DNA of 64,000 nt, from NCBI RefSeq assembly GCF_025452235.1, contig NZ_CP104965.1, positions 2,786,501 through 2,850,500 of the forward strand. Reading direction: 5' to 3'. The translations under genes were made by a program, and so were the position numbers. Within the stretch, counting starts at the first letter, position 1. Every line of letters starts with the position of its first letter. The notes below the pieces were generated by a model. It was given only the letters and a program-made list of their open reading frames with translations, ran no database searches and was not told the origin of the DNA. Positions 1 through 64,000 of the stretch are shown here, in pieces. Source of the stretch: Devosia neptuniae (GTDB lineage: Bacteria > Pseudomonadota > Alphaproteobacteria > Rhizobiales > Devosiaceae).

Positions 1-1
1 A

Positions 2-1649
<1,648 letters not shown>

Positions 1650-1658
1650 GCGACAAAG

Positions 1659-1687
1659 CGGCCGGGGCGACCCGGCCGTTTTCTTTC
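1659..1687 (+). terminator. Intrinsic terminator after ilvC
   Basis: Perfect 8-bp stem CGGCCGGG/CCCGGCCG with a GCGA tetraloop (1659-1678), followed by TTTTCTTT. It starts 9 bases after the ilvC stop and ends just before the next ATG. Confidence 0.9.
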
Positions 1688-1691
1688 TGCC

Positions 1692-2411
1692 ATGCAGATC
1701 GTTCCCGTTTCGCAAATCGATATTCGTCTGGTGCCCGGCGCCTGGCCGCTGCCACCCGCTATGCGCGCCGAGGTGCCGGCCTTTTGGCAATCGGCACTCG
1801 ACGCCAATCCGCACCTGTGGGATGGGCGCATTCTTGGGCTGACAGCGCCAGGCGGCGGGCCGGTCGCGATCCGCGATGGCGCATTGCAGGCGGAGGCGCT
1901 CGAGGATGCCTATTCGGCATTCATGCTTTGGCGCAGCCAGGGCTTTCCCGATATCGGGCTCTGCCACACCTTCGGCTGGGCATTGATCGTGAGCAGCGAT
2001 AATGCGCTCATTTATGGGGTGATGGGCGGGCAAACCGCCAATGCCGGCCGGATCTATCCGCCGGGCGGCGCGCTTGAGCCGCGCGATGTGCTGCCCGACG
2101 GACGCGTCGACGTGCTGCGTTCCATCGAACTTGAGCTGTCCGAGGAAACCGGACTGGCGGCACAGGATGCCAAAGCCGGCATGAGCGTTGCCGTGCTCGA
2201 CGGGCCGAGGTTGTCGATCGGCCGGGTATTTCGCTTCGCCGAACCGGCAGCGGATCTGATGGCAAGGATACGTGCAAATCTGAGCGTGCAGGAGCATCGC
2301 GAATTGGCCGATGTCATTGCCATCCGTTCGCCTGATGAGGCCGAACGGGCAGGGGCAGTGCCTTATGCGATTGCGGTAGCGCAAGCCTTCGCCGCCGGCC
2401 ACATAGTTTAG
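1692..2411 (+). CDS. NUDIX hydrolase-like protein
   Basis: Probable NUDIX pyrophosphohydrolase of 239 residues; substrate unknown. The NUDIX box is seen around residues 118-148 as GGALEPRDVLPDG...SIELELSEETGL. The Glu pair of the EExGU core is present, but the usual Arg of REUxEE is Leu. The N-terminal third has no motif I recognise. The ATG at 1692 lies 5 bases after the ilvC terminator U-tract with no Shine-Dalgarno sequence, so translation may be leaderless, or the gene may be reached by read-through. The family call is firm; activity is less certain because of the Arg-to-Leu change. Confidence 0.8.
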   Translation: MQIVPVSQIDIRLVPGAWPLPPAMRAEVPAFWQSALDANPHLWDGRILGLTAPGGGPVAIRDGALQAEALEDAYSAFMLWRSQGFPDIGLCHTFGWALIVSSDNALIYGVMGGQTANAGRIYPPGGALEPRDVLPDGRVDVLRSIELELSEETGLAAQDAKAGMSVAVLDGPRLSIGRVFRFAEPAADLMARIRANLSVQEHRELADVIAIRSPDEAERAGAVPYAIAVAQAFAAGHIV

Positions 2412-2494
2412 TGGCGAGTCCGCTACTTCTTTGATTCCGCAAACTCGGCTAAAACCAGCCCTGGCTTGGCGAAATGTCGAGTCGGGAGGGCGCG

Positions 2495-2968
2495 ATGAGT
2501 TTGCCAGAATTTCCCGTCGAGGGTGGCTGCGTGTGCGGCGCGGTGCGCTATCGGCTCAAGGCGTCGCCGTTGGCGGTTTACAATTGCCATTGCAAGGATT
2601 GCCAGCGCAGTACCGGCGGGGCTTTTCAGATGACAATGCCGGTGCGGCGCGGCGATATCGAACTGATCGCCGGAAAGCTCGCGGCCTATGTTGTCACCGC
2701 CGACAGCGGTCGCCAGATCGCGCAGATGTCCTGCCCCACCTGCCATACGCGCATCTGGAATGAGCCGCAGGCGGCCATTGAGCTGATCATGGTGCGCGCC
2801 GGCACGCTGGACGACATGAGCTGGGCAGTGCCGGTCGGCAATGTCTGGGCCGATCGCAAGCAGCCCTGGGTCACCATCGACCCAGCCTTGGTCAATTTCG
2901 CCGGCCAGGCCCCCAGCCGCGAACCCCTTTACGCGGCCTGGTCCGCATTGACTGCAAAGAGCCGCTGA
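2495..2968 (+). CDS. GFA/CENP-V family zinc-binding protein
   Basis: Small (157 residue) protein of the glutathione-dependent formaldehyde-activating (GFA) fold. The zinc ligands are visible: CVCGAVRY near residue 11, CHCKDCQRSTGGAF near 33 and CPTCHTRIW near 75. Many family members are annotated as S-(hydroxymethyl)glutathione synthase, but most have no proven activity, so only the fold is claimed. The ATG at 2495 is preferred over the one at 2474 because GGGAGGG sits just before it. The next gene starts one base after the stop, so the two are very likely co-expressed. Confidence 0.85.
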   Translation: MSLPEFPVEGGCVCGAVRYRLKASPLAVYNCHCKDCQRSTGGAFQMTMPVRRGDIELIAGKLAAYVVTADSGRQIAQMSCPTCHTRIWNEPQAAIELIMVRAGTLDDMSWAVPVGNVWADRKQPWVTIDPALVNFAGQAPSREPLYAAWSALTAKSR

Positions 2969-2969
2969 C

Positions 2970-3461
2970 ATGAGCGCTGCCGACGATATCGCCCTGGTCA
3001 AGAAGCAGGAAGCCGAGTTGGTGCTGCCGGTATTCGACGAAGCCGTAGCTTACGAGATCGGCTCGGCCATCCGGGCTCGCGCGCTGGCCGAAAATCTTAG
3101 CCTCGTGGTCGACATCCGCACCTGGGACCGGCAATTGTTCTTCACGGCTACGGCGGGCACCAGCTTTGACAATGCCGAATGGGTGCGGCGGAAGATCAAT
3201 TCGGTGCGCCGTTTCCAGCGCGCCAGCTATCGGCTGGTGCTGGAGCGGGGCGAGGCACCATTCCCGCCGCAATCCGGCGCCGACCCGGCTGATTATGTCA
3301 TTGCCGGCGGCGGTTTTCCGATCCGCGTGACGGGCGCGGGCATTGTTGGGGCGCTCACCATTTCGGGCCTGCCGGGGCGCGACGATCATGGCGTGGCGGT
3401 CGATGCGCTGTGCGATCATCTGCGGCTCGACAAGAAAAGCTTCGCTCTGCCCAAGCAATAG
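2970..3461 (+). CDS. UPF0303 / GlcG-HbpS-like heme-degrading-domain protein
   Basis: A 163-residue protein of the UPF0303 group, related to the GlcG/HbpS fold. The segment GFPIRVTGAGIVGALTISGLPG near the C-terminus is the family hallmark, and the N-terminal acidic helix plus the central DIRTWDRQLFF strand fit the family length. Members are often labelled heme-degrading-domain proteins, but direct activity is shown for few. It begins one base after the GFA gene stop (tga c atg), suggesting translational coupling. No catalytic residue can be asserted from sequence alone. Confidence 0.75.
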   Translation: MSAADDIALVKKQEAELVLPVFDEAVAYEIGSAIRARALAENLSLVVDIRTWDRQLFFTATAGTSFDNAEWVRRKINSVRRFQRASYRLVLERGEAPFPPQSGADPADYVIAGGGFPIRVTGAGIVGALTISGLPGRDDHGVAVDALCDHLRLDKKSFALPKQ

Positions 3462-3538
3462 GGCGATTTCGGCGCGGATACACTTGACTGTAGCGCGGCT
3501 TTGCCGCGAATAGCGGGGCATCGCTCTGGGGTGCCGCG

Positions 3539-4426
3539 ATGAAACTCAATTACCTGCTGCTCGATGTCTTTACGCGCGATCGCCTCAAGGGCAATCCGCT
3601 GGCCGTGGTGCTCAAAGCCGATGGCCTGCTCGATGGCGAGATGCAGGCTATCGCCAACGAGTTCAATCTCAGCGAAACCGTGTTCATCCTCAAGCCGCAT
3701 GCCGAGCGCAATACCGCTGCGGTTCGCATTTTCACTCCGGATACCGAGCTGCCGTTTGCCGGCCACCCTACCATTGGCGCCGCCGTGGCGCTGGGGCTGC
3801 AAAACAAAGCCAGTGCGATGCGGATCGAGGAGCAGGTCGGCCTGATTACGGCGCTGTTCGAACGCGTCGACAAACGCAGTGGGGAGGCGCGTTTTGCCTT
3901 GCCGCGTCTGCCGGAACGGGCCGGGGAGCCGGGTGATATCGGCGATATCGCTGAGGCGCTGGGTATAGCGGTTGACGAAATCGGCTGCGGCAGCCTGCGC
4001 CCCGCGGTGTTTTCGGCCGGCAATGTGTTTCATCTGGTGCCGGTGCGTGACGCCGAAGTACTCGCGCGTATCCAGCTCGTTGAGGGCAAGTGGCGGCAGG
4101 CATTTCCGCATGGCCGGCATTCCGCCTATATCTTCACCCGCACGCCGGATGAGGCGGACAATGATTTTGCCGCCCGCAAATTCACCCCCGGCTCGCCCGA
4201 GGATCCCGGCACCGGCTCGGCCGTCGCGGCGTTGATTGGCCTTTTGTCCGAGCATGCCGATTTCGCCACCGGGCAGGCCGATTATGCGCTGCGCCAGGGC
4301 CATGAAATGGGTCGCCCCTGCCGCATCACCCTGCAATTGCGCAAGGACAATGGCGTGCTGGTGCATGGCGGCATTGGCGGGCATGCCATTATCGTGGGCG
4401 AGGGGATGCTTGATCTGGGGGAATAG
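3539..4426 (+). CDS. PhzF family isomerase-like protein
   Basis: A 295-residue protein of the PhzF (diaminopimelate-epimerase fold) family. The N-terminus MKLNYLLLDVFT..GNPLAVV is typical, and the catalytic-type glutamate lies in NLSETVF (about residue 44). Further signatures are FAGHPTIGAA near 79 and DPGTGSAVAAL near 222. Phenazine genes are absent from the neighbourhood, so a role in phenazine synthesis is unlikely; most relatives act on unknown small metabolites. The ATG at 3539 is the only sensible start, although its ribosome binding site is weak. Confidence 0.88.
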   Translation: MKLNYLLLDVFTRDRLKGNPLAVVLKADGLLDGEMQAIANEFNLSETVFILKPHAERNTAAVRIFTPDTELPFAGHPTIGAAVALGLQNKASAMRIEEQVGLITALFERVDKRSGEARFALPRLPERAGEPGDIGDIAEALGIAVDEIGCGSLRPAVFSAGNVFHLVPVRDAEVLARIQLVEGKWRQAFPHGRHSAYIFTRTPDEADNDFAARKFTPGSPEDPGTGSAVAALIGLLSEHADFATGQADYALRQGHEMGRPCRITLQLRKDNGVLVHGGIGGHAIIVGEGMLDLGE

Positions 4427-4481
4427 GCTGGCCGAAGAGTAGCTTGGCGTTAACGGCGAACGGAAATCGCGCAAGTCGTCC

Positions 4482-4510
4482 TTGCATCCACGGCGTGTTT
4501 GGCGCATTCT
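4482..4510 (+). promoter_or_regulatory. Candidate promoter of the leuL-leuA unit
   Basis: TTGCAT (4482-4487) and CATTCT (4505-4510) are separated by exactly 17 bases and lie 24 bases before the leader peptide start. The -10 match is weak, so this is only a candidate. Confidence 0.35.
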
Positions 4511-4533
4511 CGATTCAAACAGGACTCTCGTAA

Positions 4534-4659
4534 ATGCAGCGCAAGCGCGCCATTGCAATCGCCATCGAACAAAGCCAGGCCAAGCAGGCCCGCCTTGTCT
4601 TGGCTGCAAGCATGCTGCTTCTGCCCGCTGCTCTGCTCCTCCTTCTTATCAGCCCCTGA
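4534..4659 (+). CDS. leuL: Leucine-rich leader peptide upstream of leuA
   Basis: A 41-codon ORF with AGGA 9 bases before the ATG. The C-terminal part reads MLLLPAALLLLLISP: ten of 41 residues are leucine, eight of them in the last 14, followed by Ile. It ends 111 bases before leuA in the same direction. Such a leucine-codon run just ahead of the first enzyme of leucine synthesis is the signature of translation-coupled transcription attenuation, known for leu and other amino-acid operons in alphaproteobacteria. The alternative, a tiny membrane protein with one hydrophobic helix, cannot be excluded, but the position strongly favours a leader. Confidence 0.75.
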   Translation: MQRKRAIAIAIEQSQAKQARLVLAASMLLLPAALLLLLISP

Positions 4660-4668
4660 TCACCGGCA

Positions 4669-4752
4669 GCTCGGAACCGAGCGGGTCGTCAGGGGATAAC
4701 GCCATCAGCCGAACAGTAAATGTCCGGCCTGCAGAGCCATGACTCTGGGCCG
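4669..4752 (+). promoter_or_regulatory. Leader RNA hairpins between leuL and leuA (candidate attenuator)
   Basis: Two stems are visible. The first is GCTCG/CGAGC with a GAAC loop (4669-4682). The second is CGGCC-TG-CAGAG pairing with CTCTG-GGCCG around a CCATGA loop (4725-4752), 10 bp with a 2-base bulge. Neither is followed by a U-run, so the termination mechanism is not settled; the second ends 18 bases before the leuA ATG. Confidence 0.45.
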
Positions 4753-4770
4753 CCGATAGGAAAACGAGCA

Positions 4771-6333
4771 ATGACCGCCCCCACGATCGATAGCAATAAA
4801 GACCGCGTCTTCATCTTCGACACCACTTTGCGCGACGGCGAACAATCGCCCGGCGCCACCATGACGCTTGAAGAAAAGCTGCAGGTCGCCGAAGCCCTCG
4901 ACGAGATGGGCGTCGATATTATCGAAGCCGGCTTCCCCATTGCGTCCAATGGCGATTTCGAGGCCGTCGTGGCCGTCGCCAAGCAGGTGAAGCGCGCCAC
5001 CGTAGCGGGCCTCGCCCGTGCTATTACCGCCGATATCGATCGGGCCGGTGAAGCGGTGCGCCACGCCCAGAAGGGCCGCATCCACACATTCGTCTCCACC
5101 TCGCCGATCCATCTGGCCCACCAGATGAAAAAGACCGAGGACGAGGTGATCGAGATCATCGCGCGCACCGTCGCCCAGGCCCGCAACCTGATCGACGATG
5201 TCGAGTGGTCGGCCATGGACGCCACCCGCACGCCGCTGGAATTCCTGAAGCGCTGCGTCGAAACCGCTATCAAGGCCGGCGCCACCACGATCAACCTGCC
5301 CGATACGGTCGGCTATGCCGTGCCCGACGAGCATGAAAAGATGTTCCGGGACATCATCACGCAGGTGCCCGGCGCGGATAAGGCGATTTTTTCGGCCCAT
5401 TGCCACAACGATCTGGGGCTGGCTGTGGCAAATTCGCTGGCCGCTGTGCGCGGCGGTGCCCGCCAGGTGGAATGCACCATTAATGGCTTGGGCGAGCGCG
5501 CCGGCAATGCCGCGCTCGAAGAAATCGTCATGGCGCTGCGCACCCGCGCCGATGTGATGCCCTATCACACCGAAATCGAGAGCACCCATCTGGCGCGCGC
5601 CAGCCGCATCGTGTCGGCGGCGGCCAATTTCCCGGTGCAGTACAACAAGGCCATCGTGGGCAAGAATGCCTTCGCCCATGAGAGCGGCATCCATCAGGAT
5701 GGCATGCTCAAGAATGCCGAGACCTATGAAATCATGACGCCCGCCAGCGTCGGCATCAAGGAAACCACCTTGGTGATGGGCAAGCATTCGGGTCGCGCCG
5801 CCTTCAAGGACAAGCTGCGCGAGCTGGGCTATGAGCTGGGCGACAATGCCTTCCAGGAAGCCTTCCAGCGCTTCAAGGATCTGGCCGACCGCAAGAAGCA
5901 TGTCTATGACGCCGATATTGTCGCGCTGGTCGATGACGAAGTCGGCTCGGTCGGCGATCGCATCAAGCTGGTCGATATGCAGGTCATTTCCAAGACCGGC
6001 GGCGTCCACAAATGCGATCTGACGCTCTCCATCGATGGCGAGGAATCTTCGGTCAGCTATGAAGGCACCGGTTCGGTCGATGCCATTTTCAACGCCATCA
6101 AACAGGCTGTGGGCCAGGAACCGCATCTGGTGCTCTACGCCATCGATGGCGTAACCGGGGGCACTGACGCGCAGGCGTCGGCCCATGTGCGTCTCGAGCA
6201 TAATGGCCGTATCGTCTCGGGCAATGCTGCCGAACCCGACACTCTGGTCGCCTCGGCCCGCGCCTATCTCAATGCCTATAACCGCCTGCTGATCGAACGC
6301 GGCGCGGCCGCCCAAGGCGCAATGGCTGGGTAA
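4771..6333 (+). CDS. leuA: 2-isopropylmalate synthase
   Basis: First committed enzyme of leucine synthesis: it condenses acetyl-CoA with 2-oxoisovalerate to 2-isopropylmalate. At 520 residues it has the length of the long bacterial LeuA. The DRE-TIM metallolyase motif [14 protein letters not shown] is near residue 15, the metal-binding [13 protein letters not shown] near 207, and the SGIHQDG segment follows. The C-terminal part from about 390 is the LeuA dimer/allosteric domain that senses leucine ([10 protein letters not shown] and following). The ATG at 4771 has AGGA before it and starts directly before the conserved domain; the in-frame ATG at 4720 falls inside the leader hairpins and is rejected. 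Confidence 0.97.
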
Positions 6334-6346
6334 ACATAAGAATTCC

Positions 6347-6378
6347 CCCTGCCCCGACCCATCGTGGCCGGGGCAGGG
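6347..6378 (+). terminator. Hairpin between leuA and the GNAT gene
   Basis: Perfect 10-bp inverted repeat CCCTGCCCCG/CGGGGCAGGG with a 12-base loop. There is no U-tract, and the 3' arm overlaps the start of the GGGAGGAAG ribosome binding site of the next gene. It may end leuA transcription, limit translation of the GNAT gene, or both. Confidence 0.55.
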
Positions 6379-6386
6379 AGGAAGCA

Positions 6387-6836
6387 ATGGGATATGAGCT
6401 GATCGAAGTCCGCGATCCTGCAGATTGGGAGGCGTATCACGCCATCCGCAGGCAGGAATTGTTCGAGGCCAAGGGGCGGTTCGGGATTTATAACCCGAAC
6501 CATCCCGATGAATATGTGCCGCAGGCCCACCCCTATCTGCTCAAGCTAGATGGCGTGCCCATTGGCACGACGCGCCTCGATGTGCGGGAGGATGGCGTCG
6601 CCATTTTCCGCATGGTCGCCATCACCGCCTCGGCACAGGGCAGGGGCTATGGCCGAATCATGGGGCAATTGGTTGAGGACCGCGCGAGGGCCTTCGGCGT
6701 CACCACGCTTTACGTGAACGCTGCGGAAACCGCGCTGGGCTTCTATCACCGCACGGGTTGGGTTGATCACGCGTGGGACCCGGCGGAGCTGGTTAGCATC
6801 GCTGTTAATGCGACGCAGATGCGTAAGGTGATTTAG
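6387..6836 (+). CDS. GNAT family N-acetyltransferase
   Basis: A 149-residue GCN5-related acetyltransferase; substrate unknown. The acetyl-CoA-binding motif A is seen as RMVAITASAQGRGYGRIMGQ (about residues 72-91), followed by VNAAETALGFYHRTGW, the usual motif B region. The ATG at 6387 has a strong GGGAGGAAG ribosome binding site whose 5' part is buried in the preceding hairpin. It follows leuA by 53 bases and may be read from the leu promoter. Confidence 0.85.
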   Translation: MGYELIEVRDPADWEAYHAIRRQELFEAKGRFGIYNPNHPDEYVPQAHPYLLKLDGVPIGTTRLDVREDGVAIFRMVAITASAQGRGYGRIMGQLVEDRARAFGVTTLYVNAAETALGFYHRTGWVDHAWDPAELVSIAVNATQMRKVI

Positions 6837-6867
6837 CGGTCCGGTGCGCTCTTAGCCGCTTAGTTCC

Positions 6868-6954
6868 GCGGTGTCATTCCCGCGAAAGCGGGAACCTCTG
6901 TTGACGATGCAACAAAGCAAACGGAGGTTCCCGCTTTCGCGGGAATGACACCGC
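6868..6954. repeat. Palindromic repeat, family A (GCGAAAGC type)
   Basis: Two arms of 31 bases (6868-6898 and 6924-6954) are perfect inverted copies. Each also contains an inner palindrome TCCCGCGAAAGCGGGA. It lies between convergent genes. Related copies occur near 22671, 38085 and 39674. Confidence 0.9.
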
Positions 6955-7018
6955 GAGGGTGCGATGATGGTGTGTGCGGGTGGTCCGCTCGGATGCAATG
7001 AGCGCGATTAGCTCGTGA

Positions 7019-8122
7019 TCACTCCAACCCCGCCAAAACCTCACCCAGTGCCTGATCCAGCAGCGCCCGATCCGCCTCAGTCCCCGCGCTGATGCGAATA
7101 CAGCGGTTCAGTCCCGCTACCACCGGCTTGCGCACGAACACGCCGCGTTGCGCCAAGCCATCCAGAATCGCCTGCGCATAGGCGCCATCGCGCCCGCAAT
7201 CCACGGCGAGGAAGTTGGTGGCCGTTGGCAGGGGCGCCAGGCCATGGCGGCGGGCGATAGCGGCCGTATCCTCCAGGGAAGCCCGCACCGCCGCCAATGA
7301 GCCTTCCAGATGCGCGCTATCGGCCAATGCGGCGATGGCTGCCGCTTGCGCGACATTGCTGATGCCGAAGTGATTGCGGATTCGGTTGAAGGCCGAGATA
7401 TTGGCGGCCTCGCCCAGTACATAGCCGACGCGGGCGCCGGCCAGCCCATAGGCCTTGGAGAAGGTGCGCATACGCAGCAGGTTGGCGCGGTCGGGATCGA
7501 AGGCGGGGAGAGTGCCCGCGGGGGCAAACTCCCCATAGGCTTCGTCCAGCACGATCATGGTGGTGTCGGGCACTGCGGCGATGAAGCGCTCGACCGAGTC
7601 GGCGTCCCACCAGGTCCCCATCGGGTTGTCGGGATTGGCGAGATACACCATGGCGGCGCCGGTTTCGCGGGCGGCCCGGGCCAGGGCGTCGATGTCTTCG
7701 CGGTCCTCGACATAGGGCACGGTGTGCATCACCGCGCCATAGCCGGCGATGTGATAGTTGAAGGTCGGATAGCCGCCCAGAGATGTCACCACCGTCGAGC
7801 CCGGCCCGGCAAACAGGCGCACGGCCATGCCCAGAATCGCGTCTACGCCTTCGCCCGGCATGACGTTGGCGGGGGCGATGCCCAGATGGGCGGCAATGGC
7901 TTCGCGCAGGTCGTGGTTTTCCGGGTCGCCATAATGCCAGCTTTCCCGCGCCGCCGCGCTCATTGCAGCGATCACCGATGGGGCGGGGCCGAACGGGTTT
8001 TCATTGGCGCCGATTCGCGCCCTGAGCTTGATGCCGCTGCGTCGTACGATGGCTTCAGGGCCGGTAAACGGCACCGTTTCGGGCAGGGCGGCGGCGATGG
8101 GGGCGAGGCTGGGACGCGGCAC
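7019..8122 (-). CDS. HisC-like pyridoxal-phosphate aminotransferase
   Basis: Fold-type I aminotransferase of 367 residues, closest in character to histidinol-phosphate aminotransferase. The PLP lysine lies in TFSKAYGLAGARVGY; other family marks are GANENPFGP near the N-terminus, NPDNPMGTWW and VLDEAYGEF. No other his gene is nearby, so it may be a paralogue for another substrate such as an aromatic amino acid. The first codon is GTG with no clear ribosome binding site. The gene converges on the GNAT gene, separated by palindromic repeat family A. Confidence 0.88.
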   Translation of the reverse strand: MPRPSLAPIAAALPETVPFTGPEAIVRRSGIKLRARIGANENPFGPAPSVIAAMSAAARESWHYGDPENHDLREAIAAHLGIAPANVMPGEGVDAILGMAVRLFAGPGSTVVTSLGGYPTFNYHIAGYGAVMHTVPYVEDREDIDALARAARETGAAMVYLANPDNPMGTWWDADSVERFIAAVPDTTMIVLDEAYGEFAPAGTLPAFDPDRANLLRMRTFSKAYGLAGARVGYVLGEAANISAFNRIRNHFGISNVAQAAAIAALADSAHLEGSLAAVRASLEDTAAIARRHGLAPLPTATNFLAVDCGRDGAYAQAILDGLAQRGVFVRKPVVAGLNRCIRISAGTEADRALLDQALGEVLAGLE

Positions 8123-8282
8123 GGGCGGGATCCGGGTTCGAAATTGCCCCTCATCCTATAACCTGCATTAGTGGACGCGACAGGCAGAGGTGGAAAACGG
8201 GTGGTTGTGCACAGCGATTAAGTTGCTTGCATCCGATAAGTCCCCGGAAAATCAGGGTCTCTTTCCAGCTTTTCCAAGGATG

Positions 8283-8327
8283 GCATTTGCATCAAATGCG
8301 AGCCTTCCCGGCAATATATGGGAAGGC
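8283..8327 (+). other. Two consecutive inverted repeats upstream of a small ORF
   Basis: GCATTTG/CAAATGC with a 3-base spacer (8283-8299), then GCCTTCCC/GGGAAGGC with a 10-base loop (8302-8327). They lie 75-120 bases before the ATG at 8402 and could be operators or a folded leader. The rest of 8123-8401 shows nothing recognisable. Confidence 0.45.
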
Positions 8328-8401
8328 ATAGAGGTCCACCTTCCGGCCTGTGTCAGTTTTCTGACGCTTCGACAAAACTGATTCTTTTCAAGGAGCACCG
8401 C

Positions 8402-8608
8402 ATGCCGCCAACCTACGTTCTTGCAAAGGACCATCTTCAGCGTGCCGCGACGATTCTGCAGGGGGCAGACCACCGCTCGCGACAGCTCCGCCACATCATA
8501 GAACGGACGATCGGGCTGATGGATGAATTCCGCCCCGAGACGCCTGAGCGTGCCGATAACGTGCTGGACTTTGCGAGCTTCCGGCACCGTCAGGCCGCCC
8601 AGAACTGA
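8402..8608 (+). CDS. Small hypothetical protein (68 residues)
   Basis: I do not recognise a family. The ORF has a good ribosome binding site (AAGGAG, 6 bases before ATG) and codon use like its neighbours. The product is soluble and highly charged, with a likely helix around LQRAATILQGADHRSRQL and a second around LRHIIERTIGLMDEF. No membrane segment or cysteine is present. It converges on the MscS gene with 43 bases between the stops. A structured-looking leader precedes it. That it is a real gene is supported mainly by the ribosome binding site. Confidence 0.6.
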   Translation: MPPTYVLAKDHLQRAATILQGADHRSRQLRHIIERTIGLMDEFRPETPERADNVLDFASFRHRQAAQN

Positions 8609-8651
8609 CTATCGCTATCACGGAGGCTGGCGGCAGAAGCCGCCGGCCCCG

Positions 8652-9503
8652 TCAGCTTCCCGACTGGGTTTCGGGGCTCGGATTGGCCGGATCAGGGGCC
8701 ACCGTAATGCCACCCGTATCGCCGTCCTTCCTGATCAATTCCCGGTTCAGCGCCAGTTTTGCTTCCTCGGTCAGCGCGTAAAGCGTGGGCAGATAATCCG
8801 GTGTTGCCACCCAGGCGCGCAATTGTAGATTGACTGAGGTGCCCGAAAAACTCTCCACATGCACCAGCGGGGCCGGGTTCACCAGCACCCGCTTGTCGGA
8901 GCCCGCAATGCGCAGCAGCAGGCGGCGCGAGTGGCCGATATCCACGCTGTCCGGCACGCTGACATTAACGTCGAGCCGCCGATTGGGTTCGCGGCTGTGA
9001 TTGGTAATCGCCGATGACCACAGCTTCTGGTTGGGGGTGAAGATATAGAGCCCGCTCGAGGAGCGGAGCCGAGTGCCGAACAGCCCGATTTCCACCACGA
9101 CGCCCGCCACGCCATCGCCCTGGATGAATTCGCCGATGGCGATGGGGCGCAGCACGATGAGCATGATGCCCGCCGCGATATTGGCCAGCGTGCCCTGCAG
9201 GGCTAGCGCGACAGCCAGGCCCGCCGCGCCCAGCACGGTGATGATCGAGCTATTGGCCACGCCCAACAGGTTGAGCGCGGTGACCACCGCGAAGATCAGA
9301 ATGCCGTAGCGCGCGACCTGCGACAGCAGTGGGGCGAAGTTCTTGTCCACGCCATAGGCGCGCGGCAAATAGGTTTTTATCGCATTGGCGGCCAGCCGCG
9401 ACAGATACCAGCCGGCTACCACCACCGCGATGATGGCCAACAGGGTCAAGGCATTGGCGCCGAGCCAATTTATCGGAATGAGCAGAACATCATAAAACGT
9501 CAT
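8652..9503 (-). CDS. MscS family mechanosensitive ion channel
   Basis: Small-conductance mechanosensitive channel of 283 residues, an inner-membrane valve against hypo-osmotic shock. Three hydrophobic helices are visible at about 15-35, 65-85 and 88-115. The third has the Ala/Gly packing pattern GAAGLAVALALQGTLANIAAG that lines the pore in MscS. The beta domain follows, with the conserved type of segment YIFTPNQKLWSSAITN. The ATG at 9503 is preferred; a longer frame reaches back only through a TTG at 9554, and its N-terminal extension (KERRTNRPRDRQ) lacks family character. Confidence 0.88.
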   Translation of the reverse strand: MTFYDVLLIPINWLGANALTLLAIIAVVVAGWYLSRLAANAIKTYLPRAYGVDKNFAPLLSQVARYGILIFAVVTALNLLGVANSSIITVLGAAGLAVALALQGTLANIAAGIMLIVLRPIAIGEFIQGDGVAGVVVEIGLFGTRLRSSSGLYIFTPNQKLWSSAITNHSREPNRRLDVNVSVPDSVDIGHSRRLLLRIAGSDKRVLVNPAPLVHVESFSGTSVNLQLRAWVATPDYLPTLYALTEEAKLALNRELIRKDGDTGGITVAPDPANPSPETQSGS

Positions 9504-9641
9504 GGTTTGCCGGTCTCTGGGGCGGTTGGTCCGCCGCTCTTTCCACAATAGCAAACCAGTGATGGCAGGAAAGTGCGCCTGAGCGCTAGACAGCCCGGAA
9601 TCCCTTTGCTAGAGAGCAGCCACTTTGGAAGCCCCGGCAGG

Positions 9642-9717
9642 GGGCGAGTAGCTCAGCTGGTAGAGCAGACGACTCTTAATCGTCGGGTCCACGGTTCGAA
9701 TCCGTGCTCGCCCACCA
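9642..9717 (+). tRNA. tRNA-Lys (anticodon CTT)
   Basis: A complete 76-base cloverleaf. The acceptor GGGCGAG pairs with CTCGCCC, the D arm is GCTC-AGCTGGTA-GAGC, the anticodon stem GACGA/TCGTC carries the loop CTCTTAA, and the T arm is CACGG-TTCGAAT-CCGTG. The 3' CCA is encoded. The anticodon CTT reads AAG. Confidence 0.97.
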
Positions 9718-9945
9718 AAGTCCTCCTCAAAAGCAACGTCCTTATGACAGTGTCTACACACTGGGCCTTGCTTTAAACACGATGAGCTGTCACAAGGGGC
9801 AGGCGTTTTCAGCCATTGTTGGCTGCCTGCCGGTTGATCTGGCTCTGGCTCCTTCCTTTCTTGCGAACGTTTAGAACCCATCAGGCATGTTGCCGGTGGG
9901 CGGCGCTCGCTTGCTGATGCTTCGGGCTATATTAGGACTACACAC

Positions 9946-10161
9946 ATGGCCTCGATCAACGGCACTGTTAAATTCTTCAACACCACCAAGGGCTTCGGCT
10001 TCATTTCGCCTGAGAATGGCGAAAAGGACGCGTTCGTTCACATCTCCGCCGTCGAGCGTTCGGGCCTGCAGGGCCTGTACGAAGGCGACAAGGTGACTTA
10101 CGAGCTCGAGAGCGGCCGTGACGGCAAGATCTCGGCCTGCAACCTGACCCTGGTTCAGTAA
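9946..10161 (+). CDS. Cold-shock domain protein
   Basis: A 71-residue single-domain cold-shock protein that binds single-stranded RNA/DNA and melts mRNA structure. Both RNA-binding motifs are intact: RNP1 as KGFGFI and RNP2 as AFVHIS. The start MASINGTVKFFN is standard for the family and AGGA lies 10 bases before it. About 230 untranslated bases separate it from the upstream tRNA; cold-shock genes often have long regulatory leaders, but no specific thermosensor motif could be assigned. A strong intrinsic terminator follows, so it is a single-gene unit. Confidence 0.96.
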   Translation: MASINGTVKFFNTTKGFGFISPENGEKDAFVHISAVERSGLQGLYEGDKVTYELESGRDGKISACNLTLVQ

Positions 10162-10200
10162 GAATCGACGGAGCGCCGCGACTCGTTCGCTGGCGATCCC

Positions 10201-10237
10201 AAAAAGGCCGCCTCGGGAAACCGGGGGCGGCCTTTTT
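10201..10237 (+). terminator. Intrinsic terminator after the cold-shock gene
   Basis: AAAAAGGCCGCC pairs with GGCGGCCTTTTT around a short G-rich loop, followed by GTTTTT; it starts 40 bases after the stop. Confidence 0.93.
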
Positions 10238-10422
10238 GTTTTTGCGGGGTAGAGAATTTGGATGGCATCAGTTGAGGGCCCAACCTGTCACCAAGCTGTC
10301 AGTTGACGCATAAAAGCCCCAGCCCGCCTGCGTCTTTCGTTCAATTCGTGGGAAATGCCCTTCCTTCCCTCGCGATAGAGGCCTATAGCGGCGCGACATT
10401 TCAGCACTCCCAGGGACCCAGT

Positions 10423-11112
10423 ATGTTCGGCATCGACCCGAGTTTCTTTTCTTCCTTGCTTCAGGTCATCATGATCGACCTCGTGCTGGCCGGGGACAAC
10501 GCCGTGGTTATCGGCCTTGCTGCGGCCGGTCTTGCCAAAGAGGTGCGCAAGAAGGCCATCCTGATCGGCATCATCGCCGCCACCGTGCTGCGCATCTGTT
10601 TCGCGCTGATCACCACGCAATTGCTCTCGCTGGGCGGGGCCCTTCTGATCGCGGGCGGCGTGCTGCTGCTTTATGTCTGCTGGAAGATGTATCGCGAACT
10701 CACCGTCTCCCATGAGGACGAAGAGGAAGCCACCGAGGCGCTCGAGAATGCTGACCTCAATGCCGATGGCACCGTGTCCGGCAAGGCTCCGCGCAAGTCG
10801 CTGCGCGATGCGGTCATCCAGATCATCATTGCCGACGTTTCCATGTCGCTCGACAACGTGCTGGCCGTGGCCGGTGCGGCGCAGCACCATTTTGAGGCGC
10901 TGATCTTCGGCCTGGCGCTGTCGGTGGTCATGATGGGCGTTGCTGCCACTTTCATCGCGCGCCTCCTGCATCAATACCGCTGGATCGCCTGGATCGGCCT
11001 GCTGATCATCCTCTATGTCGCTGCCAAGATGATCTATGAAGGCGCCGATCAGTGGCTTGGCTATACCCTGCCGCATATCCCGTTCATCTATAACGGCGCC
11101 GGCGGCCACTAA
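10423..11112 (+). CDS. TerC family integral membrane protein (YjbE type)
   Basis: A 229-residue membrane protein of the TerC/YjbE group, whose members are linked to metal (often manganese) efflux or loading of exported metalloproteins. The first helix contains the signature VIMIDLVLAGDNAVVIGLAA, repeated in the second half as IIIADVSMSLDNVLAVAGAA; these paired acidic motifs are the family hallmark. About seven hydrophobic segments are seen, with a charged acidic loop between about 95 and 125. The ATG at 10423 with AGGGA before it fits the family; an upstream in-frame ATG at 10303 would add an unrelated extension. Confidence 0.9.
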   Translation: MFGIDPSFFSSLLQVIMIDLVLAGDNAVVIGLAAAGLAKEVRKKAILIGIIAATVLRICFALITTQLLSLGGALLIAGGVLLLYVCWKMYRELTVSHEDEEEATEALENADLNADGTVSGKAPRKSLRDAVIQIIIADVSMSLDNVLAVAGAAQHHFEALIFGLALSVVMMGVAATFIARLLHQYRWIAWIGLLIILYVAAKMIYEGADQWLGYTLPHIPFIYNGAGGH

Positions 11113-11120
11113 ACTGCTTA

Positions 11121-11153
11121 CCGCCCGTGGTAGTCTTTAGTAACCACGGGCGG
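11121..11153 (+). terminator. Hairpin after the TerC gene
   Basis: Perfect 11-bp stem CCGCCCGTGGT/ACCACGGGCGG with an 11-base loop, 8 bases after the stop codon; there is no clear U-tract. Confidence 0.6.
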
Positions 11154-11246
11154 AACTTTGCGGCATTTGTAGTGCTGCAATAGGAAATTGCTCACCTAGG
11201 GGCTCTATCTTGCCGCTCAGAAATGTTCTGAGCAGGAAGCTCCGAG

Positions 11247-12431
11247 ATGGCCGCTATCACCGACCGCCTGGTTCATGACGATGCCGACGCGCCGCGCAAG
11301 TCGCGCCAAGCCGGTGCGACCGCACTTCAGCTCGAGACGCAGATCGTGTCGGGCGAGGAATGGGACCGGACCATCGCCGGGTTCGACGAGGTCTGCCAGG
11401 AACAGCTCCACATGTTCGCGCAAACGCGCTGGCCCGCGGTGACGCAGGAGCCGATGCTGTTTCTCGATCGGGGCGAGATCGTCGGCGGCGCGCTGATGAT
11501 GATCCAGCGCCTGCCGCTGGGCATTGGCGCCATCGCCATTTCCAAATGGGCTCCCATCGTCAGGCACGGCGCCCGCGCCGATCGTGACATTATCCACGCC
11601 GCCATGATCGATGCGCTGGTCGCCGAGTATGCCGATAAGCGCGGGCAATTGCTGTCGGTGCTGCCGCGCGCCTCGCTCACCGAAACCAATGAAGATTATG
11701 AGCGGCTGATCGCCCGCGGCTTCCAGCGCGGCTCGGTATTGGGGTTTCCCAATCGCTATATCGTCAACCTGCGGCTGGGCGATGCCGAGCAGCGCAAGAG
11801 CCTGCACCAGAAATGGCGCTACCATCTCAATAAATCGGAGAAGGAAGGGCTCAGCTTCGAGCATGCCGGGCCCGAGCGGATGGCCGAATTCGACGCACTC
11901 TACACGGCCATGACCGATCGCAAACAGTTCACCGATCATTCCGCCTATGAAACGGTGCCATCGCTGATGGCGACCGATATCGATGCGCTGCGGCCCGAAT
12001 TGTTCTTCATCCGCCACGAGGGCGAACTGGTCGCCGGTGCGCTGATCTTCAAGGCGGGCGATCGCGCCGTCTATCTCTATGGCGCCACCAATGACCGGGC
12101 GCTGCCATTGCGCGCGGGTTATTTCATGCATTGGCACATCATCCGCTGGCTGCGCGACAATACCGAGGCGGCCTGGTACGATCTGGGCGGCACCGATGGC
12201 TATCAAGGGCTGCACCAGTTCAAAAAGGGCATGGTGGGCGATGCCGGGGTGATCCGCCCGGTGCCGCCGGTCGCCAATTATGCGTCCAATCCGCTGGCTT
12301 ATCTCTTGGGCACCGGCGCATTCAACGCGCGTGACGCCTATTATCAGCTGCGCCGGGTGGTTGATGCCTGGCGCAATCCCAAAGCGCGTCCCGATCAGGC
12401 GCCACACGTGTCCACAGAAGGCCAGGGATGA
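11247..12431 (+). CDS. FemAB/BioF2-like peptidyl- or aminoacyl-transferase
   Basis: A 394-residue protein built of two GNAT-like halves, as in FemAB/FemX transferases. The conserved core KWRYHLNKSEKEG is near residue 191, and the C-terminal hallmark WYDLGGTDGYQGLHQFKKGM is near 310. FemAB proteins of Gram-positives add amino acids to peptidoglycan; proteobacterial relatives are found beside exopolysaccharide genes and may acylate or amino-acylate glycans. Its stop overlaps the start of the flippase gene by 4 bases (ATGA), which ties it to polysaccharide export. The substrate is unknown. Confidence 0.8.
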   Translation: MAAITDRLVHDDADAPRKSRQAGATALQLETQIVSGEEWDRTIAGFDEVCQEQLHMFAQTRWPAVTQEPMLFLDRGEIVGGALMMIQRLPLGIGAIAISKWAPIVRHGARADRDIIHAAMIDALVAEYADKRGQLLSVLPRASLTETNEDYERLIARGFQRGSVLGFPNRYIVNLRLGDAEQRKSLHQKWRYHLNKSEKEGLSFEHAGPERMAEFDALYTAMTDRKQFTDHSAYETVPSLMATDIDALRPELFFIRHEGELVAGALIFKAGDRAVYLYGATNDRALPLRAGYFMHWHIIRWLRDNTEAAWYDLGGTDGYQGLHQFKKGMVGDAGVIRPVPPVANYASNPLAYLLGTGAFNARDAYYQLRRVVDAWRNPKARPDQAPHVSTEGQG

Positions 12432-13756
12432 GTCTGCACCGGCGTCTGGTCTCCCAATCGACCATCATTTTCGGTGGGCGCCTGTTTGGCGCGGGCATCG
12501 TGTTTCTGGTGCAGGCGATGATTGCCCGGCTCTGGGGCGCCGGGCACCTGGGTGATTTCCTCATCATCACGGCCAGCTGCAACCTGATTGCGGTGGCCAT
12601 GCCGCTGGGCTTTCACACGATCGGCGCCTATTTCGCCGCCGAATATCGCGCCCGCAGCGAGCGCAGGCAACTCGGCGTGTTCATGCTGCATGCCTATGGC
12701 CATATCCTGGTCGCGCTGGTGCTGCTGCTGCTGGCCGGGCAATTCGTTCTGGGTCTGGTGGGGCAGGGTGGCAGCATCGTCGCCCAGCATTATGTGCCGG
12801 TGATTCTGCTGGCCTTTAGCGGCGCCACGGTCATGCTCAGCGGTTCGCTGCTGATCGGACTCAAGCGGCCGTTTTCCGGCTTTTTCGCCGATGGCATTTT
12901 CCGCCCGATCATTCTGGTCGCGGCCCTCGTGGGAGCGATGGGCATTGCCAATCGCGACGAAGGCTTCGACCATATGGTGTGGGGCGCCGCTATCGGTTTT
13001 GTGGTGATCGCGCTGGTGCAGTTCGGTTTCACACTGATTGCCTGGAGTGCAGTACCGGGGCGGGATACGGCAGTGCGCCCGCGCGAAAGCCGCCGCTGGT
13101 GGCGCTTTGCGCTGCCCTGGATGCTGATCGCGCTCGCCACCGATTTCTTCTTTGACATCAATCTGCTGCTGCTCAGCCAAATCTTGGGCCGCGAGGAATT
13201 GGCGATTTTCGGCGTCTGCACCCGCATTTTCGCACTGGTGTCGTTCGGCGTGTCGGCGGTCTATGCCGTGTCCATGCCCGACATGTTCGAGAGCGAGGCC
13301 AATGCCGACCGCAGCGCCTTCCACCGCAAAGTGGGCGACGCCAATATGGTGGCGACGGCGCTATCGCTGGTGCTGTTTTGTGTCACCGCGCTGGGTGCGC
13401 CGATTGCTTTGCAATTCTTCGGCCCGGGTTTCAGTGCAGGCGCCGCGCCGCTGGCCGTGCTGTGCCTGGCGCTGGTGGTGCGCTCAGCGATGGGACCGGC
13501 CTCGCTGGTCCTCTCCATCCATGATCGGCCCTATGCGAGCCTGCCAGCCGTGGCCCTGGGCATCATCGTGCTCTTTGTGGGCAATTGGTTATTGGCGCCG
13601 CCCTTCGGACTGATGGGCGCGGCGATTTCCGCTCTTATCGCCATCACCATCTGGTCGCTTGCGCTGTGGGCTATTGCCCTGCGCACCGCGAAGATGGATG
13701 TGTCGATCCTGCAATGGTTCCGTGCGCGGCGGGCGGCGGCGCTGCCGGTGGGTTAA
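12428..13756 (+). CDS. Oligosaccharide flippase-like membrane protein (Wzx/MOP superfamily)
   Basis: A 442-residue polytopic membrane protein with about 12 hydrophobic segments. The N-terminus (QSTIIFGGRLFGAGIVFLVQ) and overall length match polysaccharide flippases of the MOP superfamily, which move lipid-linked glycans across the inner membrane. It overlaps the FemAB-like gene by ATGA, so translation is probably coupled. Its last bases overlap the stop of the convergent GNAT gene by 3 bases. No glycosyltransferase or polymerase lies adjacent, so the glycan it serves must be made elsewhere. Confidence 0.8.
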   Translation: MSLHRRLVSQSTIIFGGRLFGAGIVFLVQAMIARLWGAGHLGDFLIITASCNLIAVAMPLGFHTIGAYFAAEYRARSERRQLGVFMLHAYGHILVALVLLLLAGQFVLGLVGQGGSIVAQHYVPVILLAFSGATVMLSGSLLIGLKRPFSGFFADGIFRPIILVAALVGAMGIANRDEGFDHMVWGAAIGFVVIALVQFGFTLIAWSAVPGRDTAVRPRESRRWWRFALPWMLIALATDFFFDINLLLLSQILGREELAIFGVCTRIFALVSFGVSAVYAVSMPDMFESEANADRSAFHRKVGDANMVATALSLVLFCVTALGAPIALQFFGPGFSAGAAPLAVLCLALVVRSAMGPASLVLSIHDRPYASLPAVALGIIVLFVGNWLLAPPFGLMGAAISALIAITIWSLALWAIALRTAKMDVSILQWFRARRAAALPVG

Positions 13757-14319
13757 ACGCCCACCAGCTCACCGAGCCGCTGCTTCAGCCGGCCCAGGCG
13801 GCCGACGTTGACGCCGCTGTCATAGTCCTCGGAGACCTTGGTGTAGGGTTTTTCGATCAGCATATAGTCCTGGCCGAAAATGTGTTTTTCGAGCAAGCAG
13901 GTTTCCTTGTAGCCGTAGCGCCGCAACAGCATGCGGGCGACTTCGTTTTCCGGGCGCACGAAGGTAAAGGCCTTGTGGAAGCGGCCATTGTCCCAATGCT
14001 CGTCAAAAGCGCGCATGCCGAACATGCCCAGCTTGGAATTGCGGTGGCTGGGGAATACCCAGCTCCAATAGCGGAAGATCGAGCCGCATTCGGGTCCCGA
14101 GATCATGGCGCCGCCAGCCACTCCGTCCGCATCCATGATCATGACATGCCAAGGGTCGATCGCCATGACATTGCGCAGGAAGGCCTTGTTGAGCCGCCCC
14201 ATTTCATGGGCCTTGAAGCGTTCGCTGTAATATTGGGACGATGCAATCACGTCCATCAATTCGCGATAGACCATGTCGATATCGGCAATAGTGGCGGCAC
14301 GGATAGTCATCTCGGCCAT
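13753..14319 (-). CDS. GNAT-like acetyltransferase
   Basis: A 188-residue GNAT-fold protein. It begins MTIRAATIADIDMVYREL after a short lead, as many GNATs do, and has the acetyl-CoA-side strand GVAGGAMISGPECGSIFRYW and a C-terminal motif with RRYGYKETCLLEKH. The ATG at 14319 is chosen because GAGGGAGG precedes it. The stop codon overlaps that of the convergent flippase gene. Its position suggests a link with the FemAB/flippase pair, but it is transcribed oppositely and no substrate can be named. Confidence 0.72.
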   Translation of the reverse strand: MAEMTIRAATIADIDMVYRELMDVIASSQYYSERFKAHEMGRLNKAFLRNVMAIDPWHVMIMDADGVAGGAMISGPECGSIFRYWSWVFPSHRNSKLGMFGMRAFDEHWDNGRFHKAFTFVRPENEVARMLLRRYGYKETCLLEKHIFGQDYMLIEKPYTKVSEDYDSGVNVGRLGRLKQRLGELVGV

Positions 14320-14497
14320 GATGAGCCCTCCCTCTGCTGTCGCGATACTAACAAACAGCCCTGTGTGCACAAAGCATCGTAGCTTGAGGCAGTTAATGGG
14401 CGGTGGCAGCGCCATGTACGAAGTTGCACGGTGATGGGCTTGCCCGACGCAGGAGCGGTCTTTAGAACGGAGCCGGGAGAGATAAGGGAGGATGACT

Positions 14498-16441
14498 ATG
14501 AGCGAGCAGCTCGTATTCCAGCCAAGTGCGGCTGCGATCGCACGCACCCACGTAACCAGCGCTCAATATGATGCGATGTATGCCCGCTCGATCAGCGACC
14601 CCAATGGGTTCTGGGCCGAGCAGGCGCAGCGGCTCGACTGGATCAAGTCCCCGACCATCATCAAGAACACCAGCTTTGCCTATCCAGATGTGTCGATCAA
14701 ATGGTTCGAGGACGGGGTGCTCAATGTCTCGGCCAATTGCCTGGACCGGCATCTGGCGACCCGCGGCGACCAGACGGCCATCGTGTGGGAAGGCGACACG
14801 CCCGGCACCGATGGCAAGGCGACCTATCGTGAGCTGTACGAGCGCGTCTGCCGCTTTGCCAATGTGCTGAAAGCCCATGGCGTCAAGAAGGGCGATCGCG
14901 TCACCATCTACATGCCCATGGTTATCGACACTGCCGTTGCCATGCTGGCCTGCACCCGTATCGGCGCGGTTCACTCAGTGATTTTCGGCGGCTTCTCGCC
15001 CGATTCCATCGCCGGCCGCGTGGCTGATTGCGGCAGCAAGATCATCCTCACGGCCGATGAAGGCCGCCGCGGCGGCAAGACCATCCCGCTCAAGAAGAAT
15101 GTCGATGAAGCCCTGACCAAGGTGCAGGGCGTCGAGACCGTCATCGTCGTCAAGGTCACCGGCAATCCGGTTGCCATGAGCGAAGGTCGCGACGTCTGGT
15201 ATGAGGATGCGGCTGCCAAGGTCGGCGCCGAGTGCCCGCCCGAGCCGATGAATGCGGAAGATCCGCTGTTCATCCTCTATACCTCGGGCTCCACCGGCAA
15301 GCCCAAGGGCGTGCTGCACACTACGGGCGGCTATCTCGTTTATGGCGCGCTGACGCACGAGCTCAGCTTCGATTATCGCGATGGCGAGGTCTATTGGTGC
15401 ACGGCCGATGTGGGCTGGATCACCGGCCACACCTATATCGTCTACGGTCCGCTGGCCAATGGCGCCACCACGCTGATGTTCGAGGGCATTCCGAGCTATC
15501 CCGATGCGTCGCGCTTCTGGCAGGTGGTGGAAAAGCACAAGGTCAATATCTTCCACACTGCGCCCACGGCCATCCGCGCGCTGATGGGCGCGGGCCATGA
15601 ATTCGCCGACAAATACGACATGCCTTCGCTGCGCCTGCTGGGCACGGTGGGGGAGCCGATCAATCCCGAAGCCTGGCTGTGGTATCACAAGCATGTCGGC
15701 AAGGAGCGCTGCGGCATTGTCGATTGCTGGTGGCAGACCGAAACCGGTGGCCACATGATCGCGCCATTCCCCGGCGCCATTCCCACCAAGCCGGGTTCGG
15801 CCACCAAGCCGTTTTTCGGCGTGCAGCCCGTCGTGCTGTCGCCCGAAGGCCGGCTGCAGGAGCAGACCAAGGCCGAAGGCGTGCTGGCCATTGCCGATAG
15901 CTGGCCGGGCCAGATGCGCAGTGTCTATGGCGATCACCAGCGCTTCATCGACACCTATTTTACCCAGTACAAGGGCTATTACTTCACCGGCGACGGCTGC
16001 CGCCGCGATGAAGATGGGTATTACTGGATCACCGGGCGCGTCGATGACGTGCTCAACGTCTCGGGCCACCGCCTGGGCACCGCCGAGGTCGAAAGCGCGC
16101 TGGTGGCCCATCCCAAGGTCAGCGAAGCCGCTGTTGTGGGCTACCCGCACGACGTCAAGGGGCAGGGCATCTATTGCTATGTCACCCTGATGGCCGGCGA
16201 GACCAGCGACGACGCCCTCAAGATCGAGCTGCGCAATTGGGTCCGCAAGGAAATCGGCCCCATCGCCACGCCCGACCTGATCCAATGGGCGCCGGGCCTG
16301 CCCAAGACCCGTTCCGGTAAAATCATGCGCCGCATCCTGCGCAAGGTTGCCGAAAACGACTTCGGTTCGCTGGGGGATACGTCGACGCTGGCTGATCCGG
16401 CCGTGGTGGATGATCTGATCGCCAACCGGCAGAACCGGTAG
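14498..16441 (+). CDS. acsA: Acetyl-coenzyme A synthetase
   Basis: AMP-forming acetate-CoA ligase, activating acetate through acetyl-AMP; 647 residues, the normal length. The AMP-binding motif [11 protein letters not shown] is near residue 260, the acetate-site region WWQTETGG near 410, and the adenylation lysine lies in [10 protein letters not shown] near 605. That lysine is the one acetylated in other bacteria to switch the enzyme off. The ATG at 14498 is preferred over 14492 because GGGAGG is directly adjacent to the first ATG but correctly spaced for the second. It is monocistronic in appearance. Confidence 0.97.
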
Positions 16442-16691
16442 GGAGCGCCGTCGCCAAAAACGAACGCGGACGGAGACCCCAAGATCTCCGCCCGCTAAGG
16501 CGGCAGCTTCATCGGCCGAAAGGTTGAAAAACGGCCTATGCTCCAAGTCGCCTGTATCTTCTATGCCATTGATGCTTATGAATTGGCATACCTCAAATGA
16601 CGTATGCCATGCGAATAGTGCGGCCGTCATTGTTTCGGCGGTTTTTTCCGGTGACGCTGTCGCCGCGTTTCTCCGAAAGCTGGATTTCCCC

Positions 16692-17777
16692 GTGACCGTT
16701 CTTCCCCACCTGCTGCTCGCCGCCTCCCTTTTCGCGGCGGTCCCCGCGCACGCCGTGACCCTCGAGCAAATGGCCGGGCAGATGATCGTCGTGGGTTTTC
16801 AGGGCAATGACGTCGATGACGCCAGTGTTGCGGCGCTGCGCGAGGAATTGACCGCGAGCGAATTGGGCGGGGTGATGTTCCTCAAGACCAATGTCAAAGA
16901 CCTCGCCACCGTCACCGCAATGAACCAGGCGTTTCGCGCGGCCTCGCCCGAGCTGCTGCCCTTCATCACCGTCGATCAGGAGGGCGGGGCCGTCGAGCGG
17001 CTGGATAGCGATGTAGGCTTCAAGGAAATTCCCAGCGCCGCCAGCATCGCCGCCAGAAATTCCCCCGAAGCCGCCGAGAAGATTTACGCCGGCATGGCCG
17101 CTTCCCTTGCCGGGCTTGGCTTTACCGTCAATTTCGGACCGGTTGCCGATATCAACCTGAACCCCAACAACCCGGTGATCGCCAAATTCGGCCGCTCGTA
17201 TAGCGCTGACGCGGCAAAGGTCGTCGCCTATGACGAGGCCTTCATCACCGCCCATCACGCCGCGGGGCTGCTGACCTCGCTCAAGCATTTCCCCGGTCAT
17301 GGCTCGTCCACCGCCGATAGTCATGAAGGCTTTGTCGATATCACCAGCACCTGGAAGCCCGAAGAACTCGACCCCTATCGCGAGCTTCTGGCCAAGGGCG
17401 ACGTCGATTTCGTCATGGTGGGCCATCTCTATCACGCCGATTATTCCGATGCCGGTGCGCAGGTGCCCGCTTCGCTCTCCCCGCAATGGATCACCGGCGT
17501 GTTGCGCGACGAGCTGGGATTTGATGGCGTGGTGATCAGCGACGACCTCGAAATGGGCGCCATCCGCCAGCATTTTGACCTGAAACAGACCGTCACCATG
17601 GCGGTGCGGGCCGGTATGGATGTGTTGCTGTTTTCCAATACCGCCAAATATCGGCCGGGCCTGGCCGACGAAATCCGGGCCATCCTGGTCGCCGAGGCCG
17701 AGGCTGACCCGGCCTTTGCGGCGCGGATCGAGCAGAGCTATCAGCGAATCGTCGCCCTCAAAGCCCGCATCCACTAA
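16692..17777 (+). CDS. Exported glycoside hydrolase family 3 (NagZ-like) protein
   Basis: Probable beta-N-acetylhexosaminidase of family GH3. The NagZ-type catalytic loop KHFPGHGSSTADSH (acid/base His and Asp) is present, as is the nucleophile region VVISDDLEMGAI. The N-terminus from the GTG at 16692 reads TVLPHLLLAASLFAAVPAHA, a clear Sec signal peptide with an AHA cleavage site. This predicts a periplasmic enzyme, whereas classical NagZ is cytoplasmic. No lipobox is seen. An upstream ATG at 16524 is in frame but would bury the signal peptide behind about 56 residues. The ribosome binding site is weak, so the start is uncertain. Confidence 0.85.
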   Translation: MTVLPHLLLAASLFAAVPAHAVTLEQMAGQMIVVGFQGNDVDDASVAALREELTASELGGVMFLKTNVKDLATVTAMNQAFRAASPELLPFITVDQEGGAVERLDSDVGFKEIPSAASIAARNSPEAAEKIYAGMAASLAGLGFTVNFGPVADINLNPNNPVIAKFGRSYSADAAKVVAYDEAFITAHHAAGLLTSLKHFPGHGSSTADSHEGFVDITSTWKPEELDPYRELLAKGDVDFVMVGHLYHADYSDAGAQVPASLSPQWITGVLRDELGFDGVVISDDLEMGAIRQHFDLKQTVTMAVRAGMDVLLFSNTAKYRPGLADEIRAILVAEAEADPAFAARIEQSYQRIVALKARIH

Positions 17778-17914
17778 CCGCAACTGCGGCCAAAACCCGC
17801 ATCCATGGGGCTTTCCCCAGCCAAAACGGGCTAAGTGTTTCCTCGGGAGCCTTCCCCAGATAAACTGCGCGTCGCTGTCCTCCCCTGGATGGCGTGTGCA
17901 GGAGACTTTGCTTG

Positions 17915-18724
17915 ATGGCGGACGAGCGCGAGACCCGACAAGTCCGGGCCATGTTCATTTCGGACGTGCATCTGGGCATGAAGCCGATCCGGGTCAGCCA
18001 GCTCATCGAATTTCTGCGCGCGCATGACGCCGAGACCATCTATCTGGTCGGCGATGTCGTGGATGGCTGGCGCCTCGCCAAGGCCTGGCACTGGCCCAAT
18101 GAATATAATGTTCTGGTCAATCTGCTGCTCGAAAAGGCCAATGCGGGCACCCGCGTCGTCTACCTGCCGGGCAATCACGACGAGTTCCTGCGCGAATATC
18201 TGGGCACCTATTTCGGCGAGGTCGAATTCGTCGATCGCACCGTCCACACCACCGCCACGGGCAAGACCTATCTGGTCATCCATGGCGATCAATTCGACGT
18301 CGTGGTGATGAATGCCAAATGGCTCGCCCATGTCGGTGACTGGGCCTATAACGCGGCCCTGCGCGTCAATATCGCCATCAATTGGGTGCGCCGGCGACTC
18401 GGCCTGCAATATTGGTCCTTGAGCGCCTGGGCCAAGCAAAAGGTCAAAAATGCCGTCTCGGTGATCGGGCGATTCGAGGAAGCTCTGGTCCACGAAGCCA
18501 AGGAATCCGGGGTTGACGGGGTCATCTGCGGGCACATTCATTTTGCTGACATGCATGACAGGCTAGGTATCCACTACATCAACACTGGTGATTGGGTGGA
18601 AAGTTGCACGGCGATAGTCGAGACAACGGACGGCAATTTCGAGTTGATCAAGTGGACCGAGATGATGGCGGCCGAGCCCCGCCGCTTCCGCCTCCGCAAG
18701 GCGGATCGTTCCGCCGCCTCCTGA
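17915..18724 (+). CDS. LpxH-like metallophosphoesterase (UDP-2,3-diacylglucosamine diphosphatase family)
   Basis: Calcineurin-like phosphoesterase of 269 residues. All five metal-site motifs are present: FISDVHLG near 13, GDVVDGW near 40, GNHDE near 80, IHGDQFD near 117 and CGHIHFAD near 203. The family removes UMP from UDP-diacylglucosamine in lipid A synthesis; because many alphaproteobacteria use LpxI for that step, this copy may act on a related lipid or nucleotide. Its 3' end overlaps the glycosyltransferase gene, suggesting the two act on the same envelope glycolipid. The ATG at 17915 follows GGAG by 10 bases. Confidence 0.85.
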   Translation: MADERETRQVRAMFISDVHLGMKPIRVSQLIEFLRAHDAETIYLVGDVVDGWRLAKAWHWPNEYNVLVNLLLEKANAGTRVVYLPGNHDEFLREYLGTYFGEVEFVDRTVHTTATGKTYLVIHGDQFDVVVMNAKWLAHVGDWAYNAALRVNIAINWVRRRLGLQYWSLSAWAKQKVKNAVSVIGRFEEALVHEAKESGVDGVICGHIHFADMHDRLGIHYINTGDWVESCTAIVETTDGNFELIKWTEMMAAEPRRFRLRKADRSAAS

Positions 18725-19740
18725 TCGTTACCGACGCCTGGCACCCGCAAATCAATGGCGTGGTGCGGACCCTCGACACGCTGGGCCGCGAACTTGCCGC
18801 CCGCAATATCGAGGTTCGCTATCTCACCCCCGAGCGGTTCTGGACCGTGCCGGTCCCCACCTATGCCGAAATCCGGCTCTCGCTGGCTACCCAAGGCGCC
18901 GTTGCCGCCTTCATCGATGGCGTGGCTCCTGATTGCATCCATATCGCCACCGAAGGCCCGCTGGGCTGGCAGGCCCGGCAATATTGCCTTGATCGGGGCC
19001 TTGTCTTCACCACCAGCTTCCATACCCGCTTTCCCGAATATCTGGCCGCCCGCGTGCCAGTCTCGCCTGAACTCGGCTATGGCTATCTGCGCTGGTTCCA
19101 TTGGCCGGCCGCGCGCACCATGGTGCCGACGCCATCGCTGATGGTGGAATTGGCCGGCCATGGCCTGGGCCATCTGGCCCTCTGGTCGCGCGGGGTCGAT
19201 CTCTCCCGCTTCAGCCCCGGCCCCAAGACCTGGTTCGCCGATCTGCCCGGCCCGCATCTGCTCTGCGTTGGCCGTGTCGCGGCCGAAAAGAACATCACCG
19301 CGTTTCTGGATCTCGACGTCCCCGGCACCAAGATCGTGGTGGGTGATGGCCCCGACCTGCCGGCCCTGACCCGGCGCTATCCGGAAGTGCAATTCCTCGG
19401 CTATCGCTTTGGCGACGAGCTGGCCGAAATCTATCGCAGCGCCGATGTTTTCGTGTTCCCCAGCCGCACTGACACCTTCGGCAATGTGGTGATCGAGGCG
19501 CTCGCCTCCGGCGTTCCCGTGGCCGCCTATCCCGTCACCGGCCCGCGCGACATCCTCACCGATCCGACGGCCGGGGCGCTCGACGAAGACCTGGGCGTCG
19601 CCGTGCGCCGCGCCCTGACGCTCACCCGCGCCGCCGCCCGGGCGCATGGCTGCCGCTTTACAATTCCGGCGAGCGTCGACCAATTCCTCTCGCATCTGCA
19701 ATTGGCCCGGCAGGCCGTCCCCATGGCCGCCGCCGGCTGA
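18652..19740 (+). CDS. GT4 family glycosyltransferase
   Basis: A retaining GT-B glycosyltransferase. The N-terminal acceptor domain begins LLIVTDAWHPQINGVVRTL. The nucleotide-sugar domain shows VGRVAAEKNI, VVGDGPDLPAL and the donor-binding SRTDTFGNVVIEALASG. It overlaps the 3' end of the LpxH-like gene in another frame. A GTG at 18652 is taken as start, giving a 73-base overlap; an ATG at 18592 is the only upstream alternative and would add residues with no family character. The overlap predicts coupled synthesis. Sugar donor and acceptor are unknown, but a membrane glycolipid is likely. Confidence 0.85.
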   Translation: MDRDDGGRAPPLPPPQGGSFRRLLIVTDAWHPQINGVVRTLDTLGRELAARNIEVRYLTPERFWTVPVPTYAEIRLSLATQGAVAAFIDGVAPDCIHIATEGPLGWQARQYCLDRGLVFTTSFHTRFPEYLAARVPVSPELGYGYLRWFHWPAARTMVPTPSLMVELAGHGLGHLALWSRGVDLSRFSPGPKTWFADLPGPHLLCVGRVAAEKNITAFLDLDVPGTKIVVGDGPDLPALTRRYPEVQFLGYRFGDELAEIYRSADVFVFPSRTDTFGNVVIEALASGVPVAAYPVTGPRDILTDPTAGALDEDLGVAVRRALTLTRAAARAHGCRFTIPASVDQFLSHLQLARQAVPMAAAG

Positions 19741-19819
19741 TCGTTGCTTGCGTCGAACACACTTGCGGCGCATTGTTCGGCAGATTGATTTTATGTGATT
19801 TCCCCGGAGCCAGTCTGCG

Positions 19820-21040
19820 ATGGGTTCGCCTTTGGCAGCGCGCCTTCGTTCGCCCGCTGTCCGTACCAGTATTTTCTACGCGACCCTGTTTACCTCGGGC
19901 GCGGTCTCCAATCCGTTCCTGCCGATCTGGCTCAGCGAGCGCGGCATCGGCACCGGCGAAATCGGCGTTATCAATGCCGCGCCGATCTTTGCAATGATCG
20001 TCATCAACATGATTGTGGGCCGGCTGGCCGACCGGGCCAGCGACTGGCGCACTGTCATCGTCATCGGTTCCATCATCGCCGCCATCCCGCCAATTTTCCT
20101 GCTGTTCCGGGATGATTATGTCTCCATCTTGATCATCTGGACGCTGCTGATCGTGCCGTTCCAGGCCATCGCCCCGGTGGTCGATGCTGCCGCCTATCGC
20201 ATGACGCGCCGTACCGGCATGGATTTCGGCGCCATCCGCGTCTGGGGCACGATCGGCTTTGTCGCCGTGACGCTGGTGGCGGGCGTAGTGCTCGACCGCA
20301 TGGGCGCAGGAGCCTTCGTGCCGCTGCTCATCGCGGTCAGCCTCCTTCGCGCGCTGGTGTCGCTCGGCCTGCCGCTGTTCCGCTCGCCCGACGAATATTC
20401 GCGCCCCATGCATCCCATCGACGCGCCGATCAATCCGCTGATCGCCATTCGTCTCGGCCAGCTCTGGCGGCCGTGGTTCCTGATGACGCTGATCGGCGCC
20501 GCGCTGCTGCATGGCAGCCACATGATGCAGATGGGCTTTGGCGCACTGATCTGGGCCGAGGAGGGGATACCCGGCTGGGTCATCGGCATATTATGGGCGG
20601 TCGCGCCCACTGCCGAAATCCTCGCCATGGTCTATTTCGAGCGCATCACCAAGCGTTTCGCCGCCCGCCACCTGATCCTGCTCGGCTGCCTTTGCGGCGC
20701 GCTGCGCTGGTGGGGCTTTGCGCTCGAGCCCGATATCTGGGTGCTGGTCCTGCTGCAAACCCTGCATCTGGCGACGGTGGGTCTCACCTTCCTCGGCATC
20801 ACCAATTTCATCGCCAATTGGACCAGCGAGGATATCGCTGCCGAAGCGCAGAGCTTTTTCGTAATGATCCGCCAAGTGGTGACCGTGGTGACCCTGCTGG
20901 GCTTCGGCATCCTTGCCGGCACGATGGGGGCAGGGGCGTTTTACGTCGCGGCCATCCTGAGTGCCATCGGTGCGGTCATGGTGGTGGTGTCGCTGGTGTT
21001 GATGAATCCGAAGCGCGAAAATGCGCAGGTGGTGATTTGA
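19820..21040 (+). CDS. MFS transporter, MFS_1-like (HcaT/LacY-related), copy 1
   Basis: A 406-residue transporter with about 12 transmembrane segments. It resembles the HcaT/nucleoside-symporter branch of the major facilitator superfamily. The loop motif VGRLADRASDWR between helices 2 and 3 and the late motif NWTSEDIAAEAQ are shared with the next gene, marking them as tandem paralogues. GGAG precedes the ATG by 11 bases. The substrate is not predictable. Confidence 0.85.
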   Translation: MGSPLAARLRSPAVRTSIFYATLFTSGAVSNPFLPIWLSERGIGTGEIGVINAAPIFAMIVINMIVGRLADRASDWRTVIVIGSIIAAIPPIFLLFRDDYVSILIIWTLLIVPFQAIAPVVDAAAYRMTRRTGMDFGAIRVWGTIGFVAVTLVAGVVLDRMGAGAFVPLLIAVSLLRALVSLGLPLFRSPDEYSRPMHPIDAPINPLIAIRLGQLWRPWFLMTLIGAALLHGSHMMQMGFGALIWAEEGIPGWVIGILWAVAPTAEILAMVYFERITKRFAARHLILLGCLCGALRWWGFALEPDIWVLVLLQTLHLATVGLTFLGITNFIANWTSEDIAAEAQSFFVMIRQVVTVVTLLGFGILAGTMGAGAFYVAAILSAIGAVMVVVSLVLMNPKRENAQVVI

Positions 21041-21126
21041 GGGCTGGGAAGACCTCAATCACAGTAGACCTCATGGTGAGCTTGTCGAACCACGAGGTCG
21101 TGGCCCGATGCTATCCCACCCACGAT

Positions 21127-21265
21127 GTCACCCCGGCGTAGGCCGGGGCCCATCCTGAGATCGTGCCTCCGGCCGCAAGGTGTGTGGGTGACCAGGGTGG
21201 TGGTCAGGCGTCCTGACGGCGCTTTGTGACATATCGAGACGGGCCCCGGCCTACGCCGGGGTGAC
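21127..21265. repeat. Palindromic repeat, family B (CCCCGGCGTAGGCCGGGG type)
   Basis: Two perfect 25-base inverted arms at 21127-21151 and 21241-21265, separated by about 90 bases. It occupies most of the 404-base gap between the tandem MFS genes; the remainder (21266-21444) shows no recognisable element. A second copy lies at 53701-53844. Confidence 0.88.
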
Positions 21266-21444
21266 ACCGAGCATGGCGAGCTAGGCCGCAAAGAAGCACG
21301 GGGTACTCCAATCCTCCCGCCCCCCGTCACCCGAATGTCGCACCGGCAATTGTAACGATTGCAACGTCACAAATCCCCTTGCCTTCGCCACAAAGCCAAG
21401 CGAACAAAGGTGCCGGGCGCTGATTTGCCCGGGGTTCACTTTTC

Positions 21445-22626
21445 ATGGCATCCGTTCTGTCGCGCTGGGCCTCGCCCGAGCTGCGCGCTTCGATTTTTCA
21501 TTTCACCGTCTATCTGCCTGGTGCCGTCAGCAGTGTTTATCTGGCGATCTGGCTGGCCGAGCATGGCATTCCCGCCGAGCAGATCGGTGTCATCAATGCC
21601 CTGCCGGTCCTGCTGCTGCTGGGCATCAACATGCTGGTCGGACGGCTGGCCGACCGGGCCAGCGACTGGCGTTCGACCATCCTGATCGTCTCCCTGCTCA
21701 GCGGCGCGGCACCGATCGGGCTGTTCTTCGTCCATGAATTCTGGGGCATCGTGCTGGTCTGGCTGCTCTGCACCATCCCCGGCGGGCTGGTGCCGCCGCT
21801 GACCGACGCGGCGACGTTGCGCCTGGCGCAGCGCACCGGCACCGATTTCGGCAGCATGCGCGCCTGGGGCACGATCGGCTATGTGATCGGCACGGCCTTG
21901 GTGGGTCTCGCCGTCACCGCCTATGGTACGGCCGCTTTCGTGCCGCTGTTCTTCGCCGTTTCGGTGGGCCGGGCGATCATCGGCTTCACCCTGCCGCGCT
22001 TCCGGGCGCCCGCACCGGTCGCCACCCTGGCCGATGCCAATCCGGAAAAGCCGCGTCTGTCTTCCGCCCTCAAGCTCTGGTTCGTACTGCCCATCCTGGG
22101 CTTCGCGCTGGTCAATTCCAACAATGCGGTGGTGGGTGGCTTCGGCGCGCTGATCTGGCACGACAATGGCATTCCCGACTATTTCATCGGCCCCTTGCTC
22201 GCGACTGCCGCCGCTGCCGAAGCCATTCTGATGGTCATGTGGCGGCGTTTTGGCGGGCGCGTCAGTGCGCGCAACATGATCCTGGTGGCCTGCGCGGCCT
22301 CCTTGCTGCGCTTTTTCATCATGGCGTTCAATCCGCCCGTCGCCGTGCTGTTCGTCACCCAGACGCTGCATGCTTTCAGCTTTGGCATGGGGTATTTCGG
22401 CGTGGTGCATTTCATCGCCAATTGGACCAGCGAAGACATTGCCGCCGAAGCGCAGGGCTTTGCCACCATGCTGCAGCAGGGCGCCGCCTTCGTGTCGCTG
22501 ATGCTGTTCGGTGTGCTGGTCAGTCATCTCGGCGCTGGCGCGTTTTTCGCGTCTGCGCTGTTTGCGCTGCTAGGCATGGGATGTGTGTTGTGGTCGCTGA
22601 AGCTCAAACCACCCAAGGATGCGTGA
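21445..22626 (+). CDS. MFS transporter, MFS_1-like (HcaT/LacY-related), copy 2
   Basis: A 393-residue paralogue of the preceding transporter, with the same VGRLADRASDWR loop and the NWTSEDIAAEAQ segment before helix 11. The N-terminal half also aligns (PELRASIFHFTVYLPGAVSSVYLAIWL against PAVRTSIFYATLFTSGAVSNPFLPIWL in copy 1). No Shine-Dalgarno sequence is obvious before the ATG at 21445. The 404-base gap filled by a repeat suggests independent expression. The function is unknown beyond proton-coupled import or export of a small organic molecule. Confidence 0.85.
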   Translation: MASVLSRWASPELRASIFHFTVYLPGAVSSVYLAIWLAEHGIPAEQIGVINALPVLLLLGINMLVGRLADRASDWRSTILIVSLLSGAAPIGLFFVHEFWGIVLVWLLCTIPGGLVPPLTDAATLRLAQRTGTDFGSMRAWGTIGYVIGTALVGLAVTAYGTAAFVPLFFAVSVGRAIIGFTLPRFRAPAPVATLADANPEKPRLSSALKLWFVLPILGFALVNSNNAVVGGFGALIWHDNGIPDYFIGPLLATAAAAEAILMVMWRRFGGRVSARNMILVACAASLLRFFIMAFNPPVAVLFVTQTLHAFSFGMGYFGVVHFIANWTSEDIAAEAQGFATMLQQGAAFVSLMLFGVLVSHLGAGAFFASALFALLGMGCVLWSLKLKPPKDA

Positions 22627-22670
22627 GGCACGACCTCGTGGCACTTCATCCTGCCCAATCATGCAAAACA

Positions 22671-22792
22671 GAGGTTCCCGCTTTCGCGGGAAATGACATC
22701 GTGGGTGCGGTGGTTTCAAGTGAGCTGAACCCACGGGAACTCCCCACAAATCCTCACCACCACAATGTCATTCCCGCGAAAGCGGGAACCTC
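22671..22792. repeat. Palindromic repeat, family A
   Basis: Inverted arms at 22671-22699 and 22765-22792, matching the 6868 element apart from one extra A. It lies between the convergent MFS and polar-protein genes. Confidence 0.85.
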
Positions 22793-22820
22793 CGTTTCCT
22801 TCTTTCCCACACTCCTAAAC

Positions 22821-22850
22821 AAAAAGGCCCCGGTTTCCCGGGGCCTTTTT
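22821..22850. terminator. Bidirectional intrinsic terminator
   Basis: AAAAAGGCCCCGG pairs perfectly with CCGGGGCCTTTTT around a 4-base loop, giving a U-tract on both strands. It serves the MFS gene and the convergent giant gene, whose stop is 20 bases away. Confidence 0.95.
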
Positions 22851-22869
22851 AGTTCTGTCCACCTAAGGC

Positions 22870-25800
22870 TTAGCTCAAGCGGCCGCTCGCATGGGCCAGG
22901 GTCGTGTAGACCTTGCCGCGATCGCTCAGCAGGTATTCGCGGGTCTCCGCAGCAGGGCGGGGGCCGGCGGCGGCGCGTTTCAGCAGCTGCTCGAACTCGC
23001 TCATATAGGCCTGCGCGGTGCGGGCGAAGTCGGGTTCGCGCTGCAGCTTCTTGCGCACGTCGTCATAGGTGCCCTGGCCGGTCAGCGTATAGATGCGGCG
23101 CGAGAACACGTTGGACTCGCCGGCCTGGTAGCGGGCCCAGGCTTCGGCCAGCGCGGCGTCGTCGATGGCCCGGGCAATCTCGTCGGTCAGGCCCGACAGA
23201 CCGGCCTGCGGCTGGGTGCTGGCCTGCTTGGCCGTGGCATTGCGCAACACGTCGCGGAGCCAGCCGCCTTCGCCCTGCGGGGCGGCATCGGCTTCCACCG
23301 CTGCCTGGGCATCCACGTCGCGCTGCGGCGCTGCGGCACGGGCAGGTTCGGGCTGACGAACAGGTTCAGGCTGGCGCACGGGCTCGGTGGTGCGGATCGG
23401 GTCGACCAGCGTCTGGCGCGGCGGCTCGCGATAGGTGTCGCGCGGGGCCTGATAGGCCGGGGCTTCCTGGCGCGGTTCAGTGCGCGGGGCAGGGCGCTGC
23501 GGCGGGCGGCGGTCGTTGAGGTCGAGCGTGGCCGGCTGGCTGCGCACGATGGCATTGAGTTCGCTCAGCGCCTCGATCTGCTCGGCCACGACGCGGCGCA
23601 TGGCAGCGGCACTGGCGCGGGTTTCCTCGGGCAGCTCGTTGACGCCGCGAGCCAGTTCGGCGCGGGTGGCTTCGAGTTCGCTGCCCACTTCCTTGGCCGT
23701 CTGGCGCATGGCCCGCGCAGTGTCGTTGAAGCGCTGGGTGGCTTCTTCCATCGCCTTCTGCATTTCGGCGATCATCTGCTGCTGCGCTTGCTGCAGGGCC
23801 GCATTGGCGCGGCGACCTTCGGCATCGGCACTGTCGCGGAAATCGCCGAGACGGCTGCTGACTTCGCCCGAAGTTTCGTCCAGTGCCTGGCGGAACGTGC
23901 CGGTGGTCTGGTCGATGGCGTTGCGCAGCTGGCCGGTATTGGAGGCAATCGCCCCACGAACAGAAGCGGTCGAATCCGCAATGGTGTCGGCCAGCGTGCT
24001 GGTCGTCGTGGTCAGCACATCGGTGACATTGCCGGCGGTCGAAGCCAGCACGTCACTGACGCGGTTGGCGTTTTCTTCCAGTGCGTTGTTGACCTGGCTG
24101 GTCTGATCGCTGAGCGCCAGGCGAACCGAGGAGGCCGTCTGGTTGAGCGCATTGGCGGCAGCTTCGGCGGCACGCTGCACGGCGCCATCGACCTGGGCGG
24201 CATTGCTCGACAGGGTCGAGGTGAACCGCTGGTTGGTCTGGTAGAGCGCGTCGTTGACATCGGCGGTCGAGGACTGGATGGCCTCGGTAATGGTTGCCGT
24301 GGTGGCTTCCAGCGTTTCGGCAACCGAGCCGGTGGTGGCCTGCAGGGCCTCGTCCATGGCGCGGCGGGCGCCGATCAAACGGCGTTCCGTGTCATTGACC
24401 GTATCGGCGATCGACTGCGCGAACATGCGCATGCGGCCATCGATATCGTCGGCGCGGCTGGCAAAGCTCTGGGCTAGGGCATCCATGGCGCCGCGGCGAT
24501 CTTCGAGCGTAATAAGAGCGGTTTCGCTGGTCGAGCTGAGCTCGTGCGACACCTGCTGCATATTGGCTGCTTCCGCATCGAGCCGGCCGAGCACGGTCGA
24601 GAATTCGTCGACCATGGAGCGGATGGTGGATTGCAGCGCGCCAACATGCTGGCTGACCATGACGCCGGCCTGTTCGGTCTGCCCGATGGCATCGCGAATG
24701 GTGTTGGAATAGGTCGAGGTCTGCTGGGCGACTGATGTCTCGAGATTGGCCAGGTTTGCCGTCGAGGCATCGAGCACCCGCTGCAGCAGCAGGTTCGAGT
24801 CATTGAGCTTGCCGAGCGCGGCGGTGACATCGGTGAGGATGCGCGAGGTCGAGACGGCCATGATGGCCTCGGCTTCCTTGGCATTCTCGCCCAGGGCGTC
24901 GCGCAGCAGATTACCATGGCTGAGCAGGGCGTTCTGCAACTGGTCGGAGCGATCGCTGACCAGAGCCGCAAAGGCATTGGTATGCTCTTCGACCGAGCGA
25001 TTGATGTCGGTGAGGCGGGTTTCGATCGAGCCCACGGCGTCAGGCGCCTTGACGGTCAGCAATTGATCGATATTACCCGCAGCAGCGCGGATCAGGTCGA
25101 GCACATTGCGCACCGCGCCGTCCATGCGGTCGGCCGTGGCGGTGACGTCGGTGGCGATATTTTCCGTCGCTGCCGTGATGCGGGTCGCGATGGTTTCCTC
25201 GATCCGGTCGGCGCCGGCTTCGAGATCCGCCATGGACTGGGTGATCGAGGTATTGATCGAGGCGTTGAGCGCGGCCAGCCGTTCGGCCGTGATATCGGCA
25301 CGGGCGGTGATGGCCTCGGGCAGGGTGCCCAGGCGCTGGTCGACCATGTCGGTAATGGCGCGACGAGCCGAATTGACGCCGCTCTCGATGAGGTCGGCGG
25401 CCTTGCGGGCGCTTTCGCCCACGGTGGCGCTGGCCGCGTCGATGCGGGCGGACACGCCATGCTCGGCGTCGGAAATGCGCGAAATAGCGCTGTCGAGGCC
25501 GGTGCCCAGATGCGTGTTCACCTCGGCCACCTTCTCGGCGATCATGTCCGACATGGTGGTGACGCGCTCGTTCATCGTCTCGGTGACATTGTGCAGCGAG
25601 GTTTCGATCTTGGTGCGGGCTTCTTCGCCCTGCAGCGCAATGGCGTCGGCCAGTTCGCTGGTGCGCAGGCCGATGGTTTCGCCCATCGAGGCGGTGTGCG
25701 TTTCCAGCGTGTCGCTGAGTGCCTGGGTGCGCTGATTGAGGGCTTCGCTGAGCGCCAGGGTGCGGGTGCCCACGGCCTGGGCCAACTGCTGGGTGCCGCT

Positions 25801-28254
25801 GTCGAGCGTGGTGCGCAGCTGCGCCGAGCGTTCGTCCAGCGCGCCGGTCAGCGTGGTGGTGTGATCGGCCAATTGGCTGGTCAGCGTTTCGGTGCGCTCG
25901 CTGAGCTGAGTGGCCAGCAATTCGGTGCGTTCATCGAGCTGGCTGGCCAGGTTCCCGGTGCGGGATTCGATTTCCAGCGCCAGCGCCGAGGTGCGTTCCG
26001 ATAGCGTATCGGCCAGCCGCGTGGTGCGGCCCGAGATCGCCTGGTCGAATTCGGAGGTGCCGGCCGAAAGGGCGTCGCCCAGTTCCTGGCTGCGCACGCG
26101 GATGGCTTCGCTCATATCGGTGGCGCGGGTGCTGAGCGTTTCGTCCAGTTCGAGCACGCGGGTTTCGATGGCGCTGGTGATTTCGCCGGCGCGGCTGCTC
26201 AGAATGCCGTCGAGCTTCTGGGTGCGGCCGTCGAGGGTTTCGGCGAGCTGGCTGACATGGCCTTCAAGCGAAGCCGCGAGGGCCTGGCTGCGGCTACCAA
26301 TGTCTTCGGAAATGGCGCGGGCCTTGGCGCCCAGCACTTCGCCCAGTTCGCGGGTCTTTTCGCTAATGGCGCTGTCAAAGCGGCCGGATTCTTCGTTGAG
26401 CGCCATTTCGAGCACATTGGCGCGGGCGGCGAAGCTGGTGCCCTGCGCTTCAAGGCGCGCGATCAGGCTATCGCCCTTGTCGCCGATAACGCCATCGAGC
26501 GTGCCCAGGCGGGTGTCGAGAATGGCAGCGATTTCGGTCAGCCGGGCATCGAACTGGCTGAGCGAATCCTGGCCGGCAGAGGAGAGGGTGATGCGGGCGC
26601 GGTCGGACGTGTCGTCCAGCGCCCCGTTGATTTCGATCAGCGCCGATTGCAGGCGGCTATCCATGGCGTTGAGCTGGATGGACACCGATTCATCGAGCTG
26701 GCGGGTGAGGGCATTGAGCAGCACCTCGGCTTCGCGCGAGCGGCCGGTAATGTCGTCGGCAATCTTTTGGCCAATCAGGTCCAGCGCGCCGGTCACTTCA
26801 TGGCCGCGGTCGCGCAATTGGCCGAGCAGGGAGGTGCTGCCATCGCTGAGCAGGCCCGAAATGGTCGCGGTGCGTTCGTCGAGCGCGGTGGCGAGACGAC
26901 CGGTGGTTTCGTCGAGCGTTTCGGACAGGCGGCCGGTCGTGCCATCCAGCAGGTTGGCGAGCTTTTCGGCGCGAGCGTCGAAGGCCGACGCCAGGTTGCC
27001 GGTGCGGCTGTCCATCGCCTCGGCGATGCGGCCGCTGGTGCCTTCGAGCAGGCCCGCCAGGTTCGCCGTGCGGTCTTCGAAGCTGCCGGCAATGGCGCCG
27101 GTGCGTTCCTCGATCAGCCGGGTGCGCTCATCCATGGCGGCGGCGATGGTGGAGGCATGGCCGTCAAGGGCGTCGGTCAGCGCGGCAATGCGGCCTTCAA
27201 CGCCGGCATTGAGCGTGCCGGCACGCTCGTCGAGGGCGCCGGTCATGGCCGCGGTCTTGTCGTCGAAGGTCAGCGACAGGCGGCCGGCGCTATCGTCGAG
27301 CGCCGAAATGAAGTCGGTGGTGCGGTTGTCGACCAGCGAGACGAAATTCTCCGTCCGCTCGCCAAAGGCGTTGGTCAGCGTATTGCCGGCGGTTTCGAGC
27401 GCGCGCGTCAGGTTGCCGCCGCTTTCCACGATGGTGCCGGAAATGCGCTGGCTGATCATGTCGAGGTCGAACACCAGGCCCGTATGGCTCTCGGTGATGG
27501 CTTCGCGCACGCGTTCGGTATTGGTCAAAACGCTTTCGCGCTGGCTGGCCAGTTCGGCGATCAGCGCCCGCATGCGCGATTCATTGTCCGAATAGGTGCG
27601 TTCGAGCGCGGTGACCTCGTTGTGGATCATCACTTCGAGCTCGCCGGCGCGCGACAAAGCGCGTTCCAGCCCGTCGCCCAGCGCATTGACTTCGCGGCGC
27701 ACGGCCTGCCCCACCGAAGCGACCTTGTCGGCAGCGGTGACTTCGGGTTCGGCTAGGCGGATGGCGGCCTGGGTGATCGAGGAGGCTGCGTTGCGCAGGT
27801 CCTGGGCACGGCGGAACAGAGTGGCGACGCCGAAAAAGCCCAGCACGGGGAGGATCATGATGGCGGCGAGCGCGATGAAATCGATGCTGCTGGCAAACTG
27901 GCCGAAATTGCTGAGCTGGCTGCCATAGCGCAGATAACCGGCTGCGCCCGTAGCCACGAGCCAGATGATCGAGAGTGCCAGCGCTACCCAGGTGGGAGCC
28001 GAGGATGAACGGCTCTGCAGCGTATACAGCAGCTTGGAGGTGGGGAAGCGATCGTCATTGGCCACGGCGCCGGCCTGCTGGGCGATCTTATCGGCGGCGC
28101 GCAGGCGCTCTGACCGCGCAGGATTGGCCGTGCGCTTTTCCGGGGCCTTTTCCGGCGCGCTGTCGAGATTGAAGACCGAGTCCTTGAGGGCGTCTTCAAC
28201 GGCAGAAAAAGCCAGGGCGGCGGGATCGTTTGGGGGTGTCGAATTCTGCGCCAT
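22870..28254 (-). CDS. Giant polar coiled-coil protein, growth pole ring (GPR)-like
   Basis: A 1,794-residue protein. In order: a charged, disordered N-terminus; two membrane helices at about 88-110 and 125-148; a coiled stalk to about 1,570; a Pro/Arg-rich linker at about 1,575-1,660; and a compact C-terminal domain containing ALAEAWARYQAGESNVFSRR. The stalk contains three long tracts of 11-residue repeats of type xxRTxxLxxxL. Size, architecture and apolipoprotein-like repeats match the growth pole ring protein of Agrobacterium, which forms a ring at the growing pole and organises unipolar growth. The ATG at 28254 is used; the longer frame to 28299 lacks support. Automatic labels such as kinesin would be misleading. 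The identity is inferred from architecture, not alignment. Confidence 0.82.
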   Translation of the reverse strand: MAQNSTPPNDPAALAFSAVEDALKDSVFNLDSAPEKAPEKRTANPARSERLRAADKIAQQAGAVANDDRFPTSKLLYTLQSRSSSAPTWVALALSIIWLVATGAAGYLRYGSQLSNFGQFASSIDFIALAAIMILPVLGFFGVATLFRRAQDLRNAASSITQAAIRLAEPEVTAADKVASVGQAVRREVNALGDGLERALSRAGELEVMIHNEVTALERTYSDNESRMRALIAELASQRESVLTNTERVREAITESHTGLVFDLDMISQRISGTIVESGGNLTRALETAGNTLTNAFGERTENFVSLVDNRTTDFISALDDSAGRLSLTFDDKTAAMTGALDERAGTLNAGVEGRIAALTDALDGHASTIAAAMDERTRLIEERTGAIAGSFEDRTANLAGLLEGTSGRIAEAMDSRTGNLASAFDARAEKLANLLDGTTGRLSETLDETTGRLATALDERTATISGLLSDGSTSLLGQLRDRGHEVTGALDLIGQKIADDITGRSREAEVLLNALTRQLDESVSIQLNAMDSRLQSALIEINGALDDTSDRARITLSSAGQDSLSQFDARLTEIAAILDTRLGTLDGVIGDKGDSLIARLEAQGTSFAARANVLEMALNEESGRFDSAISEKTRELGEVLGAKARAISEDIGSRSQALAASLEGHVSQLAETLDGRTQKLDGILSSRAGEITSAIETRVLELDETLSTRATDMSEAIRVRSQELGDALSAGTSEFDQAISGRTTRLADTLSERTSALALEIESRTGNLASQLDERTELLATQLSERTETLTSQLADHTTTLTGALDERSAQLRTTLDSGTQQLAQAVGTRTLALSEALNQRTQALSDTLETHTASMGETIGLRTSELADAIALQGEEARTKIETSLHNVTETMNERVTTMSDMIAEKVAEVNTHLGTGLDSAISRISDAEHGVSARIDAASATVGESARKAADLIESGVNSARRAITDMVDQRLGTLPEAITARADITAERLAALNASINTSITQSMADLEAGADRIEETIATRITAATENIATDVTATADRMDGAVRNVLDLIRAAAGNIDQLLTVKAPDAVGSIETRLTDINRSVEEHTNAFAALVSDRSDQLQNALLSHGNLLRDALGENAKEAEAIMAVSTSRILTDVTAALGKLNDSNLLLQRVLDASTANLANLETSVAQQTSTYSNTIRDAIGQTEQAGVMVSQHVGALQSTIRSMVDEFSTVLGRLDAEAANMQQVSHELSSTSETALITLEDRRGAMDALAQSFASRADDIDGRMRMFAQSIADTVNDTERRLIGARRAMDEALQATTGSVAETLEATTATITEAIQSSTADVNDALYQTNQRFTSTLSSNAAQVDGAVQRAAEAAANALNQTASSVRLALSDQTSQVNNALEENANRVSDVLASTAGNVTDVLTTTTSTLADTIADSTASVRGAIASNTGQLRNAIDQTTGTFRQALDETSGEVSSRLGDFRDSADAEGRRANAALQQAQQQMIAEMQKAMEEATQRFNDTARAMRQTAKEVGSELEATRAELARGVNELPEETRASAAAMRRVVAEQIEALSELNAIVRSQPATLDLNDRRPPQRPAPRTEPRQEAPAYQAPRDTYREPPRQTLVDPIRTTEPVRQPEPVRQPEPARAAAPQRDVDAQAAVEADAAPQGEGGWLRDVLRNATAKQASTQPQAGLSGLTDEIARAIDDAALAEAWARYQAGESNVFSRRIYTLTGQGTYDDVRKKLQREPDFARTAQAYMSEFEQLLKRAAAGPRPAAETREYLLSDRGKVYTTLAHASGRLS

Positions 28255-28613
28255 ACTCTTTACTACTCTCGCGTCGACTTCACAGCGATCGGGCGGCAAA
28301 CTGGCGGTGTGTTAACCCCCAACCCGTTTCCGGGCCGATGGTCAAATGGAAACAATTCGATGCAAATGCCGCGCATTATTTCCGCACCACCGCCGCCGCG
28401 CGCTGGTTCAAAATCCATACATACATTCAATTTTACTCAAACCGAACGCTTTCTTACCCAAAGGTTAATTTTTTGGGGAGAACGAGGGCCATCAAAAACG
28501 GCAAAGAACGGCGAAGATGTGGCTTAATCGCCTGTTCATCCGGGGCTCCTAAGCTTGTGCAGCGGTTTTGTCCCTGTGGGCTGCGTCGCCGCTTTTGTTA
28601 AGGAGTTCGACGG
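28255..28613. promoter_or_regulatory. Divergent regulatory region between the GPR-like and Hpt genes
   Basis: A 359-base, comparatively AT-rich gap that must hold both promoters. The one motif I can point to is a CtrA-type half-site pair at 28454-28468, listed separately. No RNA gene or ORF with a ribosome binding site is seen. Confidence 0.5.
28454..28468 (+). promoter_or_regulatory. Candidate CtrA box
   Basis: TTAC-CCAAAGG-TTAA, one mismatch from the consensus TTAA-N7-TTAA, 146 bases before the Hpt start and about 200 before the GPR-like start. Confidence 0.4.
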
Positions 28614-29009
28614 ATGGCCCAGCGGTTCCCCGCGCTCGACAGAGCCAGTCCTGTCCTTGCCCCGCGCCGGGCGCGCCCCATCGATCTGGTGTATTTGGCC
28701 AAGCAATGCCTGGGCGATGCCGCGCTGGAACACGAAATGCTACGCCTGTTCGACACCACGATCCAAACTTACCTGACGCGGCTCCTCGCCGCCGAGGCTC
28801 CCGATCAGGTCCTGTTCACCCTCCACACCATCAAAGGCGCCGCCGCCGGCGTGGGCGCATTCGCCATAGCCGATCTCGCTAAAGCCATGGAAGCGGACGC
28901 CAGGGCCGGGATGAGCACCAATCCCGAGCAGTTGGACGACCTCAAAATAGCGGTGGAGGAAGTTAGCGTGTTTGTTGAGGACGTGCTGAGCAAGGATATG
29001 CGGGCGTAG
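28614..29009 (+). CDS. Hpt domain phosphotransfer protein
   Basis: A 131-residue protein with one histidine phosphotransfer domain. The phosphoaccepting His is about residue 71 in LHTIKGAAAGVGA, which matches the Hpt consensus HTLKGxxxxxGA with the essential Lys three residues later. About 25 disordered residues precede the four-helix bundle. It would relay phosphate between a hybrid kinase and a response regulator; no kinase is in the window. Divergent transcription from the GPR-like gene raises a possible link with polar or cell-cycle signalling. AAGGAG stands before the ATG. Confidence 0.88.
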   Translation: MAQRFPALDRASPVLAPRRARPIDLVYLAKQCLGDAALEHEMLRLFDTTIQTYLTRLLAAEAPDQVLFTLHTIKGAAAGVGAFAIADLAKAMEADARAGMSTNPEQLDDLKIAVEEVSVFVEDVLSKDMRA

Positions 29010-29012
29010 GGA

Positions 29013-29711
29013 TTACCAAACCCCGGGCACCCACCGATACTGAACCCGCAGCGCATAATCCGCGTAGCCCGGCAATTCCTGCTGCAGCGTGCGATCCTCA
29101 ATAATTGTCCGCATCACCAAAGCCGCGATCACAAGGGCCGCGGGCAGCAGCGCCACCAGCGAGCCGAGAACCAGCGCCACGCTGATCGCCAACAAAGCGC
29201 CACTGACATAGCCGGGATGCCGCACCAGCGCGTAGGGGCCGGTATCGATCACCGTGTGCTGCCGGTCGGTCTGGATGCGGACACCCGGCTCGAAATGCCG
29301 GTTCCTGGCCTGTGGCCAGATTTGCCCGGCAAAGCTCAGCACGAACAGCAGATAGCCGACGACGACCAGCCAATCGGAGGCCTGCAGCCAGGCGAAGCGA
29401 TAATCGAGCCCGGCCACCGGCAACAGTGCGGCCAGCCCGCCGATGATGAGGATCAGGAAGATATAGTCCCACCACTTGGTGCCGGCCTGTACACGCGAGC
29501 GGGCGACGAAGATCTCCGGATTGGTACGCCACAGGATGCCGACCGAGACCAGCATGGCCGCGATGAAGGCGGCCATGAACCACCAGCCACGTAACCAGTT
29601 GAGCGTGCCGGCCGTGCCGAACAACAGCGCTGCCACGATGACAACGGTGACGACCAGCGAAATCATGGATTTTTGCAGGGCCCGCCGTTGTGCCTCGTTT
29701 GCCTGGACCAT
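29013..29711 (-). CDS. Isoprenylcysteine carboxyl methyltransferase family membrane protein
   Basis: A 232-residue membrane protein with five or six hydrophobic helices. The C-terminal half carries the ICMT/PEMT signature: GPYALVRHPGYVSG and EDRTLQQELPGYADYALRVQYR, which bind S-adenosylmethionine in relatives. Bacteria have no prenylated CAAX proteins, so the real substrate (a lipid, thiol or isoprenoid) is unknown. The ATG at 29711 has GGGAG 7 bases before it; the longer frame needs a TTG. Its stop is 3 bases from that of the convergent Hpt gene. Confidence 0.82.
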   Translation of the reverse strand: MVQANEAQRRALQKSMISLVVTVVIVAALLFGTAGTLNWLRGWWFMAAFIAAMLVSVGILWRTNPEIFVARSRVQAGTKWWDYIFLILIIGGLAALLPVAGLDYRFAWLQASDWLVVVGYLLFVLSFAGQIWPQARNRHFEPGVRIQTDRQHTVIDTGPYALVRHPGYVSGALLAISVALVLGSLVALLPAALVIAALVMRTIIEDRTLQQELPGYADYALRVQYRWVPGVW

Positions 29712-29881
29712 GGTGCGCTCCCATTCGCGGGTGAGTGGCAAGGCTATGCTTGATCCTTACTGGCTTCAACCGTGCCATCCGGTTGCGGCATTTGACCACC
29801 ACCCTTGCCTTCCCCTATAGAGCGCCCAATATTTGTTGCGCTTCGCAGCCCGCCGATCCGGGCGCCCAAAGGCAAGTTTCC

Positions 29882-31483
29882 ATGAGCATGTCCCTCGCCG
29901 CCGAGACGCCGTCTCGCGCCATCACTGAGCCCTATCGCACTCGCCGGACCTTTGCGATCATTTCGCACCCGGACGCGGGCAAGACCACGCTGACCGAGCG
30001 GCTGCTGGCTGCTGCCGGCGCGATCCAGTCTGCCGGCGCGGTGCGCGGCAAGGCGGGCACCCGCTCGACCCGTTCGGACTGGATGGAAATGGAGCAGCAG
30101 CGCGGCATTTCCATCACCTCCTCGGTGATGACCTTTGATTATGACGGGCTGACACTGAACCTGCTCGACACGCCCGGCCACTCGGACTTTTCCGAGGACA
30201 CCTATCGAACCCTAACCGCGGTCGACGCCGCCATCATGGTGATCGACGCCGCCAAGGGCATCGAAGCCCAGACCCTGAAACTGTTCGAAGTCTGCCGCCT
30301 GCGCGACATCCCGATCATCACCTTCATCAATAAGGTGGATCGCGAGGGCCTTTCCCCGCTCGAACTGATCGACGAAATCCAGGGCAAGCTGGCGCTCGAT
30401 CTGACACCCGTGCTGTGGCCGATCGGGCAGGGCGTCGATTTCCACGGTTATCTGGACCTGTTGGAAAAGCGCGTGCTGAGCCCGCAGGGCAAGCCGATTG
30501 CCGAATATAATGCCATCGAAGACCTGCTCGATAACGACGCGCTTATCGAAGACCCCGTCTTCATGACGGCGCTCGAAACTCTGGAAATGGCCACGGCCAT
30601 GCTGCCGCCCTTCGATCTCGAAACCTTCCACGCCGGACATTTGAGCCCCGTGCTGTTCGGCTCGGCCCTCAAGGGCATTGGCGTGGCTGAACTACTGCGT
30701 ACGCTGGGCGAATGGGGCCCCGAGCCCCGCCCGCAGCCCGCCATTCCCGCACCCATCGAGCCAGCCGACAAAAAGGTCACCGGCTTTGTGTTCAAGGTGC
30801 AGGCCAATATGGATGCCAACCACCGCGACCGCATCGCCTTTGTCCGCCTTTGCTCGGGCACCTTCACCCGCGGCATGCGTCTGAAGAACGTGCGTTCGGG
30901 CAAGGACATGGCCGTGTCCAACCCGATGTTCTTCTTCGGCAATGACCGCGAATTGGCCGAACAGGCCGTTGCCGGCGACATTGTCGGCATCCCCAATCAC
31001 GGCACCCTCTCGGTCGGCGATACGCTCACCGAGGGCGCGACGATCAACGTGACGGGCATTCCCAACTTCGCGCCGGAAATCATCCGCCGCGTGCGCCTCA
31101 CCGACCATATGAAGACCAAGCAGATGGCCAAGGCCCTCTCGGACCTGTCCGAAGAGGGCGTCACCCAGGTGTTCCGCCGCGTCGTCGGTGCGGATTGGAT
31201 CGTGGGCGTTGTCGGCCAGCTGCAGCTCGAAGTGCTGAGCTCGCGCGTCGCCAAGGAATATGGCGTGCCTATCACCTTTGAGAGCCTCAATTACGAAGTC
31301 GCCCGCTGGATCGAGAGCGATGATCCCAAGGAATTGGAACGCTTCATCGCCGCCCAGAAGATGAATATTGCCGAGGATCGCACCGGCTCCCCGGTTTTCC
31401 TCGCGCAAAACGCCTGGTGGGCCGACCGCGCCAAGCAGGATTTCCCAAAAATCCGCTTCCTCACCACGAAGGAACGGCATTGA
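29882..31483 (+). CDS. prfC: Peptide chain release factor 3
   Basis: Translational GTPase RF3, which recycles RF1/RF2 from the ribosome after termination. It is 533 residues, the family length. G1 is SHPDAGKTTLTE, G3 DTPGHSDFSEDTYR and G4 NKVDRE, all intact. The loop RSDWMEMEQQRGISITSSV is characteristic of RF3 rather than EF-G. The start is ATG 29882 or the next in-frame ATG at 29888; no strong ribosome binding site separates them. The downstream methyltransferase starts within its last codons. Confidence 0.97.
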   Translation: MSMSLAAETPSRAITEPYRTRRTFAIISHPDAGKTTLTERLLAAAGAIQSAGAVRGKAGTRSTRSDWMEMEQQRGISITSSVMTFDYDGLTLNLLDTPGHSDFSEDTYRTLTAVDAAIMVIDAAKGIEAQTLKLFEVCRLRDIPIITFINKVDREGLSPLELIDEIQGKLALDLTPVLWPIGQGVDFHGYLDLLEKRVLSPQGKPIAEYNAIEDLLDNDALIEDPVFMTALETLEMATAMLPPFDLETFHAGHLSPVLFGSALKGIGVAELLRTLGEWGPEPRPQPAIPAPIEPADKKVTGFVFKVQANMDANHRDRIAFVRLCSGTFTRGMRLKNVRSGKDMAVSNPMFFFGNDRELAEQAVAGDIVGIPNHGTLSVGDTLTEGATINVTGIPNFAPEIIRRVRLTDHMKTKQMAKALSDLSEEGVTQVFRRVVGADWIVGVVGQLQLEVLSSRVAKEYGVPITFESLNYEVARWIESDDPKELERFIAAQKMNIAEDRTGSPVFLAQNAWWADRAKQDFPKIRFLTTKERH

Positions 31484-32652
31484 CCGACCGTATCGAAGAG
31501 TTCCTGAGCGCGGTGAAATCGGCCTTTGCCGGCAATAGCCTGGTCAAGCTGAAACTGGCCGGCTATCACGGCGGCGAAGCCGATCTTAAATCCATCGACG
31601 TCAAGAAGATCGTCGCCAAGGGGGTGGAGAAGTTCAGCTTCACCTTCCACTACAAAACGCGCGACATCATCAAAAATCAGATTCAGGCCGAGGCCCTGGG
31701 CAATCTGCGCATTGCCCTCAAGGACGAGTTCCGCAGCGCCCAGCTCGCGACCACCGAGTTCGATTTAAGCTTTGAGCGCAATGGCGACAAAATCCGCCTC
31801 AAGCGCAGTGAAGTCGCCGGCCGCGAAGCTCCTTCGACCGATCACAACCGCGCCAAGAACCGCCCGCTATCCGAGACCAATAAGCCGTATCTGCATGCCC
31901 TTGGCATTACCGGCAAGGATGGCGTGGTGCGCAACGACGCGCAGGATAAGTTCCGCCAGATCAACAAGATGGTCGAAATCTTTGCCCCCTTGATTCAGGC
32001 GATCAAGGCCGAGAAACCCCGCATCGTCGACATGGGCGCCGGCAAGGGGTATCTGGATTTCGCGCTCTACGATTACCTCGCCAATGTCGCCAATCGCCCC
32101 GCCGAGATCGTCGGCGTTGAAATGCGCGACAAGCTGGTCGAAGACGGCAACGCCACTGCCGCCCAGTCCGGTTTCGACGGCCTGAGCTTCCAGCCCGGCA
32201 CTATTCTGGACCACGACGCGACGGGCGCCGACGCCGTCATCGCGCTGCATGCCTGCGACACGGCTACCGATGACGCCATCTACAAAGGCATTGCCGTCGG
32301 CGCTTCCTTAATCGCCGTCGCCCCCTGCTGCCACAAGCAAATCCGCCGCCAGATGGAAGCCGGCAAGCCCGAGGACGCGCTATCGAACCTGCTCCGCCAC
32401 GGCATCTTCATGGAACGGCAGGCCGAGATGGTCACCGATGCCCTGCGCGCGCTTTATCTTGAGCTGAACGGCTACCGCACCAAGGTGTTCGAGTTCGTCT
32501 CCGACGCGCACACGCCCAAGAACAATCTGATCGTCGCCGAAAAGGACGGCCGCGTCGGCCGCGACCGCGATGCGATCCTCAAGCAGATAAGTGACACCAA
32601 GGCCATGTTCGGCATCGAGCGGCATTATCTTGAGGGTCTGCTGGGGCTCTGA
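31480..32652 (+). CDS. Class I SAM-dependent methyltransferase (Methyltransf_32 type)
   Basis: A 390-residue methyltransferase. The SAM-binding motif is DMGAGKGYLDFALYDYL near residue 185, and a conserved APCCHKQIRRQM follows about 90 residues later. The N-terminal 150 residues are basic (KTRDIIKNQIQAE, LKRSEV), which suggests RNA binding. Family members include poorly studied eukaryotic and bacterial enzymes, with an rRNA or tRNA target likely but unproven. The start is a TTG at 31480 that overlaps the prfC stop by 4 bases, with AAGGA 7 bases before it, so expression is coupled to release factor 3. Confidence 0.83.
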   Translation: MTDRIEEFLSAVKSAFAGNSLVKLKLAGYHGGEADLKSIDVKKIVAKGVEKFSFTFHYKTRDIIKNQIQAEALGNLRIALKDEFRSAQLATTEFDLSFERNGDKIRLKRSEVAGREAPSTDHNRAKNRPLSETNKPYLHALGITGKDGVVRNDAQDKFRQINKMVEIFAPLIQAIKAEKPRIVDMGAGKGYLDFALYDYLANVANRPAEIVGVEMRDKLVEDGNATAAQSGFDGLSFQPGTILDHDATGADAVIALHACDTATDDAIYKGIAVGASLIAVAPCCHKQIRRQMEAGKPEDALSNLLRHGIFMERQAEMVTDALRALYLELNGYRTKVFEFVSDAHTPKNNLIVAEKDGRVGRDRDAILKQISDTKAMFGIERHYLEGLLGL

Positions 32653-32740
32653 GGGCGCAATCCCGCAATGCCGTGCGCAGGGTTCCTAAACCGTCCCCCA
32701 GCCTCTATATCCTTGGTGAACAGCAAGCCCTTAGAGACCA

Positions 32741-33061
32741 ATGACCAAGATCACTTTCGTCCAGCAGGACGGCGAACGCATCGAGACTGAAGGCCAGAAC
32801 GGCGCCACCGTGATGGAAACCGCCATCATGAACGGCATACCGGGCATCGTGGCCGAATGCGGCGGCGCCTGCACCTGCGCCACCTGCCATGTCTATGTCG
32901 ATGACGCCTGGACCGAAACGGTTGGCGGCCCCTCGAACATGGAAGAAGACATGCTCGACTTCGCCTTCGACGTGAAAGCCAGCAGCCGCTTGTCGTGCCA
33001 GATCAAGGTCAAAGACGAGCTGGACGGCCTCGTCGTGCATGTGCCGAGCCGTCAGGGCTGA
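32741..33061 (+). CDS. 2Fe-2S ferredoxin (adrenodoxin type), copy 1
   Basis: A 106-residue [2Fe-2S] ferredoxin. The cluster ligands are in [16 protein letters not shown] (C-x5-C-x2-C) with the fourth Cys in SRLSCQI. It resembles the Isc/adrenodoxin-type ferredoxins of alphaproteobacteria. It precedes the siroheme/sulfite cluster in the same direction, separated by a palindromic repeat, and has a paralogue of the same length at 39319. Candidate roles are Fe-S assembly or electron supply to CysI. Confidence 0.92.
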
Positions 33062-33123
33062 GCGGCGCACTCCCCCGGCACATACTTCACTGGGCTGAGA
33101 CCCGGTACTATCCTCCCCACCGT

Positions 33124-33201
33124 TCTCCCTCGGACTTGATCCGAGGGCCGCTCTCAGCGCGGCCGGAATGCGAGAAGACCTCGGATCAAGTCCGAGGGAG
33201 A
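33124..33201. repeat. Palindromic repeat, family C (CTCGGACTTGATCCGAG type)
   Basis: Two perfect 23-base inverted arms at 33124-33146 and 33179-33201. The only copy of this family seen in the window. The remaining bases to 33421 (leader of cysG) show no further motif that I can name. Confidence 0.85.
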
Positions 33202-33421
33202 CGTGGTGGGCGTTGTCTGATCCAGTTACCGCACCGCCACAGCGAGTAAAATTTTCTCCGCTTCCCCGGCGGAAAGATTCATTTAGCGGGTTTGTGGTAT
33301 TCCCATTGTCGGCGTTCCACGCCATGCCCCGCTAGGGAAATATAAAAGCTATTGAATTTCAACGCCTTGTGTATTCGGGCCAGAGTGGATTATTTTGCCC
33401 ACCACTCACAACAGGGTTCCA

Positions 33422-34816
33422 ATGGGTTACCTCAACACATTTCCGTTGAGCTACAAGGTACAGGGTCTGCGCATCGTCATCGTCGGCGGTGGTGAAGAAG
33501 CCCTCAACAAAGCCCGGCTGGTGACTAAGACGACCGCTCAGGTCGTGATTATATCCCCTCAGATCGAAGCCGACTTTTCCGGCCTCTCCGTCACCCTGAT
33601 CGAGCGCGATTTCATCGCCGCCGATCTCGACAATACGGCTCTGGTTTTCGTCGCCGAAGAGAGCGCCGCGGCCGACCGCGCCAAGGTTGAGGCCCGCGCT
33701 CGTGGCATCCCGCTCAACGTGGTCGATGTTCCCGCCGAATGCGATTTCTACACGCCCTCCATCGTTGACCGTGCGCCCCTGACCGTCGCCATCTCCACCG
33801 AAGGCGATGCGCCGGTTCTGGCCCGTCTGGTCCGCGCCCGGATCGAAGCGATGCTGTCGCCCCGCATTGGCAAAATCGCGAGGCTTGCCGGTGGGTTGCG
33901 CCACAAGGTTGAGAGCCTGATTCACGATGGTGCTGCCCGCCGCCGCTTTTACGAAGCGCTGGTGACCTCGCCCGCCATTGAGGCCGCCGAAGCCGCAGGG
34001 CAGGGCGTCAGTGCCGCCGAAACCCTGCTGGCTCAGCACGCTGACACGGCCCACGCTAATGGCGTTGTCTGGCTGATCGGCGCCGGTCCGGGTTCGGAAG
34101 ACCTGCTCACCCTGCGCGCCCAGCGACTGCTGCAGGAAGCCGATGTCATCGTGCATGATCAACTCGTGCCCGATGCCGTGGTGCAGATGGGCCGCCGCGA
34201 TGCCGAGCAGATTTCGGTGGGCAAGGCCAAGGGCCACCACAGCTTCAGCCAGGCCCAGATCAACACGCTGATCGTTCGCCTCGCCAAGGAGGGCAAAAAG
34301 GTTGCCCGCCTCAAATCCGGCGATCCGATGATCTTCGGTCGCGCCGGCGAGGAAATCGCCGCCCTGCGCAAGGCTGGCGTGCCCTATCAGATCGTGCCCG
34401 GCGTCAGTGCTGCGCTTGCCGCTGCCGCGGACACCGCCACTCCGGTCACCCTACGCAAAGTCTCGAGCGGCTTCGTCATGGCTACCGCGCATGGCGCCGA
34501 CGATGGCGACCTGACCCATTGGGCGGCCCTGGCCCAATCCGGTCTGACGCTGGCGCTTTACATGGGCAAGTCCATCGCCCCAGACGTTGCCGCCCGCCTG
34601 ATCGAGCAGGGCGCCAGCCCCGCGCTGCCCATCGGCATCGTGGTCAATGCGGGCCGGGCCGACAAATCCACCTATTGCGGAACTCTGGGGACGCTGGCGG
34701 CCAATGCCGTGGCGTTTGCCGATGGTCCGGCAATCATTTTCGTAGGCGAAGCCGTTGAGGCCGGTGATTGGGCAGATGCGGCCCAGCTTACCGGCATGAG
34801 CTTCAAGGTAGCATAG
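33422..34816 (+). CDS. cysG: Siroheme synthase (uroporphyrinogen methyltransferase / dehydrogenase / ferrochelatase)
   Basis: Trifunctional enzyme making siroheme, the cofactor of sulfite reductase. The N-terminal CysG-B part shows the NAD-binding IVIVGGGEEALNKA near residue 19 and carries out precorrin-2 oxidation and iron insertion. The C-terminal CysG-A methyltransferase begins VWLIGAGPGSEDLLTLRA near 215 and contains GDPMIFGRAGEE. At 464 residues it is the expected length. The ATG at 33422 has AGGG 6 bases before it; the upstream ATG-free extension is ignored. It leads the cysG-DUF2849-cysI-cysH operon. Confidence 0.95.
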   Translation: MGYLNTFPLSYKVQGLRIVIVGGGEEALNKARLVTKTTAQVVIISPQIEADFSGLSVTLIERDFIAADLDNTALVFVAEESAAADRAKVEARARGIPLNVVDVPAECDFYTPSIVDRAPLTVAISTEGDAPVLARLVRARIEAMLSPRIGKIARLAGGLRHKVESLIHDGAARRRFYEALVTSPAIEAAEAAGQGVSAAETLLAQHADTAHANGVVWLIGAGPGSEDLLTLRAQRLLQEADVIVHDQLVPDAVVQMGRRDAEQISVGKAKGHHSFSQAQINTLIVRLAKEGKKVARLKSGDPMIFGRAGEEIAALRKAGVPYQIVPGVSAALAAAADTATPVTLRKVSSGFVMATAHGADDGDLTHWAALAQSGLTLALYMGKSIAPDVAARLIEQGASPALPIGIVVNAGRADKSTYCGTLGTLAANAVAFADGPAIIFVGEAVEAGDWADAAQLTGMSFKVA

Positions 34817-34820
34817 CAGC

Positions 34821-35144
34821 ATGGAAATTCTGACCGGCAATGAGCTGATATCGGGGGCGACGGTTTACCTCGACGCCCACAACAATTGGGTCGAGGACCT
34901 GCAAGCCGCCCGGCTCTTCGGCAAGGAGGAGACGGCCGAGCGCGATGCAGCCTTGATCGCGACCAAGGCCGGCGGTCGCGTCATCAGTCTCGAGATCGAG
35001 GAAGTGAGCCAACTGGACGGCGTTGTCGTCCCCAAGCGCTTGCGCGAACGCATAAGGGCAGCGGGTCCTACCGCGCCCCTGACATTGAACGGCGAGATCT
35101 ACGACCGCCAGCATCTGGGTGAGGACGGTCATGTATCGATATGA
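34821..35144 (+). CDS. DUF2849 domain protein
   Basis: A 107-residue small protein of the DUF2849 family, almost always found between cysG and cysI in alphaproteobacteria. It begins ELISGATVYLDAHNNWVEDL and has RLRERIRAAGPTAPLTLNGEIYD near the end. No cofactor motif or cysteine is present. It lies 4 bases after cysG and overlaps cysI by 14 bases, so it must be made together with sulfite reductase. A role as accessory or assembly factor is plausible but unproven. Confidence 0.85.
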   Translation: MEILTGNELISGATVYLDAHNNWVEDLQAARLFGKEETAERDAALIATKAGGRVISLEIEEVSQLDGVVVPKRLRERIRAAGPTAPLTLNGEIYDRQHLGEDGHVSI

Positions 35145-36789
35145 CGAATTCGACGCGGCTTTCGTTGCGGGCCGCACCAGCCAATTTGCCGATCAGGTCA
35201 GGCGTCGCCTGTCGGGCGAGCTGAGCGAAGACCAGTTCCGCCCCCTGCGGCTGATGAACGGGCTCTACCTGCAATTGCACGCCTATATGCTGCGCATTGC
35301 GGTGCCCTATGGCACGCTATCGAGCAAGCAGATGCGCAAGTTCGCCCATATCGCCCGCACCTATGATCGCGGCTATGGCCACTTCACGACGCGGCAGAAC
35401 ATCCAGTTCAACTGGCCCAAGCTCAAGGACATTCCGGTGATCCTGGAAGAGTTGGCTTCGGTCGAAATGCATGCCATCCAGACCTCGGGCAATTGCATCC
35501 GCAATGTCACGGCCGACCATTTCGCGGGCGCCGCCGCCGACGAAATCATCGATCCGCGCCCGATTGCCGAAATCCTGCGCCAATGGTCGAGCCTGCATCC
35601 CGAATTCAGCTATCTGCCGCGCAAGTTCAAGATCGCCATTACCGGCGCGCCGAATGACCGCGCCGCCATCCGCTTCCACGATATCGGCCTGCAGGCAGCC
35701 ACCAATGCCGCGGGCGAAATCGGTTGGGAAGTCTGGGTTGGCGGCGGTCTGGGTCGCACGCCGATGATCGGCAAGCTGATCAACAGCTTCGTGCCCAATG
35801 AGCACCTGCTGGCGTATCTTGAATCCATCATGCGGGTCTATAACCGCTATGGCCGCCGCGATAACAAGTACAAGGCGCGCATCAAGATTCTGGTGCACGA
35901 AGAAGGCCTTGAGACCATCAAGGGGCAGGTGGAAGCCGAGTTCGCCGAAGTGCGCGGTGGTGTGCTGACACTGCCGGCCGAGGAAGTGGACCGCATCACG
36001 GCCTATTTCGCGCCGCCGCAATTCAAGGCCCAGCCCGCCACCAAGATCGATGTGGCCTACCAGTCCATCATAGATCCCGCCTATGGCCGCTGGCTCGATC
36101 ACAATATCAATTCGCATCGCGAGCCGGGTTATGCCTCGGTCACCATCTCACTCAAGCCGGTTGGCGGCGCCCCGGGCGATGCCACCGACAAGCAGATGGA
36201 CGATATTGCCGATATTGCCGAGCGCTATGCGTTCGACGAATTGCGCGTGACCCACGAGCAGAACCTGGTCCTGCCCCATGTCGCCATTGCCGACCTGCGC
36301 GCCATCTATGACGCACTGGTCGCCACCGGCCTCGCCGAAGGCAACAATGGGCTGATCACCGACATGATCTGCTGCCCGGGCCTCGATTTCTGCGCCTTGG
36401 CCAATGCCCGCTCGATCCCCATCGCGCAGGAAATCTCCAAGAAATTCGCCGAGCCCAAGCGGCAGGCCGAAATCGGCGATCTCAAGATCAAGATTTCCGG
36501 CTGCATCAATGCCTGCGGCCACCACCATGTCGGTCACATCGGCATTCTGGGCGTCGAGAAAAAGGGCGGCGAACTCTATCAGATCACCCTGGGCGGTGAC
36601 GCCACCGAGCACGCTTCCGTGGGCAAGATCATCGGCCCCGGCTTTGAGGCTGATGCCGTGCCCGGCGCCATCGAAACGCTGGTCGATACCTATATCGCCA
36701 AGCGCACCAGCGCTGACGAAAGCTTCATCGCCGCCTATCGCCGCCTGGGCGAAGCGCCGTTCAAGGAGGCCCTCTATGGCAATGCCTAA
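35131..36789 (+). CDS. cysI: Ferredoxin-type nitrite/sulfite reductase hemoprotein
   Basis: Siroheme- and [4Fe-4S]-containing reductase of 552 residues that converts sulfite to sulfide with six electrons. The cluster/siroheme motif is complete: CCPGLDFC (C-x5-C) near 415 and SGCINACGHHHVGHIG (C-x3-C) near 455. FTTRQNIQFNW near 90 belongs to the siroheme pocket. The absence of a CysJ flavoprotein gene nearby and the presence of ferredoxins and an FNR suggest that it is ferredoxin-dependent. The ATG at 35131 lies inside DUF2849; the last 14 bases overlap cysH. Confidence 0.95.
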   Translation: MYRYDEFDAAFVAGRTSQFADQVRRRLSGELSEDQFRPLRLMNGLYLQLHAYMLRIAVPYGTLSSKQMRKFAHIARTYDRGYGHFTTRQNIQFNWPKLKDIPVILEELASVEMHAIQTSGNCIRNVTADHFAGAAADEIIDPRPIAEILRQWSSLHPEFSYLPRKFKIAITGAPNDRAAIRFHDIGLQAATNAAGEIGWEVWVGGGLGRTPMIGKLINSFVPNEHLLAYLESIMRVYNRYGRRDNKYKARIKILVHEEGLETIKGQVEAEFAEVRGGVLTLPAEEVDRITAYFAPPQFKAQPATKIDVAYQSIIDPAYGRWLDHNINSHREPGYASVTISLKPVGGAPGDATDKQMDDIADIAERYAFDELRVTHEQNLVLPHVAIADLRAIYDALVATGLAEGNNGLITDMICCPGLDFCALANARSIPIAQEISKKFAEPKRQAEIGDLKIKISGCINACGHHHVGHIGILGVEKKGGELYQITLGGDATEHASVGKIIGPGFEADAVPGAIETLVDTYIAKRTSADESFIAAYRRLGEAPFKEALYGNA

Positions 36790-38050
36790 ATTGGCCCCCG
36801 TTCCGGCCGCGCATGACAAATTGCGCGCGCTCGGCATTCTGGCGCTCAATGGTATGTTCGACGAAATGGATGCTGTCGGCGTCCTCCGCCAGGCCGCCAG
36901 CGAAATCCTCGCGGGCGATCTGGCTGTCGTGTCGTCCTTTGGTGCGGACTCCGCCGTGCTGCTGCACCTGGTCGCGCAGGTCGATCCGAGCCTGCCGGTC
37001 TATTTCCTCGAAACCGGCAAGCACTTCCGCGAAACGCTGGACTATGTCGAAACGCTGAAAAAGCATCTCGGCCTGATCAATGTGCATGCCCTCCATCCCA
37101 ATTCCGAGGATGTGAAGCGGTTCGACCCGACCGGCGACCTGTGGGAAACCGACCCTGACTCTTGCTGCCATATCCGCAAGACCGAGCCGCTGGAGCCGGT
37201 CACCGAGCAATATGGCGGCTGGGTCACGGGCCGCAAGCGCTTCCAGACCAAGGAGCGCGGCGTGCTGCCGCATTTCGAGCTGACGAGCGACGATCGCATC
37301 AAGGTCAATCCGCTGGCCTATTTCTCCGATGCCGATGTCAACCAATACAAGATCGACCACGGCTTGCCCGAGCACCCGCTCTTCGCTAAGGGCTACAAGT
37401 CGATCGGTTGCGCGCCCTGCACCTCGGTAGTTGCCGAGGGCGAGGACCCGCGAGCCGGCCGGTGGCGCGGCCTCAACAAAAAAGAGTGCGGCATCCATTT
37501 CGATTTCAACGGAGCGATCGCCAAGCCGATGACTGCCGCGACCAAACACACTCTGTGGAAGGATGGCGCCTTCATCGCTGACCCATTCCATGAATGGGCC
37601 GAAGGCGACGACCCCGCGACCGTCAGCTACAAGCACGTGCCGCTGGCCGTGTTCCTGGCCAATCGCGATGCCGTGCTGGCCAATCCGCATCCGCTGGGCC
37701 TGCTGATCGTTCCGGGCGACCGGATCGAGGACGCAGAGGCTGATCTGGGCCGCTTTGCCTCCATCGCCATCAAATTCCCCGCCTTTACCGATGGGCGAGG
37801 TTATTCAGTGAGCCGGCTGCTGGCCGAGCGCCATGGATATGGCAATGAAATCCGCGCGATAGGCGATGTGCTTCAGGATCAGATTCCGCTGATGCGCCGC
37901 TGCGGCTTCAATGCCTTTGTGGTGACCCATGAACCCACAAGGCAGGCGCTGATCGAAAATCGCCTGCCCGAGGTGGCGCTGTTCTACCAGCCAGTGGGCA
38001 TTACCGAAGTCCCCGCCGGCACGCGCCCCTTCCTTCGCCGCGCCCATTGA
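36776..38050 (+). CDS. cysH: Assimilatory APS reductase fused to a DUF934 domain
   Basis: A 424-residue fusion. Residues 1 to about 250 are CysH: PP-loop SSFGADSA near 53, the [4Fe-4S] ligands Cys130-Cys131 (DSCCHIRK) and Cys212/Cys215 (GCAPC), and the catalytic Cys238 in ECGIH. The CC/CxxC pair marks an APS-type reductase rather than a PAPS-specific one. From about 258 (LWKDGAFIADPF) to the end is a DUF934 domain, including GRGYSVSRLLAERHGY and DVLQDQIPLMRRCGFNAF. In most relatives DUF934 is a separate gene in this operon. The ATG at 36776 is chosen because GGAGG lies 6 bases before it; it overlaps cysI by 14 bases. Confidence 0.93.
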   Translation: MAMPKLAPVPAAHDKLRALGILALNGMFDEMDAVGVLRQAASEILAGDLAVVSSFGADSAVLLHLVAQVDPSLPVYFLETGKHFRETLDYVETLKKHLGLINVHALHPNSEDVKRFDPTGDLWETDPDSCCHIRKTEPLEPVTEQYGGWVTGRKRFQTKERGVLPHFELTSDDRIKVNPLAYFSDADVNQYKIDHGLPEHPLFAKGYKSIGCAPCTSVVAEGEDPRAGRWRGLNKKECGIHFDFNGAIAKPMTAATKHTLWKDGAFIADPFHEWAEGDDPATVSYKHVPLAVFLANRDAVLANPHPLGLLIVPGDRIEDAEADLGRFASIAIKFPAFTDGRGYSVSRLLAERHGYGNEIRAIGDVLQDQIPLMRRCGFNAFVVTHEPTRQALIENRLPEVALFYQPVGITEVPAGTRPFLRRAH

Positions 38051-38084
38051 GGTAAGTGGAGCGGGTTTATCACATTAACCCACC

Positions 38085-39227
<1,143 letters not shown>

Positions 39228-39318
39228 AACCCCAAGTCTGCCGAACAGTCTGCGGGCTTTCCCCTTGCGGGGGAGGCCGGGAGGGGGGTATGGACGCCCC
39301 GGAGTTGAGGAAGCGCCC

Positions 39319-39639
39319 ATGAAAATCCAAGTCACCGACCAGGCCGGCGACGTCCACGAGCTTGAAGGGCTCGAGGGCTGGCGCGCCATGGAAGTGATCC
39401 GTGACTGGGGCCTCAACATCAAGGCCGAATGCGGCGGCGCGCTCAGCTGCGCCACCTGCCATGTCTATGTCGACAAGGACTGGATGGACGCAGTTGGCGC
39501 CCCCAGCGACGAGGAAGAGGACATGCTCGACAGCGTCGGCGACGTCCGCGCCAATTCGCGCCTCTCCTGCCAGATATTGATGAGCGACGCGCTGGATGGC
39601 CTCAAGCTGACTTTGGCGCCGAGTGCTGCCAAGGACTGA
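39319..39639 (+). CDS. 2Fe-2S ferredoxin (adrenodoxin type), copy 2
   Basis: A 106-residue [2Fe-2S] ferredoxin with ligands in [16 protein letters not shown] and a fourth Cys in SRLSCQI. The length and motif spacing are the same as in the copy at 32741, so they are paralogues. It follows the FNR gene by 91 bases in the same direction and is the natural electron carrier for it. The ATG at 39319 begins MKIQVTDQAGDVHEL, the standard first strand. Confidence 0.92.
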   Translation: MKIQVTDQAGDVHELEGLEGWRAMEVIRDWGLNIKAECGGALSCATCHVYVDKDWMDAVGAPSDEEEDMLDSVGDVRANSRLSCQILMSDALDGLKLTLAPSAAKD

Positions 39640-39673
39640 GCCGGCAAAGGCTCAGCACTGCCCCAATTTTGTT

Positions 39674-39773
39674 CCACCTACAGTGTCATCCCCGCGAAAG
39701 CGGGGACCTCTGTTTTGGGGGCCGGAGAAGGAAACAGAGGTTCCCGCTTTCGCGGGAATGACATTGTGGGTGG
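39674..39773. repeat. Palindromic repeat, family A
   Basis: Inverted arms at about 39674-39713 and 39732-39773; the first has CCCCGCGAAAGCGGGG instead of TCCCGCGAAAGCGGGA. It lies between the convergent ferredoxin and FMN reductase genes. Confidence 0.85.
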
Positions 39774-39775
39774 AT

Positions 39776-40348
39776 CTATTCCGCAGCAACGTCCAGCGCG
39801 ACGTCCCCATAGCGCTCGATGAACGCGGCAAACTTGTCCGTCCAACCCGAGAGGAACGTCGCCGTTGCCTCGTCGGTCACTTCCAGGTCGTCCGTGATCA
39901 GGCCCGGCTTCATGGTGAAATACATTTCCGGCTGGCCCATCAGGATCAGGCCATAGACGGGCAGGATGGACCGCAGATGGCCCTGGCCCGCCGCCGTACC
40001 AACGGCGCCAACCGAGGCGCCAATCAGTGCGGTGGGTTTGCCATGCCAGGAGCTTTGTCCCCAGGGCCGCGAGCCCCAGTCCAGCGCGTTCTTGATCAGC
40101 GCGGGGAAGGAGCGGTTGAATTCGGGCATGGCGATCAGCACGGCGTCGGCGCTTTCCACCAGCTGCTTGAACTGGGTGACCGCCGCCGGCGGGTTGCTCC
40201 ACAATTCATTGTCGTAATGGGGCAGGCTGCCCAGATCGGCATAGCTGAATTTCAGCTTGCCGCCGGCCAGCTTTTCCAGCGTCCGGGTCAGCTGGCGGTT
40301 GATGGAATTGGGGCTCAGGCTGCCAACGAGGACGGCGACGGTTTTCAT
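39776..40348 (-). CDS. NADPH-dependent FMN reductase family protein
   Basis: A 190-residue flavodoxin-fold reductase (ChrR/YieF/azoreductase-like). The FMN phosphate loop is GSLSPNSINRQL near residue 9, and the conserved MPEFNRSFPALIKNALDW near 74 places the flavin. Such enzymes reduce quinones, chromate or azo compounds in the cytoplasm. It is divergent from an HxlR regulator with a 95-base gap, the usual arrangement for HxlR control of a redox gene. Confidence 0.9.
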   Translation of the reverse strand: MKTVAVLVGSLSPNSINRQLTRTLEKLAGGKLKFSYADLGSLPHYDNELWSNPPAAVTQFKQLVESADAVLIAMPEFNRSFPALIKNALDWGSRPWGQSSWHGKPTALIGASVGAVGTAAGQGHLRSILPVYGLILMGQPEMYFTMKPGLITDDLEVTDEATATFLSGWTDKFAAFIERYGDVALDVAAE

Positions 40349-40383
40349 GATAAAGCCTATGGTATCCGTTAGAGACTGAGGCT

Positions 40384-40399
40384 ATATGAGTGACTATAT
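40384..40399. promoter_or_regulatory. Imperfect dyad in the FMN reductase/HxlR intergenic region
   Basis: ATATGAGTGACTATAT, an imperfect palindrome centred on AGT-G-ACT. It is a candidate operator for the adjacent HxlR protein, based on position only. Confidence 0.3.
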
Positions 40400-40443
40400 C
40401 CAATGCCGCAAGACGGCACTTTTGCGATACGATAGGCACCTGA

Positions 40444-40866
40444 ATGAAACCAATTGAGCCCCACCACGATTGCCGCCCGGTCAGCGAAATCCTGCATCAG
40501 ATTGGCGGCAAGTGGACTGTTTTGATCATCAACAAGCTCAGCGAAGGCCCGATGCGCTTCGGCGAAATCAAGCGGGTCATCGGCGGCATCAGCCAGAAAG
40601 TGCTGACTGCTACGCTGCGCGATCTGGAAATGGACGGGTTTGTCACCCGCACGGTAACGCCATCGATTCCCCCCAGGGTCGATTACGAATTGACCGAGCT
40701 GGGCCGCGACCTGCAGGGGCCGCTGCAAGCGCTGGGCAATTGGGCTGTCAACAACCGCCCCAAAGTCATCGCCGCCCGGATGCGCTATTTCGACGCCCAC
40801 CCCGACGCCATGCCCAAGCCCAAGGGCCGGGTTGTGCTGCACCAGCCAATGCAGGCGGCGGAATAG
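40444..40866 (+). CDS. HxlR family transcriptional regulator
   Basis: A 140-residue winged-helix protein. The HxlR signature is clear: CRPVSEILHQIGGKWTVLII, then EGPMRFGEIKRVIGGISQKVL, and YELTELGRDL in the wing. A Cys at residue 10 is at the position used as a thiol sensor in some relatives. It probably controls the divergent FMN reductase gene in response to electrophiles or oxidants. The family is certain; the ligand is unknown. Confidence 0.92.
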   Translation: MKPIEPHHDCRPVSEILHQIGGKWTVLIINKLSEGPMRFGEIKRVIGGISQKVLTATLRDLEMDGFVTRTVTPSIPPRVDYELTELGRDLQGPLQALGNWAVNNRPKVIAARMRYFDAHPDAMPKPKGRVVLHQPMQAAE

Positions 40867-40895
40867 GCATCTTGCTCTGAGTTCGATGTGGTCGC

Positions 40896-41010
40896 CTCCC
40901 TCCCCTTGAGGGGAGGGATCGAGGGCGGGGGTGCTGAGGTCCCCACGAATATTGAGCATTTGGAGGCCGCAGCACCCCCACCCTAACCCTCCCCTTAAGG
41001 GGGGGGATTG
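40896..41010. repeat. Palindromic repeat, family D (CCCCTTGAGGGG type)
   Basis: Two inverted arms, each with an inner CCCCTTGAGGGG-like palindrome and an outer C-rich stretch (GGGGGTGCTG against CAGCACCCCC). It lies between the convergent HxlR and YcjF-like genes. Another copy is at 45791. Confidence 0.85.
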
Positions 41011-41033
41011 ATCGTGGTTCGCTGTCGCCGGGA

Positions 41034-42050
41034 CTAACTCGCCTTCCCCGCATCCGCCGTAACCTTGGTCAGTTCCGGAATAAAATCTCGCACCATGGGC
41101 TGCTTCTGCGTTTCGAACGGCAGCGGCCGCACCACGCGCATGGCGGCAATGCCCACCCGAACCGTCATCAGCCCATTGACCACGCCTTCGCCCAGCCGTG
41201 CCGATAGCTTGGCCGCCAGTCCCTGGCCCACCAGCTGCTCGACAATGCCATCGGTCAGCACCAGACCCCCCGTCACCGCCAGATGCGCCAGCACGGCCCC
41301 GGTGAGCCGCCAGGAGCCGAAAAAGCCTGGGCGGGCCCCGTACAGCGCTGCGATGGCCCCGGCAAGCCGAATGCTCTCGTAGATCACGAAGGCAATGTCG
41401 ACCAAGGCGCGCGGCGACACCGCCGTCACCAGCGCCACGCGCCGCGCCGAGGCCGCCGTCAGCGTCTTGGCCCGCGCATCGAGCGGCGCCATCAGGCTCC
41501 GCTCGGCCAGCGCAATGGCCTCATGCCCGTCGAACAGATGCGGCAGATTATCGGCCACATGCTGCCGCGCCCGCGCCAGATCGGGCCGAGCCGCATAAAT
41601 GGCTTCCAGCCGCTCCACCACATGCCTGGCCCTGTGCTGGTCATTGTCGGCGGTCGCCTGTGCCGCGTCGTTCCGCAGATGATCGAGCACCTTCAGCCGC
41701 CGCAGCGCAAACATTTCCCGCGCCGCCAGCACCAATACGGCCAGCACGAACAGCACCAGCACGCCGATGCCGACCCAGCCCAGCCATTCATTGCGCTCGA
41801 ACAGGTCGCGGATCAGCCGGTCAGCGGCCAGCCCCAGCCCCGCCGATACCAGCACGCCACCCGTCGTCCAGGCCAGCCGCCCAAGCCAGCCCATGGGGCG
41901 TGGCGGCGGCGCGGCTAGGGTTTCATCCACGGCCGGGTCAAAATCGATCTCGGCAATCTCCACCTTGGCCGGCGCAAAGGCGCGCGGCACGCGGAGTGCC
42001 TCATTATCCTCGGTGATCGTTGCTGTCGGGCGGGCAATAGGGCGTTTCAT
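41034..42050 (-). CDS. YcjF/TIGR01620 family membrane protein (DUF697)
   Basis: A 338-residue inner-membrane protein. A basic N-terminus (about 60 residues) precedes two hydrophobic helices at about 64-82 and 92-112 and a DUF697 region with SPRALVDIAFVIYESIRLAGAIAALYG. In E. coli, ycjX and ycjF are neighbours of the phage-shock operon and form a conserved pair; here too its ATG overlaps the YcjX stop (ATGA). The molecular function of the family is unknown; a link with envelope stress is inherited from the E. coli context. Confidence 0.87.
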   Translation of the reverse strand: MKRPIARPTATITEDNEALRVPRAFAPAKVEIAEIDFDPAVDETLAAPPPRPMGWLGRLAWTTGGVLVSAGLGLAADRLIRDLFERNEWLGWVGIGVLVLFVLAVLVLAAREMFALRRLKVLDHLRNDAAQATADNDQHRARHVVERLEAIYAARPDLARARQHVADNLPHLFDGHEAIALAERSLMAPLDARAKTLTAASARRVALVTAVSPRALVDIAFVIYESIRLAGAIAALYGARPGFFGSWRLTGAVLAHLAVTGGLVLTDGIVEQLVGQGLAAKLSARLGEGVVNGLMTVRVGIAAMRVVRPLPFETQKQPMVRDFIPELTKVTADAGKAS

Positions 42051-43498
42051 GCGAGCCAATCTCCCACCAGATAGTCCAGCGCCCGGTCAAACCGGATATG
42101 GGGCAGCACCACGTCGCCCGCCGCATTGCGGTCGAGCTTTTGCGGCGGGGTGAAGCGCAGGAAGTTCAGCGCCACGGGCGTCCCATCCTCGAACAATGAA
42201 TCCGGCCGCTCCGGCAAGTCGCCGGGGAATAGAGCAATTTCGGTTTTGCCGTCATAGCTCGTGCCATCTAGCACTTCGCCGGCCATGGGCGTGCCGATAA
42301 TGGTCGGCAGCGTCTCGCCATTCTCGACAATGCTGCCTTCACGCGTCGCGCGAATGCCCGCCAACGCAATGGATTTGGTTTCCGCGCCGGCAAAGCGCGC
42401 TCGCTTGCTGGCGCTGGCCACCAGCCGGTTGAGGATCGCCTCCAGCCGGTCGTGGCTAGTGTGATGCACATGGTCGGCCTTGGTCGCGGCAAACAGGATG
42501 CGGTCGATCTTGCGCATGAACGGGCGCAGCAGCGGATTGCTCTCGCCCTGCCGGAAACAGGACAGCACCGCCGTCAGCGCCGTCTCGAGATCGGCCACCG
42601 CGGCAGGCCCGGCATTGAGCGCCCGCAGCGTATCCACCAGCACCACCTGCCGGTCCAGCCGGGCAAAATGATCGCGGAAGAATGGCCGCACGATCCGGTC
42701 CTTATAGGCCTCGTAGCGATGCTCCAGCATGGCATAGAGGCTCGATGAGCGGGCGCGCTGGTCCGAAGGCGGCAGCGGCGCAAAGGTTAGCGCGGGCGAG
42801 CCCTCAAGATCACCCGGCAGCAGGAACCGGCCCGGGGGCAGGGTGGACAGCGCCCCATGCTCCCGGCTCCGCCTGAGATAATCGGTAAACGCCGCCGCGA
42901 GCTTTTCCGCATCGGGATCGTTGGCCTCCTTGTGCGGATCAATCGACCCCAGCAGTTCAAGGAACGGCTTGGCCTCCTTGCCCGATCCGGGGCGATGCGC
43001 CCGCTCCAGCGCCTCGGCGCTCCATTCGGCAAAGGACAGGCTCAGCAGCGGCAGGTCCAAAATCCATTCGCCGGGATAATCGACAATATCAAGATTCAGC
43101 GTCGAAGGCCCGCGCAGCCCCGAATACCAGTGCTTGGACTGATATTTGAGCACGATGCGCAGTTGCGAAATTTGCCGCGTGCTATCGGGCCAGGTCGGCG
43201 TCTTGCCGGTCAGCGCTTCGAGATGCCGCTCATAAGCGAAGCGGGGAATGGTCGCGTCGGGATATTCAGCCAGCCGCGCGCCGATGAACCGCCCTTCGGC
43301 CAGTGGCGTGAACCCCGGCAGGCGGCCACCTGTCAGCAAATTATGCACCAGCGCGGTAATGAAAATGGTCTTGCCCGCCCGGCTCAGCCCGGTCACCCCC
43401 AGCCGCAGCGTCGGGGTAAAGGCGCCGGTCGCGGCGTCGCTCAGATTGGCCAGGGCAATGCCCAGTTCATCCACGATGGTGGTTGGAGATTGAGCCAA
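42047..43498 (-). CDS. YcjX-like P-loop NTPase (DUF463)
   Basis: A 483-residue predicted GTPase/ATPase. The Walker A motif is GVTGLSRAGKTIFITALVHN near residue 33, and a Walker-B-like VVLVDTLRAL near 270 follows. The strand NLDIVDYPGEWILDLPLL near 138 is the conserved switch region of DUF463. It is co-translated with the YcjF-like protein. It belongs to the YcjX family of dynamin-like NTPases; its partner is presumably the membrane protein next to it. Confidence 0.9.
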   Translation of the reverse strand: MAQSPTTIVDELGIALANLSDAATGAFTPTLRLGVTGLSRAGKTIFITALVHNLLTGGRLPGFTPLAEGRFIGARLAEYPDATIPRFAYERHLEALTGKTPTWPDSTRQISQLRIVLKYQSKHWYSGLRGPSTLNLDIVDYPGEWILDLPLLSLSFAEWSAEALERAHRPGSGKEAKPFLELLGSIDPHKEANDPDAEKLAAAFTDYLRRSREHGALSTLPPGRFLLPGDLEGSPALTFAPLPPSDQRARSSSLYAMLEHRYEAYKDRIVRPFFRDHFARLDRQVVLVDTLRALNAGPAAVADLETALTAVLSCFRQGESNPLLRPFMRKIDRILFAATKADHVHHTSHDRLEAILNRLVASASKRARFAGAETKSIALAGIRATREGSIVENGETLPTIIGTPMAGEVLDGTSYDGKTEIALFPGDLPERPDSLFEDGTPVALNFLRFTPPQKLDRNAAGDVVLPHIRFDRALDYLVGDWLA

Positions 43499-43629
43499 AC
43501 GTCGAGCCTCCCATGTGCCCGCAGAAGGTAAGGGCTAGTGGCGACAATGCAAGAGCGGCGTGCAAGGGGCTATCCACAGGCGATGAATCCGCCCGCCCGC
43601 TCAAGTGTTTGAGCCAGCAGCCAAAACCC

Positions 43630-43669
43630 TTGTCGTCAAAACGTCATGCAATTGTCGCCCGTCTGTCAG
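43630..43669 (+). promoter_or_regulatory. Pho box (four 11-base units)
   Basis: Four 7-mers with 4-base spacers: TTGTCGT, ACGTCAT, TTGTCGC, CTGTCAG, starting at 43630, 43641, 43652 and 43663. The exact 11-base period and TGTCA-like core are those of PhoB binding sites (two tandem boxes). It ends 60 bases before phoX. Confidence 0.75.
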
Positions 43670-43729
43670 CCGCGCTGCCTACAGATTGGAATGGTTCAAA
43701 ACTTCCAGGCTGTTGAGGAGCTTTCCGCG

Positions 43730-45712
43730 ATGAACGACCAAGCCCCCATTTTCAAGACGTCCCAGCTCGAAGCGGCCGATGCGCCGCCACGCAACATGAC
43801 CGCCAATCCCACCATGGGCGAGCTGATCGGCGCGCGGTTCTCGCGCCGCGGGTTCCTGCAGGGTTCGCTGGCCGTGTCGGCTATTGCCGCCACCGTCAGT
43901 CCGCTGGCCCTTCTCACAGCCCAGGATGCCAAGGCCGCCGGCGGCTCGGCCTTCTCCTTCCCCGAGGTGGAAGCGGGGATCGATGAAACCCACCATGTCG
44001 CTGAAGGCTATGACGCCGATATTCTGCTGCGCTGGGGCGATGGCCTGTTCCCCGACGCCCCCGAATTCGACCCGACCGCCCAGACTGCCGCGGCCCAGGC
44101 CCGCCAGTTCGGCTACAATAACGACTATGTCGGCTATATCCCGTTCGAGGATTCCTCCGAACATGGCCTGTTGGTCGTCAACCACGAATATACCAACCCG
44201 CATCTGATGTTCCCCGGCATCGTGACGCTGGCAGAGGGCGAAATGACCCTCAACCCGCTCTCCAAGGAGCAGGTGGATATCGAACTGGCGGCCCATGGCG
44301 GCACCATTGTCGAGATCAAGAAGACCGACGGCAAATGGGCCGTCGTCAAGGATGGCGCGCTCAACCGCCGCGTCACCGTCAACACCGAAATGGCTATCAG
44401 CGGCCCGGCCGCCGGCCATGCGCGCCTGCAGACCAATGCGGACCCGAGTGGCAAGAAAGTCTTCGGCACCATCAACAATTGCGCCGGGGGCGTCACGCCC
44501 TGGGGCACCTATGTGATGGCCGAGGAAAACATCCACGGCTATTTCGCTGGCGAGCTTCCGGCCGGTCACCCCGAAGCGGCGAACTACGATCGCCTGGGCA
44601 TCCCGGAAGGCTCCTATGAATGGGCCAATTTCTATGACCGGTTCGATGTTTCCAAGGAACCCAACGAGCCCAACCGCTTTGGCTATATCGTCGAAGTCGA
44701 CGTGATGGACCCCAATTCCATCCCCAAGAAGCGCACCGCTTTGGGCCGTTTCAAGCATGAAGGCGCCGAGTCGATCGTCAACAAGGACGGCCGCGTGGTG
44801 TTCTATCTCGGCGACGACGAGCGCTTCGATTATGTCTACAAATTTGTCACCGCCGGCAAATTCAATCCCGATGACCGCGCCGCCAATATGGACCTGCTCG
44901 ACGAAGGCACGCTCTATGTCGCCAAGTTCGCCGAAGACGGCACCATCGCCTGGCTCCCCCTGGTGCACGGCGAAGGCCCGCTAACCGAAGCCAACGGCTT
45001 TGCCAGCCAAGCCGACGTGGTCATCGCCACCCGCCTCGCCTCCGATCTGCTCGGCGCCACCAAGATGGACCGCCCCGAAGACATCCAGCCGAACGGCGTC
45101 AACGGCAAGGTCTATGTCATGCTGACCAACAACACCAAGCGCGAGGCCGACCAGGTCGACGCGGCCAATCCGCGTGCCGAGAATGCCTTCGGCCACATCA
45201 TCGAGATTGCCGAGGCCGATGGCGATTTCGCTGCGACCACCGGCACCTGGGAAGTGCTGCTCAAATGCGGCGATCCCTCGATTGCCGAAGTCGGATCGAC
45301 CTTCTCGACCGACACCACTGTCAATGGCTGGTTCGGCATGCCCGACAACTGCGCGGTGGATTCGTTGGGGCGTCTGTGGGTCTCGACCGATGGCAACAAT
45401 CCCACCGCCACCGGCCGCACCGATGGCCTGTGGGCTGTGGATACCGAGGGCGATGCCCGCGCGACCTCCAGGCTGTTCTTCCGTGTGCCGGTCGGGGCCG
45501 AAATGTGCGGCCCGCTCTTCACCCCCGATGATGAAACGGCCTTCGTCGCCGTGCAGCATCCGGGCGATGGCGGCGACGATTGGGAAGGCTTCGGCCGCGT
45601 CTCCTATTACGAAGACCTCTCGACCCGCTGGCCCGACTTCGACGACGCACTCCCCGTGCGCCCCTCGGTCGTCGTCATCACCAAGCAGGGCGGCGGCAAG
45701 ATCGCAGTTTAA
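43730..45712 (+). CDS. PhoX family phosphatase, Tat-exported
   Basis: A 660-residue DUF839/PhoX protein, a family of calcium- and iron-dependent alkaline phosphatases that release phosphate from organic esters in the periplasm. A twin-arginine signal is visible at residues 38-44 (SRRGFLQ), followed by a hydrophobic stretch and an Ala-rich cleavage region near 70. The core has the family segments NHEYTNPHLMFPG, NNCAGGVTPWGTY and FGMPDNCAVDSLGRLWVSTDG. The ATG at 43730 is chosen to give a normal Tat leader. The Pho box upstream predicts induction by phosphate starvation. Confidence 0.9.
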   Translation: MNDQAPIFKTSQLEAADAPPRNMTANPTMGELIGARFSRRGFLQGSLAVSAIAATVSPLALLTAQDAKAAGGSAFSFPEVEAGIDETHHVAEGYDADILLRWGDGLFPDAPEFDPTAQTAAAQARQFGYNNDYVGYIPFEDSSEHGLLVVNHEYTNPHLMFPGIVTLAEGEMTLNPLSKEQVDIELAAHGGTIVEIKKTDGKWAVVKDGALNRRVTVNTEMAISGPAAGHARLQTNADPSGKKVFGTINNCAGGVTPWGTYVMAEENIHGYFAGELPAGHPEAANYDRLGIPEGSYEWANFYDRFDVSKEPNEPNRFGYIVEVDVMDPNSIPKKRTALGRFKHEGAESIVNKDGRVVFYLGDDERFDYVYKFVTAGKFNPDDRAANMDLLDEGTLYVAKFAEDGTIAWLPLVHGEGPLTEANGFASQADVVIATRLASDLLGATKMDRPEDIQPNGVNGKVYVMLTNNTKREADQVDAANPRAENAFGHIIEIAEADGDFAATTGTWEVLLKCGDPSIAEVGSTFSTDTTVNGWFGMPDNCAVDSLGRLWVSTDGNNPTATGRTDGLWAVDTEGDARATSRLFFRVPVGAEMCGPLFTPDDETAFVAVQHPGDGGDDWEGFGRVSYYEDLSTRWPDFDDALPVRPSVVVITKQGGGKIAV

Positions 45713-45720
45713 GAATAGTG

Positions 45721-45753
45721 CTAGGGCGTGTGTCTAGCCGACACACGCCCTAG
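45721..45753 (+). terminator. Long hairpin after phoX
   Basis: Perfect 14-bp stem CTAGGGCGTGTGTC/GACACACGCCCTAG with loop TAGCC, 8 bases after the stop. There is no U-tract, so it may stabilise the mRNA end rather than terminate. Confidence 0.6.
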
Positions 45754-45790
45754 TGGCGGTTGGCTTTGCGGTCAGGGAGCCACGATCCAA

Positions 45791-45906
45791 TCCCCTCCCC
45801 CTTGAGGGGAGGGCTAGGGTGGGGGTGTCGCGACCTCCACGAACTCTATGCTGGTGGAAAGTCCGACACCCCCACCCTCAATCCCTCCCCTCAAGGGGGA
45901 GGGAGG
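45791..45906. repeat. Palindromic repeat, family D
   Basis: Inverted arms with inner CCCCCTTGAGGGGAGGG and CCCTCCCCTCAAGGGGG and outer GGGTGGGGGTGTCG against CGACACCCCCACCC. It lies between the convergent phoX and metA genes. Confidence 0.88.
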
Positions 45907-45936
45907 CAGATCGCGAGTGGCACTTAGCCCCGCTGC

Positions 45937-46848
45937 CTACTTGCCAATCTCGTCCATGTCATAGGGCGTCGTCTGGTAGATCTCGTTGATCCAGTTCTGG
46001 AACAGCAAATGCGCGTGGCTGCGCCAGCGGTTTTCCGGCTCGATGCTGGTGTCCCCGTTGGGGAACAGATTGGCCGGCGGCGGCGTATCCAGCCCGGATT
46101 TGATGTCGCGTTCATATTCGTCGGCCAGCGAGCGGTTGTCATATTCCAGGTGATTGAGGAAATAGACCGCCCGGTGCTTGCGGTCGCCCAGCATGGAGAC
46201 CCCGATCTCCGCATTGTCGATCAGCACTTCGAGGTTCTCCCCCAGCGTCGTCCGGTCAATATCGTTGTAACGCGACACCGGGATCATCGGGCTGTCCGAA
46301 AACCCGCGCAGGAAGGGCGAGCGCGGATTGGTCACCTGATGGCGGAATACCCCGAACGCCTTGTTGTCCATGCGATAGCGCCTAGCGCCATGGAAATGGT
46401 GCAAAGCCGCCTGCGCGCCCCAACAGATGAACATGGCGTGGTGCACATTGGTCTTGGTCCACTCCATGATATCGAGCATTTCGGGCCAGTACCGCACCTC
46501 TTCGAACGGCAGGTTGGCGATGGGCGCGCCGGTCACGATGAAGCCGTCGAATTTCTTGGTCCGCACCTCTTCCCAGGTCTTGTAGAAGGTCTTGAGGTAA
46601 TCCTCGGAGGTGTGCTTGGACTGATGATCGGTGATGCGCACCAGCGTCAGATCCACCTGCAGCGGCGTCGAGCCGATCAGCCTGGTGAACTGGGTCTCGG
46701 TACGCTCCTTGTTGGGCATCAGGTTGAGCAGGCCGATTTCGAGCGGACGGATGTCCTGCCGCGCGGCGCGCGTGGAATCCATCACATAGACGCCCTCATC
46801 CTCGAGGGTCTTGCGGGCGGGTAGATTGTCGGGAATACGAATAGGCAT
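45937..46848 (-). CDS. metA: Homoserine O-acyltransferase (MetA)
   Basis: First enzyme of methionine synthesis, transferring an acyl group from acyl-CoA to homoserine. It is 303 residues, the family norm. The catalytic Cys lies in MFICWGAQAALHHFHG near residue 142, and the His/Glu partners are in RHQVTNP and NHLEYDNRSLADEY. The residue that sets acyl-CoA preference (Glu in acetyl-, Gly in succinyl-transferases, after TGAP) is Ala here (TGAPIANLPFEEV), so the donor is unclear. AGAGG precedes the ATG. No SAM-II riboswitch was recognised in the leader. Confidence 0.94.
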   Translation of the reverse strand: MPIRIPDNLPARKTLEDEGVYVMDSTRAARQDIRPLEIGLLNLMPNKERTETQFTRLIGSTPLQVDLTLVRITDHQSKHTSEDYLKTFYKTWEEVRTKKFDGFIVTGAPIANLPFEEVRYWPEMLDIMEWTKTNVHHAMFICWGAQAALHHFHGARRYRMDNKAFGVFRHQVTNPRSPFLRGFSDSPMIPVSRYNDIDRTTLGENLEVLIDNAEIGVSMLGDRKHRAVYFLNHLEYDNRSLADEYERDIKSGLDTPPPANLFPNGDTSIEPENRWRSHAHLLFQNWINEIYQTTPYDMDEIGK

Positions 46849-46892
46849 ATCAGCCTCTTAAGCGAGAATGATCGGAAGGCGATTCAAGGCCG

Positions 46893-46917
46893 GCGCGTCT
46901 CCAATGGGAGAACGCGC
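46893..46917 (-). terminator. Hairpin between the P-loop ATPase gene and metA
   Basis: GCGCG-T-TCTCC pairs with GGAGA-CGCGC around CATT on the minus strand, 10 bp with one bulge, at the ATPase stop codon. There is no U-run. Confidence 0.5.
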
Positions 46918-47783
46918 TAACGCATTCGCCTCTCGATCGCCGCGGCCATCAGGTCCACGAATTCGTCCCCGTCGCGGACCATGGCGAGATCCGATGCCTC
47001 AACGACATAGCCAAAATTATCCGCCAGCGCCTGATAGCGGGGCAGGCGGTCATGCAGCAGCGCCTCGAACCCCCAGGCGCCGAACCCGGCCGGGTCGACG
47101 TCGCAGTCCTCGGCGATCTTGTTGAGCGCCTTGTACTCGGCCCATTTCTCGACGAGGAATGGCGGGCGGTAATACATCGGCTTGGGGCTCTGCTTGAAGC
47201 GCCGCACCAGTTCGGCGGCGTCCTTGTCGGTGCCACGAATGTAGAGCAGGGCGGTGGAAGCCGCCAGCGTCCTCACCACCGGGTCTTCCGGGTCGGTGGG
47301 GTCGATCACCTCGATCAGCGAGCCGCCGGTATCGGCGATGAAATCATCATAGCCATAGAGTTCCTTGGCCCGCTCGATGAAATGCGGCACGTCCTGCAAC
47401 GCGGCAATCTCGGCCACCCGATGCTGTTCCTGCCGGCGCTGATATTCCGCCAGCGGCAGCCCGCCCTTGTCCGGATTGCCGGGCGTGCCGAGATAGCTCG
47501 AGAGCGGGTCGAGATTGTCGAAGGTGATATTGGACGAGATATAGATCGAGTCCGAACGCAGCAGGTCCGCTAGGAACGGCACCTTCATGGCTTCGCGCTT
47601 GAAATTGTCGACGATATATTCGCCCATATAGCGCGTGCCGATGCGGTAATCGGCCGAATAGTGGAACCAGCGCGACGTCCGCAGCATATTGCTGAGCCGC
47701 GTCTTGCCGACGCCGGCCATGCCGAACACCGTCACGGTGCGGCGATCGGCCTTCACGAACTCATCGGCGGACTTGAACAGCAT
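46917..47783 (-). CDS. P-loop ATPase of unknown function
   Basis: A 288-residue NTPase with Walker A GMAGVGKT at about residues 20-27, preceded by a beta strand TVTVFG. The following WFHYSADYRIGTRYMGEYIVDNF is reminiscent of kinase-like P-loop proteins that bind a small molecule, and DDFIADTGGSLIEVID near 152 could be the Walker B region. I do not recognise a named family. It precedes metA in the same direction by 68 bases; whether it shares a transcript depends on the hairpin between them. An upstream ATG at 47819 is possible but has no ribosome binding site. Confidence 0.75.
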   Translation of the reverse strand: MLFKSADEFVKADRRTVTVFGMAGVGKTRLSNMLRTSRWFHYSADYRIGTRYMGEYIVDNFKREAMKVPFLADLLRSDSIYISSNITFDNLDPLSSYLGTPGNPDKGGLPLAEYQRRQEQHRVAEIAALQDVPHFIERAKELYGYDDFIADTGGSLIEVIDPTDPEDPVVRTLAASTALLYIRGTDKDAAELVRRFKQSPKPMYYRPPFLVEKWAEYKALNKIAEDCDVDPAGFGAWGFEALLHDRLPRYQALADNFGYVVEASDLAMVRDGDEFVDLMAAAIERRMR

Positions 47784-47949
47784 GGCGGTGGTGATCCCGG
47801 GCGCAGTGTCTTTGTGCATTAATGCACTTGCCGCCATCAGACAAGCGGGCGGCAATTTCTGCCGGTAGGCCCGGACTCAATTGCCGGGTTTTCGCCGCAA
47901 TTGCACAGCGTGCGCGCAAATTATCGTTTAAAATCAATGCCAGGTGCAG

Positions 47950-47966
47950 TTGGCACCCTACTTGCT
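47950..47966 (+). promoter_or_regulatory. Sigma-54 promoter of flgE
   Basis: TTGGCACCCTACTTGCT: GG at 47952-47953 and GC at 47964-47965 with the required 10 bases between. It matches YTGGCACG-N4-TTGCW closely and lies 52 bases before the flgE start. Confidence 0.8.
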
Positions 47967-48018
47967 CCTATCCGTGCTGAACAGGCGCAACCAGCGCGAG
48001 CAGTTTCAGGAGTTTTTG

Positions 48019-49794
48019 ATGGGTATTTACGGGGCTCTTTCCAGTGCGGTGACGGGTCTGCGGGCGCAGGCACATGCGCTGGAAAACATTTCCGGCAATA
48101 TCGCCAACTCGCAGACGACTGGCTACAAGCGCATCGAAACCGATTTCCTGGATTTGATCCCCGACGCCCCGATCCGCCGCCAGGTGCCCGGCGCGGTGCT
48201 GGCGCAGTCGCGCGGCACCAATGACGTCAAGGGCGACATCAAGACGGTGGCGAACGAGACCTTCATCGCGCTCAATTCCAACGGCTTCTTCGTGGTCGAG
48301 CCCAAGAACGGGCAGGCCGATGGCGACGGCACCTTTGCCGGTACCAATTTCTATACCCGCCGCGGTGATTTCGAGATCGACAAGGATGGCCTCCTGGTCA
48401 ACGGCGCCGGCTATTACCTCAAGGGCCTGGCGATCGATCCGGCCACCGGCAACGTCTCGGGCTCGGCGCCCGCCGTCATCAAGCTCTCCAACGCCTTCCT
48501 GCCGGCCCAGCAGACCACGCGCATCAATTACCAAGCCAACCTGCCGCAATTGCCCAAGACCGACGCCTACAAGGCCTCGGTGCCCAATAGCGAGCTGATG
48601 CGCGCGGGCGATTACCTGCCGAGCACCTTCACGCCGGCGCGCTCCACTTCGACCACGGCATTCACCGCCACGCCCGCCAGCATGGTGGGTCAGTCCCTGA
48701 CCATCGCGATCAGCGGGACGGCGTTCAACTACAATTTCTACTCGGCCGCTGCGGGCGCTCCGCCCGCCAATAACGCCTCCAACATGTATATCGACACCGA
48801 TGGCAAGACCGTCGCTCAGGTGCTGGCTGAGGTTCAGACCCACATGCAGGGCCGTCCGAATGGCGCCGGCTCGACCGTCGCTATCCCAGCCACCGGTACC
48901 GACGCTGGTAAACTGCAGATCACCATGCCCACCAATTCCGGTTTTGCCATGACGGCCTCGGCCAGTGCGGGGCTTGCGACCTCATTCACTACCACGCCGC
49001 CGGTCAGCTCGGTGGCCAATGGCACTCCAGTGAACGCGATCTCTGCCAACCAGAACGCGCAATTCCTCACCAACACGATCCCGGCCGGCTCCATCACGGT
49101 TTATGCCCAGAACGGCGCCCCGGCCGAGGTGACTATGCGCTGGGCCAAGGTCGACAGCGCCACCAGCACCCCGCCCGGCAGCGACACCTGGCACCTCTAC
49201 TACATGTCCAACGGCAACGCGGCCGGAACGGAGACGCAGTGGACCCGCGTCAACGAGACCTTCCAGTTCGCCGCCAATGGCTCGCTGGCGGCGCCGACGG
49301 GCGGCGCCACCACGCTGACCGGCCTCAATATCAATGGCGTTGGCGTGGGCGATGTGGAATTGCGCTACGACACCAACGGGCTGACCCAGTTCGCCGACGT
49401 GAACGGCAAGGCCAATACCTCTACACTGAACCAGAACGGCTATGGCGCCGGTGAATTCGTCTCGGTGGCCATCAACGACAATGGCCGGGTGGTTGCCACC
49501 TATTCCAACGGCGAGCGCATCGACATGGCGCAGGTGGTCACGGCCAATTTCAACGCCATCAACTCGCTCAAGCGGCTCGATGGCGGTGTATTCGCGTCGA
49601 CCTCGGAATCGGGCGAGGCCATCCTGGATCTCACCGGCGAAGGCATTATGGGCGGCGCGCTCGAAGCTTCCAACACCGACATTTCGGACGAATTCACCAA
49701 GCTTATCGTGACCCAGCAGGCCTATGCCGCCAGCACGCGCATCGTCAGTGCGGCCGACAAGATGCTGCAGGAAGCGCTCAACATGATCCGCTAG
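48019..49794 (+). CDS. flgE: Flagellar hook protein
   Basis: Structural protein of the flagellar hook, exported by the flagellar type III system. It is 591 residues, longer than the enteric form (about 400) but similar to alphaproteobacterial hooks. The N-terminus MGIYGALSSAVTGLRAQAHALENISGNIANSQTTGYKR-type signature and the C-terminal GALEASNTDISDEFTKLIVTQQAY...ADKMLQEAL helices form the rod core; residues about 220-400 are a Thr/Ala-rich surface domain. AGGAG is 6 bases before the ATG. It is the first gene of flgE-flgK-flgL, read from the sigma-54 promoter. Confidence 0.95.
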   Translation: MGIYGALSSAVTGLRAQAHALENISGNIANSQTTGYKRIETDFLDLIPDAPIRRQVPGAVLAQSRGTNDVKGDIKTVANETFIALNSNGFFVVEPKNGQADGDGTFAGTNFYTRRGDFEIDKDGLLVNGAGYYLKGLAIDPATGNVSGSAPAVIKLSNAFLPAQQTTRINYQANLPQLPKTDAYKASVPNSELMRAGDYLPSTFTPARSTSTTAFTATPASMVGQSLTIAISGTAFNYNFYSAAAGAPPANNASNMYIDTDGKTVAQVLAEVQTHMQGRPNGAGSTVAIPATGTDAGKLQITMPTNSGFAMTASASAGLATSFTTTPPVSSVANGTPVNAISANQNAQFLTNTIPAGSITVYAQNGAPAEVTMRWAKVDSATSTPPGSDTWHLYYMSNGNAAGTETQWTRVNETFQFAANGSLAAPTGGATTLTGLNINGVGVGDVELRYDTNGLTQFADVNGKANTSTLNQNGYGAGEFVSVAINDNGRVVATYSNGERIDMAQVVTANFNAINSLKRLDGGVFASTSESGEAILDLTGEGIMGGALEASNTDISDEFTKLIVTQQAYAASTRIVSAADKMLQEALNMIR

Positions 49795-49863
49795 CCGCAG
49801 CGGCGACAGTTTGGGTTCGCGGCACTGGCTGCGGACCCCGTTCTCGCGTGAGGAGCCCAAGAC

Positions 49864-51699
49864 ATGGGTTTGACGACATCTCTGACAAATGCGGTTTCGG
49901 GTCTGCGCACCAGCCAGGATGCGCTCTCCATCCTCAGCCGCAATGTGGCCAATGCCGGCACGCCTGGTTATCACCGGCAGTCGCTCAACGTCGTCGACTA
50001 TAATTCGCAGAACAGCAGCTATGCCCGCACGCAGGGCACGGTGCGCGCTTTCAATACCAGCCTGCAGACCTATTACACCCGCCAGGTCAGCGACGCCGCC
50101 AATTCGGGCATTCAGGCCAATTATCTCGATCGCCTGCAGGGGGCGCTGGGCAAGCCCGGCACGGCCGGTTCGCTCGATACCATCTTTGCCGATCTGCAGA
50201 AGACCCTGCAGGGCATTGCAACCAGCCCCGACAATTACGCAGCCCGCTCGCAGGCTGTCGCCTCCGCCCAGACCATGGCCGAGACGCTCAATCGCCTGTC
50301 CGGCACCATCCAGGGCATGCGCCAGGAAACCGAAGGGCAGATCGCCAACCACGTCAACAATCTCAACGGCATGCTCAATTCGCTGGCCGAAGTGAACAAC
50401 CGCATGCTCGACCTGGGCATGACCGATTCCGCGCGCGCCTCCCTGCAGGACCAGCGCGATCGTTTGGTCTCGGGTGTCGCCGAGCTGGTCGACGTGCAGG
50501 CAGATTACCGCGCCAATGGCACCGTTTCGCTGATGACGCGCTCCGGTGTCGGCCTGTTGGACAATGGCGTCGGGCAATTCTCTTTTGAAAGCGCGGGCAA
50601 TCTCTCTCCCAATTCGCAGTTCAATGTCGATCAGAACCAGACCTCGGTCGGCAAGCTGATCCTGACCACTCCGTCGGGTCTCAAGCTCGATCTGGTGGCC
50701 CAGGGCATCCTGCAGGGCGGGGAATTGGCGGGCCTGGTCACCCTGCGTGACCGCACCCTGGTCGAAGCCCAGGATCAGCTCGACGAGATCGCCGCGGGCC
50801 TGGCCCAGGCCTTCTCCACCAAGACCGCGCAGGGCACGGCCACGAGCGCCGCGGGCGCCAATGGCTTTGATCTGAACCTGGGCAATATGCAGCCCGGCAA
50901 TGACATGCTGCTGACCTATACCGAGAACGGCGTCGAACGCCGCGTTCGCGTGGTCAACAGCACCGATGGCAAGGACTATGTCGACGCCACCGGGCAGCGC
51001 GTTATCAGCATCAACCTGTCCGGCGACGCGACCGCGGCGGCAAACATGCTGGGCAGCAAACTGCCCAATCTGACGATCTCCAGCACGGGCGCCGGCAATA
51101 TCCGCGTGCTCGATGCCGGCGCGGGCGGGCCAACGACGGTCAAGTCGGCTGCCGTGCGCACCACCGCCTCAGGCGTGCAGGGCGATGGCCTGGCGTTCAA
51201 CCTGTTCGTCGATCAGGGCGACGCCTCCTTCACCAACAATCTCAATGGCGATCCGCCGCAGAAGCAGGGCTTTGCCGCCCGCATTACGGTCAATAGCGCC
51301 ATCCTGGCCGACAATCGCCTGATGGTGCAGCACGAAGTGGGCGGCACGCTGGGCGATGCCGATCGCGCCAATTTCGTCATCGGCCAGCTCAGCAGCCTGC
51401 AGTTGGTTTCCGGTGGCAATCCCGCCGATTCCAAGAATTTCCAGCTCAACGGCAATCTGGGCGAGATGATCGGCCAGGTGCTCAATTTCCAGGGCTCCAG
51501 CATCAATGCGGCCCTGACCCGCTCCGATGATCGTCAGCTGACCCTCGATACCATCGTGGACCAGATGTCCTCGGAATATGGCGTGGACGTCAATGCCGAG
51601 ATGGCCCGGCTGATGGAGCTGCAAAACGCCTATGCCGCCAATGCCCGCATCGTGTCGGTGGTCAAGGAACTGCTCGACGCCCTGTTTGCTTCGACCTGA
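49864..51699 (+). CDS. flgK: Flagellar hook-associated protein 1
   Basis: HAP1, which joins the hook to the filament together with FlgL. It is 611 residues. The N-terminal helix TNAVSGLRTSQDALSILSRNVANAGTPGYHRQ-type segment and the C-terminal LMELQNAYAANARIVSVVKEL are the conserved D0 coiled coils; the middle has the FlgK repeat GDADRANFVIGQLSSL. GAGGAG stands before the ATG, 69 bases after flgE. It is probably co-transcribed with flgE and flgL. Confidence 0.95.
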   Translation: MGLTTSLTNAVSGLRTSQDALSILSRNVANAGTPGYHRQSLNVVDYNSQNSSYARTQGTVRAFNTSLQTYYTRQVSDAANSGIQANYLDRLQGALGKPGTAGSLDTIFADLQKTLQGIATSPDNYAARSQAVASAQTMAETLNRLSGTIQGMRQETEGQIANHVNNLNGMLNSLAEVNNRMLDLGMTDSARASLQDQRDRLVSGVAELVDVQADYRANGTVSLMTRSGVGLLDNGVGQFSFESAGNLSPNSQFNVDQNQTSVGKLILTTPSGLKLDLVAQGILQGGELAGLVTLRDRTLVEAQDQLDEIAAGLAQAFSTKTAQGTATSAAGANGFDLNLGNMQPGNDMLLTYTENGVERRVRVVNSTDGKDYVDATGQRVISINLSGDATAAANMLGSKLPNLTISSTGAGNIRVLDAGAGGPTTVKSAAVRTTASGVQGDGLAFNLFVDQGDASFTNNLNGDPPQKQGFAARITVNSAILADNRLMVQHEVGGTLGDADRANFVIGQLSSLQLVSGGNPADSKNFQLNGNLGEMIGQVLNFQGSSINAALTRSDDRQLTLDTIVDQMSSEYGVDVNAEMARLMELQNAYAANARIVSVVKELLDALFAST

Positions 51700-51711
51700 G
51701 GAGACCCCTGA

Positions 51712-53631
51712 ATGATCGTCAACAAGTCGATGTATCCGATCCAGACCGGGTTCTCCGTCATCTCGCGCATGCAGGATCGTTTCGCCACGCTGCAGGTCCA
51801 ATTGGGCACCGGCATGAAGGCGTCGACTCTGGCCGAAATGGGCAACGATCTGCCCATGTCGATCTCGGTGCGCTCGCGCCTTGCCAAGATCGATTCCTTC
51901 TCCGCCAATATCGATACGGTCAATCTGCGCCTGAGCTTTCTCGACAATGCCATGGCGCGTTTCGACAAGCTCGAGGCCGAGGGCCGCAGTTCGGCCGTGC
52001 AGGGGCAATACGGCACCAACAATATCAACCTGGCCACGGTGCCGGGGCTCGCCTATGGCCGGCTGGATGAGATGGTCACCATGCTCAATTCCGATATTGC
52101 CGGCCGCTATCTGTTCGGCGGCTCCAACACCGACAAGGCGCCACTGCCCGATACCACCACGCTGCTCGAAGGGCAGGGCGGTCGCGCCGGCTTCAAGGCC
52201 GTGGTCACCGAGCGCAAGGCCGCCGATGCAGGCCTTGACGGGCGCGGGCGCCTGCAATCCTCGCACGCGGCGGGCACCACGAGTGTCAACCTGGTCGAAG
52301 ATGGCGTGCATCCCTTCGGCATGAAGGTGTCCGCCATCTCCACCACCAGCGGTGCTGTCACCGTCTCGCAGCCGGCGGCGGGTGGTGGGGCGCTGGGCAA
52401 CCAGGTCGGCGTCACCTTTGCGCCCACGCCGGCCGAGCAGATCGCCGCCGGCCAGACCATTTCCATGGGCTTCACGCTGCCCGACGGTACCGAAACGCAG
52501 ATCACCATGCGGGCGATCGCAGCGGCCGATGCGCCCGGCGGCATCAATGAATTCGTCATCGGCGCGGATGCCGAGGCCACCGCCGCCAATTTCAAGACGG
52601 CGCTGGACAAAAAGCTGGTCGAAGTGGGCGGCACGACCCTGTCCGGCGCCTCGACCTTCGCCGCTTCCCAGAACTTCTTCAACGGGGCGGGTGAACCCGT
52701 GCTGCGGGTCGATCAGAGCAGCGGCAATCCCCCAACCAGCCTGCGGCTCGCCACCGAGGCCGACACGGTCATGTGGTATACCGGCCAGACCCCCGCAGTC
52801 GCCGCCGAAGGGCTGGGCCGCCTCGAGATCGGCACCAATGGCGCCAATGTCACCCTGGGCGAAAAGCAGCCTGTCTCGGCCGCCCATGGCTTCCAGGTCA
52901 GCGGCATTTCGGCGTCCACCGCCAACATCACCACCGGCTACACGGCAACGAACCCGTCCCAGGCCACGGCGCAATTCACGGCCGTTCCGGCGCCCGGGGA
53001 AACCGTCAATATCACCCTGACCGAACCGAACGGCACCACCCGCACCATGGCGCTGACCGCCGTGGTCGGCAAAGCGGGTCCTGGCCAGTTCACCATCGGG
53101 GCCGATGTGAACGCCACCGCCGCCAATTTCTCCAAGGCGCTGACCGGCGTCGTCACCGATGCTGCCATCCTGGCCGAAGGCAATCCGCGCCAGAGCGTCA
53201 CCGCCCAGATCGACGATTCCACCCGCGTCAATTACGGCCTGCAGGCCAATGAATCGGGTCTGCTCGCCCTGATGCGCACCACCGCCGCCATGTCGGTCGA
53301 GACCTATCCCGATGGCGATCCGACCGCCACGGGCCGCTTCGACGCCATGGCCGAGCGCCAGCAATCGGCGCTGTCGGAGGCCCACAATGTCAAGCGCGGT
53401 TCGGTGGAAATCCTCACCATGGAACTGGGCATGGCCCGCAGCGCGCTCAACAACACCACCACCCGCCATTCCAATTACAAGCTGCAGCTGGAAAACCTGC
53501 TGAGCGATGTGGAAACGGTGAGCAAGGAAAACGTCGCCATGGAAATCCTGGCCCTGCAGACGCGCCTGCAAGCCAGCTACCAGGCCACCTCCATGATCAG
53601 CCAGCTCAGCCTCGTCAACTTCATGAAGTAG
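51712..53631 (+). CDS. flgL: Flagellar hook-associated protein 3, expanded
   Basis: HAP3, the second hook-filament junction protein, 12 bases after flgK. At 639 residues it is about twice the usual 300-350. The flagellin-like ends are intact (QTGFSVISRMQDRFATLQVQLGTG-type start; EILALQTRLQASYQATSMISQL end). The extra length is a central insertion containing two copies of a domain: about residues 203-300 (KVSAIS...FVIGADAEATAANFKTALD) and 393-480 (QVSGIS...FTIGADVNATAANFSKALT). It is an uninterrupted ORF, so this is expansion, not a frameshift. GAGGAG precedes the ATG. Confidence 0.9.
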   Translation: MIVNKSMYPIQTGFSVISRMQDRFATLQVQLGTGMKASTLAEMGNDLPMSISVRSRLAKIDSFSANIDTVNLRLSFLDNAMARFDKLEAEGRSSAVQGQYGTNNINLATVPGLAYGRLDEMVTMLNSDIAGRYLFGGSNTDKAPLPDTTTLLEGQGGRAGFKAVVTERKAADAGLDGRGRLQSSHAAGTTSVNLVEDGVHPFGMKVSAISTTSGAVTVSQPAAGGGALGNQVGVTFAPTPAEQIAAGQTISMGFTLPDGTETQITMRAIAAADAPGGINEFVIGADAEATAANFKTALDKKLVEVGGTTLSGASTFAASQNFFNGAGEPVLRVDQSSGNPPTSLRLATEADTVMWYTGQTPAVAAEGLGRLEIGTNGANVTLGEKQPVSAAHGFQVSGISASTANITTGYTATNPSQATAQFTAVPAPGETVNITLTEPNGTTRTMALTAVVGKAGPGQFTIGADVNATAANFSKALTGVVTDAAILAEGNPRQSVTAQIDDSTRVNYGLQANESGLLALMRTTAAMSVETYPDGDPTATGRFDAMAERQQSALSEAHNVKRGSVEILTMELGMARSALNNTTTRHSNYKLQLENLLSDVETVSKENVAMEILALQTRLQASYQATSMISQLSLVNFMK

Positions 53632-53700
53632 GGGTGCGGCGCGCGCTCTCCACGGGGAGGGCGCACTGGCTCGCCACTCAAACCCACGACACTATCCCCA

Positions 53701-53844
53701 CCCACGGTGTCACCCCGGCGCAGGCCGGGGCCCATCTCGATATGGTAGACGTGCCGCAAGGTATGTGTGCGTTTGCACGGCCACCTGGCGGCACAACCAC
53801 GATCTCAGGATGGGCCCCGGCCTGCGCCGGCGTGACACCGTGGG
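53701..53844. repeat. Palindromic repeat, family B
   Basis: Inverted arms of 36 bases at 53701-53736 and 53809-53844 with one mismatch, each with a CCCCGGC...GCCGGGG core. It lies between the convergent flgL and flaF genes. Confidence 0.9.
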
Positions 53845-53886
53845 AGGGGATGGATGAGGTTTCACAGCCCAACACCCAAAAATGAG

Positions 53887-53910
53887 AAAGCCCCGCAATG
53901 CGGGGCCTTT
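53887..53910 (-). terminator. Intrinsic terminator after flaF
   Basis: GCCCCGC/GCGGGGC stem with a 3-base loop flanked by A and T runs, so it can act on both strands; it begins 19 bases after the flaF stop. Confidence 0.85.
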
Positions 53911-53928
53911 TCATTCATTCCATCACGC

Positions 53929-54297
53929 TCAGTTCGCGCGCAAACCTTGCGCCAGCTGGCGGTTGATGTTGATCAGCGTGTCCAGCCGATTGGGGGATAC
54001 CGGATCGAGCAGGATCTCGCGCGTCTCGTTGAGGATATACATCCCCAGATTGGCGATGTTCTGGCGCACCATGGCGGGCAGCGCATTGTCATCGCGCGTC
54101 ACCGAGGTCATGAAGATGGTCCAGAGCTTGCGATTGAAGGTCAGCGCGCCCTTGAGCACTTCGCTGTCAGCCGGCCAGTTGTCGCGCACGGACTGCAAGC
54201 TCGCGGCGGATTTGATGAGCAACGCAGCTTCTCGTTCGCGGGGGGATTCAACCGTCTTGGCTGTCGTCTGATAGGCTGCCGCGCCGTATTGCTGCAT
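53929..54297 (-). CDS. flaF: Flagellar biosynthesis regulator FlaF
   Basis: A 122-residue alphaproteobacterial regulator that promotes flagellin synthesis, acting opposite to FlbT. It begins MQQYGAAAYQTTAKTVESPREREAALL, the typical FlaF N-terminus, and contains LTFNRKLWTIFMTSV. The ATG at 54297 is preferred to the TTG at 54303. It overlaps the end of flbT by 50 bases, so the pair is translated from one mRNA. Confidence 0.92.
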   Translation of the reverse strand: MQQYGAAAYQTTAKTVESPREREAALLIKSAASLQSVRDNWPADSEVLKGALTFNRKLWTIFMTSVTRDDNALPAMVRQNIANLGMYILNETREILLDPVSPNRLDTLININRQLAQGLRAN

Positions 54298-54673
54298 GCT
54301 CAAACAGGTCCTGTTCGTACTGAATCAGCTCTTTGGCTGTCTTGAGAGCTTTGTACAGGTCGCCAGTTAAGATGTCGTTATTGATACGGTCCGCAATTGA
54401 AATTGTGGAGGGCGCCGCGCTCACGAAATCGTTGATCAGCGTGAAATATTCGTCCCGCAGCGTGGTGATGTCTTCCTGGATATACATCAGCTGCACGGCC
54501 AGGTAGATGCGCTTGGCGGGGGTGTCGGCAGTGTCGGTGGTCAGGATGTCCTTTTCACGCAGAATGGGCGCCTTGCCGTCGATAAACAGCCGCGAGCGCT
54601 GTTCGGAATTGGTGATGATGCAATTGCCCACCAGCAGTTTCTCGCCGGGCTTGAGTTCGACCTTTAGCGCCAA
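54248..54673 (-). CDS. flbT: Flagellar biosynthesis repressor FlbT
   Basis: A 141-residue RNA-binding protein which, in Caulobacter, binds the 5' leader of flagellin mRNA and promotes its decay until the hook is complete. The core LKPGEKLLVGNCIITNSEQRS and RIYLAVQLMYIQ are typical. A TTG start at 54673 is chosen because AAGGAG lies 6 bases before it and gives MALKVELKPGE; the alternative GTG at 54688 has no ribosome binding site. It lies between flaF and flagellin, the gene it would control. Confidence 0.92.
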   Translation of the reverse strand: MALKVELKPGEKLLVGNCIITNSEQRSRLFIDGKAPILREKDILTTDTADTPAKRIYLAVQLMYIQEDITTLRDEYFTLINDFVSAAPSTISIADRINNDILTGDLYKALKTAKELIQYEQDLFEHAAIRRGSLSDDSQDG

Positions 54674-54753
54674 GGCATTCTCCTTCACATATTCGTTTGC
54701 GCGCTCACACTAGCGCCATTTGCGGCGCTTTCTAGTCCGAGCGGACAAAGAAA

Positions 54754-54777
54754 AAGGCGGGCTCGAAAGCCCGCCTT
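54754..54777 (-). terminator. Intrinsic terminator of the flagellin gene
   Basis: On the minus strand AAGGCGGGCT-TTCG-AGCCCGCCTT, a 10-bp stem with a stable UUCG loop, followed by TTTCTTT. Confidence 0.95.
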
Positions 54778-54799
54778 CCTCAAGCTGTTTGCGGTGCGA

Positions 54800-56188
54800 T
54801 TAACGCAGCAGCTGCAGGATGCTCTGGTCAGCCTGGTTGGCCATCGACAGGGTCGAGGTACCCAGCGACTGGCGGGTCTGCAGCGCCATCATGTTGGCAG
54901 CTTCCTGGTTCATGTCGGCCAGCGTCAGGTTGCCAGCACCGGTTTCGAGCGTGTTGATCATGGACTTGGTGAAGTCCTGACGGTTCTGCACGATCGACAG
55001 GTTCGAGCCGAAGGACGAAGCCTGCGAACGAACCGAGTTCAGGGCGCCCTTGACCTGGTCAAGGAAGGCGTCGATGCCGGCGTCGCTGTCCAGGTCCTTG
55101 GCGGTCAGGGTCGTCGACAGCTTCAGGTTGGCGGCGTTGACTGCATCTTCACCCTTGCTCTGGATGTCGATCGAGGAGGTGCCGGTTTCGTTGAAGGTGA
55201 TCTTCAGCTTGTCGCCACGCAGCAGGTTGATACCGTTGAACGAAGCATCGTCCGACAGCTTGTCGAGCTGGTCGCGCAGTTCGTTGAACTGGTTGGCCAG
55301 ATCGGCACGCACGGAGTTACCGGCGATTTCCGAGGCAGTGGTGCCCTGGGTCACGTCGAGCGCCTGGGTCGACAGGTTCTCGATGCGCAGCTTGCCGTTG
55401 TCGTTGGAAGCGCGGATCTTGCCCTTGAGATCGTCGTTCTTGTTGATCTCGGAGACCAGCTCGTCGGTCGACTTGGCGGCGGTCGCGTCGGCGCCGAAGC
55501 CCAGAACGGCTGCGCCACCAGTGGTGGTGCCTTCAGCAACGGTGATCGCAGCGCCAGTGCTGTTGGAGACCTTCAGCTGGCCATTTTCCACCTTGGCGGT
55601 GATGGCGTTGCCGGCAGTGGTGGCAGCGGTGTTGATCTTGTTGGCGATGTCGGTGGCGGTGTCGCCGGTCGCCAGCGTGATGTCGAGGGTAGCAGTCGTG
55701 CCATCGCTGATGGTGAACTGCTTGCCGGTGTCAGCAGCGGCAACCGTGCCCGTAAAGGTTGCGGTCTTTACAGTCTTGGTCAGGGCCACATCAACGGCCG
55801 TGTCGCCGACAGCGCCGCCCTCAAAGCTGATATTGCCGGTCGTGGCAGCGGTATCGAGCGTGTAGGACTGGGTCTGGAACGACTTGTCCTGGCGAGCCTG
55901 GCGCAGGGTGGACTGCATCGATTCCAGGTTCTTGGTGATCGAGGTCAGGCCGTTATTGGCAGCTTCGATGGTCTTGATGCCGTTAGCCATCGAGTCCATC
56001 AGGTTGTTCAGGTCACCGGCGCGGCTGTTGAGCGACGCGGCAGTGAAGAAGTTCGTGGGGTTGTCGAGTGCCGAGTTGACCTTGTTACCGGTCGACAGGC
56101 GGTCCTGGGTCTTGGCCATCAGCGTCGCTGTGTTCTGCAGCGAGGAGAGATTGGACCGGACGGCGGCAGTGAGATTGATATCAGCCAT
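54800..56188 (-). CDS. Flagellin
   Basis: Filament subunit of 462 residues. The conserved D0/D1 ends are present: NLTAAVRSNLSSLQNTATLMAKTQDRLSTGNKVNSALDNP-like N-terminus and the SMANQADQSILQLLR C-terminus. Between about 125 and 320 lies a variable Thr/Ala/Gly-rich domain exposed on the filament, with the loop DTATDIANKINTAA that resembles the flagellin IN motif. AAAGGGA stands before the ATG. It is the only flagellin gene in the window. The 262-base leader region upstream probably holds its promoter and the FlbT target. Confidence 0.96.
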   Translation of the reverse strand: MADINLTAAVRSNLSSLQNTATLMAKTQDRLSTGNKVNSALDNPTNFFTAASLNSRAGDLNNLMDSMANGIKTIEAANNGLTSITKNLESMQSTLRQARQDKSFQTQSYTLDTAATTGNISFEGGAVGDTAVDVALTKTVKTATFTGTVAAADTGKQFTISDGTTATLDITLATGDTATDIANKINTAATTAGNAITAKVENGQLKVSNSTGAAITVAEGTTTGGAAVLGFGADATAAKSTDELVSEINKNDDLKGKIRASNDNGKLRIENLSTQALDVTQGTTASEIAGNSVRADLANQFNELRDQLDKLSDDASFNGINLLRGDKLKITFNETGTSSIDIQSKGEDAVNAANLKLSTTLTAKDLDSDAGIDAFLDQVKGALNSVRSQASSFGSNLSIVQNRQDFTKSMINTLETGAGNLTLADMNQEAANMMALQTRQSLGTSTLSMANQADQSILQLLR

Positions 56189-56394
56189 GGTAAAGTTCCC
56201 TTTCTAGGAGACTCGTATTTTGCTTTGACGCCTCATTCTGAGACAGCGTGGAGCATGCACGGGGCGGCATAAAAAATCGTTAACTTGATGCCGCAGCTTG
56301 CGTTGATCTTGAGGATTACTCAGCTCGGTTAAAAGCAGGTGAAGAGCCTGCTACCCGGGCGGAATCCGGCGGAATCTGGGCCTCCAGACAGAAC

Positions 56395-56417
56395 AAAGCC
56401 CCGTTGTCCGGGGCTTT
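56395..56417. terminator. Bidirectional terminator upstream of the flagellin region
   Basis: AAAGCCCCG/CGGGGCTTT stem with a 5-base loop, ending in TTTTG on the plus strand and TTTG on the minus strand. It follows the minus-strand gene ending at 56451. Confidence 0.82.
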
Positions 56418-56450
56418 TGTGGCAAGGACAAGGCTATGGGGCCCAACGTA

Positions 56451-56783
56451 TCAGGCCATTAAGTCTTTCAGCCGCGCCATGGATTCGGGGGGAATGGTTG
56501 CGGAGCCGATGCGCTGGTACAGCTCGGCCAGCGTCTGTGGCGTCGGGGCAAGGGCGCCGGCAATTACCGCCGCGGCGAACATGGACGAGGAATCGCGCGC
56601 CGGCGCTTCCTGTTCGCTATCGCTGGAGCGCTCTTCGCGGTCCGGGTTCGGCTTGGCATTCTTGGGAGCGGATGGCGTGCTTTGCGGCAAAACGGTGCGT
56701 TCGCCCAGCGCGGCGCGATAGCGGTAATCCGAAATATTGGTATGACTCGGGCCAATCGGCTCGGGTGCGATTGCGGTGACCAT
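56451..56783 (-). CDS. Hypothetical protein in the flagellar cluster (110 residues)
   Basis: I recognise no family. The N-terminal 70 residues are polar and Pro/Ser/Glu-rich (SDSEQEAPARDSS), thus probably disordered. Then comes a short hydrophobic stretch FAAAVIAGALAPTP and a C-terminal amphipathic helix LAELYQRIGSATIPPESMARLKDLM. The next gene is flagellar on either side and the strand is the same, so a flagellar role is possible. A terminator follows the stop. There is no clear Shine-Dalgarno sequence for the ATG at 56783. Confidence 0.6.
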   Translation of the reverse strand: MVTAIAPEPIGPSHTNISDYRYRAALGERTVLPQSTPSAPKNAKPNPDREERSSDSEQEAPARDSSSMFAAAVIAGALAPTPQTLAELYQRIGSATIPPESMARLKDLMA

Positions 56784-56898
56784 GACGCTGTCCTTGCATA
56801 TACGAATGCAGTGGCAGCCTAGGCACGAACAGATTGTGGCGCACTTACCGGTTTAGGGCGGATTAGATTCAAATGCGAAAGTGCGGCACACCTTATGA

Positions 56899-57078
56899 GG
56901 CCCCCTCATCCCAACCGAAATTCGCCTTCGCGAATTCGGTTTCCCTTCGGGCACCTTCTCCCACGAGGGGAGAAGGGGGCTCGCTGGTTCGACTGAAACT
57001 CGGAGCCAACCCTCGCCCTTGTGGGAGAGGGACCGTAATTTCTTCGTCCAGAAGAAATTACAGGGTGAGGGGTGCGAT
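56899..57078. repeat. Composite palindromic repeat, family E
   Basis: Outer inverted ends CCCCTCATCC / GGTGAGGGG, with an inner CTTCTCCC...GGGAGAAGG palindrome and another around GCGAATTCG. It fills most of the 314-base gap between two minus-strand genes; nothing else is seen there. Confidence 0.75.
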
Positions 57079-57097
57079 GCTGCCGCAAGCACCGCCC

Positions 57098-57565
57098 CTA
57101 CATCGAGCGATTAACCGCAATCCCCCGGGCCGAACTCGCCGGATCGCTCGCCACCGCGCCAGCCCGGCCATAAGTCTTGGCCTTGTTCTGCTGCCCGACG
57201 ATCTGCGCCACATCGGTCAGCAGATCCTCGGTCACCGTGCGCGCTGTCGCTAGCACACGCAAATTCTCCGCCATCTGCGTTGCGAGGCTTTCGTGCCCCT
57301 GTTTCAGCCGGTCGACGGCCTTGGGCGCCTCGGCGCGCAGGCGATCGCCCTGGCGCTGCACCGCGCGGGCAAAGCCCACATAGTCCTGCGCCAGCCGCGT
57401 CTTGTCGGGCGTCAGCGTGCTGGCCTGCTTGATGTGGCCGGTGCGCAGCAGCACGGTTTCCTGGTTCATGATATCGACAAGCGCGGCGAGGGCGACTTCG
57501 GCCATCTGGCACAGATCGTCGGCCGGCAGGCTGTCGAGGGCGGCGAGGCGGGCTGCGGCGGTCAT
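57098..57565 (-). CDS. FlgN-like flagellar protein
   Basis: A 155-residue, wholly helical protein that resembles FlgN, the export chaperone for FlgK and FlgL. Long heptad-like helices are seen at 15-60 and 70-125 (TLTPDKTRLAQDYVGFARAV). It is the last gene of flgI-flgJ-flgN, with an ATG 2 bases after the flgJ stop. A short C-terminal tail GIAVNRSM is unstructured. The family call rests on helix pattern, length and context. Confidence 0.78.
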   Translation of the reverse strand: MTAAARLAALDSLPADDLCQMAEVALAALVDIMNQETVLLRTGHIKQASTLTPDKTRLAQDYVGFARAVQRQGDRLRAEAPKAVDRLKQGHESLATQMAENLRVLATARTVTEDLLTDVAQIVGQQNKAKTYGRAGAVASDPASSARGIAVNRSM

Positions 57566-57567
57566 GC

Positions 57568-57888
57568 TCAATAGGCTCCCTTGGGAAGTGTCAGGCTGTT
57601 CTGCGCGTTGGCGGCTTCCTGCAGGGTCAGCAGGTCGCCCATCAGCTGGTCGGCAATGCCGAGCCCGCCATTTTGCGCCATGGAATTGGCGAGTTGTTCC
57701 GATTGCATCGAGCGCCAGGTTTCCTCGCCAAAGCCGCCGCCAAAACCGTTCTCGCTCTTGACGCTTTCGAACATGGTCTTGGTCAAGGTGTTGAGGAACA
57801 CGCCCTCGAATTCCTCGGCCTGCTGGCGCACCTTGGCGATCTGGCTGGCGCTGAGGGTGGAACCGGGCTTGGCGATGGCCTCGACCAT
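57568..57888 (-). CDS. flgJ: Flagellar rod-binding protein (FlgJ N-domain)
   Basis: A 106-residue protein equal to the rod-cap domain of FlgJ, without the muramidase domain of enteric FlgJ; alphaproteobacteria often have this short form. Core: FEGVFLNTLTKTMFESV and SMQSEQLANSMAQNGGLGIADQLM, both typical. It starts at the stop of flgI (TAATG overlap), showing translational coupling. It assists rod assembly in the periplasm. Confidence 0.92.
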   Translation of the reverse strand: MVEAIAKPGSTLSASQIAKVRQQAEEFEGVFLNTLTKTMFESVKSENGFGGGFGEETWRSMQSEQLANSMAQNGGLGIADQLMGDLLTLQEAANAQNSLTLPKGAY

Positions 57889-59009
57889 TACAGCACCTCG
57901 ATTTCGGCTTGCAGCGCGCCGGTGGCCTTGATTGCCTGGAGGATCGCGATCAGGTCGCGCGGCGCAATGCCCAGCGCGTTGAGCCCATCCACCAATTCCT
58001 GCAGCGTCACCGATTCATTGACTACCGCCAGCGCCTTGTCCGAGGCGAAGACATCCAGATTGGTGCTCGGCTCCACTGCCGTCACGCCATCGCTGAACGG
58101 GGCCGGCTGCACCACTGTGGGGTTTTCGGCAATGGTCACCGTCAGGTTGGATTGGGCCACGGCGACGCTGGACACCCGCACATCCTTGCCCATGACAATA
58201 ATGCCGGAATTCTCATCGATGACGATCTTGGCCGGCTGGTCGGTTTCCACCATCAGCTGTTCGATATCGGTGAGCAGGTCGACAATATTGCCGTTGAAGC
58301 CGCGGGGCAGGGTGACCCGCACCGTGGCCGGGTCCTCCGGCGTTGCCGTGGGCACGCCGATGAAATCGTTGATCGAGAGCGCGATGCGCCGCGCCGTGGT
58401 CAGGTCGGGATTGCGCAGCGCCAGCCGTAGCGAGGTTTGCGAGCCGAGATGGAAATCGATCTCCCGCTCGATCACCGCACCCGAGGAAATCCTCCCCGTG
58501 GTCGGCACGCCCGAGATGACGGTGGCGGCATCGCCCTGCGCCTTGAAGCCGTTGATATTCACCGGGCCCTGCGCAATGGCATAGACTTCGCCATCGGCGC
58601 CCAGCAGCGGGGTCACCAGCAGCGTGCCGCCCTGCAGGCTGTCGGAATCGCCCAGGGCCGCCACCGAAACGTCGATGCGCGAGCCCTGCGTACCGAAGGG
58701 GGGCAGATTGGCGGTGACCATGACGGCGGCGACATTGGCGGTGCGCACATTCTCGCCCGCCGTATTGACGCCCAGTCGCTCCAGCATGGATTGCAGCGAT
58801 TGCTTGGTGAAGGGGGAATTGTTGAGCCGGTCGCCCGTGCCGTTGAGACCCACCACCAGGCCATAGCCGACCAGCTGGTTTTCACGGACGCCTTCCATGT
58901 CGACAATGTCCTTGATGCGCGCTGCCGCGGCGAAGGCATCGGCCATCGGAGCCAGCAGCAGGGCGGCGCTGAGGGCAGTTGCAGCGAGCCGTCGCAAGAT
59001 CATGTGCAT
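57888..59009 (-). CDS. flgI: Flagellar P-ring protein
   Basis: Periplasmic P-ring subunit, part of the bushing of the flagellar rod. It is 373 residues with a Sec signal peptide (ILRRLAATALSAALLLAPMADAFA). The mature start ARIKDIVDMEGVRENQLVGYGLVVGLNGTGD and the C-terminal TLQELVDGLNALGIAPRDLIAILQAIKATGAL segment are hallmarks. Three in-frame ATGs lie at 59015, 59009 and 59003; 59009 has the best ribosome binding site spacing. It leads the flgI-flgJ-flgN operon from a sigma-54-type promoter. Confidence 0.95.
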   Translation of the reverse strand: MHMILRRLAATALSAALLLAPMADAFAAAARIKDIVDMEGVRENQLVGYGLVVGLNGTGDRLNNSPFTKQSLQSMLERLGVNTAGENVRTANVAAVMVTANLPPFGTQGSRIDVSVAALGDSDSLQGGTLLVTPLLGADGEVYAIAQGPVNINGFKAQGDAATVISGVPTTGRISSGAVIEREIDFHLGSQTSLRLALRNPDLTTARRIALSINDFIGVPTATPEDPATVRVTLPRGFNGNIVDLLTDIEQLMVETDQPAKIVIDENSGIIVMGKDVRVSSVAVAQSNLTVTIAENPTVVQPAPFSDGVTAVEPSTNLDVFASDKALAVVNESVTLQELVDGLNALGIAPRDLIAILQAIKATGALQAEIEVL

Positions 59010-59065
59010 CGTCATCCCCGTCATTCGGCCGCTCCATCCCCATGGCGCGGCATTTGACGAAGGCA

Positions 59066-59083
59066 TTGCGAAAAGCGTGCCAA
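59066..59083 (-). promoter_or_regulatory. Sigma-54-type promoter of flgI
   Basis: On the minus strand TTGGCACGCTTTTCGCA: GG and GC are separated by exactly 10 bases. TGGCACG is perfect and the -12 element is TCGC instead of TTGC. It lies about 60 bases before the flgI start. Confidence 0.72.
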
Positions 59084-59187
59084 GCCGAGTTTTTTCTGTA
59101 AATCTTTGAAAGAAAAGGATTTTGTGTTGGTTTTGTCGGCGCCAAGACGCGCAACGACCCAGCGCTGAGCAATTCTTGCCGGGTCGA

Positions 59188-59202
59188 TTAAGCTCTTGTT
59201 AA
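59188..59202 (+). promoter_or_regulatory. CtrA box upstream of fliX
   Basis: TTAA-GCTCTTG-TTAA, a perfect match to the CtrA consensus TTAA-N7-TTAA, followed by C, 55 bases before the fliX start. Confidence 0.7.
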
Positions 59203-59256
59203 CGCCTTGCGGCAGATTTTGCCGGGGATAGGCACCGAACTGATTTGAGTCTGGCT

Positions 59257-59673
59257 TTGCGCATCGAAACCAATACTCGCACCAATGGGGTCAGTGGCCG
59301 TAGCGCCGCAGGCCGCGCCGGCTCGGGCATGGCCTTCGTTCCGGCCGGCGAAGACAGTGCCGTGCGCACCGCCGCTGCCGCGCCCATGGCCGCCAGTGCC
59401 GGCATCGACGCGATCCTGGCCTTGCAGACTGTCGAAGACCCATTGGCCGGCAAGAAGAAGCGCGCCGTCAGCCGTGGCGCTTCGCTGCTCGACACGCTCG
59501 ACGCCATCAAGGCAGACCTGTTGATCGGCCGCGTCGGCGCCGACAAGCTTGATCAGCTCGTCATCCTGCTGGGCGAAGTGCGCGAGCGCTCGATGCCTGG
59601 GCTCGATGCCGTGCTCGACGACATCGAACTGCGTGTCCGGGTGGAACTGGCCAAGCTGGGCCGGTTTCTCTAA
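59257..59673 (+). CDS. fliX: Flagellar assembly regulator FliX
   Basis: A 138-residue regulator that, in Caulobacter, links hook-basal-body assembly to the sigma-54 activator FlbD. The C-terminal part RGASLLDTLDAIKADLLIGRVGADKLDQLVILLGEVRE is the conserved FliX domain. The start is uncertain: TTG at 59257 gives MRIETNTRTNG, the usual N-terminus, while TTG at 59245 is also open; no ATG is available. It is divergent from flgI, and the shared gap contains the CtrA box and the sigma-54 site. Confidence 0.88.
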   Translation: MRIETNTRTNGVSGRSAAGRAGSGMAFVPAGEDSAVRTAAAAPMAASAGIDAILALQTVEDPLAGKKKRAVSRGASLLDTLDAIKADLLIGRVGADKLDQLVILLGEVRERSMPGLDAVLDDIELRVRVELAKLGRFL

Positions 59674-59677
59674 GGCG

Positions 59678-60070
59678 TCACCGCCAGGGCAGGTTCAGCT
59701 TGCCATCCAAGCTCCAGGCGCCCGGCCCGGCGAACACCAGATAGAGATAGATAAAGCAGAACAAGATGGCCCCGGTGCCCATATTAACCGCGGGGTAGAA
59801 CCCCATGGGCGCATGCCCGATCCAATAGCCCACCGCCATCATGCCCGACAGGATGAATGCAGCTGGCCGGGTGAAGAGCCCGATGGTCACCAGCGCGCCG
59901 CCCACCAGTTCAAGCACGCCGGCGGTCGTGGTCATCGCGTCCAGCGGCACCGGAAATGGCACAGGAAAGCCAATGAGCTTCTGCAGGCCGAAATGCACGA
60001 AAAGCAGGCCGGTGATAATTCTCAGGATCGCCAGGACATAGGGCGAAAGGCTGTTCAGTCTCGCAATCAT
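59678..60070 (-). CDS. DoxX family membrane protein
   Basis: A 130-residue membrane protein with four hydrophobic helices, of the DoxX/DoxD-like family. It begins SPYVLAILRIITGLLFVHFGLQKLIG, the family signature. Relatives are associated with thiol redox in membranes, but function is not established. GAGGGGAC stands before the ATG. It converges on fliX with 4 bases between stops. Confidence 0.88.
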   Translation of the reverse strand: MIARLNSLSPYVLAILRIITGLLFVHFGLQKLIGFPVPFPVPLDAMTTTAGVLELVGGALVTIGLFTRPAAFILSGMMAVGYWIGHAPMGFYPAVNMGTGAILFCFIYLYLVFAGPGAWSLDGKLNLPWR

Positions 60071-60247
60071 TGATAGTCCCCTCAGACATGATGGAGCGAA
60101 GGGGTATTATACCCGTTCCCCACCACGACGACCAATAGGCGTCGGATTCGACAGCGGGGACGTCCAGATTTTTGCTTGGCCGTGTCGAAGTTGGGCCCGG
60201 CCGTTCGTTGGGACAGTGAAGTCGATGATCACCATCCGGAGCCTGTC

Positions 60248-60889
60248 ATGATCCCCACCATCACCGCATTTGAACGCTCGCCCGACCGTGGCCAGGGACT
60301 GGCGCGCGACATGCGCGTGCGCTGGGCATTTGAAGAAGTGGGCCAGCCCTACAATGTCCGGCTGGTCTCCTTCGCGGAAATGAAACAGCCCGCCCATCGC
60401 GCGCTGCAACCCTTTGGACAAATTCCCACCTACGAAGAAGGCGATCTCGCCCTGTTCGAGACCGGCTCCATCGTGCTCCACATCGCCGAGCGTCATGCCG
60501 GGCTCTTGCCCGACGATCCCAATGGCCGCGCCCGCGCCATCACCTGGATGTTTGCCGCCGCCAGCACGGTAGAGCCGCCGATCCTCGAACTGCAGACCCT
60601 CAAATTCGGCGAAGGCGACAAGCCATGGTTCGAAGCACGTCTGCCCCTGGTTCAGGGTCGCATCCGCGCCTATCTGCGCGACCTCGCCGCCCGCCTGGGC
60701 GATGCCGATTGGCTCGATGGCGCCTTCAGCGCCGGCGATTTGATGATGGTGCATGTGCTGCTGCGCGTGCGGCCATCGGGGATCCTCGACGAATTTGCCA
60801 CGCTTTCGGCCTATTGTGACCGCGCTCGGGCGCGCCCGGCCTATCAGCGCGCCTTCGCCGCTCAATTGGCACTGGCTACTGGCGCCTAG
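60248..60889 (+). CDS. Glutathione S-transferase family protein
   Basis: A 213-residue GST. The thioredoxin-like N-domain contains RVRWAFEEVGQPYNVRLV and the glutathione-binding GQIPTYEEGDLALFETGSIVLHIAE; the all-helical C-domain has WLDGAFSAGDLMMVHVL. The Arg-Met-Arg-Val position where many GSTs have Ser or Tyr makes catalytic type unclear. GGAG lies before the ATG at 60248. The last 4 bases overlap the convergent MFS gene. Confidence 0.9.
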   Translation: MIPTITAFERSPDRGQGLARDMRVRWAFEEVGQPYNVRLVSFAEMKQPAHRALQPFGQIPTYEEGDLALFETGSIVLHIAERHAGLLPDDPNGRARAITWMFAAASTVEPPILELQTLKFGEGDKPWFEARLPLVQGRIRAYLRDLAARLGDADWLDGAFSAGDLMMVHVLLRVRPSGILDEFATLSAYCDRARARPAYQRAFAAQLALATGA

Positions 60890-62073
60890 GTCGCCGCTTC
60901 CGGCTGGTTCAGCCGCAAGCCGAGCACCAGTGGCACGCTGAGCGCATAGACCGCCACCACCGATAGCCAGATCGCGCCGGGCCATTGCGCCTGGACCACG
61001 AAATAGAAGCTGGAAAAGCCCAGCGGCGCGGCGATCGAGGCCAGGCTCACTGCCGAGGCCAGTACGCCCTGGAACTGGCCCTGCTGGCTGGCATCGACCT
61101 GTCGCGTCGCCAGCGATTGCAGCGCCGGCACGCCAATGCCACCCAGCGCAAAGATCGGCATGATGGCAAAGATCATCCAGCTTTGATTGGCCAGTGCCAT
61201 GACGGTCAGCGCAAGGCAGGCGCAACCGATACCGGTCAGGATGGCGGCGCGTTCGCCCAGCAGCTTCACCGCCGGCCCCGGCAGGAAAGCCTGCGCCAGC
61301 GTCTGGCAAATGCCGAAGGCGCCGAGCGACAGCCCGATCCACAGTCCGTTCCAGCCGAACGTGTCATTGCCCCACAGCGCCCAGCTCGTGCCATAGGCCT
61401 CGCCGGTGGCGCTGAACACGAAGAAGATGAAGACCACCGGCAACAGGCTCTTGAGCGAAAACACCCAGCGCAGCGGCCGCAATGGGTTGAGCGACGCCAG
61501 ATCGATCTTCGCCTTGCTGGGGGTGCGCGATTCCGGCAGCACGAAAAAGGCCAGCAGCAGGTTGGCGGTGTTCAGCACTGCCGCCGCGATGAAGGGCAGC
61601 CGCAGCCAATGATCGCCCAAGGCGCCACCCAGCACCGGCCCGATGATGAAGCCAATGCCGAACATGGCATTGAACAGGCCGAAGCGCCGTGCCCGCTTAT
61701 CCTCGGGCGAGATGTCGGTGATATAGGCCATGGCCACCGAAATATTGGCGCTGGTCAGCCCGGCAATGGCCCGCCCGATCAGCAGCAGCCACAGGCTCGG
61801 CGCGAAGGCGAGGAACAGGTAATTGACGGCAGCGCCCGCGATGGAAATCAGCAATACGGGCCGCCGTCCGAGCCGGTCGCTGAGCGAACCGAGTACGGGC
61901 GCGCAGATGAACTGCATGATCGCGTAGAGCGCCGTCATGATGCCGATATAGGGCGCCACGTTTTCGGCATGGGTCACCTCCTGCAGCAGCGAGGGCAGGA
62001 TGGGGAAGATGAGGCCGATGCCAACGGCATCGAGGACAATGGCGGTGAAGATGACGGCGAGGGGTCTGTTCAT
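60886..62073 (-). CDS. Tet-family MFS drug efflux transporter
   Basis: A 395-residue 12-helix antiporter of the TCR/Tet family (DHA1). The motif A loop GSLSDRLGRRPVLL between helices 2 and 3 and the motif C-like GFIIGPVLGGALG in helix 5 are intact. It starts RPLAVIFTAIVLDAVGIGLIFPILP, typical of TetA-like proteins. The resemblance does not prove tetracycline export. No TetR gene is adjacent. GGAG is 9 bases before the ATG at 62073. Confidence 0.9.
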   Translation of the reverse strand: MNRPLAVIFTAIVLDAVGIGLIFPILPSLLQEVTHAENVAPYIGIMTALYAIMQFICAPVLGSLSDRLGRRPVLLISIAGAAVNYLFLAFAPSLWLLLIGRAIAGLTSANISVAMAYITDISPEDKRARRFGLFNAMFGIGFIIGPVLGGALGDHWLRLPFIAAAVLNTANLLLAFFVLPESRTPSKAKIDLASLNPLRPLRWVFSLKSLLPVVFIFFVFSATGEAYGTSWALWGNDTFGWNGLWIGLSLGAFGICQTLAQAFLPGPAVKLLGERAAILTGIGCACLALTVMALANQSWMIFAIMPIFALGGIGVPALQSLATRQVDASQQGQFQGVLASAVSLASIAAPLGFSSFYFVVQAQWPGAIWLSVVAVYALSVPLVLGLRLNQPEAAT

Positions 62074-62430
62074 GTGGACGTGCTCCGGCGCAAACATGCA
62101 GCGCCGCGCGGCGCCCATGGTGCGCGATTGAGCCTGATCGTGTCAGGCGGTGATGTGTTGGAGCCGCTGGCCGAGGCATGCCTTGGGCATGGACGGCCTG
62201 TGCTTGACCACCTGGACGACCATTCGTCCACCTATTTACTCCGCCACTGAGCGGATCAAGGAAAGCGGTCGCTTTTCGCGACATGCGTCAAATACGCCTG
62301 ATCGCGGAGCACGGCAAGCGCTTTTGCGGCGGCGGGAATTCGAGCATCGAGCCGCTTGCCCGCCTACAAAAAAGCCGCTACCAATCAAGTGTGAGGTACG
62401 TACCTCATATTTTGGAGGGGAGAGCCAAAA
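62074..62430. other. Intergenic region between divergent genes
   Basis: A 357-base gap holding the promoters of the Tet-type transporter and the PNPOx-family gene. The only clear motif is the 16-base palindrome at 62392; no RNA gene or credible small ORF is seen. Confidence 0.5.
62392..62407. promoter_or_regulatory. Perfect 16-base palindrome, candidate operator
   Basis: TGAGGTACGTACCTCA lies 23 bases before the ATG of the PNPOx-family gene and overlaps where its promoter should be. The protein that binds it is unknown. Confidence 0.55.
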
Positions 62431-63081
62431 ATGTCGGACTTCAAGGTCGATCCGGACTTCACCATCACCGATGAGCAGACGCTGCGCAGTCTGTTTCCGG
62501 CGCAAACGGCGCTGGCCATTCACAAGTGCCAGAACCTGCTCGATAGCTATGCACAGGACTTTATCCGGCGCTCGCCTTTCGTCTGTATCGGCACCCAGCA
62601 TGCCGATGGCCGGGCCGATGTCAGCCCGCGCGGCGATCCGGTCGGCTTTGTCGAAATTCTCGATCAGCACACCCTGGCTATCCCGGACCGTCCCGGCAAT
62701 AACCGGCTCGATAGCCTGGTCAATATCCTGGCCAATCCCAATGTCGGCCTGCTGTTCATCATCCCGGGCTTTGACGACACGCTGCGCGTCAACGGTCAGG
62801 CCAGCCTCGTCACCGACCCGGCCATTCTGGGCGGGATGAGCGTCAATGGCCGCCAGCCAAAGCTCGCCATCGTGATCAAGGTCAGCGAAGCCTTCATGCA
62901 TTGCGCCAAGGCGTTCCGGCGCTCGCATTTGTGGGACCCTGAACATTTCCAGGATCGCCGTGACATGCCCTCGCTGTCCAAGATCATCCTGGACCAGACC
63001 ACCGGTGCGCCCAGCGACGCCGAGGCGATGCGCCAGATCGATGCCGATCTCGAAGTCGAATACAAGAAGTCGATGTACTAG
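62431..63081 (+). CDS. Pyridoxamine 5'-phosphate oxidase family protein (MSMEG_1061 type)
   Basis: A 216-residue split-barrel flavin-binding protein. FVCIGTQHADGRADVSPRGDPVGFV near residue 50 is the FMN/F420-binding strand region, and IPDRPGNNRLDSLVNILANPNVGLLF follows, both typical of the MSMEG_1061 subgroup. These are not the true PdxH and usually have unknown substrates. A very strong ribosome binding site (GGAGGGGAGAG) and a palindromic operator suggest inducible, high expression. It converges on the PdxI-like gene. Confidence 0.88.
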   Translation: MSDFKVDPDFTITDEQTLRSLFPAQTALAIHKCQNLLDSYAQDFIRRSPFVCIGTQHADGRADVSPRGDPVGFVEILDQHTLAIPDRPGNNRLDSLVNILANPNVGLLFIIPGFDDTLRVNGQASLVTDPAILGGMSVNGRQPKLAIVIKVSEAFMHCAKAFRRSHLWDPEHFQDRRDMPSLSKIILDQTTGAPSDAEAMRQIDADLEVEYKKSMY

Positions 63082-63092
63082 GCGGGGCAGGG

Positions 63093-63121
63093 GCCCGGCC
63101 TGCTGCAAACAGCGGCCGGGC
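63093..63121. terminator. Bidirectional hairpin between convergent genes
   Basis: GCCCGGCC-T-GCTG pairs with CAGC-GGCCGGGC around CAAA, 12 bp with one bulge, centred between the two stop codons. There is no U-tract. Confidence 0.6.
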
Positions 63122-63127
63122 ATCAGC

Positions 63128-63997
63128 TCATTTCGCTGCGGCAATGCCGTTGAGCACGGTCATGTCCTCGTCCGACAGCATAAGATCGGCGGCGAGCAGG
63201 TTTTCCTGCAGATGCGCCACCGAGGACGTGCCGGGGATCAACAGGAGATTGGGCGAGCGGCGCAACAACCAGGCCAGCGCCACCTGCATCGGGGTGGCAC
63301 CCAGCCGGCTCGCGACCTCGGACAGCGCCGACGACTGCAGGGGGCTGAAGCCGCCCAGCGGGAAGAATGGCACATAGGCAATGCCCGCCTGCGCCAGCTC
63401 ATCGATCAGGGCATCGTCCTCGCGATGCGCCAGATTGTACTGGTTCTGCACGCATACGATCGGCACCAGCTTGCGCCCTTCGGCCACCTGCGCCGCGGTG
63501 GCATTGCTCAGCCCGATATGGCGCACCAGGCCCCGGCTTTGCAGCTCCGCCAGCGCCGTCAGCGGCGCCTCGATCGAGCCCTCGGTCGGCCCCATGCCGA
63601 ACATGATCCGCAGATTGACCACTTCGAGTACGTCGAGGCCCAGATTTTTGCGGTTATCCTCGACCGCTTGCGCCAGGTCGGCAGCGGAAAAGGCCGGCAA
63701 CCACGAGGCATCCGCTCCGCGCACGGCACCGATCTTGGTCACGATGACCAGATCGTCCGGATAGCTGGGCAGCGCCTCGCGGATCAGCTGGTTGGTAATG
63801 TGCGGCCCATAGAAGTCGCTGGTGTCGATATGATTGATCCCCTGCGCGATCGCTTCGCGCAACACGGCGCGGGCGGCGTCGGGATCGCGCGGTGGCCCGA
63901 ACACGTGGGGGCCGGCGAGCTGCATTGCACCATAGCCCAGGCGCTTTACGTGACGCGGGCCCAGGGCAAAGGTTCCGGCTGCTGCTAAGTTGGACAT
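63128..63997 (-). CDS. Aldo/keto reductase, PdxI (YdbC)-like pyridoxal reductase
   Basis: A 289-residue NADPH-dependent aldo/keto reductase. It closely follows the E. coli YdbC/PdxI pattern as I remember it: RLGYGAMQLAGPHVFGPPRD, NHIDTSDFYGPH, LDVLEVVNLRI, and YVPFFPLGGFSPLQSS. PdxI reduces pyridoxal to pyridoxine. The Asp, Tyr and Lys of the AKR tetrad are in IDTSDFYG and VTKIG; the usual His is replaced in the VVNLR group. The start is at the right edge (ATG 63997), so its promoter lies outside. Its neighbour is a PNPOx-fold protein. Confidence 0.88.
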   Translation of the reverse strand: MSNLAAAGTFALGPRHVKRLGYGAMQLAGPHVFGPPRDPDAARAVLREAIAQGINHIDTSDFYGPHITNQLIREALPSYPDDLVIVTKIGAVRGADASWLPAFSAADLAQAVEDNRKNLGLDVLEVVNLRIMFGMGPTEGSIEAPLTALAELQSRGLVRHIGLSNATAAQVAEGRKLVPIVCVQNQYNLAHREDDALIDELAQAGIAYVPFFPLGGFSPLQSSALSEVASRLGATPMQVALAWLLRRSPNLLLIPGTSSVAHLQENLLAADLMLSDEDMTVLNGIAAAK

Positions 63998-64000
63998 GAT

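Follow-up and report, generated by a model that had tools for sequence, protein, structure and literature searches.

A GPR/RgsE-type polar scaffold candidate in Devosia and its probable kinship with the pole landmark TipN

The growth pole ring protein GPR (Atu1348) of Agrobacterium has been described as forming six foci, arranged as a ring close to the growing tip (PMC8262873), and both it and RgsE (SMc00190) of Sinorhizobium are reported to be needed for rod shape (PMC8262873, PMC7327166). Removal of 221 or 332 residues from the C terminus of GPR blocks complementation, although the version lacking 332 still forms paired foci (PMC8262873). The two-hybrid partners given for RgsE are TolQ, RgsA and, weakly, RgsS (PMC7327166). 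TipN, which localises to the new pole and the septum, is described as a landmark of the new pole with ParA among its partners (PMC5182065); it also interacts with Tol-Pal and is retained at the new pole (PMC7403779). The Tol-Pal link common to RgsE and TipN would fit a single family. GPR has been said to have similarity to TipN (PMC8546619), TipN has been called analogous (PMC13170164), and most alphaproteobacterial genomes are stated not to encode TipN (PMC5182065). Our literature searches for TipN together with RgsE, or by locus tags, found no paper, and those on Devosia and polar growth gave unrelated papers only. Thus, the relation between GPR and TipN has been hinted at in print, and what we add is the profile evidence, a C-terminal domain common to the whole family, and bridging proteins.

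We analysed a window of 64,000 nucleotides from Devosia neptuniae (contig NZ_CP104965.1), which lies in a host genome of 4.7 Mb on two contigs. A preliminary description, made from the letters alone, had placed a GPR-like protein of 1,794 residues here without giving its strand; we find an intact gene that reads from an ATG on the minus strand without internal stops (Table 1), and its MA(K/Q/N)... N terminus is alike in homologues among the matches listed. The nearest contigs come from Devosia strains and a Rhizobiales isolate, at 96-100% in the best segment. Comparison of the window locus with contigs recovered 77 related loci, mostly of Devosia. The 62 of these loci with an intact C end mostly carry open frames of 1,394 to 2,346 aa, the exceptions being the shorter frames of L054 and L013 and one of 2,705 aa in the distant L077. 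Identity to the window is 86% in L002 and 49% in L138 for the C-terminal domain, and 76% and 27% in the same two loci for the stalk. The longest frames of L013, L034, L043 and L054 either fall below those of other Devosia loci or finish in a different reading frame, a pattern that either frame-shifted records or real breaks would produce. Antisense to the gene, on the plus strand, run long open frames at 22891-24477 (528 aa), 25910-27595 (561 aa) and 26257-27756 (499 aa), which probably arise as a side effect of the high GC content and of the repeat. Database records label homologues as 'Kinesin-like protein' (P0008, P0147) or 'apolipoprotein A1/A4/E domain-containing protein' (P0002); both misannotations anticipated in the preliminary description therefore occur, but its 'usually' was too strong, as most homologues among the matches listed are nameless or 'hypothetical protein'.

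The architecture anticipated from the letters, namely two N-terminal membrane helices, an apolipoprotein-like stalk, a Pro-rich linker and a compact C-terminal domain, held in each of its parts. Two hydropathy peaks near the N terminus correspond to the membrane helices. They are followed by a helical stalk of about 1,350 residues with a hydrophobic period of 3.66 residues, i.e. 11/3, whose power of 99.0 compares with a maximum of 10.8 in 200 shuffles and whose autocorrelation is 0.44, 0.37 and 0.35 at lags 11, 22 and 33. Such 11/3 periodicity occurs in apolipoproteins, and the 11-residue repeat explains the match of the full protein to the apolipoprotein family PF01442 (E 7.8e-54; 182.7 bits summed over nine stretches, against a cut-off of 90). 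The specificity of this match is low, since no single piece exceeded the cut-off in the piecewise genome search and weak matches turn up in 7 of 14 control genomes. No motor family, kinesin included, is among the seven Pfam matches of the whole protein at E up to 1. The linker accounts for 17 of the 35 prolines, with two in residues 200-1540. An AlphaFold2 model of the C-terminal domain has six helices at a mean pLDDT of 88.0, with at least 90 in 100 of 122 residues. Neither sequence search nor fold search gave a close solved structure for this domain, which does not amount to a new fold; it is also without a model in the Pfam and NCBIfam copies searched, and newer Pfam accessions such as PF28217 are listed on relatives in the protein database.

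Table 1. Positions in the window of the gpr/rgsE-type gene, its encoded parts and its neighbours
Feature	Position	Strand	Basis
gpr/rgsE-type gene, 1,794 aa	22870..28254	-	intact frame; stop codon 22870-22872
First membrane helix, about residues 83-108	27931..28008	-	hydropathy
Second membrane helix region, about residues 117-150	27805..27906	-	hydropathy
Hendecad (11-residue) helical stalk, residues 186-1534 as measured	23653..27699	-	period 3.66; PF01442 stretches
Pro-rich linker, residues 1574-1650	23305..23535	-	17 of 35 prolines
Linker Trp motif WLRDVLR, residues 1665-1671	23242..23262	-	motif scan
C-terminal six-helix domain, residues 1683-1794	22873..23208	-	profile matches, AlphaFold2
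Divergent Hpt-domain gene, conserved neighbour	28614..29009	+	Pfam Hpt E 6e-11
MFS_1_like transporter, neighbour type common to tipN locus	19820..21040	+	Pfam, locus comparison
Second MFS_1_like transporter	21445..22626	+	Pfam, locus comparison

The C-terminal 135 residues match Rhizobiaceae-type homologues at 43-52% identity with E-values from 4e-35 to 6e-33. These include proteins from a Rhizobiaceae MAG (P0068, E 4e-35), from Pseudochrobactrum (P0060, 44% identity, E 8e-35) and from a Nitratireductor MAG (P0076, E 2e-33), as well as L138 (E 2.5e-34) and L141 (E 6e-33) of family f23, which we take for Rhizobiaceae. No Agrobacterium-named protein is among the matches listed from the protein database (48 and 120 rows). 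Profile A1 recovers the domain in 379 of the 397 genomes of the order, including 334 of 341 good ones, and by our count just 8 of the 379 have two domain matches. Four genomes of one genus (G251, G325, G350 and G362; family f31, genus g113) have a second, more divergent copy of the domain, which in three of them sits on a frame of 443-456 aa. Sequence, copy number and gene place together argue for orthology with GPR/RgsE, and the suspected GPR homology is upheld by the agreement of the C-terminal matches, the architecture and the divergent Hpt neighbour. Hence, the identification of the Devosia gene as a GPR/RgsE-type homologue, made at the sequence level through Rhizobiaceae-type relatives and likened to Agrobacterium GPR by its published description, may be regarded as well supported. 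Homologues have been published for all families of the Rhizobiales, among which MreB is mostly absent (PMC7327166), so the gene is an ordinary, expected orthologue, and the expectation in the preliminary description, that a homologue here would carry ring-based growth into a further lineage, is not supported as something new.

We observed that the Hpt gene is encoded divergently upstream of gpr in 57 of the 63 longer Devosia-type loci, and in 69 loci in all by tblastn; Pfam also places one at L138:3900-4331, L141:3507-3959 and L142:7319-7693, with a ferredoxin gene beyond it in each. An HxxKG-type motif is kept in the Hpt gene of 57 of the 69 loci, and a phosphorelay tie between this neighbour and the growth pole might be entertained. 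On the other side of gpr, two MFS_1_like genes adjoin it in tandem. A matching transporter lies beside the gene in 59 of the 63 longer Devosia-type loci, all five of L138-L142 and six of the eight Caulobacteraceae loci, and in none of the 15 loci L143-L157; the far relatives are 24-37% identical to the transporters of the window. Sulfate-assimilation genes of the siroheme synthase and sulfite reductase types also lie near gpr in the window, and a reductase gene at 38202-39227 is related to the reductase of L138. As sulfate genes adjoin tipN in only two of the eight Caulobacteraceae loci (L189 by Pfam, L190 by tblastn), we set them aside as a shared tipN/gpr neighbourhood. An Mla-type phospholipid transport operon (MlaE, ATPase and MlaD, with an auxiliary lipoprotein in seven of eight) adjoins the gene in the eight loci L138-L145, among them two families from outside the order; with none in the 63 Devosia-type loci, it was likewise set aside as a general feature. 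Elsewhere in the host genome, outside the window, are two tandem full-length MipZ genes (L163 and L164; G000:C2:3206874-3208583; E 2.3e-95 and 8.6e-96).

Across the class, profile A1 detected the C-terminal domain in 141 of 385 genomes, or 136 of the 380 outside the order. The domain stands at or near the frame end in the fetched loci, with 14 residues following it in L126. Twenty longer stretches were scanned, among which the frame of L140 is cut by the contig end and that of L151 runs into another gene; a simple scan of the rest gave two membrane helices in most and one only in L144, L145, L146, L154 and L155. When 150 genomes were drawn from the phylum, the domain matched 32 of 38 alphaproteobacteria and none of 112 others, 98 of the non-matching genomes being counted as non-alphaproteobacterial from kinship-sorted rows. 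Family f74 (L153, G418, G549, G646, G724 and G955) has frames of 330-377 aa that the C-terminal profile matches with E-values from 1e-8 to 9e-5, with two membrane helices in L153; these are possibly miniature forms almost devoid of a stalk. A protein of family f61 from outside the order (L143) has a 751-aa frame whose C-terminal domain is 45% identical to that of the window (E 2e-25), and it combines the Trp motif, Mla neighbours and MreB. The C-domain tree joins f61 and f172 to the proteins of the order with support 97/97, and by its sequence f61 appears to bridge the latter and TipN.

To reach TipN itself, we selected 80 Caulobacteraceae by MipZ, the MipZ of G850 being 100% identical to the solved Caulobacter protein over 262 residues. 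A wider profile, A3, matched 52 of the 80 at E up to 1e-3 by our count and 55 at E up to 1, with a best E-value of 8e-16, and gave no match at all in 25. The G850 match (E 2.4e-9) falls on a frame of 882 aa from the first ATG, whose product is 99% identical to P0167, a record bearing the name polar localization protein TipN, and 882 aa is also the length published for TipN (PMC13170164). Profile-profile (HMM-HMM) comparisons were made among sets of 77 sequences from the order, 13 from elsewhere in the class and 8 from Caulobacteraceae, E-values being those of single comparisons. At the C end the order matches TipN with a probability of 95.6 (E 1.3e-8), the other class set matches TipN with 98.4 (E 1e-14), and the order and the other class set match each other with 99.9 (E 5e-34); at the N end the order and the other class set match TipN with 97.5 (E 8e-12) and 98.8 (E 1e-16), respectively. 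Mid-stalk and crossed controls reached at most 47, and reversed sequences stayed below 8 (0.5 for the reversed N end). The Trp motif before the C-terminal domain is present in 76 of the 77 order sequences, all eight from Caulobacteraceae and 3 of the 13 from elsewhere in the class, by a pattern derived by eye from a small number of the sequences on which it was scored; it held for 71 of 113 further TipN-type proteins and was seen in none of 1,960 background windows, which were drawn from Trp-poor stalks. Most likely, therefore, to judge from these sequence comparisons, GPR/RgsE and TipN have diverged within a single family of polar scaffolds in Alphaproteobacteria.

MreB was not detected in the host genome at E 1e-40, which is compatible with polar growth. 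It is present in 44 of the 397 genomes of the order (E up to 1e-40) and in 69 of the 70 class genomes tested. Frame lengths were obtained for 229 of the 397 order genomes (150 listed and 80 chosen), a biased sample whose members are kin and not independent, so that a Mann-Whitney P from it is not a probability. With frames below 700 aa dropped as likely fragments (4 with MreB, 12 without), the 39 frames kept from genomes with MreB have a median of 1,081 aa and a maximum of 1,498, and the 174 from genomes without it a median of 1,947 aa, with 25 below 1,500. Frames of at least 1,500 aa also occur in 16 of the 70 class genomes, all with MreB. Long frames thus go with MreB loss inside the order and not outside it; given the short frames without MreB and the long class frames with it, a strict link between stalk length and MreB loss was rejected as a rule, and growth mode is not closely coupled to length. 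The hydrophobic stalk period is 3.59-3.595 in three Caulobacteraceae proteins, 3.565-3.62 in seven others of the class, and 3.66-3.665 in four Devosia-type or near loci, L077, L142 and P0035.

Taken together, we consider it probable that the window encodes a Devosia orthologue of GPR/RgsE acting as a new-pole scaffold in a MreB-less cell and forming one family with TipN. The basis of this explanation is the architecture, the homology, the one copy, the conserved neighbour, the absence of detected MreB and the profile link to TipN; for Devosia, we infer the ring, polar growth, the binding of partners and the orientation in the membrane. The most likely role suggested by the sequence would be that of a membrane-anchored scaffold for MreB-independent polar growth. 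The two membrane helices would anchor the protein by its N-terminal part to the inner membrane, while the stalk of 11-residue repeats may form a rod or bundle in the cytoplasm, whose length would be about 200 nm for a single straight helix rising 0.15 nm with each residue. The flexible linker with its Trp motif would then present the small six-helix domain, which might bind partners. The division of labour would be one in which the N-terminal module places the protein, the stalk spaces and the C-terminal domain binds, and the assembled scaffold could mark the new pole and hold envelope-building enzymes there.

Other readings deserve consideration. The protein could be a true family member that in Devosia serves as a TipN-like landmark, for pole identity and the placement of chromosome or flagellum, and not as a scaffold of wall growth. 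TipN is itself a ParA-interacting new-pole landmark (PMC5182065), and, as the family spans MreB-containing bacteria such as 69 of the 70 class genomes, its original role cannot have been MreB-free growth; yet the closest studied relatives, GPR and RgsE, are needed for rod shape (PMC8262873, PMC7327166) and the host lacks a detected MreB, which leaves this reading rather unlikely. We think it improbable that the stalk is an apolipoprotein-like surface lying on lipid, with the gathering or holding of polar lipid as its main job in place of a protein rod: the PF01442 match, the 11/3 periodicity and the Mla-type operon in L138-L145 speak for it, but the same period also suits a hendecad coiled coil, PF01442 is weakly matched in unrelated genomes too, and the Mla neighbours are missing from the Devosia-type loci.

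A similarly low likelihood attaches to convergence as the source of the TipN link, with a pair of membrane helices, a coil and a short alpha-helical tail having arisen twice. It draws on a BLASTP search in which the window C end met TipN at E 1.4, on the long branch (2.33) and unsure place of the TipN C-terminal domains in the tree, and on a TipN structure model whose pLDDT of about 46-64 over the C-terminal domain is too weak for fold comparison. Against this, both ends match independently by HMM-HMM while every reversed, crossed and mid-stalk control stays below a probability of 50, the Trp motif occupies the same place and is absent from the background windows, the 112 non-alphaproteobacterial genomes are free of profile matches, and the f61 protein forms a bridge. 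That the protein is a generic coiled coil, GPR-like by composition alone, is scarcely credible: the Pfam match taken by itself would be unspecific enough to allow it, but the C-terminal homology lies outside the repeat and the gene neighbour is conserved, and as to homology we regard this reading as already refuted.

Returning to the scaffold interpretation, it may tentatively be extended to propose that GPR is an elongated TipN. An ancestral alphaproteobacterial landmark of the new pole, whose ends stayed fixed while its stalk could change in length and repeat type, would have become a wall-growth scaffold upon the loss of MreB in Hyphomicrobiales, with stalk length setting the size of the ring or its distance from the tip; a straight stalk would be about 75 nm long in TipN, against about 200 nm in Devosia. 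While the gene itself is the expected orthologue with good sequence support, the broader family link is the wider result: two separately studied polarity proteins are tied together through two conserved ends, the passage from a landmark of the pole to a scaffold of growth becomes open to experiment, and the published view that TipN is missing from most alphaproteobacteria (PMC5182065) is called into question.

With respect to known systems, the Devosia protein agrees with the published descriptions of GPR and RgsE (PMC8262873, PMC7327166) in its pair of membrane helices at the N terminus, its long helical stalk matching PF01442, its Pro-rich region and its C-terminal tail. It differs from them in length (1,794 aa against 2,115 in GPR and 2,089 in RgsE), in a stalk that is purely hendecad (period 3.66, where three Rhizobiaceae-type proteins have 3.635-3.655) and in the lack of the Mla neighbours of Rhizobiaceae-type loci. 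The f61/f172 proteins (L143, L144 and L145) have the C-terminal domain (45% in L143), the Trp motif and Mla neighbours as in Rhizobiaceae-type loci, but come from outside the order, have frames of 727-875 aa and occur with MreB. TipN has the same membrane-helix N-terminal module, a coil, the Trp motif and, by profile, the C-terminal domain; it differs in its 882 aa, a stalk period of about 3.595 that is not an 11-residue repeat, a C-terminal domain of 25% identity, and a life alongside MreB. Eukaryotic apolipoprotein A has the same type of 11-residue amphipathic helical repeat, whereas the membrane helices and an unrelated C-terminal domain set the Devosia protein apart from the apolipoprotein A and kinesin of the annotation labels.
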